Source: a virus. Taken from it: 38,046 nucleotides of DNA. The position numbers and the translations under genes are program-made. Shown piece by piece: positions 1 to 38,046 of this stretch. The stretch is from the IMG/VR virus record IMGVR_UViG_3300017971_000506, positions 1 through 38,046 of that record, one strand, 5' to 3'. The notes under the pieces were generated by a model. It worked only from the letters and a program-made list of their open reading frames with translations, made no database searches and had not been told where the DNA came from. Position 1 is the first letter of the stretch; every line of letters starts with the position of its first letter.

Positions 1-17
1 ACGCGCCCCGGAACGAC
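1..17. repeat. 17-bp terminal direct repeat, left copy (possible filled-in cos overhang)
   Basis: The first 17 bases (ACGCGCCCCGGAACGAC) are identical to the last 17 (38030-38046). This shows that the contig closes on itself. The junction lies just upstream, in transcription direction, of the lipoprotein and terminase genes, where lambda-like phages carry cos. A filled-in 5' cohesive end would give such a short repeat; an assembly overlap is the alternative. Confidence 0.85.
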
Positions 18-156
18 CCCAACGTTTTCGACCCCTAGAAAGGACCCATATACGGGGGGTCGCGAAAGCCGCCCCCCCCGGACGGGGGGACGGCCGGACC
101 GCCTGGCCGGGCGTGTCCGCCCTTGGTTTGGCCCTGGTAAACGCTTTATAAGGAAA

Positions 157-220
157 GGTATAAAGACAAGCGACGGTCCGCGTTCGTCGATTGTCGGCCA
201 ACGTCGCGCCTTTTTTTTCG
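157..220 (+). repeat. Dispersed TATAAAGAC/T-tract element, copy A
   Basis: This is one of five copies of a conserved intergenic element. It reads GGTATAAAGAC (157-167), a variable stretch, GCGTTCGTCGATTGTC, GGCCAACGTCGCGCC and eight T (211-218) followed by CGG. It lacks the upstream CCCCGG/CCGGGG hairpin seen in copies B and C. The GC-rich fold followed by T residues points to transcription on the plus strand ending here, although no plus-strand gene lies nearby. Reverse-complemented, it places a TTTATA box about 250 bp ahead of the lipoprotein/terminase operon. Confidence 0.7.
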
Positions 221-464
221 GGGCTTTCGCGACCAGGACCCCCCGCCGGGGGTTTTCCTTTATAATAGCGACCAACGCCGCGTTAACGGCCGTCGCTTCG
301 CTTGTAAGCCCTTGTCCCTTCAATATCATATAGACCCCCTCCCCCCCGCCGGGGGGGTATTCTAGGGGCCAACGTCGCGGCCCCTGGTCGACCTGGTCGA
401 CGCCGTCCCCCTATACCGGGGCGGGGCCAGGGGGTCGCCCCCGGCCCCGGCCATAGCCCCCGGA

Positions 465-632
465 TTATTCCCCGTCCCATTGTTCGATAGATGTTATATC
501 GCCGCAAGCCGGACCGACGATATCCCTTTCGGCCAGGTCCAGGGCTTCGCGTATCGTGTCGGCTTCGACCGTCGCTTCGGCGTCCCAAACGTTAGGCCCT
601 ATCCCGCCGCCGTAACTAATTAACCATTTCAT
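465..632 (-). CDS. Small acidic phage protein
   Basis: A 55-residue protein beginning MKWLISYGGG and ending SIEQWDGE. Its ATG overlaps the stop of the upstream excisionase-like gene as ATGA (632-629), which fixes the start and implies coupled translation. It is acidic with a glycine-rich N-terminus, and small phage proteins of similar shape (GGGIGPN near the start, then an acidic helix) are common. The function is unknown. It is the last gene of the integrase operon; beyond it lies only GC-rich non-coding DNA. Confidence 0.7.
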   Translation of the reverse strand: MKWLISYGGGIGPNVWDAEATVEADTIREALDLAERDIVGPACGDITSIEQWDGE

Positions 633-820
633 TTCTTGCCCTTTCGCTTTGGCTGTAAAATAGCGCGGTCCATATACGCGGCCAGGTCGTCGCCGTCGAT
701 TCGGATTTGCGGACCGACCTTGTAAGCCCGAAGCGTCCCGCGCTTAACCATACGGCGGACCGTTTTATCGGAAACGTTTAACGCTTCGGCGACCTGTTTA
801 ATCGTATGGTATTGTTTCAT
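629..820 (-). CDS. Excisionase-like MerR/HTH DNA-binding protein
   Basis: A 63-residue protein with a single winged helix-turn-helix of the excisionase/helix_turn_helix_17 type. The TIKQVAEALNVSDKTVRRMVKRGTL segment (residues 7-31) is the HTH, and the following YKVGPQIRIDGDDLAAYM strand and helix form the usual wing and cap. It overlaps the integrase stop as ATGA (820-817) and the next gene as ATGA (632-629), so the three are translationally coupled. Next to a tyrosine integrase it most likely acts as a recombination directionality factor, although a small transcription regulator is possible. Confidence 0.8.
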   Translation of the reverse strand: MKQYHTIKQVAEALNVSDKTVRRMVKRGTLRAYKVGPQIRIDGDDLAAYMDRAILQPKRKGKK

Positions 821-1434
821 TTTCCAAAAACGGCGACGATAGCGTCGTCGATTTCCTCTTCGCGGAAAGACAAATATTTGTCCGTGTTATTTATATTCGC
901 GTGTCCTAACGCTTTCGACATGGTCCTTAAAGCGTCTATCCCGTTTTCTTGCCTGTCTAAAAACGTCGCGTAAAGACGGTCCGCGAAAGTCTTTCTTAAA
1001 CTATGCGTCCCGATTGTCCCGGTTAACCCTTCGGCCCTGGCCGCCGCGTGTATTATCTGATAAGCCCGGACCCGGCTTATCGCTTTGTTACTCCCGGCCC
1101 CGCTTTGGAAAACGTAATCGTCCGGGGCCATATATCCAAGGTCCCGCAATTCGCTTAACCAGGTCGACAGGACGTCGCGGGTCGCGCTTGTAAGGATAAC
1201 GGACCGCGACGCCTTTTTCTTTTTCATAAACCGACGGGAAACGGAAAGACGGTCGACCAATTTTCCGTCCTGGATAAGATCGCGTAACCGTATCGACAAT
1301 AATTCGGATATTCTAAACCCGGTTTGTATTCCAAGACAAAACAACGCGACGTCGCGGCGGCCGAATTGTCCCCCGGCTAAACGGGCGACAATCGCGTCGC
1401 TTTCGTCCTGGCTAAATGGTCGGCAACCTTTCAT
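817..1434 (-). CDS. int: Tyrosine recombinase (integrase), minimal form
   Basis: A site-specific recombinase of 205 residues. Catalytic positions are visible: R41 in TGFRISELL, H144-x-x-R147 in THSLRKTF, H178 in LGHAN and the nucleophile Y187 in DKYLSF; K72-K75 lie in the usual beta-hairpin position. It lacks the N-terminal arm-binding and core-binding domains of lambda-type integrases and is similar in size to FimB/FimE. The start ATG overlaps the stop of the radical SAM gene as TAATG (1436-1432). It implies a temperate lifestyle or a contig resolution role; no attP could be recognised. Confidence 0.92.
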   Translation of the reverse strand: MKGCRPFSQDESDAIVARLAGGQFGRRDVALFCLGIQTGFRISELLSIRLRDLIQDGKLVDRLSVSRRFMKKKKASRSVILTSATRDVLSTWLSELRDLGYMAPDDYVFQSGAGSNKAISRVRAYQIIHAAARAEGLTGTIGTHSLRKTFADRLYATFLDRQENGIDALRTMSKALGHANINNTDKYLSFREEEIDDAIVAVFGK

Positions 1435-2264
1435 TATAGATATTTCGCCAAACTATCCTTAAACAATACTTCGCGTCCGATTAACTGTTGTTTCGCAAGC
1501 CCGGCGAATTGTCGCCAATCGACCGACGCTTCGATTTCGGCCAGGGCCGGGGAAATTTCTTTACCGTGATTAAGTTTTCCGATTTTCCATATATCGACGT
1601 AAGGTTTTATTTCGTCGATAACCAACAGGGCTTCGACCGGGTCTATAACGGGTTCGATCGAAACCCAAGTTTTTAACCCGGCGTCTTTCGCGAAGCGTAA
1701 CGCGGCCAATCGCGAATCGAAACCCGCCGCGCCAGGTTCGTAACGGGCGTAAGCGTCCGGGGACCGAAAGACGATCGTTTGGCCAAACTTCCAACCGTTA
1801 CGCGACAAGATATCGAAATCGCGGACGGCCCTTTCGCCGCCTTTGGTTAGGACCTGGACGTTACTAAACCCGAAGCGTTCGAAAGTTAAAAGCGCGTCCC
1901 TGGTAACGTCGACGAAATCTTCGTTATCCGTTATCGGGTACGGGTCGCAAGTAAAACAAAGGTGTAACGGATTGTCTATTGGTCGCCCTTGGAATTGTCC
2001 CGCCAATTTCCGGGCGTCCGATTCCAACCCGGCCAGGACGTCGCCCCTTGCCAAAACCTTTTCGTGAAAAGCGACGCGGGGGTTTCCCGGAACAAATTTC
2101 CAGGTCGGCAAAGTCGGGACGTAACAAAACGCGCAATTATGACGACAACCCTTATAAAGATTAGCGGCCAACCCGTCGTCGGCCCCCTTGGACGATTCGG
2201 CGTATTCTTGCGCCCGGCCGCCCGGCTTGTAAATGATTTTGAATTGTGAATTTTTGAAATCCAT
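1434..2264 (-). CDS. Radical SAM protein, spore photoproduct lyase-like (SplB/COG1533 type)
   Basis: A 276-residue radical SAM protein. The iron-sulfur ligands C40-x3-C44-x2-C47 lie in YKGCRHNCAFCYVP, the classical CxxxCxxC motif, and are followed by a TIM-barrel pattern (LCFTCDPYP, VLTKGG, VSIEPVIDP). This arrangement is typical of the SplB/COG1533 group, whose best-known member reverses UV-induced thymine lesions. Other members have unknown substrates, so repair is only inferred. It is the first gene of a tightly overlapping operon with integrase and excisionase. The start follows a GGGGGC Shine-Dalgarno-like stretch. Confidence 0.85.
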   Translation of the reverse strand: MDFKNSQFKIIYKPGGRAQEYAESSKGADDGLAANLYKGCRHNCAFCYVPTLPTWKFVPGNPRVAFHEKVLARGDVLAGLESDARKLAGQFQGRPIDNPLHLCFTCDPYPITDNEDFVDVTRDALLTFERFGFSNVQVLTKGGERAVRDFDILSRNGWKFGQTIVFRSPDAYARYEPGAAGFDSRLAALRFAKDAGLKTWVSIEPVIDPVEALLVIDEIKPYVDIWKIGKLNHGKEISPALAEIEASVDWRQFAGLAKQQLIGREVLFKDSLAKYL

Positions 2265-2314
2265 TTTTGCCCCCTGGCCGCCCGGCCCCTGGACCGGGCG
2301 GCCCGTTCGTTTAT

Positions 2315-3274
2315 CTATTTACGACCGACACGCGAAAACGTCCCCTTAAAAATCGGGACGGCGGTTTCTTTTTCGATTCTTTCCGCCGTTACATTAACGA
2401 CGGCTTCGACCAATCTATCGACTTGCGAAAGCCGATAGCCGAATCGGACCCGGCCGTTATCCCGGTCCAACCGATAACGAAAACGGGCGTCTATCGGCGT
2501 CGGTTCGGTCCCGCGAAAGACGGGAATGTTAAGCGTAAACTTTGTCGGGACGTCGATAGACCCTTTCGCCCCGGCCCCGCTTTGTTCGCTTGTTTCTTCG
2601 TACAATAATTGTACGTCGCCGTTATCAAGACGGATATTCGACCGAAAGGCGACGTCGGTTTTTACTTGCAAGTTTTGGACGACTTCTAAGATATCCGCGC
2701 CCGGCGGGTCCGTTATGTCGATTAAGTTATCGTCCAGGAATTCGGCGAAATCGACTTGGCCGAAAAACGCCCCGTCGCGGCTTGTCCAGGTGTTAAACTC
2801 CGGGGTCGTTTCTAATTCAAGTTTTACCGTATGCGTTATCCAAGACGCGGCCCCGCCTGTCCCTTCGATAAAGTCGATCGGGGCTTCGAAGCAAAACGAC
2901 CGGGCGTCGATATCGGCTTCGGTCGCAAATATGCGCGTCGTCTTTTCTTTCTGTTCGTTAAGATACGCGATAAAACTATCCGCGTCCGTAAGCGTAACGT
3001 GTATCCGCTTTCGGTCCGGCTTGGCCGCGTATTTTTCAAGATACGGGACAAGGTCGACCGCGTCTAACGTTTCCGTATCGCCGACCATTTTAGACGCGAT
3101 AACGATAGGTATAGGCCCCGACGATTCGCCGGGGTCCTTCGGGTCGCCTTCGGCCCGGCCGACGTCGGCCAGGTCGATAACGTTTCCGATTCGGGTTTCT
3201 TGCGAAGCGGCAAAAGCCAAAGCCGCCGCCAACCCTTCGGGGACCAATTCGCCGTTAAGATATTCTTTTGTCAT
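2315..3274 (-). CDS. DUF2303 (YfdQ-like) phage protein
   Basis: A 319-residue protein matching the DUF2303 pattern: an N-terminal helix, DADSFIAYLNEQKEKTTRIFA (around 97-117), a conserved WITHTVKLELETTPEFNTW segment, FFGQVDFAEFLDDNLIDI, and a C-terminal beta-rich part with IDARFRYRLDRDNGRVRFGYRL. The family is common in early regions of phages and prophages. Its role is not established, although it often lies near recombination genes. Here it follows a small protein (3342-3680) that is its usual kind of neighbour. A 21-bp palindrome lies about 43 bp upstream. Confidence 0.85.
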   Translation of the reverse strand: MTKEYLNGELVPEGLAAALAFAASQETRIGNVIDLADVGRAEGDPKDPGESSGPIPIVIASKMVGDTETLDAVDLVPYLEKYAAKPDRKRIHVTLTDADSFIAYLNEQKEKTTRIFATEADIDARSFCFEAPIDFIEGTGGAASWITHTVKLELETTPEFNTWTSRDGAFFGQVDFAEFLDDNLIDITDPPGADILEVVQNLQVKTDVAFRSNIRLDNGDVQLLYEETSEQSGAGAKGSIDVPTKFTLNIPVFRGTEPTPIDARFRYRLDRDNGRVRFGYRLSQVDRLVEAVVNVTAERIEKETAVPIFKGTFSRVGRK

Positions 3275-3316
3275 GGTTCTTTATTCCTTTCGCTTTGTCG
3301 TTTTCCTGGTTTGGGG

Positions 3317-3337
3317 GTAGGACGCTATTTGTCCTAT
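3317..3337 (-). promoter_or_regulatory. 21-bp palindrome, copy 1 (operator or RNA hairpin)
   Basis: On the minus strand this reads ATAGGAC-AAATAGC-GTCCTAC, an inverted repeat with a 7-nt spacer. The same 21 bases, differing at one arm position, occur at 5618-5638 in the opposite orientation. It lies between the stop of the 112-residue gene and the start of the DUF2303 gene. Conservation of arms and spacer suggests a protein-binding operator or a folded leader. No T-tract follows, so it is not a terminator. Confidence 0.6.
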
Positions 3338-3341
3338 CCGT

Positions 3342-3680
3342 TTAATCGTCTATCCCGTCGAATTCCTGTTGTCGCGGGTCTTTCCTTTGTAACGTATTTT
3401 TCGACGTCGAATAGAAAACGGCTTTCGGCGTCGTCGGTTCGGGGGCCTTTATTGTCGGCTTGGCCGTAATCGCCAACGTGTCGGCGTTACCAGGATTAAG
3501 GGGGCCGATTTCAATTTTCAGATTGAAAGACCCCGACTTGTTTTCCCGGCGTATCGCCGCGACTAACTCTTCCATTTTTTCGGCACATTCAAAAACCAAC
3601 TGGCCTTTGCGTATTTCCGAAAGAAATTTCGGAAAGTCGGTCGATATCGTGTCGGCTTTCGTTTTCGTTTCTGTTGTCAT
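3342..3680 (-). CDS. Conserved early phage protein, partner of DUF2303
   Basis: A 112-residue protein with a helical N-terminus (FPKFLSEIRKGQLVFECAEKMEELVAAIRR) and then a short beta-rich segment (GSFNLKIEIGPLN, TLAITAKPTIKAPEP). It ends in an acidic tail rich in Lys, Gln and Asp. This layout (helix with LSEIRxGxL, then L.LxIxP, then AVFYSTSKNTLQRKDP) recurs immediately upstream of DUF2303 genes in phages. The function is unknown. The start follows a GAAAGGAAAAT Shine-Dalgarno region. Confidence 0.75.
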   Translation of the reverse strand: MTTETKTKADTISTDFPKFLSEIRKGQLVFECAEKMEELVAAIRRENKSGSFNLKIEIGPLNPGNADTLAITAKPTIKAPEPTTPKAVFYSTSKNTLQRKDPRQQEFDGIDD

Positions 3681-3757
3681 GGTTCTATTTTCCTTTCGTG
3701 TTTGTGTTCGACTTGTTCGCGTTAACTTCGTTTCGTTTCTATCGCGGTCCCCCCTTT

Positions 3758-3955
3758 CTAGTTTAGTCGGTTATGGTTTGCCATTTCGAAACCGTCGGCG
3801 ATACTTCGTATCCCGACCCGGACCCCGGCCCGGAAACTTTCGCGTAATCTTGCCGCGTCGGTATAGGCGGCCAGTTTAGCCCGGACGTCGTTAAACCAAT
3901 CGTCGAAGGCCGCGTCTAATTCGCCGTCGGAAATGTTTAATTGTTCGTCCGCCAT
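3758..3955 (-). CDS. Small hypothetical protein
   Basis: A 65-residue, mostly helical protein starting MADEQLNISDGELDAAFDDW, with a basic central part (RLRESFRAGVRVGIRSI). No family was recognised. It lies 2 bp downstream of the methyltransferase-like gene on the same strand, so it is probably co-transcribed with it. Codon choice (GAA for Glu, TCG for Ser, GAC for Asp) matches surrounding genes and supports coding. Confidence 0.65.
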   Translation of the reverse strand: MADEQLNISDGELDAAFDDWFNDVRAKLAAYTDAARLRESFRAGVRVGIRSIADGFEMANHNRLN

Positions 3956-3957
3956 TT

Positions 3958-4527
3958 CTAAACCGCCTTTCCTGGTTTACTGGTCGCCATTCTACTTTCG
4001 ACGAAATGTCCTTTTGAATTGTTGTGTTCAAGGTGCGCGAAAATAATATCGCGGGGTAACATACGATAACAGAAATAAGAATTATTAAACGACGCCGTAT
4101 TGCCGTCGAAAGAAACCTTTTTGTCGACGATAAGTAATTGCAAATCCTTATCAAGAAAAAAGGTCCCGACTTGTTGATAATTAAGAATTGGTAAACCCAT
4201 TACCATAGCGAAAGGTTTTTCGATTTTGTAAAGCCGTTCGAATACTTCTAATTTCCGCGTGTAAGGCGGATTGGAAATAATACAATCGCAAGCGGGGACC
4301 TGGCAAGAAAAGAAATCGGTTCCCGTCCATATATGCGACGCGATAACGACAAACCCTTTTCGCCTTAACGCTATAACAAATTCGCTTTCGTCCGTATCGA
4401 AGGGACACCAAACCGCCGACCCTTCGGGGACGTAAGGTAAGATAGCGTTAACAAGAATCGGCGGCGTATAATATTCGTCGCGTTTATTCCAGGCCGTTTT
4501 TCGTAACCATGTATTTTCTTCGACCAT
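3958..4527 (-). CDS. N6-adenine DNA methyltransferase-like protein
   Basis: A 189-residue protein of the Rossmann methyltransferase type. The catalytic NPPY motif of N6-adenine methyltransferases is at 86-89 (CIISNPPYTRK). The N-terminal DEYYTPPILVNAIL and the segment VWCPFDTDESEFV replace the usual glycine-rich SAM motif. This variant is widespread in phages, where it is often misannotated as sugar-phosphate nucleotidyltransferase. It probably methylates adenine in DNA, possibly to protect against host restriction; activity is inferred because motif I is atypical. The ATG follows GAAAGGTC. Confidence 0.75.
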   Translation of the reverse strand: MVEENTWLRKTAWNKRDEYYTPPILVNAILPYVPEGSAVWCPFDTDESEFVIALRRKGFVVIASHIWTGTDFFSCQVPACDCIISNPPYTRKLEVFERLYKIEKPFAMVMGLPILNYQQVGTFFLDKDLQLLIVDKKVSFDGNTASFNNSYFCYRMLPRDIIFAHLEHNNSKGHFVESRMATSKPGKAV

Positions 4528-4529
4528 TT

Positions 4530-4721
4530 CTAAAAGACCTTTCGTAAAGCGTTTCGGCTAACGACTTCGATTTGCCCGTTATCCGTAAACTTGATAACGA
4601 CCGAATTTTTTTTAAGCCGGGCCAGGACCCGACACGTTCGGCCCTTTAAGGTTTGCCGCTTCGTATTGTTACCCCAAACGTAAGAATAAAGCGGCGACGG
4701 TTTCTTTTCCTGGACGGTCAT
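4530..4721 (-). CDS. Small basic hypothetical protein
   Basis: A 63-residue basic protein (MTVQEKKPSPLYSYVWGNNT near the start) whose second half looks like a small beta-barrel: RTCRVLARLKKNSVVIKFTDNGQIEVVSRNALRKVF. Proteins of this shape bind nucleic acid in some phages, but that is only inference. The ATG overlaps the stop of the upstream MazG-like gene as ATGA (4721-4718). The downstream methyltransferase starts 2 bp after its stop. Confidence 0.7.
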   Translation of the reverse strand: MTVQEKKPSPLYSYVWGNNTKRQTLKGRTCRVLARLKKNSVVIKFTDNGQIEVVSRNALRKVF

Positions 4722-5422
4722 TTATAACCCCCGCAAACGTCGACGATAAACCGAATCGCCATAGCCGCAACTTGGACCGCTTCGCGTGACATTAAGTCGA
4801 CGTCCCGGTCCCTTGGCTGTTTTTTGATTTCGTCCCAAAGTTCGTCTAACTCTTCGTTTAAGACGGCGTATCCTTCGTGTCCGTTAACGAAATCGGAATA
4901 GCGGTCCGCCGCCCTGTAATATTCCTTTACGACCTGGTCGACGATTCCGCGTAACGACGCGTCGACGGGTCCGACGTATTGCCAAAGGATACAATCGTCG
5001 TCCGGGTTAACATGATCGCAAACCGGGCAAAGGCAAACGGCCCGACACTTTCTTATACTATGGTCGTCGCGGTCGATATCTTGAAACCCGCAAGTCGAAC
5101 AAGACCCGACGTTATATCTTTCGCGGACGGCCGGGGGCGGGACGTCGACCGGGGGCGGATAGTCGGGGGCCGGGTCCGGGGTTTCGACCTGGTCGTTAAA
5201 CGACGTCGATATCCTGGTTAGCAATCCCGACAGGTCGTCGGCCAGGGCGTCGGCTTCGGCGGCTTCGGTCCGGGCGTCGGATAGTTTGGCCGAAATTGTT
5301 TCGACGATTGTTTGGACCTTTCGCAATCCTTCGCGGAATTTTTGGACGTTAATTAGATCGCGCCCGACAGTTATTCGGACCCTTTTTTTCGTATCGCTTT
5401 GGCCTTCGTTTTTCTTGGTCAT
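4718..5422 (-). CDS. Zinc-ribbon / MazG-like NTP pyrophosphohydrolase fusion
   Basis: A 234-residue protein in three parts: a helical N-terminus (residues 20-75); a cysteine cluster (C108, C111, C126, C130, C132, C135, C144) after a proline-rich linker; and a C-terminal all-helical domain (155-232). The C-terminal domain contains GHEGYAVLNEELDELWDEIK, with the EExxE metal-binding motif of MazG/dUTPase-like pyrophosphohydrolases, followed by EAVQVAAMAIRFIVD. A role in nucleotide-pool control is likely for the C-terminal domain. The zinc-ribbon part is unexplained and may bind nucleic acid. Confidence 0.65.
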   Translation of the reverse strand: MTKKNEGQSDTKKRVRITVGRDLINVQKFREGLRKVQTIVETISAKLSDARTEAAEADALADDLSGLLTRISTSFNDQVETPDPAPDYPPPVDVPPPAVRERYNVGSCSTCGFQDIDRDDHSIRKCRAVCLCPVCDHVNPDDDCILWQYVGPVDASLRGIVDQVVKEYYRAADRYSDFVNGHEGYAVLNEELDELWDEIKKQPRDRDVDLMSREAVQVAAMAIRFIVDVCGGYK

Positions 5423-5561
5423 GGTTAGACACTCTTTCCCGGCGTGTCGCCGATTCCTAGTTATGTCGTTTTGTAAAGCATTTTTCCAGGATAGCCCAAA
5501 AAATCAAGAAAAAAACGACGCCGTTATTTATATGGTTTCTAGTGTCTTATTATCTTAGTTA

Positions 5562-5601
5562 AACGCTAGGGTTAACCCCCTGGATAACGCTAGGGTTAAC
5601 C
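5562..5601. repeat. Tandem 16-bp direct repeats AACGCTAGGGTTAACC
   Basis: Two perfect copies (5562-5577 and 5586-5601) are spaced 24 bp start to start. Related degenerate copies (CGCTAGGTGTTAA and CGTAGGGTTAA) occur near 37952-37973, upstream of the lipoprotein/terminase operon. CTAG is otherwise scarce in this genome, which makes the repeats stand out. They may be binding sites of a phage regulator, terminase or replication initiator. Confidence 0.65.
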
Positions 5602-5617
5602 GTCGACCTGGGGACCG

Positions 5618-5638
5618 ATAGGACAAATAGCGTCCTAT
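5618..5638 (+). promoter_or_regulatory. 21-bp palindrome, copy 2 (operator or RNA hairpin)
   Basis: Reads ATAGGAC-AAATAGC-GTCCTAT, a perfect 7-bp inverted repeat with a 7-nt spacer. The near-identical copy is at 3317-3337 in opposite orientation. It lies 17 bp from the tandem 16-bp repeats, so this is a compact cluster of sites about 200 bp upstream of the MazG-like gene. Confidence 0.6.
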
Positions 5639-5680
5639 GCCCCCGCCTTTCTTATAAAGACCAATGATAACCCCGGCAAA

Positions 5681-5719
5681 GCAAAGGACCCGGCGGCGGC
5701 CAGGGGCCGGGCCGGGTCC
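5681..5719 (-). terminator. Possible terminator after ssb
   Basis: GGACCCGGC (5686-5694) pairs with GCCGGGTCC (5711-5719), a 9-bp stem with a 16-nt loop. On the minus strand it is followed by TTTGCTTTG, a weak T-rich tail. It lies about 55 bp beyond the ssb stop and could end part of the transcription from the ssb operon. Confidence 0.4.
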
Positions 5720-5772
5720 CGTTCGTTTTCGTGTCAAATCGACGGCCAGGGGGACCGATATTTTTTTTCGAT

Positions 5773-6105
5773 TTAGCCGCCTTTTTTCTTTTTCCCGTCC
5801 AGGAACATAACGCGCCGGGCGACGACGACGTATTTATTTCGACGTTCGCCGTCCTTTTCCCATTCGTCGAAACGCAAGCGGCCGTCGATCAAAACCCAAG
5901 ACCCGACGGCCAGGTTAGCCGCGCAAGATTCCGCTTGTTGTCCAAACGTTACGACGTCGATAAACAAGGTTTCGTCGGCGTCCCGTAACCTGGTCGTCGC
6001 GGCGACGCGCATAGTACAAACCGGGCGACCGTCCGTCGTCGTTTCCTTTATAACAGGTTCGCCCGTAAGATTCGCCGTTAACGTGATTCGATTAAAACCG
6101 CCCAT
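5773..6105 (-). CDS. ssb: Single-stranded DNA-binding protein
   Basis: A 110-residue OB-fold protein of the bacterial SSB family: FNRITLTANLTGEPVI, then TMRVAATTR, TLFIDVVTFGQQAESCAANLAVGSWVLIDGRLRFDEWEKDGERRNKYVVVARRVMFL. It coats single-stranded DNA during phage replication or recombination. The acidic C-terminal tip of cellular SSBs (DDDIPF) is missing; it ends in KKKKGG, so it should not recruit host partners the usual way. Translation starts after an excellent GGAGGGTTA Shine-Dalgarno that overlaps the end of the aldolase gene, suggesting high expression. Confidence 0.92.
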   Translation of the reverse strand: MGGFNRITLTANLTGEPVIKETTTDGRPVCTMRVAATTRLRDADETLFIDVVTFGQQAESCAANLAVGSWVLIDGRLRFDEWEKDGERRNKYVVVARRVMFLDGKKKKGG

Positions 6106-6108
6106 AAC

Positions 6109-6936
6109 TTAACCCTCCGTAACCTGGCCTAACGCTTCGCTTTGGTCCAGGACGTAAAGCGTATCCATACCGCAACCGATAAACGTATAACCGTCCTTTA
6201 TCAATTCCGAAAGCCGGGTCCGGCTTATTTCGGTCGCGTGTATCCCGACGGGGACGTCCCTTTCTTCGCAATGTCGCCGGACGTCCTGGACATTCGACAA
6301 AAGGTTTTCGTCGTCGACCTGGCCAGGGATACCAAAGGACCCGGCCAAATCATAAAGGCCGATAAGGACCGCGTCGATACGGTCGCCGTATTCGTGAATT
6401 ATCCGGGGTAACGCTTCGACGGCTTCGGCCGTTTCGACCATGATAGAAAAAAAGACGCGGTCGTTAAACGTCGCGAAATAATGGTCGGACGTCGCCCCGT
6501 AATTCGTGCAACGGGCCAGGGAATAGGACCGCCGACCGATCGGCGGAAAGAAAACGCGGTCGATAGCCCGGCGGACGTCGTCGACCGATCGGATAAGCGG
6601 GACGATTATTCCTTTAACGCCGATATCAAGAAACCGTTTTATTTCCAATTCGTCGTTAAGGCCGACCCGGACAAACGCTTCGGCCCCCCGGCTTTCGATC
6701 GCCCTTACGCAATTCGCCGCCGCGTCCTTTGTTATTGTGCTGTGTTCGGCGTCGATACAAACCCAATCGAAAGACGCGGCCATAATTTCGGCCAGGACCG
6801 GGGACCCGGAAAGTAACCAACCGCCCGTCGATACGTCCCCGGAAAAGATTTTATGTTTAACCGTCATTTCGTCCAGGGGTTTTAACAAGCCGAAATTTCG
6901 CGCCCAACGTGTCGGGCTTAACGCGTGTCTATTCAT
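6109..6936 (-). CDS. HpcH/HpaI-family aldolase (2-keto-3-deoxy acid aldolase)
   Basis: A class II pyruvate aldolase of 275 residues. Family catalytic positions are present: H65 in CIDAEHS, R90 in FVRVG, and metal ligands E168 (MVETAEA) and D196 (GLYDLAGSFG), plus PPIGRRSYS. Relatives (GarL, RhmA, HpaI) cleave or form 2-keto-3-deoxy sugar acids from pyruvate and an aldehyde. The start at 6936 is chosen for its GAAAGG ribosome site; it overlaps the upstream stop by 8 bp, and a second ATG at 6867 would give the usual family N-terminus. An unusual cargo for a phage; it may supply an ulosonic acid. Confidence 0.88.
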   Translation of the reverse strand: MNRHALSPTRWARNFGLLKPLDEMTVKHKIFSGDVSTGGWLLSGSPVLAEIMAASFDWVCIDAEHSTITKDAAANCVRAIESRGAEAFVRVGLNDELEIKRFLDIGVKGIIVPLIRSVDDVRRAIDRVFFPPIGRRSYSLARCTNYGATSDHYFATFNDRVFFSIMVETAEAVEALPRIIHEYGDRIDAVLIGLYDLAGSFGIPGQVDDENLLSNVQDVRRHCEERDVPVGIHATEISRTRLSELIKDGYTFIGCGMDTLYVLDQSEALGQVTEG

Positions 6937-7402
6937 TGTCGCCGCCTTTCGCTTTTTGCTTTGACCATGTAACCGGGATAACCGTTTCGACAATTTCCGG
7001 GACCTGGCCCGTTCGACCTTTCGTAATCCGAAGGGGTCCGGGTCCATAATGTAACCATAAATATTTCTTTATCTTATACGATTCGTTTTCGTGTCGCGTC
7101 GCGTCCTGGTAATATTGGACGTCGCCTTCGTAATAAGAAAACGCTATCCGAAATTCTATCGCCGCCGCCGATAACATAACCAGGACCCCGAAAGACAAAC
7201 GGTTTATTTCCCCGGCCCGGCCGCGTTCGACTAACTGTCGGGCGACGTCCCTTTCGAATAACGACTTGAAAGTATGCCCGGACAATTCCGGGAAAAGGTC
7301 GTCGGTCGATTCCTGGCCCTTGGCTTTTTGCTCTTGTTGTCTTATCGCGTGTATCCGTTCGCGGTTCGCGTCGTCGGCTTCGATAATGTCGTCGGTCGTC
7401 AT
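6929..7402 (-). CDS. Hypothetical early protein
   Basis: A 157-residue protein of unknown family. The N-terminus is charged and helical (residues 1-45, rich in Asp, Gln, Lys). The middle contains LSFGVLVMLSAAAIEFRIAFSYYEGDVQYYQDA, which may form a hydrophobic helical core rather than a membrane span. The C-terminus is basic (WSKQKAKGGDNE). It is flanked by overlaps: its ATG overlaps the ParB-like stop (7402-7399) and its stop overlaps the aldolase start. Confidence 0.7.
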   Translation of the reverse strand: MTTDDIIEADDANRERIHAIRQQEQKAKGQESTDDLFPELSGHTFKSLFERDVARQLVERGRAGEINRLSFGVLVMLSAAAIEFRIAFSYYEGDVQYYQDATRHENESYKIKKYLWLHYGPGPLRITKGRTGQVPEIVETVIPVTWSKQKAKGGDNE

Positions 7403-8127
7403 TTTTTCAAACCCGCCAATTTTAAGACGCCTTGTCCCAAACCCGACGGCGTCGTTTGTTCGCCGTTTGCAAGATACTTAATTACAGGGTCGTAATATTT
7501 GTCGGGGACCTGGATAACGATTCGACTTTCGTTTGTCGAAGCGGTCCCGCCGCCGGGGTCCGGGTCGGGGTCCGGCGGGTCTATGTCGGTCCCTTCCAAT
7601 AACGCTTCGATATCGACGTCTAAAAATCCCGTAAGGTCCTTATCGAAATCGGGGTCGAAATCGGCCAGGATTTCAGCGACGGCCGCGTCGTTACGGTCGG
7701 ACAATTCCGCCAACCTATTGTCGGCCAGTAAGTCGGCGTATTCGTCGTCCGGCGAAGCGTAATCTTGTTCGTCGATAGGGACGGCGGAAACGCCTAACAG
7801 GGTCGCGGCGTAAAGTCGACAATGGCCCTTCGTGATAAAGCCGCTTTGATTCGAAACGACGATCGGATTTCGCCAACCCGCGCCCTTTATGATTTTGGCT
7901 AAAAGTTTAACCTGGTCGTCGGGGTGTTCGTTAGGGTTTCGCGGATTAGGGGTAACGCTTTCGATCGGGACGACACGCGTAAAGGAACACCAAACCGGGA
8001 CGCCGTCGGCGTGTCCTTTCGGTTTGGTCGTTTTTTTCCTGGCCGCCTTTTTCTTCGTCGCGGTTTTCTTCGTCGTCGCTTTCCGGGCGGACCTGGTTTT
8101 CTTTTTCGCTTTGGCTTTGGCTTTCAT
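7399..8127 (-). CDS. ParB/Sulfiredoxin-like nuclease-domain protein
   Basis: A 242-residue protein. Residues 1-38 are a lysine/alanine-rich basic tail (KAKAKKK, ATTKKTATKKKAARKKTTK) resembling DNA-binding tails. Residues 50-120 form a ParB N-terminal-like domain: VVPIESVTPNPRNPNEHPDDQVKLLAKII, then NPIVVS and the GHCRLYAATLLG motif (101-112), equivalent to GxxR of the family. An acidic C-terminus follows (DPDPDPGGG). Phage members often pair with DNA methyltransferases or act as regulators. It is the first gene of the early minus-strand arm and its predicted leader is only about 5 nt. Confidence 0.8.
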   Translation of the reverse strand: MKAKAKAKKKTRSARKATTKKTATKKKAARKKTTKPKGHADGVPVWCSFTRVVPIESVTPNPRNPNEHPDDQVKLLAKIIKGAGWRNPIVVSNQSGFITKGHCRLYAATLLGVSAVPIDEQDYASPDDEYADLLADNRLAELSDRNDAAVAEILADFDPDFDKDLTGFLDVDIEALLEGTDIDPPDPDPDPGGGTASTNESRIVIQVPDKYYDPVIKYLANGEQTTPSGLGQGVLKLAGLKK

Positions 8128-8138
8128 AAACTGCCGTT

Positions 8139-8168
8139 AGCATAACAGAAACGACGCGTTTTTGTCCA
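8139..8168 (-). promoter_or_regulatory. Early left promoter (sigma70-like)
   Basis: On the minus strand, TGGACA (8168-8163) and TATGCT (8144-8139) are separated by 18 bp. This is a good match to -35 and moderate to -10 of sigma70 promoters. The predicted start, near 8132, leaves only about 5 nt before the ATG of the ParB-like gene. The -35 lies on one arm of the GTCCAGG/CCTGGAC inverted repeat (8164-8194). Confidence 0.5.
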
Positions 8169-8194
8169 GGCCAAAGCCGCCGGGGGTCCTGGAC
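8164..8194. promoter_or_regulatory. Inverted repeat GTCCAGG/CCTGGAC between divergent promoters
   Basis: GTCCAGG at 8164-8170 and CCTGGAC at 8188-8194 flank a 17-bp GC-rich spacer. One arm overlaps the -35 of the left promoter. It is a candidate operator for switching between the two divergent early transcripts. CCWGG words are frequent in this genome, so a chance origin is possible. Confidence 0.4.
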
Positions 8195-8240
8195 CCGCGA
8201 AAACCCCTATAAATAAAGGGAAAAAAAGTTATTTTTTTTG

Positions 8241-8269
8241 TTGCAAGGTTTCTTATTATTAAGTATTAT
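8241..8269 (+). promoter_or_regulatory. Early right promoter (sigma70-like)
   Basis: TTGCAA (8241-8246) and TATTAT (8264-8269) are separated by 17 bp within a strongly AT-rich stretch. This is a good sigma70 layout. Transcription would begin near 8276, giving about 6 nt before the ATG at 8282, that is, an almost leaderless mRNA like its divergent partner. Confidence 0.55.
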
Positions 8270-8281
8270 TATTAGTGAGAT

Positions 8282-8890
8282 ATGAAAAGGTTAACAGTCA
8301 AAGCGAAAGGAACAAGCGGCGAAAGACAAACCAACCCGGACCCCCGCCAGGTCGACCGACCAACAGTTAACGCAATCCAAAAGAGAAAGGCAAAAGAAAT
8401 GGTAGCCGAAAACACAAACCGACCGAAAGCGTTTAACGTGGGCGACCGCGTTATCTTTGTCGCCGAAAAAGGTTCGACGGCGGAAAGATACGCGGAGTTT
8501 ACCGGGACGATTAAAGACCCGGTTTCTTGCGTCCCGTCCCCGGTCGACTTCGTGTCGACGATTATAGGGGACGACAATAAAACGTATAAGCGGCCGTCGA
8601 CCGACGTTCGCCTTATAAGCGACGTCGATATCCTGGCCGATATCGTCGGTAAACGTGTCGTCGTATTCATTGGCAAAGGCGACCGACATTCCTTCGAAAC
8701 GCAAATTAGCGTCGAAGGGACCTTGGAAGATAACAGCGCGGACCCCGACGTTTTCCGCGTCCTGGTTAACGACGAAAATTACGCTTACTTTCGTCGCGAC
8801 GAAATCGGCGTAATGAAATCGTATGGCCAAACGCTTAAAAGCGGGGCCGTCGCCGTTATCTATATCCGTCCCGAAACGTTCACAAAATAG
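8282..8890 (+). CDS. Hypothetical early protein, beta-rich
   Basis: A 202-residue protein, first gene of the plus-strand block. After a basic N-terminus (residues 1-39) there are two similar beta-rich segments: NVGDRVIFVAEKG...FTGTIKDP and VGKRVVVFIGKGD...VEGTLEDN, suggesting duplicated small barrels of KOW/SH3 type. No family is recognised. Two starts are possible: the ATG at 8282, almost at the predicted transcription start, or the ATG at 8399 preceded by GAGAAAGG. The first is kept because of the promoter position. Confidence 0.65.
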   Translation: MKRLTVKAKGTSGERQTNPDPRQVDRPTVNAIQKRKAKEMVAENTNRPKAFNVGDRVIFVAEKGSTAERYAEFTGTIKDPVSCVPSPVDFVSTIIGDDNKTYKRPSTDVRLISDVDILADIVGKRVVVFIGKGDRHSFETQISVEGTLEDNSADPDVFRVLVNDENYAYFRRDEIGVMKSYGQTLKSGAVAVIYIRPETFTK

Positions 8891-8905
8891 AAAGGACCAA
8901 CCCCG

Positions 8906-8936
8906 GCCGGGGGTCGAAAGGCCCCCGGCAATTTTT
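8906..8936 (+). terminator. Intrinsic terminator in the right early operon
   Basis: GCCGGGGG (8906-8913) pairs with CCCCCGGC (8922-8929), an 8-bp stem with an 8-nt loop, followed by AATTTTT. It lies just beyond the stop of the first plus-strand gene and could attenuate transcription into the genes that follow. Confidence 0.65.
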
Positions 8937-8977
8937 CCGCTAACGCGAAACACGAAATCGAAACGAAAGGCGAAACC

Positions 8978-9334
8978 ATGAATAAGACATTTGAAAAAAA
9001 CGCGGACAAGGTCGACAAGATTAACAAAGATTTTTCGGACCGCTTCGACGGATTGCATAACACGCTATGGCAAATCCTTATTAACGATTCGATCGGCGGA
9101 AAGGTCGCGGCCTTTACGCCTATCGTCGGCGACGGTTTCTATACTGTCGGCGTCGCCCTGGCCAACGAAAGCGGATACATACCGACCGCGACCATTATTA
9201 AAGCGTCGCACTATACGAAAGCGGCCGCCGACGTCGCCGCGCTTAACCTGGCCGTTTTCGACCTGGACGAAAAGGCCGCTTTGGAAATCGTCGCGTCGTC
9301 TATGTTTACAGGAAAGGCGGCGGCCAATGCTTAA
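8978..9334 (+). CDS. Hypothetical early protein
   Basis: A 118-residue protein of unknown family. The N-terminal 30 residues are charged and helical (KTFEKNADKVDKINKDFSDRF); the rest alternates helix and strand (VAAFTPIVGDGFYTVGVALANESGYIPTATII). The ATG follows GAAAGGCGAAACC, a good ribosome site. The stop overlaps the next start by 8 bp. Confidence 0.65.
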   Translation: MNKTFEKNADKVDKINKDFSDRFDGLHNTLWQILINDSIGGKVAAFTPIVGDGFYTVGVALANESGYIPTATIIKASHYTKAAADVAALNLAVFDLDEKAALEIVASSMFTGKAAANA

Positions 9335-9617
9335 CCCGGTCGACGAATACCGTAGAATCGAAGCCGTCGTTAAGGCGGCTTTGATTCGTACCGGGACCGT
9401 TTCGACGGGCGACGGCTTAGACGAAACCGTCCGGGCCTTTTGGATATTCGCTTCGGCCGCCGTCCAGGATATCGACGACGGCGTCCTTTGCGAATATATG
9501 AATATAGACCGTTACGGATATTACGGGGGACCCGGCCAGGGCTTTTCCAGGTCGGCGATTATTGTACGCGGTAAATATAAAACGTTAATCTATCAAGAAT
9601 CGGGATACGACGTATAA
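9327..9617 (+). CDS. Hypothetical early protein
   Basis: A 96-residue protein beginning MLNPVDEYRR, with a helical first half (AVVKAALIR, TVRAFWIFASAAVQDI) and a Tyr/Gly-rich second half (MNIDRYGYYGGPGQGF). The family is unknown. The start is set by an 8-bp overlap with the upstream stop and the GGAAAGGCGG site before it. Upstream in-frame sequence is only a shadow of the previous gene. Confidence 0.65.
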   Translation: MLNPVDEYRRIEAVVKAALIRTGTVSTGDGLDETVRAFWIFASAAVQDIDDGVLCEYMNIDRYGYYGGPGQGFSRSAIIVRGKYKTLIYQESGYDV

Positions 9618-9634
9618 GGAAAGGACGTTAGTAA

Positions 9635-9814
9635 ATGAAACGCGGCGAAAGGAAAAGACGAAACGCAAGACGACGGGCGAAACGCGAAGCGGACAAGGCG
9701 ACGCGGCGGTTAGACCGCAATTACGCGAAACGGCTTTCCGCTTATTTCCATGCACATAGACGGGCCTTTGGTCCGATCGTAACCAGGGGGGACAATGGCC
9801 GGGACGACGGATAA
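9635..9814 (+). CDS. Small arginine-rich protein
   Basis: A 59-residue, strongly basic protein (KRGERKRRNARRRAKREADKA near the start) ending in GDNGRDDG. It starts after a GGAAAGGACG ribosome site and overlaps the next gene by 20 bp. Such short Arg-rich proteins may bind nucleic acid, but no family is recognised; coding is supported by operon spacing more than by composition. Confidence 0.5.
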   Translation: MKRGERKRRNARRRAKREADKATRRLDRNYAKRLSAYFHAHRRAFGPIVTRGDNGRDDG

Positions 9815-9989
9815 ACCTATAATCATTAAAGGCCGCTTCGAATTGTTCGCCGTCGGCGATAAGGTCGAAACACAAATAGACCTTTACGCGCCGTCGGCGG
9901 ACGTCGTTAAGGTCCTTAATAGTCTTATGGATATGATAAGCCGGGGCGTCGCTTCGGGCGGCGTCCAGGTCCAAACAAGAAAGGGTTAA
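9795..9989 (+). CDS. Small hypothetical protein
   Basis: A 64-residue protein, MAGTTDKPIIIKGRFELFAV at the start, then a helix (ADVVKVLNSLMDMISRGVAS). It overlaps the Arg-rich gene by 20 bp and starts just after AGGGGGGACA, a strong ribosome site. No family is recognised. Confidence 0.65.
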   Translation: MAGTTDKPIIIKGRFELFAVGDKVETQIDLYAPSADVVKVLNSLMDMISRGVASGGVQVQTRKG

Positions 9990-9990
9990 C

Positions 9991-10146
9991 GTGTACGTCT
10001 ATATTAAAACAGAGCCGGGATTATGGACGGTCGGTTTTTACGACCCGTCCGGGACCTGGCAACCCGAAAGCGATTATAACGACCCGAAACAAGCGGCCGA
10101 CCGTGTCGCTTATCTTAACGGGTCCAGGGGGTCCGACAATGGCTAA
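9991..10146 (+). CDS. Small hypothetical protein (GTG start)
   Basis: A 51-residue protein starting with GTG at 9991, one base after the previous stop, with AAAGGG just upstream. Its sequence (YVYIKTEPGLWTVGFYDPSG, then a DPKQAADRVAYLNG helix) is a common layout of small phage proteins that follow operon partners. Its stop overlaps the next ATG by 8 bp, which supports the reading frame. The function is unknown. Confidence 0.65.
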   Translation: MYVYIKTEPGLWTVGFYDPSGTWQPESDYNDPKQAADRVAYLNGSRGSDNG

Positions 10147-10369
10147 CGATATTCCTTTCGTTATTGTGAATATCTTTAACGGGTTCGTCCTTTGCGAATC
10201 CTTCGACAATCGGCGGCCGCATACTTGGAAAGACCCGGCCGACCCCGACGCCTTACGCCTGGAATTTCACGACCGGGACAAGGCGGAAACGTATATCGCC
10301 CGTTACGGCGATATTTCAAACGACGCAATAATAACGACGGCGAAAGACGACGAAAGGGGGGACGCGTGA
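10139..10369 (+). CDS. Small hypothetical protein
   Basis: A 76-residue protein, MANDIPFVIVNIFNGFVLCE at the start, with an acidic/basic C-terminal half (KAETYIARYGDISNDAIITTAK). The ATG at 10139 is preferred over an upstream TTG at 10103 because AGGGGG lies directly before it. The stop TGA overlaps the next GTG start (GTGA, 10366-10369). The family is unknown. Confidence 0.65.
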   Translation: MANDIPFVIVNIFNGFVLCESFDNRRPHTWKDPADPDALRLEFHDRDKAETYIARYGDISNDAIITTAKDDERGDA

Positions 10370-10560
10370 AAATCCGCGAAGCGGCGACCATTATAAGACG
10401 CCTTCCCGGTATGGAAAGACGGACGGTCCGGGGCGGACGGCCAGTAACCGAAGCGACGCCGATAGGCGAAGCGTTAATCGCTTCGGCTTTGTATCTTGGC
10501 CCCCGCCGCCGGGGAAAGTTTGTAAAGCTAATCGAAGCGACGGCCAGGGCTAAACGGTAA
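10366..10560 (+). CDS. Small basic hypothetical protein (GTG start)
   Basis: A 64-residue basic protein (KIREAATIIRRLPGMERRTV, then IGEALIASALYLGPRRRGKFVKLIEATARAKR) made of helices. GTG at 10366 overlaps the upstream stop as GTGA and follows AGGGGGG. No family is recognised; size and charge would fit a small DNA-binding protein. Confidence 0.55.
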   Translation: MKIREAATIIRRLPGMERRTVRGGRPVTEATPIGEALIASALYLGPRRRGKFVKLIEATARAKR

Positions 10561-10621
10561 CGTCGCATTAAAGCGGCCGGGGGCGTCCCTCCGCGTCCCT
10601 GGCCGCGACTTAGGGGTTATT

Positions 10622-11077
10622 ATGACACAACAAACCGAATTAGATTTTAGCGGCCGTCCAGGGGCCAACGTGTCGGCCCCCGAATCGACAACAGGTTTCG
10701 ACGACGACGTCCAATTATTCGTTAACCTGTTAACCAGGTCCCGCGATTGGATAACGTCGGACGACATTATCGACCATATCGTTAACCGCCTGGACGTCGA
10801 CGGCGGCCCGAAACGATTTACGAAAACTTATCTTAGACACTTAGCCAAGGCCGCAAACGGTCGTATCCTGTCCGGCCAAAAAGGATATAAGGCGACGGCG
10901 GCCGGGACAATCGAAGAAATCCAAACCGAAGCGGCGGCCCTATTAAAAGCGGCTAACGGAATTATGGACCGCCGGAAAAAACTTTTATATTTCTTTCATC
11001 ATGGCCGGGCCGTCGACGACAGGAAAGACGGCCAGGACGAAACCGAAAACGATAACACAAACGAAAGGGGGTCTTAA
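10622..11077 (+). CDS. Hypothetical protein, winged-helix-like
   Basis: A 151-residue protein. Residues 28-95 look like a winged helix: FVNLLTRSRDWITSDDIIDHI, then FTKTYLRHLAKAANGRILSGQKGYKAT, where the last strands form the wing. A helical segment (IEEIQTEAAALLKAANGIMDRRKKLL) and an acidic tail follow. A role in replication or regulation is plausible because it precedes the replication-like gene. Its stop shares bases with the next start (TAATG, 11076). Confidence 0.6.
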   Translation: MTQQTELDFSGRPGANVSAPESTTGFDDDVQLFVNLLTRSRDWITSDDIIDHIVNRLDVDGGPKRFTKTYLRHLAKAANGRILSGQKGYKATAAGTIEEIQTEAAALLKAANGIMDRRKKLLYFFHHGRAVDDRKDGQDETENDNTNERGS

Positions 11078-11295
11078 TGACAAGACGACGCGGACGCGGA
11101 CGCGGGGGCGGCTTTGTCCCTTGTTCTTTTTCGACGACCGAAGCCCGACGAAATATCGTCGACAATATCGCGGCGAAACATTTTAACGGCAATCGGTCGC
11201 TTGCGTTAGAAAGGGCGGTCGACCTGTTAGTCGCCGAAAGCAAAGGGCGGATTTCAGAGAAACCCGCCCCGAAGAAAAAGAAACAACGGGGCTAA
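11077..11295 (+). CDS. Small basic protein, possible ribbon-helix-helix
   Basis: A 72-residue protein with an Arg/Gly-rich N-terminus (TRRRGRGRGGGF). A strand (FVPCSFST) is followed by two helices (EARRNIVDNIAAKHF, NRSLALERAVDLLVAES) in the arrangement of ribbon-helix-helix DNA-binding proteins, and a Lys-rich tail closes it (KPAPKKKKQRG). It may be a repressor or an accessory factor; no family match is certain. Confidence 0.6.
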   Translation: MTRRRGRGRGGGFVPCSFSTTEARRNIVDNIAAKHFNGNRSLALERAVDLLVAESKGRISEKPAPKKKKQRG

Positions 11296-11301
11296 CGTAC
11301 C

Positions 11302-11361
11302 ATGATAAAGAAACCTTGTAAAGCGAAATCAGTTAAAGCGAAAGGGGGGTCCAATGCCTAA
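11302..11361 (+). CDS. Possible 19-residue leader peptide
   Basis: ATG at 11302 opens a 19-codon reading frame (MIKKPCKAKSVKAKGGSNA) whose stop overlaps the start of the replication-like gene (11354). It may couple translation to the next gene. The DNA word AAAGCGAAAGG inside it also provides the ribosome site of that gene and recurs near the start of the 8282 gene. Short open frames arise by chance, hence the low confidence. Confidence 0.25.
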   Translation: MIKKPCKAKSVKAKGGSNA

Positions 11362-12280
11362 CGTGCGGCCCTGGTATAAGCATTACGCGAAGGATTGGTT
11401 AGGGGACGTCGAATTACGGCTTTGTAGCCCGGCGGCCAGGGGGCTTTTAGAAGATATTATGTGTATTTGTCACCTTGCGACGCCTTACGGATATATCAAA
11501 CGGCCGGACGGCGGCGATTATACCGACCGGGAATTGTGTTCGATTATCCATATAACGCCGAAAGCGTATCGAAAACACTTCGCCGAATTGCTTAAACGAA
11601 AGCGAATCGTTAAAGACGATATCGGGGTTTTCGTCCCCCGGTTAATCGAAGAAAGGCGGAAAGTCGACCAATTCCGGGAATACGGTAAAAAGGGCGGAAA
11701 TCCGGCCATAACGGACCCGGACGGGCCAGGGGATACAAAGCCCCCGGCGGGGGACGATCGGCCGACAGGGGCCAAACCAGGCCCCCGCAAGCCCCGCAAA
11801 ACGCCCCCGGCGGCGGATTATTCATATACGGACGATTTCGAAACGTTTTGGTCCGTGTATCCGCGCAAGATCGGGAAAAACGCGGCTTTCGAAAAATGGC
11901 TTGTCGCCCTGGCCGCCGGGATAACCCCGGCCAAGATTATATCCGGGGCCAAGCGTTACGCGGCCGATATCAATAGTCGATCGGACGTCGATTTAACGTT
12001 TATAAATCACCCGGCGACCTGGTTAAAGGGCGGACGGTGGGACGACGTAACGGACCGGGAAACGGCCAGGAAATCGCAAGCGGCAAAACGCAAGGCGAAA
12101 GCCCGGAAAGAATACGAAAAGGAAATGTCGTCTTTCGTGGAAATCGCGAAAGCCCATTTATCCGCCGACGGGAAAATCCTTAAAGGCGGCCGGGCGGTCC
12201 TGGACCGAATACGACGCGACATAAAATCGGCATACGGCGAAACGGCCGTCGCGGATTTCAACAAGCGAATAGAAAAATAG
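11354..12280 (+). CDS. Phage replication initiation-like protein
   Basis: A 308-residue protein. The N-terminal domain (1-115; WYKHYAKDWLGDVELRLCSPAARGLLEDIMCICHL, then ITPKAYRKHFAELLKRKRI) looks like the winged helix of DnaD/DUF1376-type phage replication proteins. A Pro/Gly-rich linker follows (about 120-150). The C-terminal region starts FETFWSVYPRKIGKNAAFEKW, a signature of helicase-loader-type replication proteins, and continues with PATWLKGGRWDDV. It probably recruits the host helicase to a phage origin; no phage helicase or polymerase is present, consistent with reliance on the host. AAAGGGGGG precedes the ATG. Confidence 0.72.
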   Translation: MPNVRPWYKHYAKDWLGDVELRLCSPAARGLLEDIMCICHLATPYGYIKRPDGGDYTDRELCSIIHITPKAYRKHFAELLKRKRIVKDDIGVFVPRLIEERRKVDQFREYGKKGGNPAITDPDGPGDTKPPAGDDRPTGAKPGPRKPRKTPPAADYSYTDDFETFWSVYPRKIGKNAAFEKWLVALAAGITPAKIISGAKRYAADINSRSDVDLTFINHPATWLKGGRWDDVTDRETARKSQAAKRKAKARKEYEKEMSSFVEIAKAHLSADGKILKGGRAVLDRIRRDIKSAYGETAVADFNKRIEK

Positions 12281-12297
12281 AAAGGGCGTCGGCCAGG

Positions 12298-12329
12298 GGG
12301 TCGCCGGGTTTCCCGGCGGCCCTTTTTTT
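12298..12329 (+). terminator. Strong intrinsic terminator of the plus-strand block
   Basis: GGG-TC-GCCGGG (12298-12308) pairs with CCCGGC-GG-CCC (12312-12322) around a TTT loop and is followed by seven T (12323-12329). It lies 17 bp after the last plus-strand stop, where plus- and minus-strand transcription converge. Confidence 0.85.
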
Positions 12330-12331
12330 GT

Positions 12332-12429
12332 GGCCAGGTCCCCGGATTTCCGGGGTATAAAGACAAGGGGCGGTCGCCGATCGTCGATTGTCGGCCAACG
12401 TCGCGACGATTTTTTCGGGGGTCCTGGCC
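12332..12429 (+). repeat. Dispersed TATAAAGAC/T-tract element, copy B
   Basis: Flanked by inverted GGCCAGG (12332-12338) and CCTGGCC (12423-12429). It contains a CCCCGG-ATTT-CCGGGG hairpin (12340-12355), TATAAAGAC (12356-12364), and TCGTCGATTGTCGGCCAACGTCGCGACGA with pairing ends (TCGTCG/CGACGA), then six T (12410-12415). This copy sits between convergent genes, directly after another terminator, so it cannot serve as a promoter for a downstream minus-strand gene. Confidence 0.75.
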
Positions 12430-12442
12430 GGAAACGCGATAT

Positions 12443-12874
12443 TTACGGTTTTCGGTATGCGTCGCGGATTTCCCAAGTCGGGAAAATCCAAGCGTCGGGA
12501 TTGTCGACCATACGCGACGCGATATCGGGGGGGTCGTTTCGTCTATGCTTTCGCCAAGCGAAAGGCCATATCTTGAAAAAGGCCCGGCGGATTTTTGCAA
12601 ACCCCTTATGTCCGGCGGCGGCCAGGCCCTTACAATATTCGTTATCCGTCCAAGATCGCGTTACGGGTTTCCCGTTAACCTGGCCAGTAAAGTAAAGCCA
12701 ATCGTGTTTCGCACATTCGGCCATAGATAAATTAGCGACGCCGGACGCGCCGTCGAATCGAAACCCGGCCGGGACGACGTCGTCGCCGTGTTCGGGGTGT
12801 TTAATCGGGATATCGGCCGGGACGACATAACGCCCGGTTTCGGAAAACCAACGCAATAGCCAACCGCAAAACAT
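12443..12874 (-). CDS. DUF1353-like phage protein
   Basis: A 143-residue protein with the DUF1353 pattern: GRYVVPADIPIKH, then VVPAGFRFDGASGVANLSM and KHDWLYFTGQVNG. It continues with NEYCKGLAAAG and a basic C-terminus (FAWRKHRRNDPP). The family is common at the ends of phage tail or lysis modules. Its activity is not established, although conserved His/Asp residues suggest a metal site. It is the last gene of the long minus-strand operon and starts directly after the stop of the holin-like gene. Confidence 0.65.
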   Translation of the reverse strand: MFCGWLLRWFSETGRYVVPADIPIKHPEHGDDVVPAGFRFDGASGVANLSMAECAKHDWLYFTGQVNGKPVTRSWTDNEYCKGLAAAGHKGFAKIRRAFFKIWPFAWRKHRRNDPPDIASRMVDNPDAWIFPTWEIRDAYRKP

Positions 12875-13288
12875 TTATAAACCTAACCGTTTCGCCAGGG
12901 CTTCGAATACCAAATAGATAAGCGCAAGCCCCGCGCATAGTCTAACCAATTCCGCCGACGAAAAGTTTTTGGCTTTGACGCCGCCGGGTCCGGCCGATAT
13001 TTCCGGCCCGTCGTCCTGGCCGTCGGCCAGGGGACCCGCCGGGGCCGGGACCGGGACGGCGGACCCCGCGTTAAGGTCGTCGAATTTCGACCAAAGGTTT
13101 TTTAACCCGGTTTCGTTACGTTCGATTTTTACGGCGTGGACCGCGCCGACGGTGCAACCGTTCGTCTTTAAGTCGACAATGTCGCCGCGCAAACCTTTTA
13201 TTTCGCGATTGGTCGTCTTTTGTTCGGTCGCCAACGTCGTAACTTGCGTCGTTAATTCCCGGATTTCTTTTCTATCGTCGTCGGTCAT
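12875..13288 (-). CDS. Coiled-coil membrane protein, holin-like
   Basis: A 137-residue protein. Residues 1-70 form a charged coiled coil (RKEIRELTTQVTTLATEQKTTNREIKGLRGDI). A Pro/Gly/Ala-rich linker follows, and one C-terminal hydrophobic span (LVRLCAGLALIYLVFEALAKRLGL, about 113-136) would anchor it in the inner membrane. The layout (coil plus one transmembrane helix) is seen in holin/antiholin-like and superinfection proteins of phages. The position near the end of the late operon suggests lysis; evidence is limited to topology. Confidence 0.5.
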   Translation of the reverse strand: MTDDDRKEIRELTTQVTTLATEQKTTNREIKGLRGDIVDLKTNGCTVGAVHAVKIERNETGLKNLWSKFDDLNAGSAVPVPAPAGPLADGQDDGPEISAGPGGVKAKNFSSAELVRLCAGLALIYLVFEALAKRLGL

Positions 13289-13302
13289 AACCGCCCCCCT
13301 GG

Positions 13303-13740
13303 TTATTTCAATGCTTTAAGAATATCGGCCGCGTCGAATTCCGTACAAACTTCGTCGTAAGGACATTCCCAAGCGTTTAACGTCCCGTCGCGGTCGAAAA
13401 GATAACTGTTTGGTCTATGACAAAACGGGTCCGGGCATTTCTTCGCGACCGTTAAGTTTATATGGCTTTCGTATCCAAGCCGGGCCGGGTCCGTCCCGGA
13501 CCAACAAACGACCGCTTTTTTTCCAAGGGCGGCGGCGGCGTGCTGTCCCATAGAATCTATTAACAAAAGTTTTTCGGCGTTTTCCATTAAGGCCAGGGAA
13601 AGCCGCAAAGGATAGGAAACACTTTCCGCCCCTTCGATTTCCGCTTGCGTCGCGGCTTTCATAACCATAACGTGAAAATCCTTTTTCATATCGTTAACGA
13701 CGGCTTGGACCGTTTCGATAGGTAACGACCGAATAAACAT
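13303..13740 (-). CDS. Glycosyltransferase family 9, C-terminal part (downstream of in-frame UGA)
   Basis: The C-terminal half of a GT9 (ADP-heptose:LPS heptosyltransferase-like) protein, 145 residues if it starts at 13740. Its LLLIDSMGQHAAAALGKKAVVCWSGTDP segment is the nucleotide-sugar-binding region, and the Cys-containing tail (CPDPFCHRP, WECPYDEVC) is typical of the family. GT9 sequence continues upstream without interruption to 13905 in the same frame, up to a TGA (13908-13906) that separates it from the N-terminal half. No convincing ribosome site precedes the ATG at 13740, so it is probably made only by readthrough or not at all. Confidence 0.7.
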   Translation of the reverse strand: MFIRSLPIETVQAVVNDMKKDFHVMVMKAATQAEIEGAESVSYPLRLSLALMENAEKLLLIDSMGQHAAAALGKKAVVCWSGTDPARLGYESHINLTVAKKCPDPFCHRPNSYLFDRDGTLNAWECPYDEVCTEFDAADILKALK

Positions 13741-13905
13741 TTTCGCCGGGGGTTCGTTAGGCGACGGCGGTTTCCCCCCTTCGAATTGAATAAAGAAAAT
13801 CGGTTTCGGTTTCTGTTTGATAAACGCGGCCGCCTGTCGCTTTTCCTGTTTGGAAAAGAAAAGATCGGGTTTCGGATTGTCGAAGGGGACGTCTAATTGT
13901 TCACA

Positions 13906-14268
13906 TCAAAGCCGGGTTAAATGGACCGGGTCGCCGCGCAAATACGACCGGGCGTAATAAGGTTCGCTTTTCAAAACTTCGGCGTCCTGGTCGACGATAT
14001 AATCGTCGTAAAAAAACGTCGTGTTTCCCATGAAATAAGGACGGTAAACGTTCGGGTTATAATTGAAAATATCGGGATAGCCCGACAGGACGACGATATT
14101 TCGGTCCGGGTATTTCTTTTTAATTCCCCGGATAACGACGGTCGACATAATGCATTTACCGATACCGCCGTCGACGATAAAGACGACGGATTTTTCCGCC
14201 GCGTCCCGGCCGCGTCTTTTCCCGGCCTTTACTTTTCTGATATCTTTTTTCGCTTTGGCTTTCGACAT
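13906..14268 (-). CDS. Glycosyltransferase family 9, N-terminal part (ends at in-frame UGA)
   Basis: 120 residues. A basic Lys/Arg-rich N-terminus (residues 1-22) is followed by VVFIVDGGIGKCIMSTVVIRGIKKKYPDRNIVVLSGYPDIF, the GT9 fold start with GGIGK where the family usually has G-x-G-D. The frame stops at TGA (13908-13906) after HLTRL and resumes at once with CEQLDVPFDN in the same frame. The complete protein would be 321 residues, the normal GT9 length. A UGG-to-UGA change (Trp) would explain it. The start follows AAAAAAGGAA. Confidence 0.75.
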   Translation of the reverse strand: MSKAKAKKDIRKVKAGKRRGRDAAEKSVVFIVDGGIGKCIMSTVVIRGIKKKYPDRNIVVLSGYPDIFNYNPNVYRPYFMGNTTFFYDDYIVDQDAEVLKSEPYYARSYLRGDPVHLTRL

Positions 14269-14294
14269 TTCCTTTTTTCCTTTCCTGTTATCGG

Positions 14295-14394
14295 GGCCAG
14301 GTCCCCCCGGATTTCCGGGGTATAAAGACCCGCGCCCCCTTGCGTTCGTCGATTGTCGGCCAACGTCGCGACGTTTTTTTCGGCGGTCCTGGCC
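14295..14394 (+). repeat. Dispersed TATAAAGAC/T-tract element, copy C
   Basis: Bounded by GGCCAGG (14295-14301) and CCTGGCC (14388-14394). It has the CCCCGG-ATTT-CCGGGG hairpin (14305-14320), TATAAAGACC (14321-14330), CCTTGCGTTCGTCG, GGCCAACGTCGCGACG and seven T (14374-14380). It lies between the small tail gene and the GT9 gene. In minus orientation its TTTATA box is about 53 bp before the GT9 ATG. Confidence 0.75.
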
Positions 14395-14402
14395 GAAATC
14401 GG

Positions 14403-14669
14403 TTAAACGTCTTGCGCGGTCGAAAATTTGTCCAGGGTTTTAAGATCGCCGTAAAGGTCGGCCCGGTCTTTATCGACGCCCGGCGTAAGGTCGAAAGTAT
14501 GCCTTTCGTCCTTTACGAAATTCATAACGTCCGCCGTCCTGGTCGCGGCGTCCTTATAAAGTGCGACCTGGACTTTTACTTTTTCTTGCCTGTGGTCCGC
14601 TTCGACGCCAATTATTTTCCAATAGTTATTCGTATGTCCCTTAAACGCTTCGTCTAATTGCAAGGCCAT
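14403..14669 (-). CDS. Small conserved tail-region protein
   Basis: An 88-residue protein starting MALQLDEAFKGHTNNYWKII, followed by beta strands (KVKVQVALYKDAATRTADVMNFV) and a charged tail. The ALxLxExFKGxxxNYWKI opening is common in small proteins encoded next to phage tail-fibre genes; the role is unknown. The start at 14669 is chosen over an upstream in-frame GTG/ATG because AGGGGG lies just before it. Confidence 0.7.
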   Translation of the reverse strand: MALQLDEAFKGHTNNYWKIIGVEADHRQEKVKVQVALYKDAATRTADVMNFVKDERHTFDLTPGVDKDRADLYGDLKTLDKFSTAQDV

Positions 14670-14695
14670 AACGACCCCCTTTCTTTTTTTGTTTC

Positions 14696-16429
14696 TTACG
14701 ACCAACCAACCGCCAGGCCGTTACAAAATACAATCCCGTTACAAGTACCGTCGCAACCTGGATAAGACCCGGACCCGACAATTAGTTGACAGTTAAAGCA
14801 AACGCAACCTTCAAACGTCGCGGACGCATAAGACCCGGACCCGTTACCGAAATAAACGGCCCCGCAATCGAATTGCATACAACAATCGCCGGACAATATA
14901 TAACAAAGCGGGACCGAAGAACACCCTATATAAGTCGTCCCGTAAATCGCGCAAGGGGTAGTATAACAAATATCGAAGCCGCTAAAAAGTGTCGCTTGTC
15001 CGCCCCCGGATTGTTCGCAATAACATAGACAACAACAATACGACGTTAAAGAGCCGCCGGACCCGCCCCAACCGAAAAGCATAGAACAACCCGCGCAAAC
15101 GTCGCAACCTGAAAACAAAGCACAACAAGCGCAAACGTCGCAAGACGCCGTAACGCATTGGCCTATAAATAAATTACATTGCGACCCGCAATAGATAAAG
15201 CCGTTATTAAAATTACAGAAATCGCAACCGTAGCCGCAACAATCAAAACAAACCCCGCAAAAGAAATAACCTTCGCCGCCATAGAAACCGCCTGTCGAAG
15301 AATTGCACGCGCAAAACGCGCAATCGGAAAAGAAAGACGCGCCGTTACAGGTCGTTACGTTACAATAAGTGTCGGTCGGATATAGGCAAGACCCGGACGC
15401 GGACCATAGGCCGCCGCCGCCGCCCCCCGCGCCTGGATACCAACAATTATTCGACGCACACCAGGTAAGGACGCAACCGTCGGACGCGCCCCCGGACGTT
15501 ATCGCGGACGGATTAAGACAAGACAAACCCGACGCGTCGCCGCTATACGAATTACCCGAAACGACGCCGGACGAATATAGGGCGACGGTGTTAATACAAT
15601 TCGTCGTCCGTAACCAACCGTCGACGCAAGCGTTTTGACCAAGACACGCGAAGCCGGAACATTGGACCCAAAGCCCGGCCGCCGACGTTTGGGGCCGCCA
15701 ACAACCCCCGGACGCGTACCATGTAAGGACCTGGCCGTCGGACGCGCCGTCCGCCGTTAATTGACTTGTCGGTAAAGCCGTTAACCCGGACCCGGACCCG
15801 TAAAAGGACGTCGCGCAAACGGACGCCCCGTTAACGATATCGTTTCCGCCCATATTGATAACGCCCGACATTGTCCCCCCGGCCAGGGGTAACTTTGTCG
15901 TATCGTTAACCGTTTGCGGCCGCCAACAAGACCCGGACGCGTACCATGTAAGGACCTGGCCGTCGGTCGCGCCGTTTTGTGTTAATTGGTCCGAAGGGAC
16001 GCCCGTTAAGCCGGACCCGGCCCCGTAAAAGATCGACGCGCAAGCGTTACCAATCGACGTTATATTTTCGCCGTCCATATTGATAGGCCCCGACATTGTC
16101 CCCCCGGCCAATGGCAATTTAGACGGGTCCGTCGCGGACACGTTATCCAAGCCGGACCCGTCCCCGTAAAAGGTCCCGGCCGCGCATATATCGCCCAAAC
16201 TGCAAACGTAGGTCGTCGCCTGGACATAGGACCCGGCCGTTAGATAGGTCCCCGCCTGGACGTAACCCCCGGCGATAACCTGGTTAGCCGATTCGACATA
16301 ACCCCCCGCCGTAACGTTTGCGTCCGATTCGACATTGCCGACGGCCGTAACCTTTCCCCCCGCGACGACGTTGTTATTTGCTTCGACGTAACCTGAAGAA
16401 CAAACGTTTTCGAATTCTTGAACGGGCAT
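14696..16429 (-). CDS. Cysteine-rich tail-fibre protein
   Basis: A 577-residue protein with fibre signatures. The N-terminal part repeats VxAGGYVxA/T motifs (residues 20-75). Two modules of about 70 residues share SKLPLAGGTMSGPINMDG, FYGxGSGLT, DGQVLTWYASGxCWRPQ. The C-terminal 240 residues are glycine/aromatic-rich with about 40 cysteines, often as CxxC, CC or CxC (FCGVCFDCCGYGC, SYCCCLCYC). Total cysteine is about 55 (roughly 9.5%), far above any ordinary phage fibre. A beta-solenoid stabilised by disulfides or metal is possible. AAGGGGG precedes the ATG. Confidence 0.8.
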   Translation of the reverse strand: MPVQEFENVCSSGYVEANNNVVAGGKVTAVGNVESDANVTAGGYVESANQVIAGGYVQAGTYLTAGSYVQATTYVCSLGDICAAGTFYGDGSGLDNVSATDPSKLPLAGGTMSGPINMDGENITSIGNACASIFYGAGSGLTGVPSDQLTQNGATDGQVLTWYASGSCWRPQTVNDTTKLPLAGGTMSGVINMGGNDIVNGASVCATSFYGSGSGLTALPTSQLTADGASDGQVLTWYASGGCWRPQTSAAGLWVQCSGFACLGQNACVDGWLRTTNCINTVALYSSGVVSGNSYSGDASGLSCLNPSAITSGGASDGCVLTWCASNNCWYPGAGGGGGGLWSASGSCLYPTDTYCNVTTCNGASFFSDCAFCACNSSTGGFYGGEGYFFCGVCFDCCGYGCDFCNFNNGFIYCGSQCNLFIGQCVTASCDVCACCALFSGCDVCAGCSMLFGWGGSGGSLTSYCCCLCYCEQSGGGQATLFSGFDICYTTPCAIYGTTYIGCSSVPLCYILSGDCCMQFDCGAVYFGNGSGSYASATFEGCVCFNCQLIVGSGSYPGCDGTCNGIVFCNGLAVGWS

Positions 16430-16444
16430 AGCGGCCCCCTTTAT

Positions 16445-16672
16445 TTACGGCGTAATTTTTACGACCAGGTTAGACTTTGTCCCGGACGGATTAACCAGGT
16501 AAAACCAAACTTCGTCCGTCGCATCTTTCCAAATCATAACTTGCAATTTATTAGACGACGCCCCCGAATTGTAAAGCCGCCAAAGGGTGTTCGTCGTAAA
16601 GCCGTTTCCGCTTGTAACGTGATTAAGGACCGTATCGTCGACGGCGGCCGGGACGACGTCTAACCGTAAATT
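16445..16672 (-). CDS. In-frame extension of the BppU-like gene beyond a UAA stop
   Basis: 75 codons open in the same frame directly after the TAA (16675-16673) of the upstream gene. The peptide (NLRLDVVPAAVDDTVLNHVT at the start, later LWRLYNSGASSNKLQVMIWK and VWFYLVNPSGTKSNLVVKITP) looks like a beta-sandwich domain. Its codon choice matches neighbouring genes (TCG, GAC, GAA). No ATG/GTG/TTG with a ribosome site lies near its beginning. It is either a readthrough domain, a frameless remnant after mutation, or a gene with an unusual start. Confidence 0.45.
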   Translation of the reverse strand, partial: NLRLDVVPAAVDDTVLNHVTSGNGFTTNTLWRLYNSGASSNKLQVMIWKDATDEVWFYLVNPSGTKSNLVVKITP

Positions 16673-17233
16673 TTATCCGTCGTAAGAATAATCGAAACCG
16701 TTTCGGAAATCTATAACGTTAGCCGGGGGGTCGACCGTTACGGAATTGGTTTCGAAACTTGCGACGGCCGGGCTTATGTATTGGCTTTCGGCCCCTGTAT
16801 TCGCGGACGGGTTTAACCATAATTCGATCGACGGTAACGTATTCCCGAAATCGGACAAACGCAAGTCGCCGTAAAACCTTTCCTTTACGACGTTATTTGT
16901 CCGCCATTGCGACGCCGGAAACGTCGCGGTAAATTGCCCGGCCGGACCGTCGGTAACGGTTATCGTCGTTTCGGCCCAAAAGGACGTCGACGAAAGATCG
17001 GTCTTAAAACCGACGGTCCCGGTTTTGCCCGAAATGTCGATAGCGGCTTCGGCGACGCTATCGGTAACGGTCCCGGATATCGTAAAACCCGTAAACGATT
17101 TGTGATTAACGACGACGTTTTCGTTTGCCTGGACGTCGAAAACAAGGTCGACCGTCCTATCGGCCAGGACCCCCGAAGCAAAGGCGGCCGCTATTAACCC
17201 GATTAACGATATAAGATAATATAACCGTTTCAT
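16673..17233 (-). CDS. BppU-like baseplate/tail protein with N-terminal hydrophobic segment
   Basis: A 186-residue protein. Residues 1-24 (MKRLYYLISLIGLIAAAFAS at the start) look like a signal peptide, unusual for a virion protein. The remainder resembles the BppU N-terminal beta-sandwich found in baseplate upper proteins (AAIDISGKTGTVGFKTDLS, TITVTDGPAGQFTATFPAS). It could attach the fibre to the baseplate. The TAA stop is followed in the same frame by 75 more codons (16445-16672). Confidence 0.65.
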   Translation of the reverse strand: MKRLYYLISLIGLIAAAFASGVLADRTVDLVFDVQANENVVVNHKSFTGFTISGTVTDSVAEAAIDISGKTGTVGFKTDLSSTSFWAETTITVTDGPAGQFTATFPASQWRTNNVVKERFYGDLRLSDFGNTLPSIELWLNPSANTGAESQYISPAVASFETNSVTVDPPANVIDFRNGFDYSYDG

Positions 17234-17294
17234 AGCGAAACCCTTTCTATTTTCGACCGTATCAAATAGCCGAAATATTTACCAGGACAAAAAA

Positions 17295-17552
17295 TTAACC
17301 GTCGTCTTTAGCGTCTTTCCGTAGGGCTTTCGGGATATATTTTTCTAACGCTTCGGAAAGCGCGGCCATTGCGTCGCCGTGTTTCTTATTCAATTCGCGG
17401 CGGTTTGCTTCGGCCTTTTGGATTTCCCCTTTTATCTTGTCGACCGCTTCCCGGCATTTCTTAACGGCCGGGTCGTCGCCGTGTTCGTATTCGGCGACCA
17501 TAAAGGCCGCGTTTCTTACGCGCTGTTTTTCTTGTTCTTTTTCTCTGTCCAT
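17295..17552 (-). CDS. Coiled-coil hypothetical protein
   Basis: An 85-residue, highly charged helical protein (MDREKEQEKQRVRNAAFMVA, then REAVDKIKGEIQKAEANRRELNKKHGDAMAALSEALEKYI) predicted to form one long coiled coil. The function is unknown. It lies between copy D of the dispersed element and the BppU-like gene. The start follows AAAAGGAAA. Confidence 0.7.
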   Translation of the reverse strand: MDREKEQEKQRVRNAAFMVAEYEHGDDPAVKKCREAVDKIKGEIQKAEANRRELNKKHGDAMAALSEALEKYIPKALRKDAKDDG

Positions 17553-17571
17553 TTTCCTTTTGCCTTTCTCA

Positions 17572-17655
17572 CAAAGCCGCCATTTCCAGGGGTATAAAGA
17601 CCCGCGACGCCTTGCGTTCGTCGTTTTTGGGCCAACGTCGGCCCTTTTTTTTTCG
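17572..17655 (+). repeat. Dispersed TATAAAGAC/T-tract element, copy D
   Basis: Contains CAAAGCCGCC (17572-17581), AGGGGTATAAAGACCCGCGA, GCGTTCGTCG, a 5-bp hairpin GGGCC-AACGTC-GGCCC (17629-17644) and nine T (17645-17653). It is almost identical to copy E over 65 bp. The hairpin plus T-tract is a classical intrinsic terminator for plus-strand RNA. It abuts the stop codon of the minus-strand gene at 17656. Confidence 0.8.
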
Positions 17656-17850
17656 CTATCCGTCGTCCTGCCAGGGATACGGCGGGATACTGTCTAATTT
17701 CGCCGATATCGCGTTAACGACCTGTTGTAAGGTCCGGGGCGGTAATCCGACTTGCGCCCGGACGATATTTATTTCGTCCATTGTAACCCTTGCGACCGCG
17801 TCTATCAACTGCGGCCCGAATTTATGATATAACTGTTCGGCCGTCGCCAT
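17656..17850 (-). CDS. Small hypothetical tail-region protein
   Basis: A 64-residue helical protein starting MATAEQLYHKFGPQLIDAVA and ending PPYPWQDDG. The start at 17850 overlaps the upstream stop as TAATG, which supports coupling; an upstream alternative start would extend deep into that gene. The family is unknown. Confidence 0.65.
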   Translation of the reverse strand: MATAEQLYHKFGPQLIDAVARVTMDEINIVRAQVGLPPRTLQQVVNAISAKLDSIPPYPWQDDG

Positions 17851-18311
17851 TAGAAAAACCAACCTTTCGCCGTTATGTCGCAATTAACCAGGTCCGTATT
17901 ATTGTCCAACCGATAACGGGCGGCCCGGTTATCGTCCAGGGCGACGACCAGGTCGACCCGGTTAAACACGTTCGACGCCTGGACCAAAACCGCGCCTTCG
18001 CTTTCCGCGCCGCCGCCCTTGCGTCGAAACTTTACCTTTTCCCCGATCGTCGGCCCCTTAACCCTTACGTTAATTATAACGACTTGCGTATCGGCCGGGA
18101 CGATAGACGAAAAACTTAAATCATGGAAAGACCCGTCGGCCGTAAGGTCCGACAATTCCCAATCAAAATCCGCCGTCGTCGGCCGGGGGACGAAAACCGC
18201 CCCTTTCAATTTCGGCCGTCCAAGGCCCCCGGCTTTCGGGTCGAAGGCGGCCCCCGCGTTAAATTTCGAAAGGTCGATAAAGTCGCCGAAATCTATTGTA
18301 TCGCCCGACAT
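17850..18311 (-). CDS. Hypothetical structural protein
   Basis: A 153-residue protein, mainly beta-strands: FDWELSDLTADGSFHDLSFSSIV, TQVVIINVRVKGPTIGEKVKFRRKG, then VLVQASNVFNRVDLVVALDDNRAARYRLDN. This alternation is typical of phage tail-tip or fibre head domains (a jelly-roll-like fold is likely but not shown). It lies between the large fibre and the small helical gene in the tail module. Confidence 0.65.
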   Translation of the reverse strand: MSGDTIDFGDFIDLSKFNAGAAFDPKAGGLGRPKLKGAVFVPRPTTADFDWELSDLTADGSFHDLSFSSIVPADTQVVIINVRVKGPTIGEKVKFRRKGGGAESEGAVLVQASNVFNRVDLVVALDDNRAARYRLDNNTDLVNCDITAKGWFF

Positions 18312-18320
18312 AATTTCCCC

Positions 18321-20336
18321 TTATGTTACCATACCGTGATTTTGTAATTGCGTGTAAAGGTCTAAAACAAATTGTCGTAACTCGCCGTCCCTGGCCGCCC
18401 CCGTAACGGTCGGGGGGCTATATGTCATTGTCTGCTGATCGGTTAAAACTTGCGTCCCGTTCATAGCGATATAACGGGTCGCCCCGACGAAATCCATATA
18501 CGGTTCCATATCTAACGACGACCCATAGAAATAACGACCGCCGCCGCCGGACCCGTTAAAATACATAACGGACGACCCGTCGTAAGGGTCGTAAAGATAA
18601 CCGTTAAACCAATCTAAAACTTGATACCAGGACCCGGAATTTTTTTCGTGTAATGTCCCGCCGTCCCAATCGACGACGTAACCCCCGGCCCCGTAAGGAT
18701 AAAGCCGTCTATTTTTCCAATCGACCGAATCCGTCGCGGGGTTTTCCAGGTCGGAAAATAAACGGCCTTCGTCCCAACGGCCGACAACGTTTGTCCCGTC
18801 CGTATCGTAAAGCCGCCGCAAATTCCAATCAATAGACTTATACGTCGAAAGGTCGTTTAAGTGACAATCCAACCAATCTAACGACCATTCGTAATCATAA
18901 TCGTTACCGTAAAACAGTCGGCCCAATTCCAGGTCGATACGTTTGTCCGGGGTCGCCGTCGATCCGTGTATCGCGTTCCAATAGCCGATAGATTGAAACC
19001 CGGCCCAACCTTCGCCGTCGATACTGTCGTCCCAAACGCCGCCAAGCGTCGCGTGCCGCTTATCGTGATCGTCTAACGATTTGTAATCGTCGCGCCTATC
19101 TTCGACCCAAGACGTATCTAATTGGTTATGTCTACAAAATTCTTCGATATAATCGTGGACGAAATCTTCGTCGATATCGTCGTTAGTACCGATCGCGGAA
19201 AAGTCGGCGTAAACAATATGGAAACCGTCGGGCGAAATCGGGTTTCGCCGTCTACACATAACCAAATATTCGCCCGTATCTTCGCCGGACGAAACCGTCG
19301 GCCCTGTAAAACTTGTAATGTCCGAATAAGTAAAATCGGGGGTCGCCCCGTAGACGTCGAAATCATACGCCTGGAAACGTCTTTCGTCGCCCCAAATCGC
19401 CGACGACGAAACCGATTTAACTTCTAACGACCTGTTGGCCGCGTGATACGTCCAATCGTCCCACTTATGCGAATCTATCCGGGCGTATTTCTTTTCGGTA
19501 AACCCGGATAACCCGGCGTAATCGAAATACGAAATCGCGTAATCGTTTTCGTAATTGGTTATATTGTCCCGGTGTATAATGTCGCGCCAGGAATTCCAAT
19601 CTTGTAACGTCCCGATACGTTCGAAAGGGGTAGTCGTCGCGTCGTATGGTTCGTCCTGATATCCAAGCGACCCCAATTTCGGGAAAACCGAATCGTAATT
19701 AGGGTGTCCGTCCGGGACTAAATGAAAATCTTTTATTTCGCCGCCGCGCCAAAGGTGGTCTATTTCCAACCAACCCCCGACATTTTCGACTTTCGCCAGG
19801 ACCTTAAAAACGTTATACGCGTCGGACGTATCCGGCCAGGGGGGGCGGGACGAATACCAATATTCGACCTTTAATTGGTCCGGCGTAATATTGTCGTAAT
19901 CCTGGTAAGCCCCCGCGTTATTCCATAGGACCAAAACGACGTAAATAATATCGCCGTCGTAAATTTCGTAACCAGGTTTCCCGATAGCGTCGTCCGTGTC
20001 GTCCGTGAAATCCGCGCCCCCGGCCCCCGTATAATATCCGTCGTCTATTGTCGATCGTATCCCGTCCCCGGTTTCGGTCGCGGTCCGTTCGAAATAGCCG
20101 CCGCGTATTCGGATATTCGCTTCGGTCCCGGACGGCGTATAATCCGGGTCCTGGTAAACCTGGAAAGGCCAACGGTCGCCGTCTATGTATTTCGACGAAA
20201 AGGTCGTCCCGGCCGGGGTTTGTTTTACCTTAACCGAATCGGACGAAAGCGGCCGGATACTTTTAATATATTCGTGTATCCTTTGCGCCCATTTGAAAAC
20301 TTCGTTTCCCTTTGTCGGGCTTGGTGGAAATAACAT
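18321..20336 (-). CDS. Large tail-fibre / receptor-binding protein with DW repeats
   Basis: A 671-residue protein. The N-terminus (MLFPPSPTKGNEVFKWAQRI, SIRPLSSDSVKVKQTPAGTTF) resembles attachment domains. The middle is rich in Trp, Tyr and Asp. Residues 480-610 contain degenerate repeats of about 18-22 residues with the pattern xxDWxxxRLYD (SLDWLDCHLND, SIDWNLRRLYD, SVDWKNRRLYP, VLDWFNGYLYD), typical of trimeric fibre shafts. The C-terminus ends in a helix (DGELRQFVLDLYTQLQNHG), which may be a trimerisation tail. ATG at 20336 follows GGGGGCAAG. Confidence 0.75.
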   Translation of the reverse strand: MLFPPSPTKGNEVFKWAQRIHEYIKSIRPLSSDSVKVKQTPAGTTFSSKYIDGDRWPFQVYQDPDYTPSGTEANIRIRGGYFERTATETGDGIRSTIDDGYYTGAGGADFTDDTDDAIGKPGYEIYDGDIIYVVLVLWNNAGAYQDYDNITPDQLKVEYWYSSRPPWPDTSDAYNVFKVLAKVENVGGWLEIDHLWRGGEIKDFHLVPDGHPNYDSVFPKLGSLGYQDEPYDATTTPFERIGTLQDWNSWRDIIHRDNITNYENDYAISYFDYAGLSGFTEKKYARIDSHKWDDWTYHAANRSLEVKSVSSSAIWGDERRFQAYDFDVYGATPDFTYSDITSFTGPTVSSGEDTGEYLVMCRRRNPISPDGFHIVYADFSAIGTNDDIDEDFVHDYIEEFCRHNQLDTSWVEDRRDDYKSLDDHDKRHATLGGVWDDSIDGEGWAGFQSIGYWNAIHGSTATPDKRIDLELGRLFYGNDYDYEWSLDWLDCHLNDLSTYKSIDWNLRRLYDTDGTNVVGRWDEGRLFSDLENPATDSVDWKNRRLYPYGAGGYVVDWDGGTLHEKNSGSWYQVLDWFNGYLYDPYDGSSVMYFNGSGGGGRYFYGSSLDMEPYMDFVGATRYIAMNGTQVLTDQQTMTYSPPTVTGAARDGELRQFVLDLYTQLQNHGMVT

Positions 20337-20351
20337 CTTGCCCCCTGGCCG

Positions 20352-21035
20352 CTATGTCGCGGCGTCGTAAATATCAGTTTTCCAACCCTTTTCGGCGTAT
20401 TGCCATGTTTCGGTCATTTCGAATTTTTCGCCGACTTCCCGGACGTTAAGCGACATTTTTAACCATTTGTTAGTCGTCGCCCCGGACAATCCTTTCGCGT
20501 TCATTTGCGCGGAATTAAAACGCTTCGCGACATTCTTTACGGCTTCGGTTTCGGAAAACGTAAACGACGATAAAATTTCTTGTCGTTTATAAACGGGCTG
20601 TGGCGACAATTCGGCTTCGATTCCCTCCCAATCGCCGACGCCGACTTTCTTTTCCTTGTCGTAATTGGTCCCGCTTGCGTTACTGTTTTGGCCGATCGGG
20701 ATTTCGATAACGTTAGAATCTATTTCCCTGGTAATGGTCCCGACGGGCGGGATAACTTCGCCGGACCCGGTCGTTTGCCTGTATAGATAAGTAACGATCG
20801 CGTTTTTTGGTCCGTCCTTTTGAATACCGATTTCGACCAGGACGGCCGACGCATAGGGGGCCGGGTGGGGGTCGCCGAAATTAACGCCGTAAGCGGCGAT
20901 AGCGGCTTCGGCCGTCGCGTAATTCGTGTCGTAAATATGCGTTACTTCGGGTCCGTTATCCGTCTTTTTAATCGACGGGCTGTTAAGCCGTTCTTTTAGA
21001 TAACCCCCGGTCCAACCTATTCTAACGTTTGACAT
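20352..21035 (-). CDS. Hypothetical tail protein
   Basis: A 227-residue protein of unknown family in the tail module, directly downstream of the tape measure gene. Beta-rich segments (AVLVEIGIQKDGPKNAIVTYLYR, IDSNVIEIPIGQ) alternate with a C-terminal part containing KWLKMSLNVREVGEKFEMTETWQYAEKGW, which resembles the last strands of minor tail/baseplate proteins. A distal-tail or tail-tip protein is the most likely role from position. Confidence 0.65.
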   Translation of the reverse strand: MSNVRIGWTGGYLKERLNSPSIKKTDNGPEVTHIYDTNYATAEAAIAAYGVNFGDPHPAPYASAVLVEIGIQKDGPKNAIVTYLYRQTTGSGEVIPPVGTITREIDSNVIEIPIGQNSNASGTNYDKEKKVGVGDWEGIEAELSPQPVYKRQEILSSFTFSETEAVKNVAKRFNSAQMNAKGLSGATTNKWLKMSLNVREVGEKFEMTETWQYAEKGWKTDIYDAAT

Positions 21036-21046
21036 TATTAACCCCC

Positions 21047-22957
21047 TTAGAAAGTCGCCGCCCCGCCGGACGCGGCTAAAAGGGCGGTTTGTTTTTCCGC
21101 CTCTTTTCTTAATTCCTTCGTTTCTTTCGCGGTCGTTTCCGTGTTCTTAGCGACCTTTTTAGTCGCCGCGATTTGTTTATCTTCGGCTTTCATACCAGGA
21201 CCCGCCGCGCCGATAATGTTAGCCCCTATCCGCCGCAAGGCCGAAAATCCGAAGCCCCGGCCGACGTCCTCTTCGACGGGTTCGGGTTTCGGTTTATCCG
21301 GGGCCGGGGTCCGTTCGGGTTTCGGTTCGGCCTTGTCGGTCGCTTCCTTAAACTCTTCTAAACCTTTGGTCCCCTCTTCGGCCGCTTTCTTTAATAATTC
21401 CATTCCGGCTTGAAACTCGTTTCCGGCTTTGCCTAAATCTATTCCGAATTTGTCGGCGATTTCTTTCATTTCCTGGTCGAAATCTAATTTCTTAAACTCT
21501 TCGTATTTTTCCGTAACTCTTCGCTTAAACTCTTCGGACCCTTCGTCTAATTTTTGAACGGCTACGGTCGGTGCGCCAACGGTCCCGCCAAGCGACCTAT
21601 AAACCGTCCGCGATTTTCCTTCGGCTATCATTTCGTCGCGGACGGCTTTTTTCGCCGCGCTCTTTTGTCCCATACGTTTAGCCGGGGACGAAACCGCCGC
21701 CGTAAATCCTTTCGCTATTAACGCGCCAATACGCGGGGCGACTTTCGAAAGCAATTCGGCCCCGGCCCGAAACGCTGTCTTAAAGATTCCAAGTATAACT
21801 AACTTAAAGCCCTGGACGGCCGCTTTACGCCCTTCGCCGCCCCTGGCCAGGGCGACCATAGCCCCGACAAGGGTTTTCGTCGCTTCCTGGACCCTTTCAA
21901 GAAATCGCTTAAAACCCGGCGTTTCGGCCATTTGATTTAATCTGTTTGTGATAAGGTTAATTAACGGGGCCAACGTTTTGTCTAAGACGATTCCGACGCG
22001 GGTTATAATACCAAGTATCGTTTGCCATAATCTTTGCCAATGTCGGACCTTGTTTAATTTTTCAAACGCTTCGTTAGCGCGTCCCGCGCTATTCCGCATA
22101 TTTTCGAATTCCTTATCTAACGTTTCCAGGTTCGACGCTAACAGGGCGACGCCTTGCGCGGCCCGTTTTCCGATTCCGGCCCCGACTATATCTTCTAAAG
22201 ATTTCCCTTCGAATTTTCGGACAAGTGTAAATAAATCTTCCCCGGCTTTCGCGGCGTGCATCATTGCCGCCCTTATCGCGGTCATAGCCCGTTCGGGCTT
22301 TTCGACTTTTACGACGGTCGCGATAGCGGCGGCCATATCTTCTAAAGACATTCCGGCGACTTTCGCGGTCGGGGCCAGTTTAGAAATATTTTCGGCTAAT
22401 TCCTGGTAACTGATTTTCCCGTCTTTAACGATTTGAAACATTATGTCGGAAACTTGCGCGGCGTCTTTCGCGGACATACCGTAAGCGTTTATAACGCTTG
22501 TAAGCGCGTCGACCGCGACGGCCGTATCGGTCGCGCCCCCTATCGCCGCTTTCGTCGCAATCGTTAAGAATTCGATTCCGTCCTTTGCGGCTATCCCGGC
22601 GGAAAGTGTATCGTAAAGACCTTTCGTTAACGCGGTCTTGGCCATACCAAACTTAGCCGACATTTTTATTATATCTTCGGTATATTGTTCGACGTCGGCG
22701 GACCCCTTGTCTAACATGGTCGAAACCAAAGCCATTTCTTGACGAAACGCGGACGCGTGTTTAATTGTACCGACCAGGGCCGCGCCCATTATCACGCCGC
22801 CGCGTACAAACGTCCGGCCGATCGTCCGGCCGAAACGTCCAATCGGGGCGACGACGGCGGACCGAAAGCGTCGCCAGGACCGACGCAAGCCGCGCAAGCC
22901 CCTTTGAAACGCGTTAGTATTCAAACCGACGAAAGCCGATATTTTAGCCCTAGCCAT
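21047..22957 (-). CDS. Tail tape measure protein
   Basis: A 636-residue TP901-type tape measure protein that sets tail length and is ejected with DNA. The N-terminus is basic and helical (FQRGLRGLRRSWRRFRSAV), followed by the conserved region: FRQEMALVSTMLDKGSADVEQYTEDIIKMSAKF, LYDTLSAGI, AVDALTSVINAYGMSAKDAAQVSDIMFQIVKDGKISYQELAENISKLAP. A hydrophobic centre and a charged C-terminal coiled coil (KPKPEPVEED, KNTETTAKETKELRKEAEKQ) follow. At this length the tail would be short for a siphovirus, roughly 95 nm by the usual 0.15 nm per residue. Confidence 0.9.
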   Translation of the reverse strand: MARAKISAFVGLNTNAFQRGLRGLRRSWRRFRSAVVAPIGRFGRTIGRTFVRGGVIMGAALVGTIKHASAFRQEMALVSTMLDKGSADVEQYTEDIIKMSAKFGMAKTALTKGLYDTLSAGIAAKDGIEFLTIATKAAIGGATDTAVAVDALTSVINAYGMSAKDAAQVSDIMFQIVKDGKISYQELAENISKLAPTAKVAGMSLEDMAAAIATVVKVEKPERAMTAIRAAMMHAAKAGEDLFTLVRKFEGKSLEDIVGAGIGKRAAQGVALLASNLETLDKEFENMRNSAGRANEAFEKLNKVRHWQRLWQTILGIITRVGIVLDKTLAPLINLITNRLNQMAETPGFKRFLERVQEATKTLVGAMVALARGGEGRKAAVQGFKLVILGIFKTAFRAGAELLSKVAPRIGALIAKGFTAAVSSPAKRMGQKSAAKKAVRDEMIAEGKSRTVYRSLGGTVGAPTVAVQKLDEGSEEFKRRVTEKYEEFKKLDFDQEMKEIADKFGIDLGKAGNEFQAGMELLKKAAEEGTKGLEEFKEATDKAEPKPERTPAPDKPKPEPVEEDVGRGFGFSALRRIGANIIGAAGPGMKAEDKQIAATKKVAKNTETTAKETKELRKEAEKQTALLAASGGAATF

Positions 22958-23159
22958 TTCGACCCCCTCTAAAGATAAAAGCCAACCCGAAACCTAACCG
23001 GGCAAGAAAGCCCATTGGTTTAACCGGGTCCGGCCCTTTCTTTATTTCGAATTCGATTCCGCAAGGCCGACAGGTCCCGACGGTCCCCAACAATTCTAAC
23101 GGACAATTATACGGGGTCCCGCATTTCGGACATTGAATTAACGTTTCTGTATTATCCAT
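22950..23159 (-). CDS. Small zinc-ribbon protein
   Basis: A 69-residue protein with C10-x2-C13 (QCPKCGTPY), C19 and C30-x2-C33 (GTCRPCGIEF), forming a zinc ribbon. A hydrophobic stretch (MGFLARLGFGLAFIF, about 49-63) follows that could touch a membrane. It overlaps both neighbours (8 bp each) between the tail chaperone-like gene and the tape measure gene. Its role in tail assembly is unknown. Confidence 0.7.
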   Translation of the reverse strand: MDNTETLIQCPKCGTPYNCPLELLGTVGTCRPCGIEFEIKKGPDPVKPMGFLARLGFGLAFIFRGGRNG

Positions 23160-23871
23160 GTCCGGCCCCTTTCAATAATTCTTGTCCGCGTGTTTCCAAC
23201 GTCTTTAATAGCGCGATTCCGCTTTCCGCCCGGCGGCCGACGCGTCTTTCGCCTTTGCGTCGGGCTTCGATCGAATCTTTTAACCTGTCCCCCGTAACTA
23301 TTGGCAATTCCCAAAGGACAAAATCGAAAGACCAACCGTATTCATGGGCGAATAAATCGACGTCGTCCGACCAACCGTCGTCCGGGGGGGCCAGGCCCGA
23401 CCCGGTCCCGCGTCCCGCTAACGCGTCGCTTTGGGCGTCCAGGAAAGAATATAATTCGACCGCCGCGACGTTAATATTTAAGGACCGCGAAAATTTGCGG
23501 ACCCGCTTTTGCAAGTCGTCGGGATAGCTGATTAAACTAACGGCTTCGTTTCGCCTGTCGTCGCACAATAGAAACAAAGCCAAAGCGATATCGTAATCGG
23601 TTAACCGCCCTTCCCCCGGCCTATAACCGATCATTCTTGATTCGACCGCCCGTAAAAGCGATAACGTCCCCCGCGTTAACCGACAAGCGTAACCCTGGAT
23701 AACGACGCCCTTATAAAACGCTTCGACGGTAAATATAGGGGCGGCCGTTTCGTGTTTTTCGACGGCCGCTTTTACTTCCGGGTCGTTTCTTAATTCGGCG
23801 ATATGCTTTTTAAGAAATTTTAACTCTTCCGGCGACCGTCGTTCGACCAATTTAGATTCGTCGACCGACAT
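23152..23871 (-). CDS. Tail assembly chaperone-like protein
   Basis: A 239-residue, mainly helical protein immediately before the tape measure gene, the usual location of tail assembly chaperones. It has a charged N-terminus, then PIFTVEAFYKGVVIQGYACRLTRGTLSLLRAVES and LTDYDIALALFLLC, reminiscent of phage tail chaperone families, and a Trp-containing segment (LFAHEYGWSFDFVLWELPI). No slippery frameshift site was confirmed. The assignment rests chiefly on position. Confidence 0.55.
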   Translation of the reverse strand: MSVDESKLVERRSPEELKFLKKHIAELRNDPEVKAAVEKHETAAPIFTVEAFYKGVVIQGYACRLTRGTLSLLRAVESRMIGYRPGEGRLTDYDIALALFLLCDDRRNEAVSLISYPDDLQKRVRKFSRSLNINVAAVELYSFLDAQSDALAGRGTGSGLAPPDDGWSDDVDLFAHEYGWSFDFVLWELPIVTGDRLKDSIEARRKGERRVGRRAESGIALLKTLETRGQELLKGAGHG

Positions 23872-23887
23872 AGGACCCCCCGTCTTT

Positions 23888-24244
23888 TTAACTCAACAGG
23901 TCGGGCCATTCGGTCCCCTCACAACGGACGGTCTTATATCCGGGGGCCTTGGAAAACGATTCCGTCGCCGACCTTAAATAAATCGACGTCGCGGTTTCCG
24001 GCGACGTTACCGTCGACCCGGACCCGACGTCCGACAAACCAGGGCCGCCCCCGGCCCGAAATGTATATTCAAACGATACGGTCGTTTTCTTTCCGTACTG
24101 GTCGACGCCGACGATATCCCCGTCCCCGCCCCGGATTTCGCTTTCTTCGACTTCTGTTGTCTTTTCTTCGTTTTCGATTAACCCATACGCTAGCGTTTGG
24201 GTCCCGAAAACGGGTCCCGTTATCCCTATTCTTGTCGCGCTCAT
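23888..24244 (-). CDS. Putative tail tube or minor tail protein
   Basis: A 118-residue beta-rich protein (KTTEVEESEIRGGDGDIVGV, QYGKKTTVSFEYTFRAG, ATSIYLRSATESFSKAPGYKTVRCEG). It is preceded by a very strong GGAGGGG ribosome site, like the capsid genes, and lies where tail tube genes are expected (after connector genes, before chaperone). It is short for a lambda-type tube protein, so a minor tail protein is possible. Confidence 0.5.
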   Translation of the reverse strand: MSATRIGITGPVFGTQTLAYGLIENEEKTTEVEESEIRGGDGDIVGVDQYGKKTTVSFEYTFRAGGGPGLSDVGSGSTVTSPETATSIYLRSATESFSKAPGYKTVRCEGTEWPDLLS

Positions 24245-24284
24245 GGTTTACCCCTCCGTTTGTGCGTCGCCATAGAAACGCGGT

Positions 24285-24827
24285 TTATTTCTTTCGACGT
24301 CCAGGATAACCCCAAACGTCGGCTTTAAGTGTCATACGACGGACCCGGCCTTTTTCGTCGTCCGGGTCCGTGTCGATTTCGTGTAATTGGTGAAAAACAA
24401 AACCCCTAACGTTTTCGTTAAGCCAATTCACAAAGCCCAAACAATCGCCGTCGAAATGGCCCGGAAAATCCGTCGCGCTGTCTTTATGCAAACAATCGCG
24501 GACGGCCCCGATTAACGCTTCGACTTGTTGGCCGTCGTCGTCGTTATCGGCTTGCGTTTCCGCCAAGATCATAACCCGGCCGTGATATTCGTTTGTCCGT
24601 CCAAGCGTTTGTTGCGCGATACATTCGATCGAAAGCGCGGGTAACGTGTAACGCGGTTTCGTCCCGTCCTTTTTTATTTTCTTGTCCTTTGCCCGGCGGA
24701 TATTAACGGGGGTCCCCTGGCCGAAAACGGCTTTAATCGTATCGTCGTATTTAAGGCCGTCGACGAAACCTTGCGAAACCAAAAATTCGACATTACCGCT
24801 AACAGGATATTTATTTTCGTCCGTCAT
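24285..24827 (-). CDS. Tail terminator / minor tail-like protein
   Basis: A 180-residue protein: VEFLVSQGFVDGLKYDDTIKAVFGQG, LPALSIECIAQQTLGRTNEYHGRVMILAETQADNDDDGQQVEALIGAVRDCL, ending ADVWGYPGRRKK. This alpha/beta layout and its place among connector genes resemble tail completion/terminator proteins. The start overlaps the upstream stop as TAATG (24829-24825). Confidence 0.5.
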   Translation of the reverse strand: MTDENKYPVSGNVEFLVSQGFVDGLKYDDTIKAVFGQGTPVNIRRAKDKKIKKDGTKPRYTLPALSIECIAQQTLGRTNEYHGRVMILAETQADNDDDGQQVEALIGAVRDCLHKDSATDFPGHFDGDCLGFVNWLNENVRGFVFHQLHEIDTDPDDEKGRVRRMTLKADVWGYPGRRKK

Positions 24828-25285
24828 TATGCAAACGCCGATTTTCTCCGTAGGTTTTGGGCGTATCGTCTTTCGATCGCCCTTTGCATATCGAAAAATC
24901 TTTCCGTCGCGGCCGCCTGGACTATATCGTCGGCATTGTCCAGGGTTTCGATATAAGGGACCGTGTTATATATTTCGACGGACGGATTATTAAGGACCCG
25001 GCGGCGGTCGATTATACCGCCTTCGGCTTCGGCCAGGACCCGCGAATTAGTCCCCCAAGGGGTCCCGAAAACCCCTAACGCTTGCCAAGCAATCCACCAA
25101 CCCGCCCTTGCGCGGCCTTTGTGTTTCTTTTCTTCGGCGGCTAACCTGGTATGTCGGACGACGGCCCTTGTTAATTGTATCGCCTGGCCCGTAAGGACTT
25201 CGACGTCGGACCGCCTGGACGACCCGGCTAATTCGTTAATGGCCCGGTTAAACTCCCGGTCGATAAATTTTATATGGATAGACAT
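24827..25285 (-). CDS. HK97 gp10-like / neck protein
   Basis: A 152-residue protein with long helices (REFNRAINELAGSSRRSDVEVLTGQAIQLTRAVVRHTRLA) and the later segment VLNNPSVEIYNTVPYIETLDN, matching the pattern of HK97 gp10-family neck/tail-completion proteins in which a conserved N-x-xPYxxxLE/DN occurs. Its position after a head-closure-like gene fits. Confidence 0.65.
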   Translation of the reverse strand: MSIHIKFIDREFNRAINELAGSSRRSDVEVLTGQAIQLTRAVVRHTRLAAEEKKHKGRARAGWWIAWQALGVFGTPWGTNSRVLAEAEGGIIDRRRVLNNPSVEIYNTVPYIETLDNADDIVQAAATERFFDMQRAIERRYAQNLRRKSAFA

Positions 25286-25642
25286 TTAATCTTCGTCCCC
25301 GAATTCGTCGCCCAATTCCAAGCGGATTAAAATATTAGCCGGACCCGGACCAATCTTGTAAATCCGTAACCGGGTCCCGTCGGCCATTTCCAGGACGTCG
25401 CCTTCGTCGGTCGCCCCGATATTCGCCCGGTCCGCGTAAACGCTGAATTGGTAACGTTTGCGAAATCCCGAAAATTGCAATTCTTCGTCGGTTAATTGCT
25501 TCGCCCGGAAAACAGAAAAGGACCCGTCTTGTTGTTCTTTCCCGGCCGGGAAACGCTTAACCGTTTCGACGACGCCGGACGCGGACATATCCGCAAAAAT
25601 CCCGGCTATATCGCTTCGGATATTCGCTTCGGTTAATCCCAT
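25286..25642 (-). CDS. Head closure / connector-like protein
   Basis: A 118-residue beta-rich protein (RKRYQFSVYADRANI, GDVLEMADGTRLRIYKIGPGPANILIRLELGDEF), similar in size and strand pattern to head-completion (stopper) proteins that sit between connector and neck genes. It is inferred from shape and order: its stop abuts the gp10-like start. Confidence 0.5.
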   Translation of the reverse strand: MGLTEANIRSDIAGIFADMSASGVVETVKRFPAGKEQQDGSFSVFRAKQLTDEELQFSGFRKRYQFSVYADRANIGATDEGDVLEMADGTRLRIYKIGPGPANILIRLELGDEFGDED

Positions 25643-25644
25643 TG

Positions 25645-25971
25645 TTAAGCCCCTTCGACTATCGCGTTTTGATAACCTTTATCGGCTAACAGGGCGGCCG
25701 AATTTATCCAACCGACTAACCAGGTCCCCCGCAACTGGACCCGATACCAGGGGACGCCCCGTTTAACTTTCATAGACAAAAAAACAATATTCGCCCCGGC
25801 CTTTAATAACCTGGCCTTTTTCATCATTCTTAAACCGTGTCGAAAACCCCTAACGTCGACGACGGGCATTAAGGGGACGTCTTTAGAAATGCAAAGCCCG
25901 GACATTTTCAAACGTTCGAAAACGTCCTTTTGATCGTCCGGGACCTTTTCTTTTTTCCAAAGCCGAAACAT
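25645..25971 (-). CDS. Hypothetical head-tail region protein
   Basis: A 108-residue basic protein. The N-terminus is lysine-rich (MFRLWKKEKVPDDQKDVFER at the start). The second half has an SH3-like beta pattern (ANIVFLSMKVKRGVPWYRVQLRGTWLVGWINSAALL) as in secreted SH3/peptidoglycan-associated modules, but in a virion context this may be a connector piece. No family is certain. Confidence 0.55.
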   Translation of the reverse strand: MFRLWKKEKVPDDQKDVFERLKMSGLCISKDVPLMPVVDVRGFRHGLRMMKKARLLKAGANIVFLSMKVKRGVPWYRVQLRGTWLVGWINSAALLADKGYQNAIVEGA

Positions 25972-26021
25972 TGTAACACCGTCCGCAATATATCACGCCG
26001 GGGCGTCCTGGTAAAGTAAAA

Positions 26022-26708
26022 TTACAATACTTTGGAAAGCCCGACGGCTAACCGCCAATCCGCTTCCGTGTCTATGTCGATCGCCTGTAATTCCGGGACG
26101 ATAAAGGGCTTTGATTTCCCGCAAATCCGCGCCTTTTGCTTATCGAAAGCGTCCCCGCGATAGATATAAAACGCGCTGTTTTCTTCGTAAAGCGGGTCTA
26201 AATCTTGCGTCGGGATTAGCTTTTCGGGGTCATGGTTAACCGGGCGGCCGTCCGGCCAATAGAAACGGCTTTTCATTTCGTTAACCCCGTAAACGCTATC
26301 GGCCCCGGCTTGTAATTCTTCGTAAGCCGCGTCCAGGGTTTCGACCTGGATAAACGGGCTTGTCGCGTGTAACTGAATATAAGCGAAAGCCGGGCGACGG
26401 TCCGCGATATCCGCAAGAATTTTATTCATAGAAACCGCGTCGCCCTGTAACTTTGTCGGCCGGGGGTCGATCGTTACAGGGACGGCCAGGGTCCCCAATA
26501 GTCGCCGCCATTCCGTAAAGTAATCTAAACAATCCGTGTCGATAACGATAAGATCGACAAACGGACATTTCGCCAGGACCCGGACGGGCCAAAGCCAAAG
26601 CGGGTCCGGCCCCAACGTCCGAAAGTTTTTCGCCGGGACCCTTTGGCTATTTTCCTTTACGGGGACGATTCCTATAACCGTCGGTTTTTTTATTGTTGTT
26701 ACCGCCAT
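26022..26708 (-). CDS. CMP-sugar synthetase, acylneuraminate cytidylyltransferase-like
   Basis: A 228-residue cytidylyltransferase of the NeuA/KdsB superfamily. It contains the CTP-binding motif PVKENSQRVPAKNFR (16-30), LIVIDTD, LQGDAVSMNKILADI, the LHATSPF segment equivalent to LxPTSPL, ENSAFYIYR (NGAIY-like) and a closing DIDTEADWRLA. Such enzymes activate sialic or other ulosonic acids with CTP. With a GT42 transferase-like gene two genes upstream (27555), it most likely supplies CMP-sugar for phage-directed glycosylation. Confidence 0.82.
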   Translation of the reverse strand: MAVTTIKKPTVIGIVPVKENSQRVPAKNFRTLGPDPLWLWPVRVLAKCPFVDLIVIDTDCLDYFTEWRRLLGTLAVPVTIDPRPTKLQGDAVSMNKILADIADRRPAFAYIQLHATSPFIQVETLDAAYEELQAGADSVYGVNEMKSRFYWPDGRPVNHDPEKLIPTQDLDPLYEENSAFYIYRGDAFDKQKARICGKSKPFIVPELQAIDIDTEADWRLAVGLSKVL

Positions 26709-26710
26709 TT

Positions 26711-27433
26711 TTAACCGTCCTTTCTTATCATTACAAACGGCGTCGGCGTCCCGTCGATTTTAAGGGGGCCGATAATTTCCCAATCGTCCGCCGTCGATTC
26801 CAACCCGGCTATTTCGTCGATCGCTTCGGTAACGCCCGGACATTCGTTATAATGATAGTCGCCGAAAAAGACGGCCCCGCCCGGTTCGATTAACTGGCCG
26901 TAATTCTTAAAATCGTTAACGACGCCGTCGTAACTGTGTTCCCCGTCGACGTAAAGTAAATGGACCGTGTCGCGCAAATAGGCCCGGACGCGCTTAAAGA
27001 TTTTTTCGTCGGCCGAATTGCCTTCGAACAAGGCGAAATTTTGGACGCCGAAATAACGGATATTTCTATCGGCCCTTTCGATTGTAAGCGGGACCGGGTC
27101 GACGTCGCCGGGCAAACGCCCGGAAAAAATATCTATCCCGGCGTATTTCTCATAAGCCGCCTTAAACTTATGGTAAGAAATCGCGCAAAGGGACGACCCG
27201 TAAGCGACGCCGATTTCCAGGTAACAAAAGCGGTCCGCGAATTGTTGTCTTAACATATCGGCCAGGACGCAAAGAAACCGTAACCCCTGTTTATCGCAAG
27301 CCCGGCCGTCGATTGTATCGTCGACAAGTCGGGGGACGTCCAAAAATCCGTTTATGGATTTGTTTTCCGTTATCGCTTCGCGGGTTATCGGGTCGCCGGG
27401 TTTCCATACTATCGTTTTTATTTCGTCGGTCAT
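26711..27433 (-). CDS. SAM-dependent methyltransferase (Methyltransf_24-like)
   Basis: A 240-residue class I methyltransferase: SAM motif LEIGVAYGSSLCA (72-84), acidic residue in YAGIDIFSG, then LLYVDGEHSYDGVVNDFKNYGQLIEPGGAVFFGDYHY, the signature of Methyltransf_24 enzymes commonly found in glycan clusters, where they O-methylate sugars. It lies in the sugar cassette, 3 bp before the CMP-sugar synthetase. Copy E of the dispersed element ends 26 bp before its start (GGAAAGGAAAGG site). Confidence 0.8.
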   Translation of the reverse strand: MTDEIKTIVWKPGDPITREAITENKSINGFLDVPRLVDDTIDGRACDKQGLRFLCVLADMLRQQFADRFCYLEIGVAYGSSLCAISYHKFKAAYEKYAGIDIFSGRLPGDVDPVPLTIERADRNIRYFGVQNFALFEGNSADEKIFKRVRAYLRDTVHLLYVDGEHSYDGVVNDFKNYGQLIEPGGAVFFGDYHYNECPGVTEAIDEIAGLESTADDWEIIGPLKIDGTPTPFVMIRKDG

Positions 27434-27458
27434 GTTATCGCCTTTCCTTTCCTTTGTG

Positions 27459-27542
27459 CAAAGCCGCCGATTCCAGGGGTATAAAGACCCGCGACGCCTT
27501 GCGTTCGTCGTTTGTGGGCCAACGTCGGCCCTTTTTTTTCGG
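27459..27542 (+). repeat. Dispersed TATAAAGAC/T-tract element, copy E
   Basis: Contains CAAAGCCGCC (27459-27468), AGGGGTATAAAGACCCGCGA, GCGTTCGTCG, the 5-bp hairpin GGGCC-AACGTC-GGCCC (27516-27531) and eight T (27532-27539). It is nearly identical to copy D although the genes around them are unrelated. It separates the GT42-like gene from the methyltransferase gene. Confidence 0.8.
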
Positions 27543-27554
27543 CCAATCGGCCGC

Positions 27555-28232
27555 CTAACCGTCTAACCAGGTCCAGGACGGGAAATCGGCCGCGAAATAA
27601 TGCGCCAGGACCGACCCTATCGAAACGACTTCGCCGTCGTAAGCGTCCAGGGCCGCCCGGATATATTTTAAGTCGCCCCTTAATTGGTGGTTTCTATGTC
27701 GGTTTTCGATATACGCTTTATTAAAGTCGGTTTGCCAAGGCCGCGTTTCTTTCGAAAGGCCGCCGTGTGTTTTCTTCGAAGGGTGTAAAAACAAATCGTG
27801 TCCGCAAAGGACAATCTTTTCGGGTCGCATACCGACGGCGACGGCCAGGGCGAAAGACCCCATAAGCGGACGATAAGGGGCCAAATCATTTTCCCAACGT
27901 GTCGCGGCGGGTAATTGCGCGAAAGTTTTTTGGACCCGGATTTGTAACCCGGTTAAATGGTTCGTTTCGATTTCGTTAACCATTTCCATAGACAAACCAG
28001 GGACCCAAATAGTCGGCCGGATTTTCCCAAACTGGACGGCCGCCCGGACCGCCCGGCAATCTTCGACGGCTTCGCATATAAACCAATCGTCGACGACATA
28101 GCCCAACGCGTCGTCGGGGGCCAGGAAAAAATAATTACATCTAAAGACGCGGTCGTCCTGGTCGACGACCAGGTCCCGGACGGCTTCGCTTTGTGCGCTT
28201 GGTCCATTTCCGGCGACGATTATAGTTTTCAT
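27555..28232 (-). CDS. GT42 sialyltransferase-like protein (CstI/CstII type)
   Basis: A 225-residue protein with GT42 features in order: AGNGPSAQ (7-14) for CMP binding, VFRCNYFFL (29-37), GSFALAVAVGMRPEKIVLCGHDLFLH (125-150) matching TSGVYMxAxAxALGYxxIYLxGIDxY, and NHQLRGDLKYI (181-191). There H182 and D187 keep the spacing of the catalytic His and Asp in CstII GHSKNTDIK. The family transfers sialic acid from CMP-sialic acid. Neighbouring CMP-sugar synthetase and GT2 genes support transfer of an ulosonic acid to a phage or host glycan. Confidence 0.75.
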   Translation of the reverse strand: MKTIIVAGNGPSAQSEAVRDLVVDQDDRVFRCNYFFLAPDDALGYVVDDWFICEAVEDCRAVRAAVQFGKIRPTIWVPGLSMEMVNEIETNHLTGLQIRVQKTFAQLPAATRWENDLAPYRPLMGSFALAVAVGMRPEKIVLCGHDLFLHPSKKTHGGLSKETRPWQTDFNKAYIENRHRNHQLRGDLKYIRAALDAYDGEVVSIGSVLAHYFAADFPSWTWLDG

Positions 28233-29026
28233 AATGACATAACCCCCGAAAAGACGTCCGCTTGTTCTTTCGTAAAAGGGACGCCGCGTTTAAGCATTTC
28301 CGCCGCCGTATTCGTTACGGCCGTTTTAATTCGCCAACGTTTCCAAATCCCGACGGCCGCGTCCATAACTTCGGTATATCGCCAACGGTCGACGTAATAA
28401 TCATGGTCTAACGGTCCGTGATTATGAAAGAAAACCGCCGGGCTTGCGTATATGGTCCGTCCAAGATCGCGGGTTATTTGCAAGGTTTGGTCCCAATCTT
28501 CGAAACCCCCGGAAAATTCCGGGCGGTATTCGGTCGCGTCCAAAACGTCGCGGTCGTAAAGCGTACAACCCCCGGCCGCCGCGTCGCATTGGCCCCGGTA
28601 TTCGATCGGCTTAACCAGGATTTCGCGGCCCCGGACCATACGCGCCCCCGAATAGGTCCGGCCGTCGTCGTGTACCAAATTACCGACGACCGCCCCGCAA
28701 TTAAAACGATTCATAACGGCGACCATATTTGTTAACCATTTCGGACCGACTTTTTCGTCGTCGTCCATATAGACTAACCTTTCCGTTTCGACATATCGTA
28801 AAAACTCCCGGCGGCCCTGGACGCAAGAATAAAACTTATCGGACCATATAATCGAACAATCGTCGGCCGCTAATTGTGCTATGTGTTCTTTATGGTTTTC
28901 GTCGCTTGCGTTATCGTGTATCAAAATCCGATACGGATATCGCGTAAACTGTCGAATCGACCCGACGGCTTGCGTTAACAAAAACGATCGGTTATGACTT
29001 AATATTGCTATGGTTATTTCTTTCAT
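28229..29026 (-). CDS. Glycosyltransferase family 2
   Basis: A 265-residue GT-A glycosyltransferase: ITIAILSHNRSFLLTQAVGSI at the N-terminus, YRILIHDNAS, LVYMDDDEKVGPKWL with the DxD motif (88-90), then AAAGGCTLYDRDVLDATEYRPEFSGGFEDWDQTLQI. That last segment is the acceptor/catalytic ED region. ATG at 29026 is preferred over a TTG at 29059 because it begins the conserved strand. It overlaps the upstream gene by 35 bp and the GT42-like gene by 4 bp, so the sugar genes form one unit. Confidence 0.85.
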   Translation of the reverse strand: MKEITIAILSHNRSFLLTQAVGSIRQFTRYPYRILIHDNASDENHKEHIAQLAADDCSIIWSDKFYSCVQGRREFLRYVETERLVYMDDDEKVGPKWLTNMVAVMNRFNCGAVVGNLVHDDGRTYSGARMVRGREILVKPIEYRGQCDAAAGGCTLYDRDVLDATEYRPEFSGGFEDWDQTLQITRDLGRTIYASPAVFFHNHGPLDHDYYVDRWRYTEVMDAAVGIWKRWRIKTAVTNTAAEMLKRGVPFTKEQADVFSGVMSL

Positions 29027-29738
29027 TTTCGCAAGCCCGAATAAACGGGGTCCTATCAATATAATTTGTTTGAAATGCGCGGTTATCTTTCCCGTCCAGG
29101 TCTTTAAGAAATTCGATATATTCGCGGGGTTCTAAACTGTGCGCGATATGCCAGGACCCCGGCGGGGCGGACCTGGTTAAATACTCTTCGGCGGACCCCG
29201 CGTCGGTCGATAGTATCTTACAACGGTTAACGATAGCGACCCGGATAGGGTCGACCGTGTCGGCCGCGACGTAACAAAAAATAACCGTTTCGGCCCTGGC
29301 TATCAATTCGACCGGGGGCGGACCGTTCGCGATAATCGAATCGGTAAAGACGGCCGCGATATCGGCGGCCAAAGCCAATTCGACCGGGTCGCCCGACGTT
29401 AGAATAAGCCGACGATATTTTTTCTTTTCGGATATCGCCGGGACCGGGGCCGGGGGCGGATTTATCCTTACGAAAAATCTTTGGTCCGGCGGCGTGATTC
29501 TATGCAATATTTCGTAAACGCGGCGGCTTTCGACCCGGATTTCTTCGATAACAATTTCGCCCCAAGGGATATCCGGGACCCCGTTTAACGTAACGCCCTT
29601 GTCCTGGATTAAGGCCGTACAAAAAATCGACGGTTTCCAAAAGATCGCGACCGGGATTGTTTCGTCGGTTTCCCCGGATAACAGGGGGGCCGCCCCTTCG
29701 TCGGGCGTGTCATAGGTAAAGGGTAAAAAACTTTTCAT
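28992..29738 (-). CDS. Hypothetical protein, GT-B-like C-terminal half
   Basis: A 248-residue protein. The N-terminal half is unusual (MKSFLPFTYDTPDEGAAPLL at the start, then IPVAIFWKPSIFCTALIQDK). The C-terminal half has an alternating Rossmann pattern (RRLILTSGDPVELALAADIA, TVIFCYVAADTVDPIRVAIVNRCKILSTDAGSAEEYL), where the TDAGSAEEYL segment is like GT-B glycosyltransferases. As first gene of the sugar cassette it may be a glycosyltransferase, but no motif proves it. Confidence 0.6.
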   Translation of the reverse strand: MKSFLPFTYDTPDEGAAPLLSGETDETIPVAIFWKPSIFCTALIQDKGVTLNGVPDIPWGEIVIEEIRVESRRVYEILHRITPPDQRFFVRINPPPAPVPAISEKKKYRRLILTSGDPVELALAADIAAVFTDSIIANGPPPVELIARAETVIFCYVAADTVDPIRVAIVNRCKILSTDAGSAEEYLTRSAPPGSWHIAHSLEPREYIEFLKDLDGKDNRAFQTNYIDRTPFIRACENERNNHSNIKS

Positions 29739-29784
29739 ATCGCTTTAACTCCAAAAAAGCTAACGCCGGACGCCCCCCGCCGTC

Positions 29785-29858
29785 GCTATGGCACAACGGC
29801 AAAGGACAATCCGGCGAAGCCAATATCCTTTAACGTCCCAAGGCCATAGACGGACGTT
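29785..29858. other. Pseudoknot-forming intergenic sequence downstream of the capsid gene
   Basis: Within the 129-bp gap between capsid and sugar cassette, several perfect complementary segments interlock: CTATGGC (29786-29792) with GCCATAG (29843-29849), AAAGGA (29801-29806) with TCCTTT (29826-29831), GGC-GAA-GCC (29813-29821), and AACGTCC (29832-29838) with GGACGTT (29852-29858). The last pairing crosses the first, giving a pseudoknot on either strand. On the minus strand it would lie in the mRNA after the capsid gene. It could be an mRNA-processing or stability element, or an RNA gene. Confidence 0.5.
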
Positions 29859-29867
29859 TATTGTCTG

Positions 29868-30800
29868 CTATTCGATCGTCGTAATAAGGCGGTGCGCCCT
29901 GTCGACCAACCTTTTTTCGACGCTGTTATGTTTTACGCGGACCATGTCGCTTTCGCGGCCTTCGTCGCGGTATGTTTCGACCATCATATCGGTAGGGGTC
30001 GAATCGCGCCAAAGCATTGTCCGCCCGTAATGGGGGACGCTTCGAAGGTTCTGTCCGTCGTAAACAATGAAAAGCCCGAATATCGTAGACGCCCAAATAT
30101 CGGACCCGGCTTGTTTAAGCCCGGAAAAATAGACCCCGTCCAGGCCCAAAATTTCCGCCAACTGCGCGTCGGAAATGGTCGTCGTTTGGATATTGCCGCC
30201 CCCGTAAGCGCGGTTTTTGATATCGTCGGTCGACCTAAGATTGGTCCGGGCCTTGTTGTTACCGATTCCGATAATACGCGCCCCGCCGCCGACCATACCG
30301 TTAACCTGGTCGATAAGCGCGTTTTTCGCCAAGTCGACGTCTTTTACGGGCTGTGCGTTCGTCGCGTCGTCCCATTTCGCGATAGCGTCGTCCTTATACG
30401 ACGTCGACGTCGCGAAAGCGATTGTCGAAATACGCTTTTCGCGGTTCAACTGAAGATAATAACGGCAATGGTCCGCCGCCGAAACTTCGGCGTCGAAATA
30501 GGCCCCCAAGACCAAAGCGTCGTCGTCGTCGACAGGTTCGACAAGACCCCGCTTTTTGCAATTATATGTATCCTCTTCGACTTCGTGTACGACTTCGTTA
30601 TAGTAACCCGACGTCCCGCGCTTGTCGTCGACGGCCTTTGTCTTAACCGTCGAAAACGCGATTTTTGAGAAACTGCCGTTTCTCGCGTCGACGGGCAAAA
30701 GCGGCATAACTTCCAAGCCGACAAACTGCCCGGCCCCCAACATATTTTCCTGGATAACTTGCGCGATATCCTGTCTAAATGTCGCGTTTCCTGTCTGCAT
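29868..30800 (-). CDS. Major capsid protein (HK97 fold, lambda gpE-like)
   Basis: A 310-residue capsid protein by sequence pattern and position after the decoration protein: FRQDIAQVIQENMLGAGQFVGLEVMPLLPVDARNGSFSKI near the N-terminus, ISTIAFATSTSY, WDDATNAQPVKDVDLAKNALIDQV, and a C-terminal VETYRDEGRESDMVRVKHNSVEKRL segment typical of phage coat proteins. Its ribosome site GGAGGG with TTAGAAAATG is shared with the decoration gene, consistent with high expression. Confidence 0.85.
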   Translation of the reverse strand: MQTGNATFRQDIAQVIQENMLGAGQFVGLEVMPLLPVDARNGSFSKIAFSTVKTKAVDDKRGTSGYYNEVVHEVEEDTYNCKKRGLVEPVDDDDALVLGAYFDAEVSAADHCRYYLQLNREKRISTIAFATSTSYKDDAIAKWDDATNAQPVKDVDLAKNALIDQVNGMVGGGARIIGIGNNKARTNLRSTDDIKNRAYGGGNIQTTTISDAQLAEILGLDGVYFSGLKQAGSDIWASTIFGLFIVYDGQNLRSVPHYGRTMLWRDSTPTDMMVETYRDEGRESDMVRVKHNSVEKRLVDRAHRLITTIE

Positions 30801-30865
30801 TTTCTAACCCTCCGTTAGTGTTAACGTTTCTTGTTTGTCTTTTTGAAAGACGGCCAGGGCGTCGA

Positions 30866-31216
30866 TTAAGAATTGACGCCAATAACCATCATTTCGAAAA
30901 GTTCAGTATCGGCGGCCGCTTCGATACATTTACCGACACGCCGCCCCGCGATTGTCGCCGAAACCGCGCCGTCGGCGGCGGGGTAACAATCCGCGTTTTC
31001 GTTTATGGTCCCGCTTGCGATAGCTTCGACCGTATGGCCGTCCAATCGGACGTCGACGAAATCGCCGTCGTTACAACTTTCCGTCGTGTTTCCGATTCCC
31101 TCTTCCCCGGACCCGGCCGCTACAACCGTTCCCGAAGAAAGTTTAACCCTTACGCCCCTGTCAAGATCGGCCCCGGCTTCGAAGCCCTTACGCCCGTCGT
31201 TACTTTGTGGTGACAT
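30866..31216 (-). CDS. Head decoration protein (DUF2190/gpD-like)
   Basis: A 116-residue, glycine/valine-rich beta protein: GVRVKLSSGTVVAAGSGEEGIGNTTESCNDGDFVDVRLDGHTVEAIASGTI, then CYPAADGAVSATIAGRRVGKCIEAA. This matches DUF2190-type capsid-stabilising proteins. It sits between protease/scaffold and capsid, as gpD does in lambda. The leader (TAACACTAACGGAGGGTTAG) is identical to the one before the capsid gene. Confidence 0.75.
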   Translation of the reverse strand: MSPQSNDGRKGFEAGADLDRGVRVKLSSGTVVAAGSGEEGIGNTTESCNDGDFVDVRLDGHTVEAIASGTINENADCYPAADGAVSATIAGRRVGKCIEAAADTELFEMMVIGVNS

Positions 31217-31280
31217 TTTCTAACCCTCCGTTAGTGTTACCGTTTGTCTTGCGTTTCCCCGGTCCGCAAACTGCGCCCGG

Positions 31281-31877
31281 CTATTTCTTGTTTATCCGGG
31301 CGACATAGTCTTTATGTAATCCCGGAAATTCTTTCGCGGCTTTCCGCGTCGCTTCGCCTTTCGTAAGGCCGTCCGCTTCGAAACCTTCGACCTTATCTTC
31401 GAATTTTTCCGGCCCGGCTTCGGGCGTGAAATCGACGGCGTCCGTCCCGTCCGCGTCGCCCGACTTGGCTTTCGACAATTTCGTTTCAAGCCGCTTTATC
31501 CAAGCGTCTTTCGTTTCGTCGTCGGAAAGTTCGGCGGTTTCGATAACGAAAGCCGGGTCCTTATACTTTTCGCCCCGGCGTTTGATACGATCGACCCCGG
31601 CCGACAAACCTTCGTCGTAAGCCGCGTCGGTTTTTTCCTTTACGCTTTGCGCGTCCTGGCCGTCCCCTTCGCCCTGGCCTTCGCCTTCGCCTTCGCCTTC
31701 GGTCCCGGCGTCCTGGCCGTCCCCTTCGCCCTGGCCTTCGCCTTCGCCTTCGGTCCCGGCGTCCTGGCCGTCGCCTTCGCCCTGGTTATCCTGTCCGGCG
31801 TCCTGGCCGTCGACTTTCTCTTCGCCGTCGGCTTCGGCCCCGGCGTCCTGTCCTTCGACTTTTTCTTCGTCTGCCAT
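31281..31877 (-). CDS. Nested scaffold protein from internal in-frame start
   Basis: ATG at 31877 lies in frame inside the protease-scaffold gene and is preceded by a near-perfect Shine-Dalgarno (GGAGGG, 31890-31885, 7-nt spacing). It would yield a 198-residue protein beginning MADEEKVEGQ: an acidic repeat tail followed by the C-terminal helices. Lambda C/Nu3 uses the same design, where the smaller product is the scaffold. This is strongly suggested here by the ribosome site, which matches those of the decoration and capsid genes. Confidence 0.7.
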   Translation of the reverse strand: MADEEKVEGQDAGAEADGEEKVDGQDAGQDNQGEGDGQDAGTEGEGEGQGEGDGQDAGTEGEGEGEGQGEGDGQDAQSVKEKTDAAYDEGLSAGVDRIKRRGEKYKDPAFVIETAELSDDETKDAWIKRLETKLSKAKSGDADGTDAVDFTPEAGPEKFEDKVEGFEADGLTKGEATRKAAKEFPGLHKDYVARINKK

Positions 31878-32816
31878 TTTGTAACCCTCCGTTTTTTGTT
31901 CGCCGTCGAAATAACGGTCTAATATTCCCGCTATAATTTCGGGGTGTTCAGAAATAAACTTTTCGGCTTGTTCGGTCCAATAATCCGGGCGACCGAAAAG
32001 CCCGTCGTTTGCCGCCCCTTCGTCGACGACGTCGCAATGGTGCAACTCTTTAACCCTTGCGTGCGGTAGCCAATACGGGTCCGATTCGGCCGGATATCCC
32101 GGCTTTCCCTTGTTGGCCGGGTCCGGGTTAACGGACGTATCGCGCTTAAAAACGATCGACATAGCGAAAGCGTCGGGGTCCTCTTCGGCCAGGTCTAAAA
32201 TATAGTTTCTAAGGTCCCCGTCGGGACTGTTAGCGGCGGCGTCGAACAAGTGCAGGTCGGCCCGGACCCGGTCTTGGTCCCGTCTAAATTCGTGCAACCT
32301 GCCGACAGCCGTACCAACCGCCCGACTACAAGCGTTAGGGTGGTCGAATCGTGATTTTGTCCCGGTCGGTTCTTTTGCGTTTCCTTTTTCGGCGACTTGG
32401 TCCAACATGATTTCGTCGACATATTTTCCATGTCCTTTCGCTTCGCCTTTGGATACGACCGAAATACCGTAAATTATTCCGGCGTCGCGGTCGATATCGC
32501 CGACCGCCGCGACGTCCGCGAAACGTTCTAACCTTTTCGCGTTCGATTGCCTGGACCCAATCGGGAAAGCATTAACCAGGGCGATAGACGGTTTACCGTC
32601 TTTTGTTTCGATCGTCTTTTGACGGTAACGAAATTTCTTATCGTCGGGGTCGACTTGTCGGTAACGGAAAAGCGTATCGGTTTCGTCCAGGCCGTCCGAT
32701 TTGTAATCGTGTTCGACAATCCATTTTTTCGACGATTCTTTCGTCCAACCCGCCGCCTTGTAAAACAAAACGCTTTGAACGTGTCGCCCTTTGCCTTGTC
32801 GTCCAACCGTCGGCAT
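31281..32816 (-). CDS. Prohead protease fused to scaffold
   Basis: A 511-residue protein. The N-terminus (GWTKESSKKWIVEHDYKSDG, LFRYRQVDPDDKKFRYRQ) and the region 105-225 resemble phage prohead proteases of the S78-like fold; likely catalytic H159 (RFDHPNA) and S220 (FAMSIVF) can be seen. A linker follows, then residues 314-511: an acidic, Gln/Gly-rich repeat segment (GEGDGQDAGTEGEGEG) and a C-terminal helical part (TKDAWIKRLETKLSKAKSG, FPGLHKDYVARI) of scaffold type. An internal start at 31877 could produce the scaffold alone. Confidence 0.8.
   Translation of the reverse strand: MPTVGRQGKGRHVQSVLFYKAAGWTKESSKKWIVEHDYKSDGLDETDTLFRYRQVDPDDKKFRYRQKTIETKDGKPSIALVNAFPIGSRQSNAKRLERFADVAAVGDIDRDAGIIYGISVVSKGEAKGHGKYVDEIMLDQVAEKGNAKEPTGTKSRFDHPNACSRAVGTAVGRLHEFRRDQDRVRADLHLFDAAANSPDGDLRNYILDLAEEDPDAFAMSIVFKRDTSVNPDPANKGKPGYPAESDPYWLPHARVKELHHCDVVDEGAANDGLFGRPDYWTEQAEKFISEHPEIIAGILDRYFDGEQKTEGYKMADEEKVEGQDAGAEADGEEKVDGQDAGQDNQGEGDGQDAGTEGEGEGQGEGDGQDAGTEGEGEGEGQGEGDGQDAQSVKEKTDAAYDEGLSAGVDRIKRRGEKYKDPAFVIETAELSDDETKDAWIKRLETKLSKAKSGDADGTDAVDFTPEAGPEKFEDKVEGFEADGLTKGEATRKAAKEFPGLHKDYVARINKK
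31640..31815 (-). repeat. Tandem repeats in the scaffold coding region
   Basis: Three imperfect direct repeats of roughly 45-55 bp code for GEGDGQDAG plus TEGEGEG-type units. The unit length varies by multiples of six bases, so the frame is kept. The number of copies is probably variable between strains. Confidence 0.75.
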
Positions 32817-32830
32817 TTTCGGCCCCTTCG

Positions 32831-34435
32831 TTAATCGTTATCGTCGTCCCCGTCGTCCCCGTCGTCGTCGTCGACGCCTTCGGTTTCTGTACTGCCGACC
32901 GCCTCTTGGCCGGGGTCCGCGACCTGTGGGATAGCGTAAGCCGGGTCGACGCCGATTTCTTTAGCGCGTTCTTGTATCCATTTTATTTCTTTCAATCGCC
33001 TTTCGGCGACGTCTTGCCAAAAATTCCCGTCGCGTCCTTCGATATCGGCCAGGGAAACGACGGCCAATTTATACGCTTCCTTATCGGCCCGTCTTTCGCG
33101 GTCCGGGTCCAATAATGGAAGGCCGGGCCATTGCCATTTATGGGAAAAAGACGGGGCGTTACCTTTGGGGCGTGGAAGCTCTTTAGCTTTGATCGCCCTT
33201 TGTATCACCCAATTATAAATCCTGTCAAGTTTTATTCTTTCGATTTGTCCCCGGCGTTTATAAACGCTTTGGTAATACTGCAAAAACGCGGCCCTATGGC
33301 TTGAATAACTGCCCCGCGTATAATACTGTAACGCGATTTCTAGGGGCATATCCATACAAAGCGCGGCCATACGGATTAACAAATATGTAAACGGTTCGAA
33401 ATTGTTATTCGGGCTTTTCGATTCGATAACCTGGATTTCTTCGCCTTCGGCCAATTCGAAACTGTGGACGCCCTGGCCTAACTTTATTTCGTATTTTTCG
33501 TCCTGGTCGCCTTTACTGTCTTTCGCTTCGTAAGGGGTAACGCGGCCGCCCCAAAGCGAAAACAGGTCGGCCGATTCCGGGGCCGCCGATTTAATCGCGA
33601 CGCCTAACATATTTTCTATTTTCCATTTCCCTTTCGCCGCTTCCATTGTTTCTTTAAGGTCGACAAGATCGTTAGTCGACGAAAGGGGCCAGGATATCCC
33701 CCGGACCTGGTCGAAGCGGTCGGCCCGATAACAGAAAATAAAATCGTCGGCGTCTATGCGTTTCGCGTAACGCATTTGTCCGGGACGCCGCCCCCGGTTA
33801 TAAACATGGTAAGCGACCGGGCGGCCTTCGCGTGTCATTTCGACGCCGCTTTCGTAAATCCTGTTTTTCGCTTTCTTGTCGGCGGGGGGGTCCTTAATTC
33901 GGTCGCCTTCGATCGCTTGCAAAAAGCCGCCCCGGACGATTGCCAAGCCGTAATCGCCGTCGACGATTTCCCTTTGTTCGCCGACGTCTAACATATCAGT
34001 AAAGCCCAACATTCCGCGAATATCTAAACGGTCTTTTCGCGTGTTCCAATACGCTTCGGCTTGTCGGTTAAATTCTTCGTCGTCGGTCGTCGCCTGGACA
34101 ATCGGCCCGGACCCGACGACGTTTTTAACGTGCGCCCTTAAAAGACCTTTCGCGAAGCCGAAATTTTGGAATAAATCGCGAAGCGTCGCGACCATTGTAT
34201 TTCTATCCCCGTCGCCCCCTGTAAACTCTTGGTCTAACGACCCGGTCGTCGACGACGGGCGTTTCCTTTTGGGGGTTTTTTGGATAGCGTCGAAACTAAA
34301 TTTCGAAGCGCGGTCTATCGCGCCCCTGGCCGCGACCGTGTATTTCAATTCCTTTAACGCCCGTTCGGGGTCCTTTGTCGCCAATTCGTTTAACCGTTTG
34401 GCTTGCGTCGGGGTTATTAGATTTTTCTTCGCCAT
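32831..34435 (-). CDS. Portal protein (lambda gpB family)
   Basis: A 534-residue portal protein of the lambda type: NTMVATLRDLFQNFGFAKGLLRAHVKNVVGSGPIVQATTDDEEFNRQAEAYWNTRK near the N-terminus, EQREIVDGDYGLAIVRGGFLQAIEGDRIKDP, AYHVYNRGRRPG, and FEPFTYLLIRMAALCMDMPLEIALQYYTRGSYSSHRAAFLQYYQ. These last segments are conserved in the family. It forms the ring through which DNA is packaged and ejected. An acidic tail (DDDDGDDGDDDND) ends it. Confidence 0.93.
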   Translation of the reverse strand: MAKKNLITPTQAKRLNELATKDPERALKELKYTVAARGAIDRASKFSFDAIQKTPKRKRPSSTTGSLDQEFTGGDGDRNTMVATLRDLFQNFGFAKGLLRAHVKNVVGSGPIVQATTDDEEFNRQAEAYWNTRKDRLDIRGMLGFTDMLDVGEQREIVDGDYGLAIVRGGFLQAIEGDRIKDPPADKKAKNRIYESGVEMTREGRPVAYHVYNRGRRPGQMRYAKRIDADDFIFCYRADRFDQVRGISWPLSSTNDLVDLKETMEAAKGKWKIENMLGVAIKSAAPESADLFSLWGGRVTPYEAKDSKGDQDEKYEIKLGQGVHSFELAEGEEIQVIESKSPNNNFEPFTYLLIRMAALCMDMPLEIALQYYTRGSYSSHRAAFLQYYQSVYKRRGQIERIKLDRIYNWVIQRAIKAKELPRPKGNAPSFSHKWQWPGLPLLDPDRERRADKEAYKLAVVSLADIEGRDGNFWQDVAERRLKEIKWIQERAKEIGVDPAYAIPQVADPGQEAVGSTETEGVDDDDGDDGDDDND

Positions 34436-34653
34436 TATTGACCCCCGGAAAGATTAAGACGGACGCGGCCCCGGTTTCGTTTTTGTTCGCGATTGTATTT
34501 GATTTGTAATCGCTTTTCGCGTTCGTAAAGGTCGTCTAACTTTCCTTTGTTAACGCGGACGTCGCCTAACATATAAGATTCGGCCCCGCCTTCGATAGCT
34601 TCGATCGCGGCTTGGACCGATTCTAATTGTTCAAGTGTCGACTTTAAGGCCAT
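34435..34653 (-). CDS. gpW-like head-tail joining protein
   Basis: A 72-residue protein: LEQLESVQAAIEAIEGGAESYMLGDVRVNKGKLDDLYEREKRLQIKYNREQ. This resembles the gpW family (LxxLxaxqxAIxxlxxGxxs...yexAdLxxLxxxeaxLxxxy). The position between large terminase and portal is identical to lambda gpW. Its stop and the portal start share the base at 34435. Confidence 0.75.
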   Translation of the reverse strand: MALKSTLEQLESVQAAIEAIEGGAESYMLGDVRVNKGKLDDLYEREKRLQIKYNREQKRNRGRVRLNLSGGQ

Positions 34654-34728
34654 TTCGAAAAAGATAGTATCCGATAAAGCGAAATCTTACAAGAAAGAAA
34701 CGACAAATTTTCGGACGCCGGAAACGCT

Positions 34729-36792
34729 TTATAAATCGTGGCTTTTTGGCTTTCGCCGCCGCTTCCGGGCGACCGGGCGGCGGGGCGTGTCGGGGGTTTG
34801 CTGTAACTGTTGGGCCAGTTCGTCGGCCAGGGGGACGACGTCGTCGACGGATAATTTCGCGGGTCCCCCGGCGGTTAACGCGATTTCCTGGACGACGGCG
34901 GCGATTATTTCGCAATCCAATAAATGATTAGCGACGCGGCCTTCCGTGTCGTCGTCGTCGACCATTTCGTCGACGTCCAGGTCGTCGGCTTTCTTTCGTT
35001 TCCGTTTAACTATCCAAACCGTTTCGGATTTTCCCGACCGCTTGTTTCGCCGCGTTACTTCTTTTTCGCTTTCCATGTGTTCTAAATACATTCGGCCGTC
35101 TTTCGATTCTTCCAACCCTTCGGGCCATTGCCATTTCTTCGGCTTCGCTTTTATACGTCCGATTAGCCAACGTTTCCAATACGACGTCGACGGCGAATAT
35201 AATAACGGGCCTTGTTCTAATTTCTTTCCGTCCGGCATACGATCAATCCGTTTCGGCGGCGGGACCGGGATATCTTTTCCGTCGGTCGACCTGGTTATAT
35301 TGCTTCGCCGTCCCTTCGTGCAAACCAACCGGGGGACGACCCGCGCAATCGTATAAACTTCGGCGGTCCGTTTCCCCCAACCCGAATCTATACCGCCCAA
35401 TATTAAGGGGCGGCCATAATTCCGCGACATTATGTCGGCGACGACCGCGACGAAATCTTCGACGTCGTCGGTTTCGACCTGGACCCGGCCAAACGAAACT
35501 AACCAGGACGCGCCCCCTAACCCCCAACCCCGGACGACGTAATAAATTTCGTGCGCCTGGACGTCGATTCCGACCGTTAGAAATACGACGCCGGGCGGAC
35601 AAGTGTTAACCAAATAGGACGACGCGTTTTCCGTGTTCGCGGTTTGCATAATGTCGGAAAGTTTAATCGTGTCCGTCCCTTGCGCGATAGCGTCCCAAGG
35701 TAGGGCCAACCATGAATTATAAAAATTCTGTAATTGGTCCGGGTAACGTTTCGCCCGTAAGAATTCGGCGGCGATTTCGCCAAAGCGAATCCAAGGGACC
35801 GACAGGGCGTTAAGGTGAAATCCGGCGACGCCGTCGGACCTGGCCGCCGGGGTCCAGGTCCCTTTTTGTATCGCGGCCAGTTTATCGCGGTCGTAAATCT
35901 TGCCTTTGCATTTTATACATTCATACCAGGCCCGGCCGTCTAATTCTGAAATCGCGCAATCTTTCGGCCATTTCAAACGATACAAATTTTCGGGGGGGCC
36001 AGGGGGCCGGGGGACGATCGACGAAAACAAATCGTATTCGGTCGTAAGCCCGAATATAAGTTTTTGTTTCTTGCCGCAATGCGGACAAGCGATTAAGAAA
36101 TGGCCTTGGTCGCTTCGATTCCACCAACGCCAAATATTACCGTCGGGCGTCGTCGGCGACGACGACAGGACCCTAGAACAATTCCAAAACGCTTTCGTCC
36201 TTTCCAGGCCCAACGAAAGGCCGTCCGCTTCGCGTTCGTTTGCGGGGGGGTATTTATCTATTTCGTCGCCGAATAAATATCGGATTGGCCTTTGGGCCAG
36301 GTTCGCGGGACTATTGGACCCGATAAGATTTAGCGTCGACCGTGTAAAATGCATTTCCAAAAGTTTATAACGGTCCGTGTCCGTCGGTTTCAATTTTTCG
36401 ATTTCGGGCGAATCGTCGAAAACGGGTCGTAACCTGGTTTCCGAAAAACTCCGGGCCATTGGTTCGTTAGGTAAAATAATTAACGCGGGTCCGGGGTCTT
36501 GCGCCAGGGTATAGGCCGCCGGAATTATGATTAGGTTTTGCGTCTTTCCGCTTTGCGTACAAAAGACAAGAATAACCGTTTTCGTCCGGCGGTCGGTTAT
36601 CGCTTCCATAGGTCCGCAACAATACGGGGTTATTTCGTGTCGGTAACGTCCGGGAAAAGGCGACGTCCTTTCCGAAAGGACGATAGCCCTTTCCGCCCAT
36701 TGCCAAACGTTTAACCGTTCGGGCGGTCGCCAATTCGTTAGACGATCATTTCGGTAACGCTTCCCCGCTTGCGATATGTCGGCAACATTCAT
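34729..36792 (-). CDS. Terminase large subunit (lambda gpA family)
   Basis: A 687-residue packaging ATPase/nuclease. Walker A-like CTQSGKT (78-84), Walker B LFGDEID (173-179), and the gpA family start (WAERAIVLSERTSPFPGRYRHEITPYCCGPMEAI) are clear. Two CxxC pairs (CPHCGKKQ; CIKCKGKI) form a zinc site, and the C-terminal half holds the nuclease region (GIDVQAHEIYYVVRGW, ILGGIDSGWGKRTAEVY). Membership of the gpA family suggests cos-type packaging. It overlaps the small subunit gene by 47 bp. Confidence 0.95.
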   Translation of the reverse strand: MNVADISQAGKRYRNDRLTNWRPPERLNVWQWAERAIVLSERTSPFPGRYRHEITPYCCGPMEAITDRRTKTVILVFCTQSGKTQNLIIIPAAYTLAQDPGPALIILPNEPMARSFSETRLRPVFDDSPEIEKLKPTDTDRYKLLEMHFTRSTLNLIGSNSPANLAQRPIRYLFGDEIDKYPPANEREADGLSLGLERTKAFWNCSRVLSSSPTTPDGNIWRWWNRSDQGHFLIACPHCGKKQKLIFGLTTEYDLFSSIVPRPPGPPENLYRLKWPKDCAISELDGRAWYECIKCKGKIYDRDKLAAIQKGTWTPAARSDGVAGFHLNALSVPWIRFGEIAAEFLRAKRYPDQLQNFYNSWLALPWDAIAQGTDTIKLSDIMQTANTENASSYLVNTCPPGVVFLTVGIDVQAHEIYYVVRGWGLGGASWLVSFGRVQVETDDVEDFVAVVADIMSRNYGRPLILGGIDSGWGKRTAEVYTIARVVPRLVCTKGRRSNITRSTDGKDIPVPPPKRIDRMPDGKKLEQGPLLYSPSTSYWKRWLIGRIKAKPKKWQWPEGLEESKDGRMYLEHMESEKEVTRRNKRSGKSETVWIVKRKRKKADDLDVDEMVDDDDTEGRVANHLLDCEIIAAVVQEIALTAGGPAKLSVDDVVPLADELAQQLQQTPDTPRRPVARKRRRKPKSHDL

Positions 36793-37450
36793 CTATTGAC
36801 CTGGTTAATATTTCTTCGACTTCGGCCGGGTCGTTAGCCCTGGACAATTCCGGGGCTAACTTTCGCGGTAACGATAACAATTCCGTTTTAATAGCCAAGT
36901 CGATTTTGCTTTGTTCTTCTAAAACGGTTTCCAGGGGTATAGCTTCCCCCCTGTGTTCTAAGATTTTCGGTAACTCTTTTTCCGTCCGTCTAAGCGCGTC
37001 GTGTGCGTCGATATAAAGTTTTTCTTTCGCCCGGACGCTTGCGACCGATTGTTTTTCCTTAACGGCCGTAACGTAATCGGCGTAAGAAATTCTTTCCATA
37101 GTTCGAAGCCGGGCCAACGCGCCAATTAACCCGGCCCGGCTTAAATTCTTGTCCGGGGGGGCTTTGTTTGTGTCGGGCTTCGCCTGGCCGACCTGGTCGA
37201 CCTGGCCGTCGGTTTTCTTCGCGGCTTTCTTTTTCCCCTTCGGTTTCTTCGCGGCGTCCAGGTAACGCGGCGTTATACCGCGTTCGCCAATCCATTTCTT
37301 GACCTTCGCGACGTTAAATTGGTAAGGGGGGCGGCCGCCTTGTCCTTTCTTTTTACGCTTCCGGGACGCCGGACAACCTTTTTTAATCCAATCGCGAATC
37401 GTCCTTTCGGAAACTCCCAAAGCGGCCGCCGTTTGTTTCATTGTCGCCAT
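36746..37450 (-). CDS. Terminase small subunit (Nu1-like)
   Basis: A 234-residue protein. The N-terminus is a helix-turn-helix (MKQTAAALGVSERTIRDWIKKGCP, residues 4-27) that would bind cos DNA, as in lambda Nu1. A Lys-rich linker (KKPKGKKKAAKKTDG) follows, and the C-terminal helical region (LARLRTMERISYADYVTAVKEKQ, IDLAIKTELLSLPRKLAPELSRA) resembles the oligomerisation part of small terminases. It is immediately before the large subunit. Confidence 0.85.
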   Translation of the reverse strand: MATMKQTAAALGVSERTIRDWIKKGCPASRKRKKKGQGGRPPYQFNVAKVKKWIGERGITPRYLDAAKKPKGKKKAAKKTDGQVDQVGQAKPDTNKAPPDKNLSRAGLIGALARLRTMERISYADYVTAVKEKQSVASVRAKEKLYIDAHDALRRTEKELPKILEHRGEAIPLETVLEEQSKIDLAIKTELLSLPRKLAPELSRANDPAEVEEILTRSIDECCRHIASGEALPK

Positions 37451-37936
37451 TTACTTTTCGACCCTTTCCGCGCCGTCGGCGATATCAAAAATAACCTGGC
37501 CGCCGTCTTTCAAATTAGCGATAGCCCGGACGTCCCGGCCAAAGCCGCCGCCCGGTTTCGAAAAGCGATAGTGTGGACGGCCCCCGTTTTTACTGTCCCC
37601 GGCAAAACGGCCGCTTTCGATTTTGTCGCCGCCTTGCGTATAGACCCCGGCCGAATCTATCCGGCCGCGATACTTCGCCGGAAACAAGACGACCAATCGG
37701 CCGTCGTTTTGCGATATCGGTTTCCATAAGAAACGGTCGTCGCCCCCCGACGGCCTTTCCGGGACCGGGACCGGGGCCGCCGGGACCGGGGCCGCCGGGT
37801 CCGTATCTTCGGACGTTTCAATTAAGACCCTTACGACGTCGGCGTAACGGTCGATTTGCTTTTTCGATATGCGATAGTCCAGGACCCCGCAACCGACCAA
37901 CAGGACCGCAAGCGCGGCCAGGGTTAACCCTTTCAT
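37451..37936 (-). CDS. Phage-encoded lipoprotein
   Basis: A 161-residue protein with a lipoprotein signal peptide (MKGLTLAALAVLLVGCG; lipobox LVGC, lipidated Cys at 16). A proline/alanine-rich linker (PAAPVPAAPVPVPE) precedes a C-terminal beta-rich domain (GRLVVLFPAKYRGRIDSAGV, GKPHYRF-like GGRPHYRFSKPG). It is the first gene of the late operon. Possible roles are lysis (spanin-like), superinfection exclusion or host-surface modification; none is demonstrated. The presence of a lipobox supports a bacterial host. Confidence 0.75.
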   Translation of the reverse strand: MKGLTLAALAVLLVGCGVLDYRISKKQIDRYADVVRVLIETSEDTDPAAPVPAAPVPVPERPSGGDDRFLWKPISQNDGRLVVLFPAKYRGRIDSAGVYTQGGDKIESGRFAGDSKNGGRPHYRFSKPGGGFGRDVRAIANLKDGGQVIFDIADGAERVEK

Positions 37937-38046
37937 TAAGACCCCCTTTCGCTAGGTGTTAAACGTAGGGTTAAAGAAATAGGAATAGGGGAAAAATCTT
38001 TCGGGGGTAACTCTCCCGAATACAGGGCAACGCGCCCCGGAACGAC
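37937..38046. other. Short non-coding region ahead of the late operon
   Basis: It contains the degenerate repeats CGCTAGGTGTTAA and CGTAGGGTTAA (about 37952-37973), related to the tandem repeats at 5562-5601. An AAAGGGGG ribosome site lies before the lipoprotein gene, and the right copy of the 17-bp terminal repeat is at 38030-38046. Possible sites for a promoter or terminase binding. Confidence 0.55.
38030..38046. repeat. 17-bp terminal direct repeat, right copy
   Basis: Identical to positions 1-17. See the left copy. Confidence 0.85.

Follow-up and report, generated by a model that had tools for sequence, protein, structure and literature searches.

The uncultivated, temperate phage IMGVR_UViG_3300017971_000506, in which an integrase gene is present, was analysed over a window of 38,046 nt (the whole stretch of DNA under study). 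Five co-directional open reading frames on the minus strand lie at 26022-29738, flanked by the major capsid gene and the connector genes (Table 1). The preliminary description had reported adjoining and partly overlapping enzyme genes between capsid and connector genes, and this layout was confirmed together with the positions of all five frames: the GT-B-like and GT2 genes overlap at 28992-29026, the GT2 and GT42-like genes at 28229-28232, and a gap of 2 bases separates the methyltransferase and cytidylyltransferase genes. The four small genes on the connector side matched no naming family, and their homologs stand in identical order in a second viral contig, L013. Anti-phage defence families gave no match, and promoter and terminator scans returned matches near chance level.

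Table 1. Genes of the cassette, its flanks and the distant aldolase gene.
Feature	Position	Strand	Remarks
Major capsid protein	29868..30800	-	phrog_1005 major head protein E 2.4e-20; 58% identical in L013
GT-B-like protein (candidate)	28992..29738	-	first cassette gene, 130 bases after major capsid gene
GT2-type glycosyltransferase	28229..29026	-	PF00535 E 2.9e-14
GT42-fold glycosyltransferase	27555..28232	-	PDB profile match, predicted fold
SAM-dependent methyltransferase, Methyltransf_24	26711..27433	-	PF13578 E 4.9e-13
Acylneuraminate-type CTP:ulosonate cytidylyltransferase	26022..26708	-	PF02348 E 2.8e-13
Four small genes, putative head-tail connectors	24285..25971	-	downstream of cassette; identity inferred from position
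HpcH/HpaI-type pyruvate (2-keto-3-deoxy acid) aldolase	6109..7047	-	PF03328 E 1.5e-21

The cytidylyltransferase had been called NeuA-like, and its CTP_transf_3 domain, its KN and IDID motifs and a match to NeuA in the PDB (9t4z, E 2.6e-11) bear this out. The catalytic residues are kept, K18, S21, R23, K27, N28, D211 and D213 being invariant in 17 relatives; Lys18 presumably stands where the NeuA of N. meningitidis has Arg12. Domain and motifs are shared with NeuA and PseF, however the score against NCBIfam PseF (E 3.3e-19, 69 bits) is far under the equivalog cut-off of 205.7, and the enzyme is therefore regarded as a PseF family member and not as an equivalog; it belongs to a subfamily of its own, which is aldolase-linked in viruses. 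The Methyltransf_24 type of the methyltransferase was likewise confirmed by Pfam. A role of this enzyme in DNA modification, as the PHROG label ‘DNA methyltransferase’ would have it, was rejected in view of the Pfam family and of the neighbouring genes, which encode glycan enzymes. The GT2 identity also holds, its DDD motif is kept in L013, and the start of the gene is likely the ATG at 29026 and not the listed TTG at 29059. The GT-B-like call was overstated: no family match was obtained in Pfam, PHROG or NCBIfam, and the resemblance of the C-terminal segment KIxSxDAGxAEEYL to the donor-binding part of GT4 enzymes was read by eye.

The third gene of the cassette had been described as GT42 (CstI/CstII)-like. 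This assignment was weak from one sequence, since a single-sequence Pfam search reached CST-I at E 5.7e-4 over the N-terminus only and below the cut-off, but it is now firm by profile and predicted fold; the single sequence used as a scan query gave no matches. Against the PDB, profile A1 matched CstII at E 8.5e-6, and profile A11 (8 rows) matched CstI at 5.7e-10 and CstII at 1.6e-8 with all other families above E 0.09, the homology to both proteins spanning the two domain halves. An AlphaFold run with a two-row alignment reached a pLDDT of 32, and the improved model, built with bridge homologs found in genomes, is of moderate quality (pTM 0.70, pLDDT 66, TM about 0.5). When the AlphaFold model was compared with the PDB by Foldseek, all 15 matches at E<1e-3 were GT42 sialyltransferases (probability 1.00, TM 0.44-0.56), a set free of other folds. 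The CstII fold is common to GT29 and GT42 (PMC1508147); when the profile of the GT42-like proteins from the window and L013 was set directly against viral GT29, the match fell short of significance (probability 3%). A PF06002 scan of 210 gammaproteobacterial genomes yielded zero matches, but as the control genomes were equally without a match it is uninformative. No NeuA was found near the bacterial GT42-like bridge proteins.

With CstI and CstII of Campylobacter the phage protein shares the fold, the NGPS and FRxN motifs and the equivalents of Arg129, Asp154 and His188, whereas it is short (225 aa), has no C-terminal membrane-association region and is encoded in a head module. H182, within the motif N181-H182-Q-x-x-x-D187, occupies the alignment position of the catalytic CstII residue His188, and R121 that of Arg129; the two CstII residues have roles in catalysis (PMC4202792), and H182 and R121 are invariant in 8 of 8 relatives. 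N33, R121, D146 and H182 are common to both phage proteins. By alignment, the correspondence proposed in the preliminary description holds for the catalytic histidine but not for Ser132, Tyr156 and Tyr162 of CstII. In the window protein M124, F148 and K154 stand in their place, the L013 protein has lost all three as well, and the bridge relatives do not strictly conserve them. Tyr156 and Tyr162 are taken here to be contacts of the donor (CMP) phosphate, with Ser132 in the same residue set. Because these positions are not strictly conserved, the claim is held at ‘GT42 fold’ and not at ‘sialyltransferase’; as they are lost in the phage enzyme, CMP-Neu5Ac should not be assumed to be the donor, and donor use may differ from that of CstII.

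In L013 the GT-B-like, GT2, GT42-like and cytidylyltransferase genes recur in the same order and the same place, with a diverged Methyltransf_24 methyltransferase in the matching position. This contig, too short to reveal the presence of an aldolase gene, had been missed in the earlier reading. Between the two phages the GT-B-like protein is 38% identical, GT2 45% and the GT42-like protein 57%, compared with 58% for the major capsid protein; third codon positions are ~30% identical and first and second positions 50-72%, capsid and portal genes behaving alike. Related phages with an about 27-28% identical capsid have no genes at the cassette site. The shared place and the capsid-like divergence mark the cassette as a selected unit whose arrangement is not due to chance, and the codon comparison indicates that it is under capsid-like purifying selection.

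A further gene of interest, absent from the preliminary description, encodes an HpcH/HpaI-type aldolase (Table 1), for which the real start is probably the ATG at 6867. The protein matches PDB 4b5s at E 1.9e-27 and, in NCBIfam, HpaI at 5.4e-35 and GarL at 1.5e-34, both below the equivalog cut-offs; used singly as a scan query it gave no matches. It belongs with HpaI, GarL and YfaU to the class II pyruvate aldolases and keeps their metal and catalytic residues (H102, R127, D141, E205 and D233 are invariant). Known HpcH/HpaI aldolases are catabolic, whereas a biosynthetic role is proposed for the phage enzyme, which could be the source of the ulosonate. Neither NeuB nor KdsA was found in the window genome. 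All 26 viral loci with close NeuA relatives, which form about 14 clusters when grouped at 70% identity, contain HpaI, generally alongside a GT29 sialyltransferase, whereas none of the 6 loci with a distant NeuA contains HpaI. Seen from the aldolase side, NeuA is encoded in 63 of 75 viral loci, and GT29 in addition in 58. PEP-dependent synthases are scarce in the virus records (NeuB 1/34, KdsA family 0/34; control genomes positive). In cellular loci of the same NeuA subfamily an HpaI neighbour occurs in only 3 of 69, and two cellular loci (L077 and L103) combine HpaI and NeuA with an NGPS-type transferase and a Methyltransf_24-like gene. The cytidylyltransferases of the window and of L013 fall in the viral aldolase-linked clade (91/83).

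A pathway can be proposed, with about an even chance of being correct, in which a 3-deoxy-2-ulosonic (sialic- or Kdo-like) acid would be made by the aldolase, activated by the NeuA-type enzyme and transferred by the GT42-fold enzyme to the virion. The aldolase would condense pyruvate and an aldehyde to a 2-keto-3-deoxy acid, and the NeuA-type enzyme, recognised by family and catalytic residues, would convert a 3-deoxy-2-ulosonic acid as its putative substrate to the CMP-sugar. The earlier argument that the cytidylyltransferase supplies the GT42 donor gains support from gene identities and adjacency; the GT42-fold enzyme would then transfer the ulosonic acid with H182 as base, onto an acceptor sugar laid down by GT2 and perhaps also by the GT-B-like protein, and the methyltransferase would cap the product. 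The tie between the window’s own aldolase and the cassette is circumstantial. It is conceivable, albeit doubtful, that a host-made ulosonate (Kdo, legionaminic or pseudaminic acid) is used and that the aldolase gene serves unrelated metabolism: it lies 19 kb from the cassette beside an SSB gene, its product does not group in the tree with the NeuA-linked aldolases of viruses, and the cytidylyltransferase resembles PseF and is 40-43% identical to alphaproteobacterial enzymes without an aldolase neighbour. Against this stand the near-universal aldolase partnership in viruses and the near absence of NeuB and KdsA there. Such an explanation concerns the sugar source only and fits a virion or a host-surface target.

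The virion, chiefly the capsid, would be the most likely target because in both phages the cassette lies in the late structural operon behind the capsid gene, a position that favours virion glycosylation over a change of the host surface; the major capsid protein is a candidate acceptor. Action of the same enzymes at the host surface, where a CMP-derived acidic sugar would be placed on LPS or capsule and bring superinfection exclusion, lysogenic conversion or serotype change, is rather unlikely. It would be in keeping with the integrase, with lipooligosaccharide modification by known GT42 enzymes (PMC4202792) and with the capsule-changing nonulosonate genes epaA/epaB of A. baumannii prophages (PMC12053666), however the cassette is co-directional with capsid genes within the late head module and not at a prophage end, and the phage genes searched included neither a flippase nor a polymerase. 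That the GT42-fold protein is inactive or moves a different nucleotide-linked group, the CMP-sugar being used otherwise, is improbable, for despite the three replacements the four shared residues are kept in both phages and its conservation equals that of the capsid.

Phage-encoded glycosyltransferases modify capsid proteins in mycobacteriophage Che8 and its relatives, according to Freeman 2023 as cited in PMC11256854. The glycosyltransferases are phage-encoded here too. We know of no cytidylyltransferase, GT42 or ulosonate step in Che8-type systems. The two prophage genes epaA and epaB also perform nonulosonic acid chemistry, epimerising host-made pseudaminic acid in the capsule, but include no activation or transfer enzymes (PMC12053666). 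The earlier statement that no described phage cassette combines these steps held among the phage records and literature searched. For the marine viruses with the aldolase partnership, 50,697 phage records contain no cultured relative that carries such genes, two aldolase matches in the records being probably bacterial sequence. The ‘cytidylyltransferase’ genes of cyanophages were of NMNAT-like or glycerol-3-phosphate types, and not NeuA, in the cyanophage literature examined. A self-made activated acidic sugar together with a sialyltransferase-fold enzyme beside a capsid gene would thus be new against these sources, and negatively charged surface sugars could alter adsorption, stability and recognition of the particle. 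Somewhat tentatively, an aldolase that replaces NeuB/KdsA and supplies both a dedicated cytidylyltransferase and an enzyme of sialyltransferase fold (T4-like marine phages having GT29, and this temperate phage GT42, with the virion decorated) may be seen as an unrecognised route to CMP-activated ulosonic acids in uncultivated viruses. Related enzyme sets occur in many marine viruses and appear to be undescribed; their aldolase may form the sugar in an unusual way, and the partnership points to a new means of making CMP-ulosonates that is open to testing.

The cassette lies after the capsid gene, with its reading frames closely set (two pairs overlap and one pair is separated by 2 bases), and has a counterpart at the same site in L013, a 13 kb viral contig with a terminase 59% and a capsid 58% identical to those of the window. 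The identity of the two GT42-like proteins (57%) equals that of the capsids, and four small genes follow both cassettes in the same order. The cassette is taken as a maintained insertion because of this common site, the far better conservation of codon positions 1 and 2 than of position 3 between the two contigs, and the empty site in the distant relatives L003 and L048, where small head-tail-like genes follow the capsid gene with no cassette genes between. The enzyme set of the preliminary description stood in Pfam for GT2, Methyltransf_24 and the cytidylyltransferase, and weakly, from a single sequence, for the GT42-like protein, whereas the GT-B-like member had no database match and its identity is a guess.

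Positions of the features discussed (cassette genes in their order after the capsid gene)
Feature	Position	Strand	Remark
GT-B-like	window 28992-29738	-	also in L013
GT2	window 28229-29026	-	also in L013
GT42-like	window 27555-28232	-	also in L013
Radical SAM/SPASM	L013 9084-10535		inserted in L013 between GT42-like and methyltransferase genes; none in window cassette
Methyltransf_24	window 26711-27433	-	diverged in L013
Cytidylyltransferase	window 26022-26708	-	also in L013; four small genes follow
HpcH/HpaI aldolase	window 6109-7047		catalytic residues kept
Radical SAM protein	window 1434-2264		between integrase and DUF2303 genes; weak PA0069-family match
Acidic-repeat protein	window 31281-32816		between portal and decoration-like genes; long GEGDGQDAG-type repeat, missing from L013 homolog
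Tail-region protein	window 16673-17233		weak CBM96 (carbohydrate-binding module) match, E 5e-4; possible role in receptor binding
Fusion protein	L194 1471-2787		alphaproteobacterial; Kdo-transferase N-terminal domain fused to GT42-like domain

Judging by its integrase, GpA-type terminase, portal and tape measure of the lambda type, and phrog_1005 major capsid protein, the window is a temperate tailed phage; its terminase reaches 26-33% identity at best with phage records, and the 17-base repeat common to both ends of the whole IMG/VR record (38,046 bases) fits a circular assembly. That both phages have the cassette among the late structural genes, beside the capsid gene, makes the virion the more likely target of modification. 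Virion glycosylation by phages is reported in PMC11256854, citing Freeman 2023. It is also possible that the host surface is altered instead, for which there is precedent (PMC12053666).

As a single sequence the GT42-like protein matched PDB entries by its N-terminus only (E 0.006). A two-row profile matched CstII at 8.5e-6 with both halves in register, genome searches yielded alphaproteobacterial and other bridge proteins, and an eight-row profile matched nine distinct GT42 PDB sequences (CstI 5.7e-10, CstII 1.6e-8), with no other match below 0.09. The proposed GT42 relationship was borne out by an AlphaFold model (pTM 0.70), which at E<1e-3 matched GT42 entries only, GT29 sialyltransferases occurring among weak matches. 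The anticipated agreement of catalytic and CMP-site residues held in part: H182 aligns with His188 and R121 with Arg129 of CstII, but the equivalents of Ser132, Tyr156 and Tyr162, the two tyrosines presumably belonging to the donor-phosphate site, are not kept (positions by alignment), and on this ground the donor may differ from CMP-Neu5Ac. The roles of His188 (base) and Arg129 are described in PMC4202792. In bridge protein L194 a PF04413 domain (E 2.8e-5) gives a hint that this branch may be tied to ulosonate chemistry. Relatives are found in L195, L199 and L200, and one in L201 occupies the end of a long protein.

The cytidylyltransferase matches NeuA structures and keeps the conserved K/S/KN/IDID positions, in agreement with its earlier assignment; its nearest sequences are alphaproteobacterial enzymes (40-43%). 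In a tree with moderate support and long branches it pairs with that of L013 (87/71), and both group with a viral aldolase-linked clade (91/83). An HpaI-type gene stands within ~6.5 kb of close cytidylyltransferase relatives in 26/26 viral contigs and of distant relatives in 0/6, and 63 of 75 viral aldolase loci hold a cytidylyltransferase, accompanied in 58 by a GT29 sialyltransferase; a contig end is close by in six of the 12 loci lacking the cytidylyltransferase. Among 34 virus records NeuB was found in one and KdsA-family synthases in none, control genomes being positive. Enzymes of the HpcH/HpaI class join pyruvate and aldehydes into 2-keto-3-deoxy acids, as established for HpaI, GarL and YfaU. 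Taken as a class, marine viruses give good support for an aldolase-cytidylyltransferase pathway.

A search of the window genome for NeuB and the KdsA family found neither, and the aldolase is the candidate for this missing step of making the ulosonate. Its aldolase, cytidylyltransferase and sialyltransferase-fold enzyme form a set of the same kind as the viral GT29 set, because GT29 and GT42 have a common fold (PMC1508147). The case for the pathway in this phage is nevertheless circumstantial, since the aldolase lies 19 kb from the cassette and outside the viral NeuA-linked aldolase clade in the tree, and in cells the same cytidylyltransferase subfamily is mostly found beside a 2-hydroxyacid dehydrogenase, not an aldolase.

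Many of the viral glycan clusters (L015-L040, L118-L192) with aldolase and NeuA-type genes, and usually GT29, are marine and T4-like; late sigma factor genes nearby indicate that several loci are T4-like. The aldolase is often followed by a two-domain protein that joins a GmhA-like isomerase to a HAD-like domain, and the viral NGPSL protein matches phrog_4603, the PHROGs 'alpha-2,3-sialyltransferase' family. NeuA and GT29 queries gave no match among 50,697 phage records. neuA is among the marine viral genes listed in PMC10653327; no description of an aldolase-NeuA-GT29 association or a NeuA-GT42 cassette was found in open-licence papers, nor any phage cassette combining these steps, in line with the preliminary description, which knew of none.

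In cellular loci (L049-L108) the adjoining dehydrogenase, present in 43 of 69 loci, is phosphoglycerate-dehydrogenase-like, and GT2, SDR and an MptE-like NGPSL protein are often neighbours too; this gene set is possibly another uncharacterised CMP-acid-sugar pathway. In cellular L077 and L103 aldolase, cytidylyltransferase, NGPS-type transferase and Methyltransf_24-like genes occur all together. A bacterial-looking HpcH/HpaI gene is also present in two GenBank Staphylococcus phage records, OR844989 and OR850016, the sizes of which (282 kb and 3 kb) suggest host contamination.
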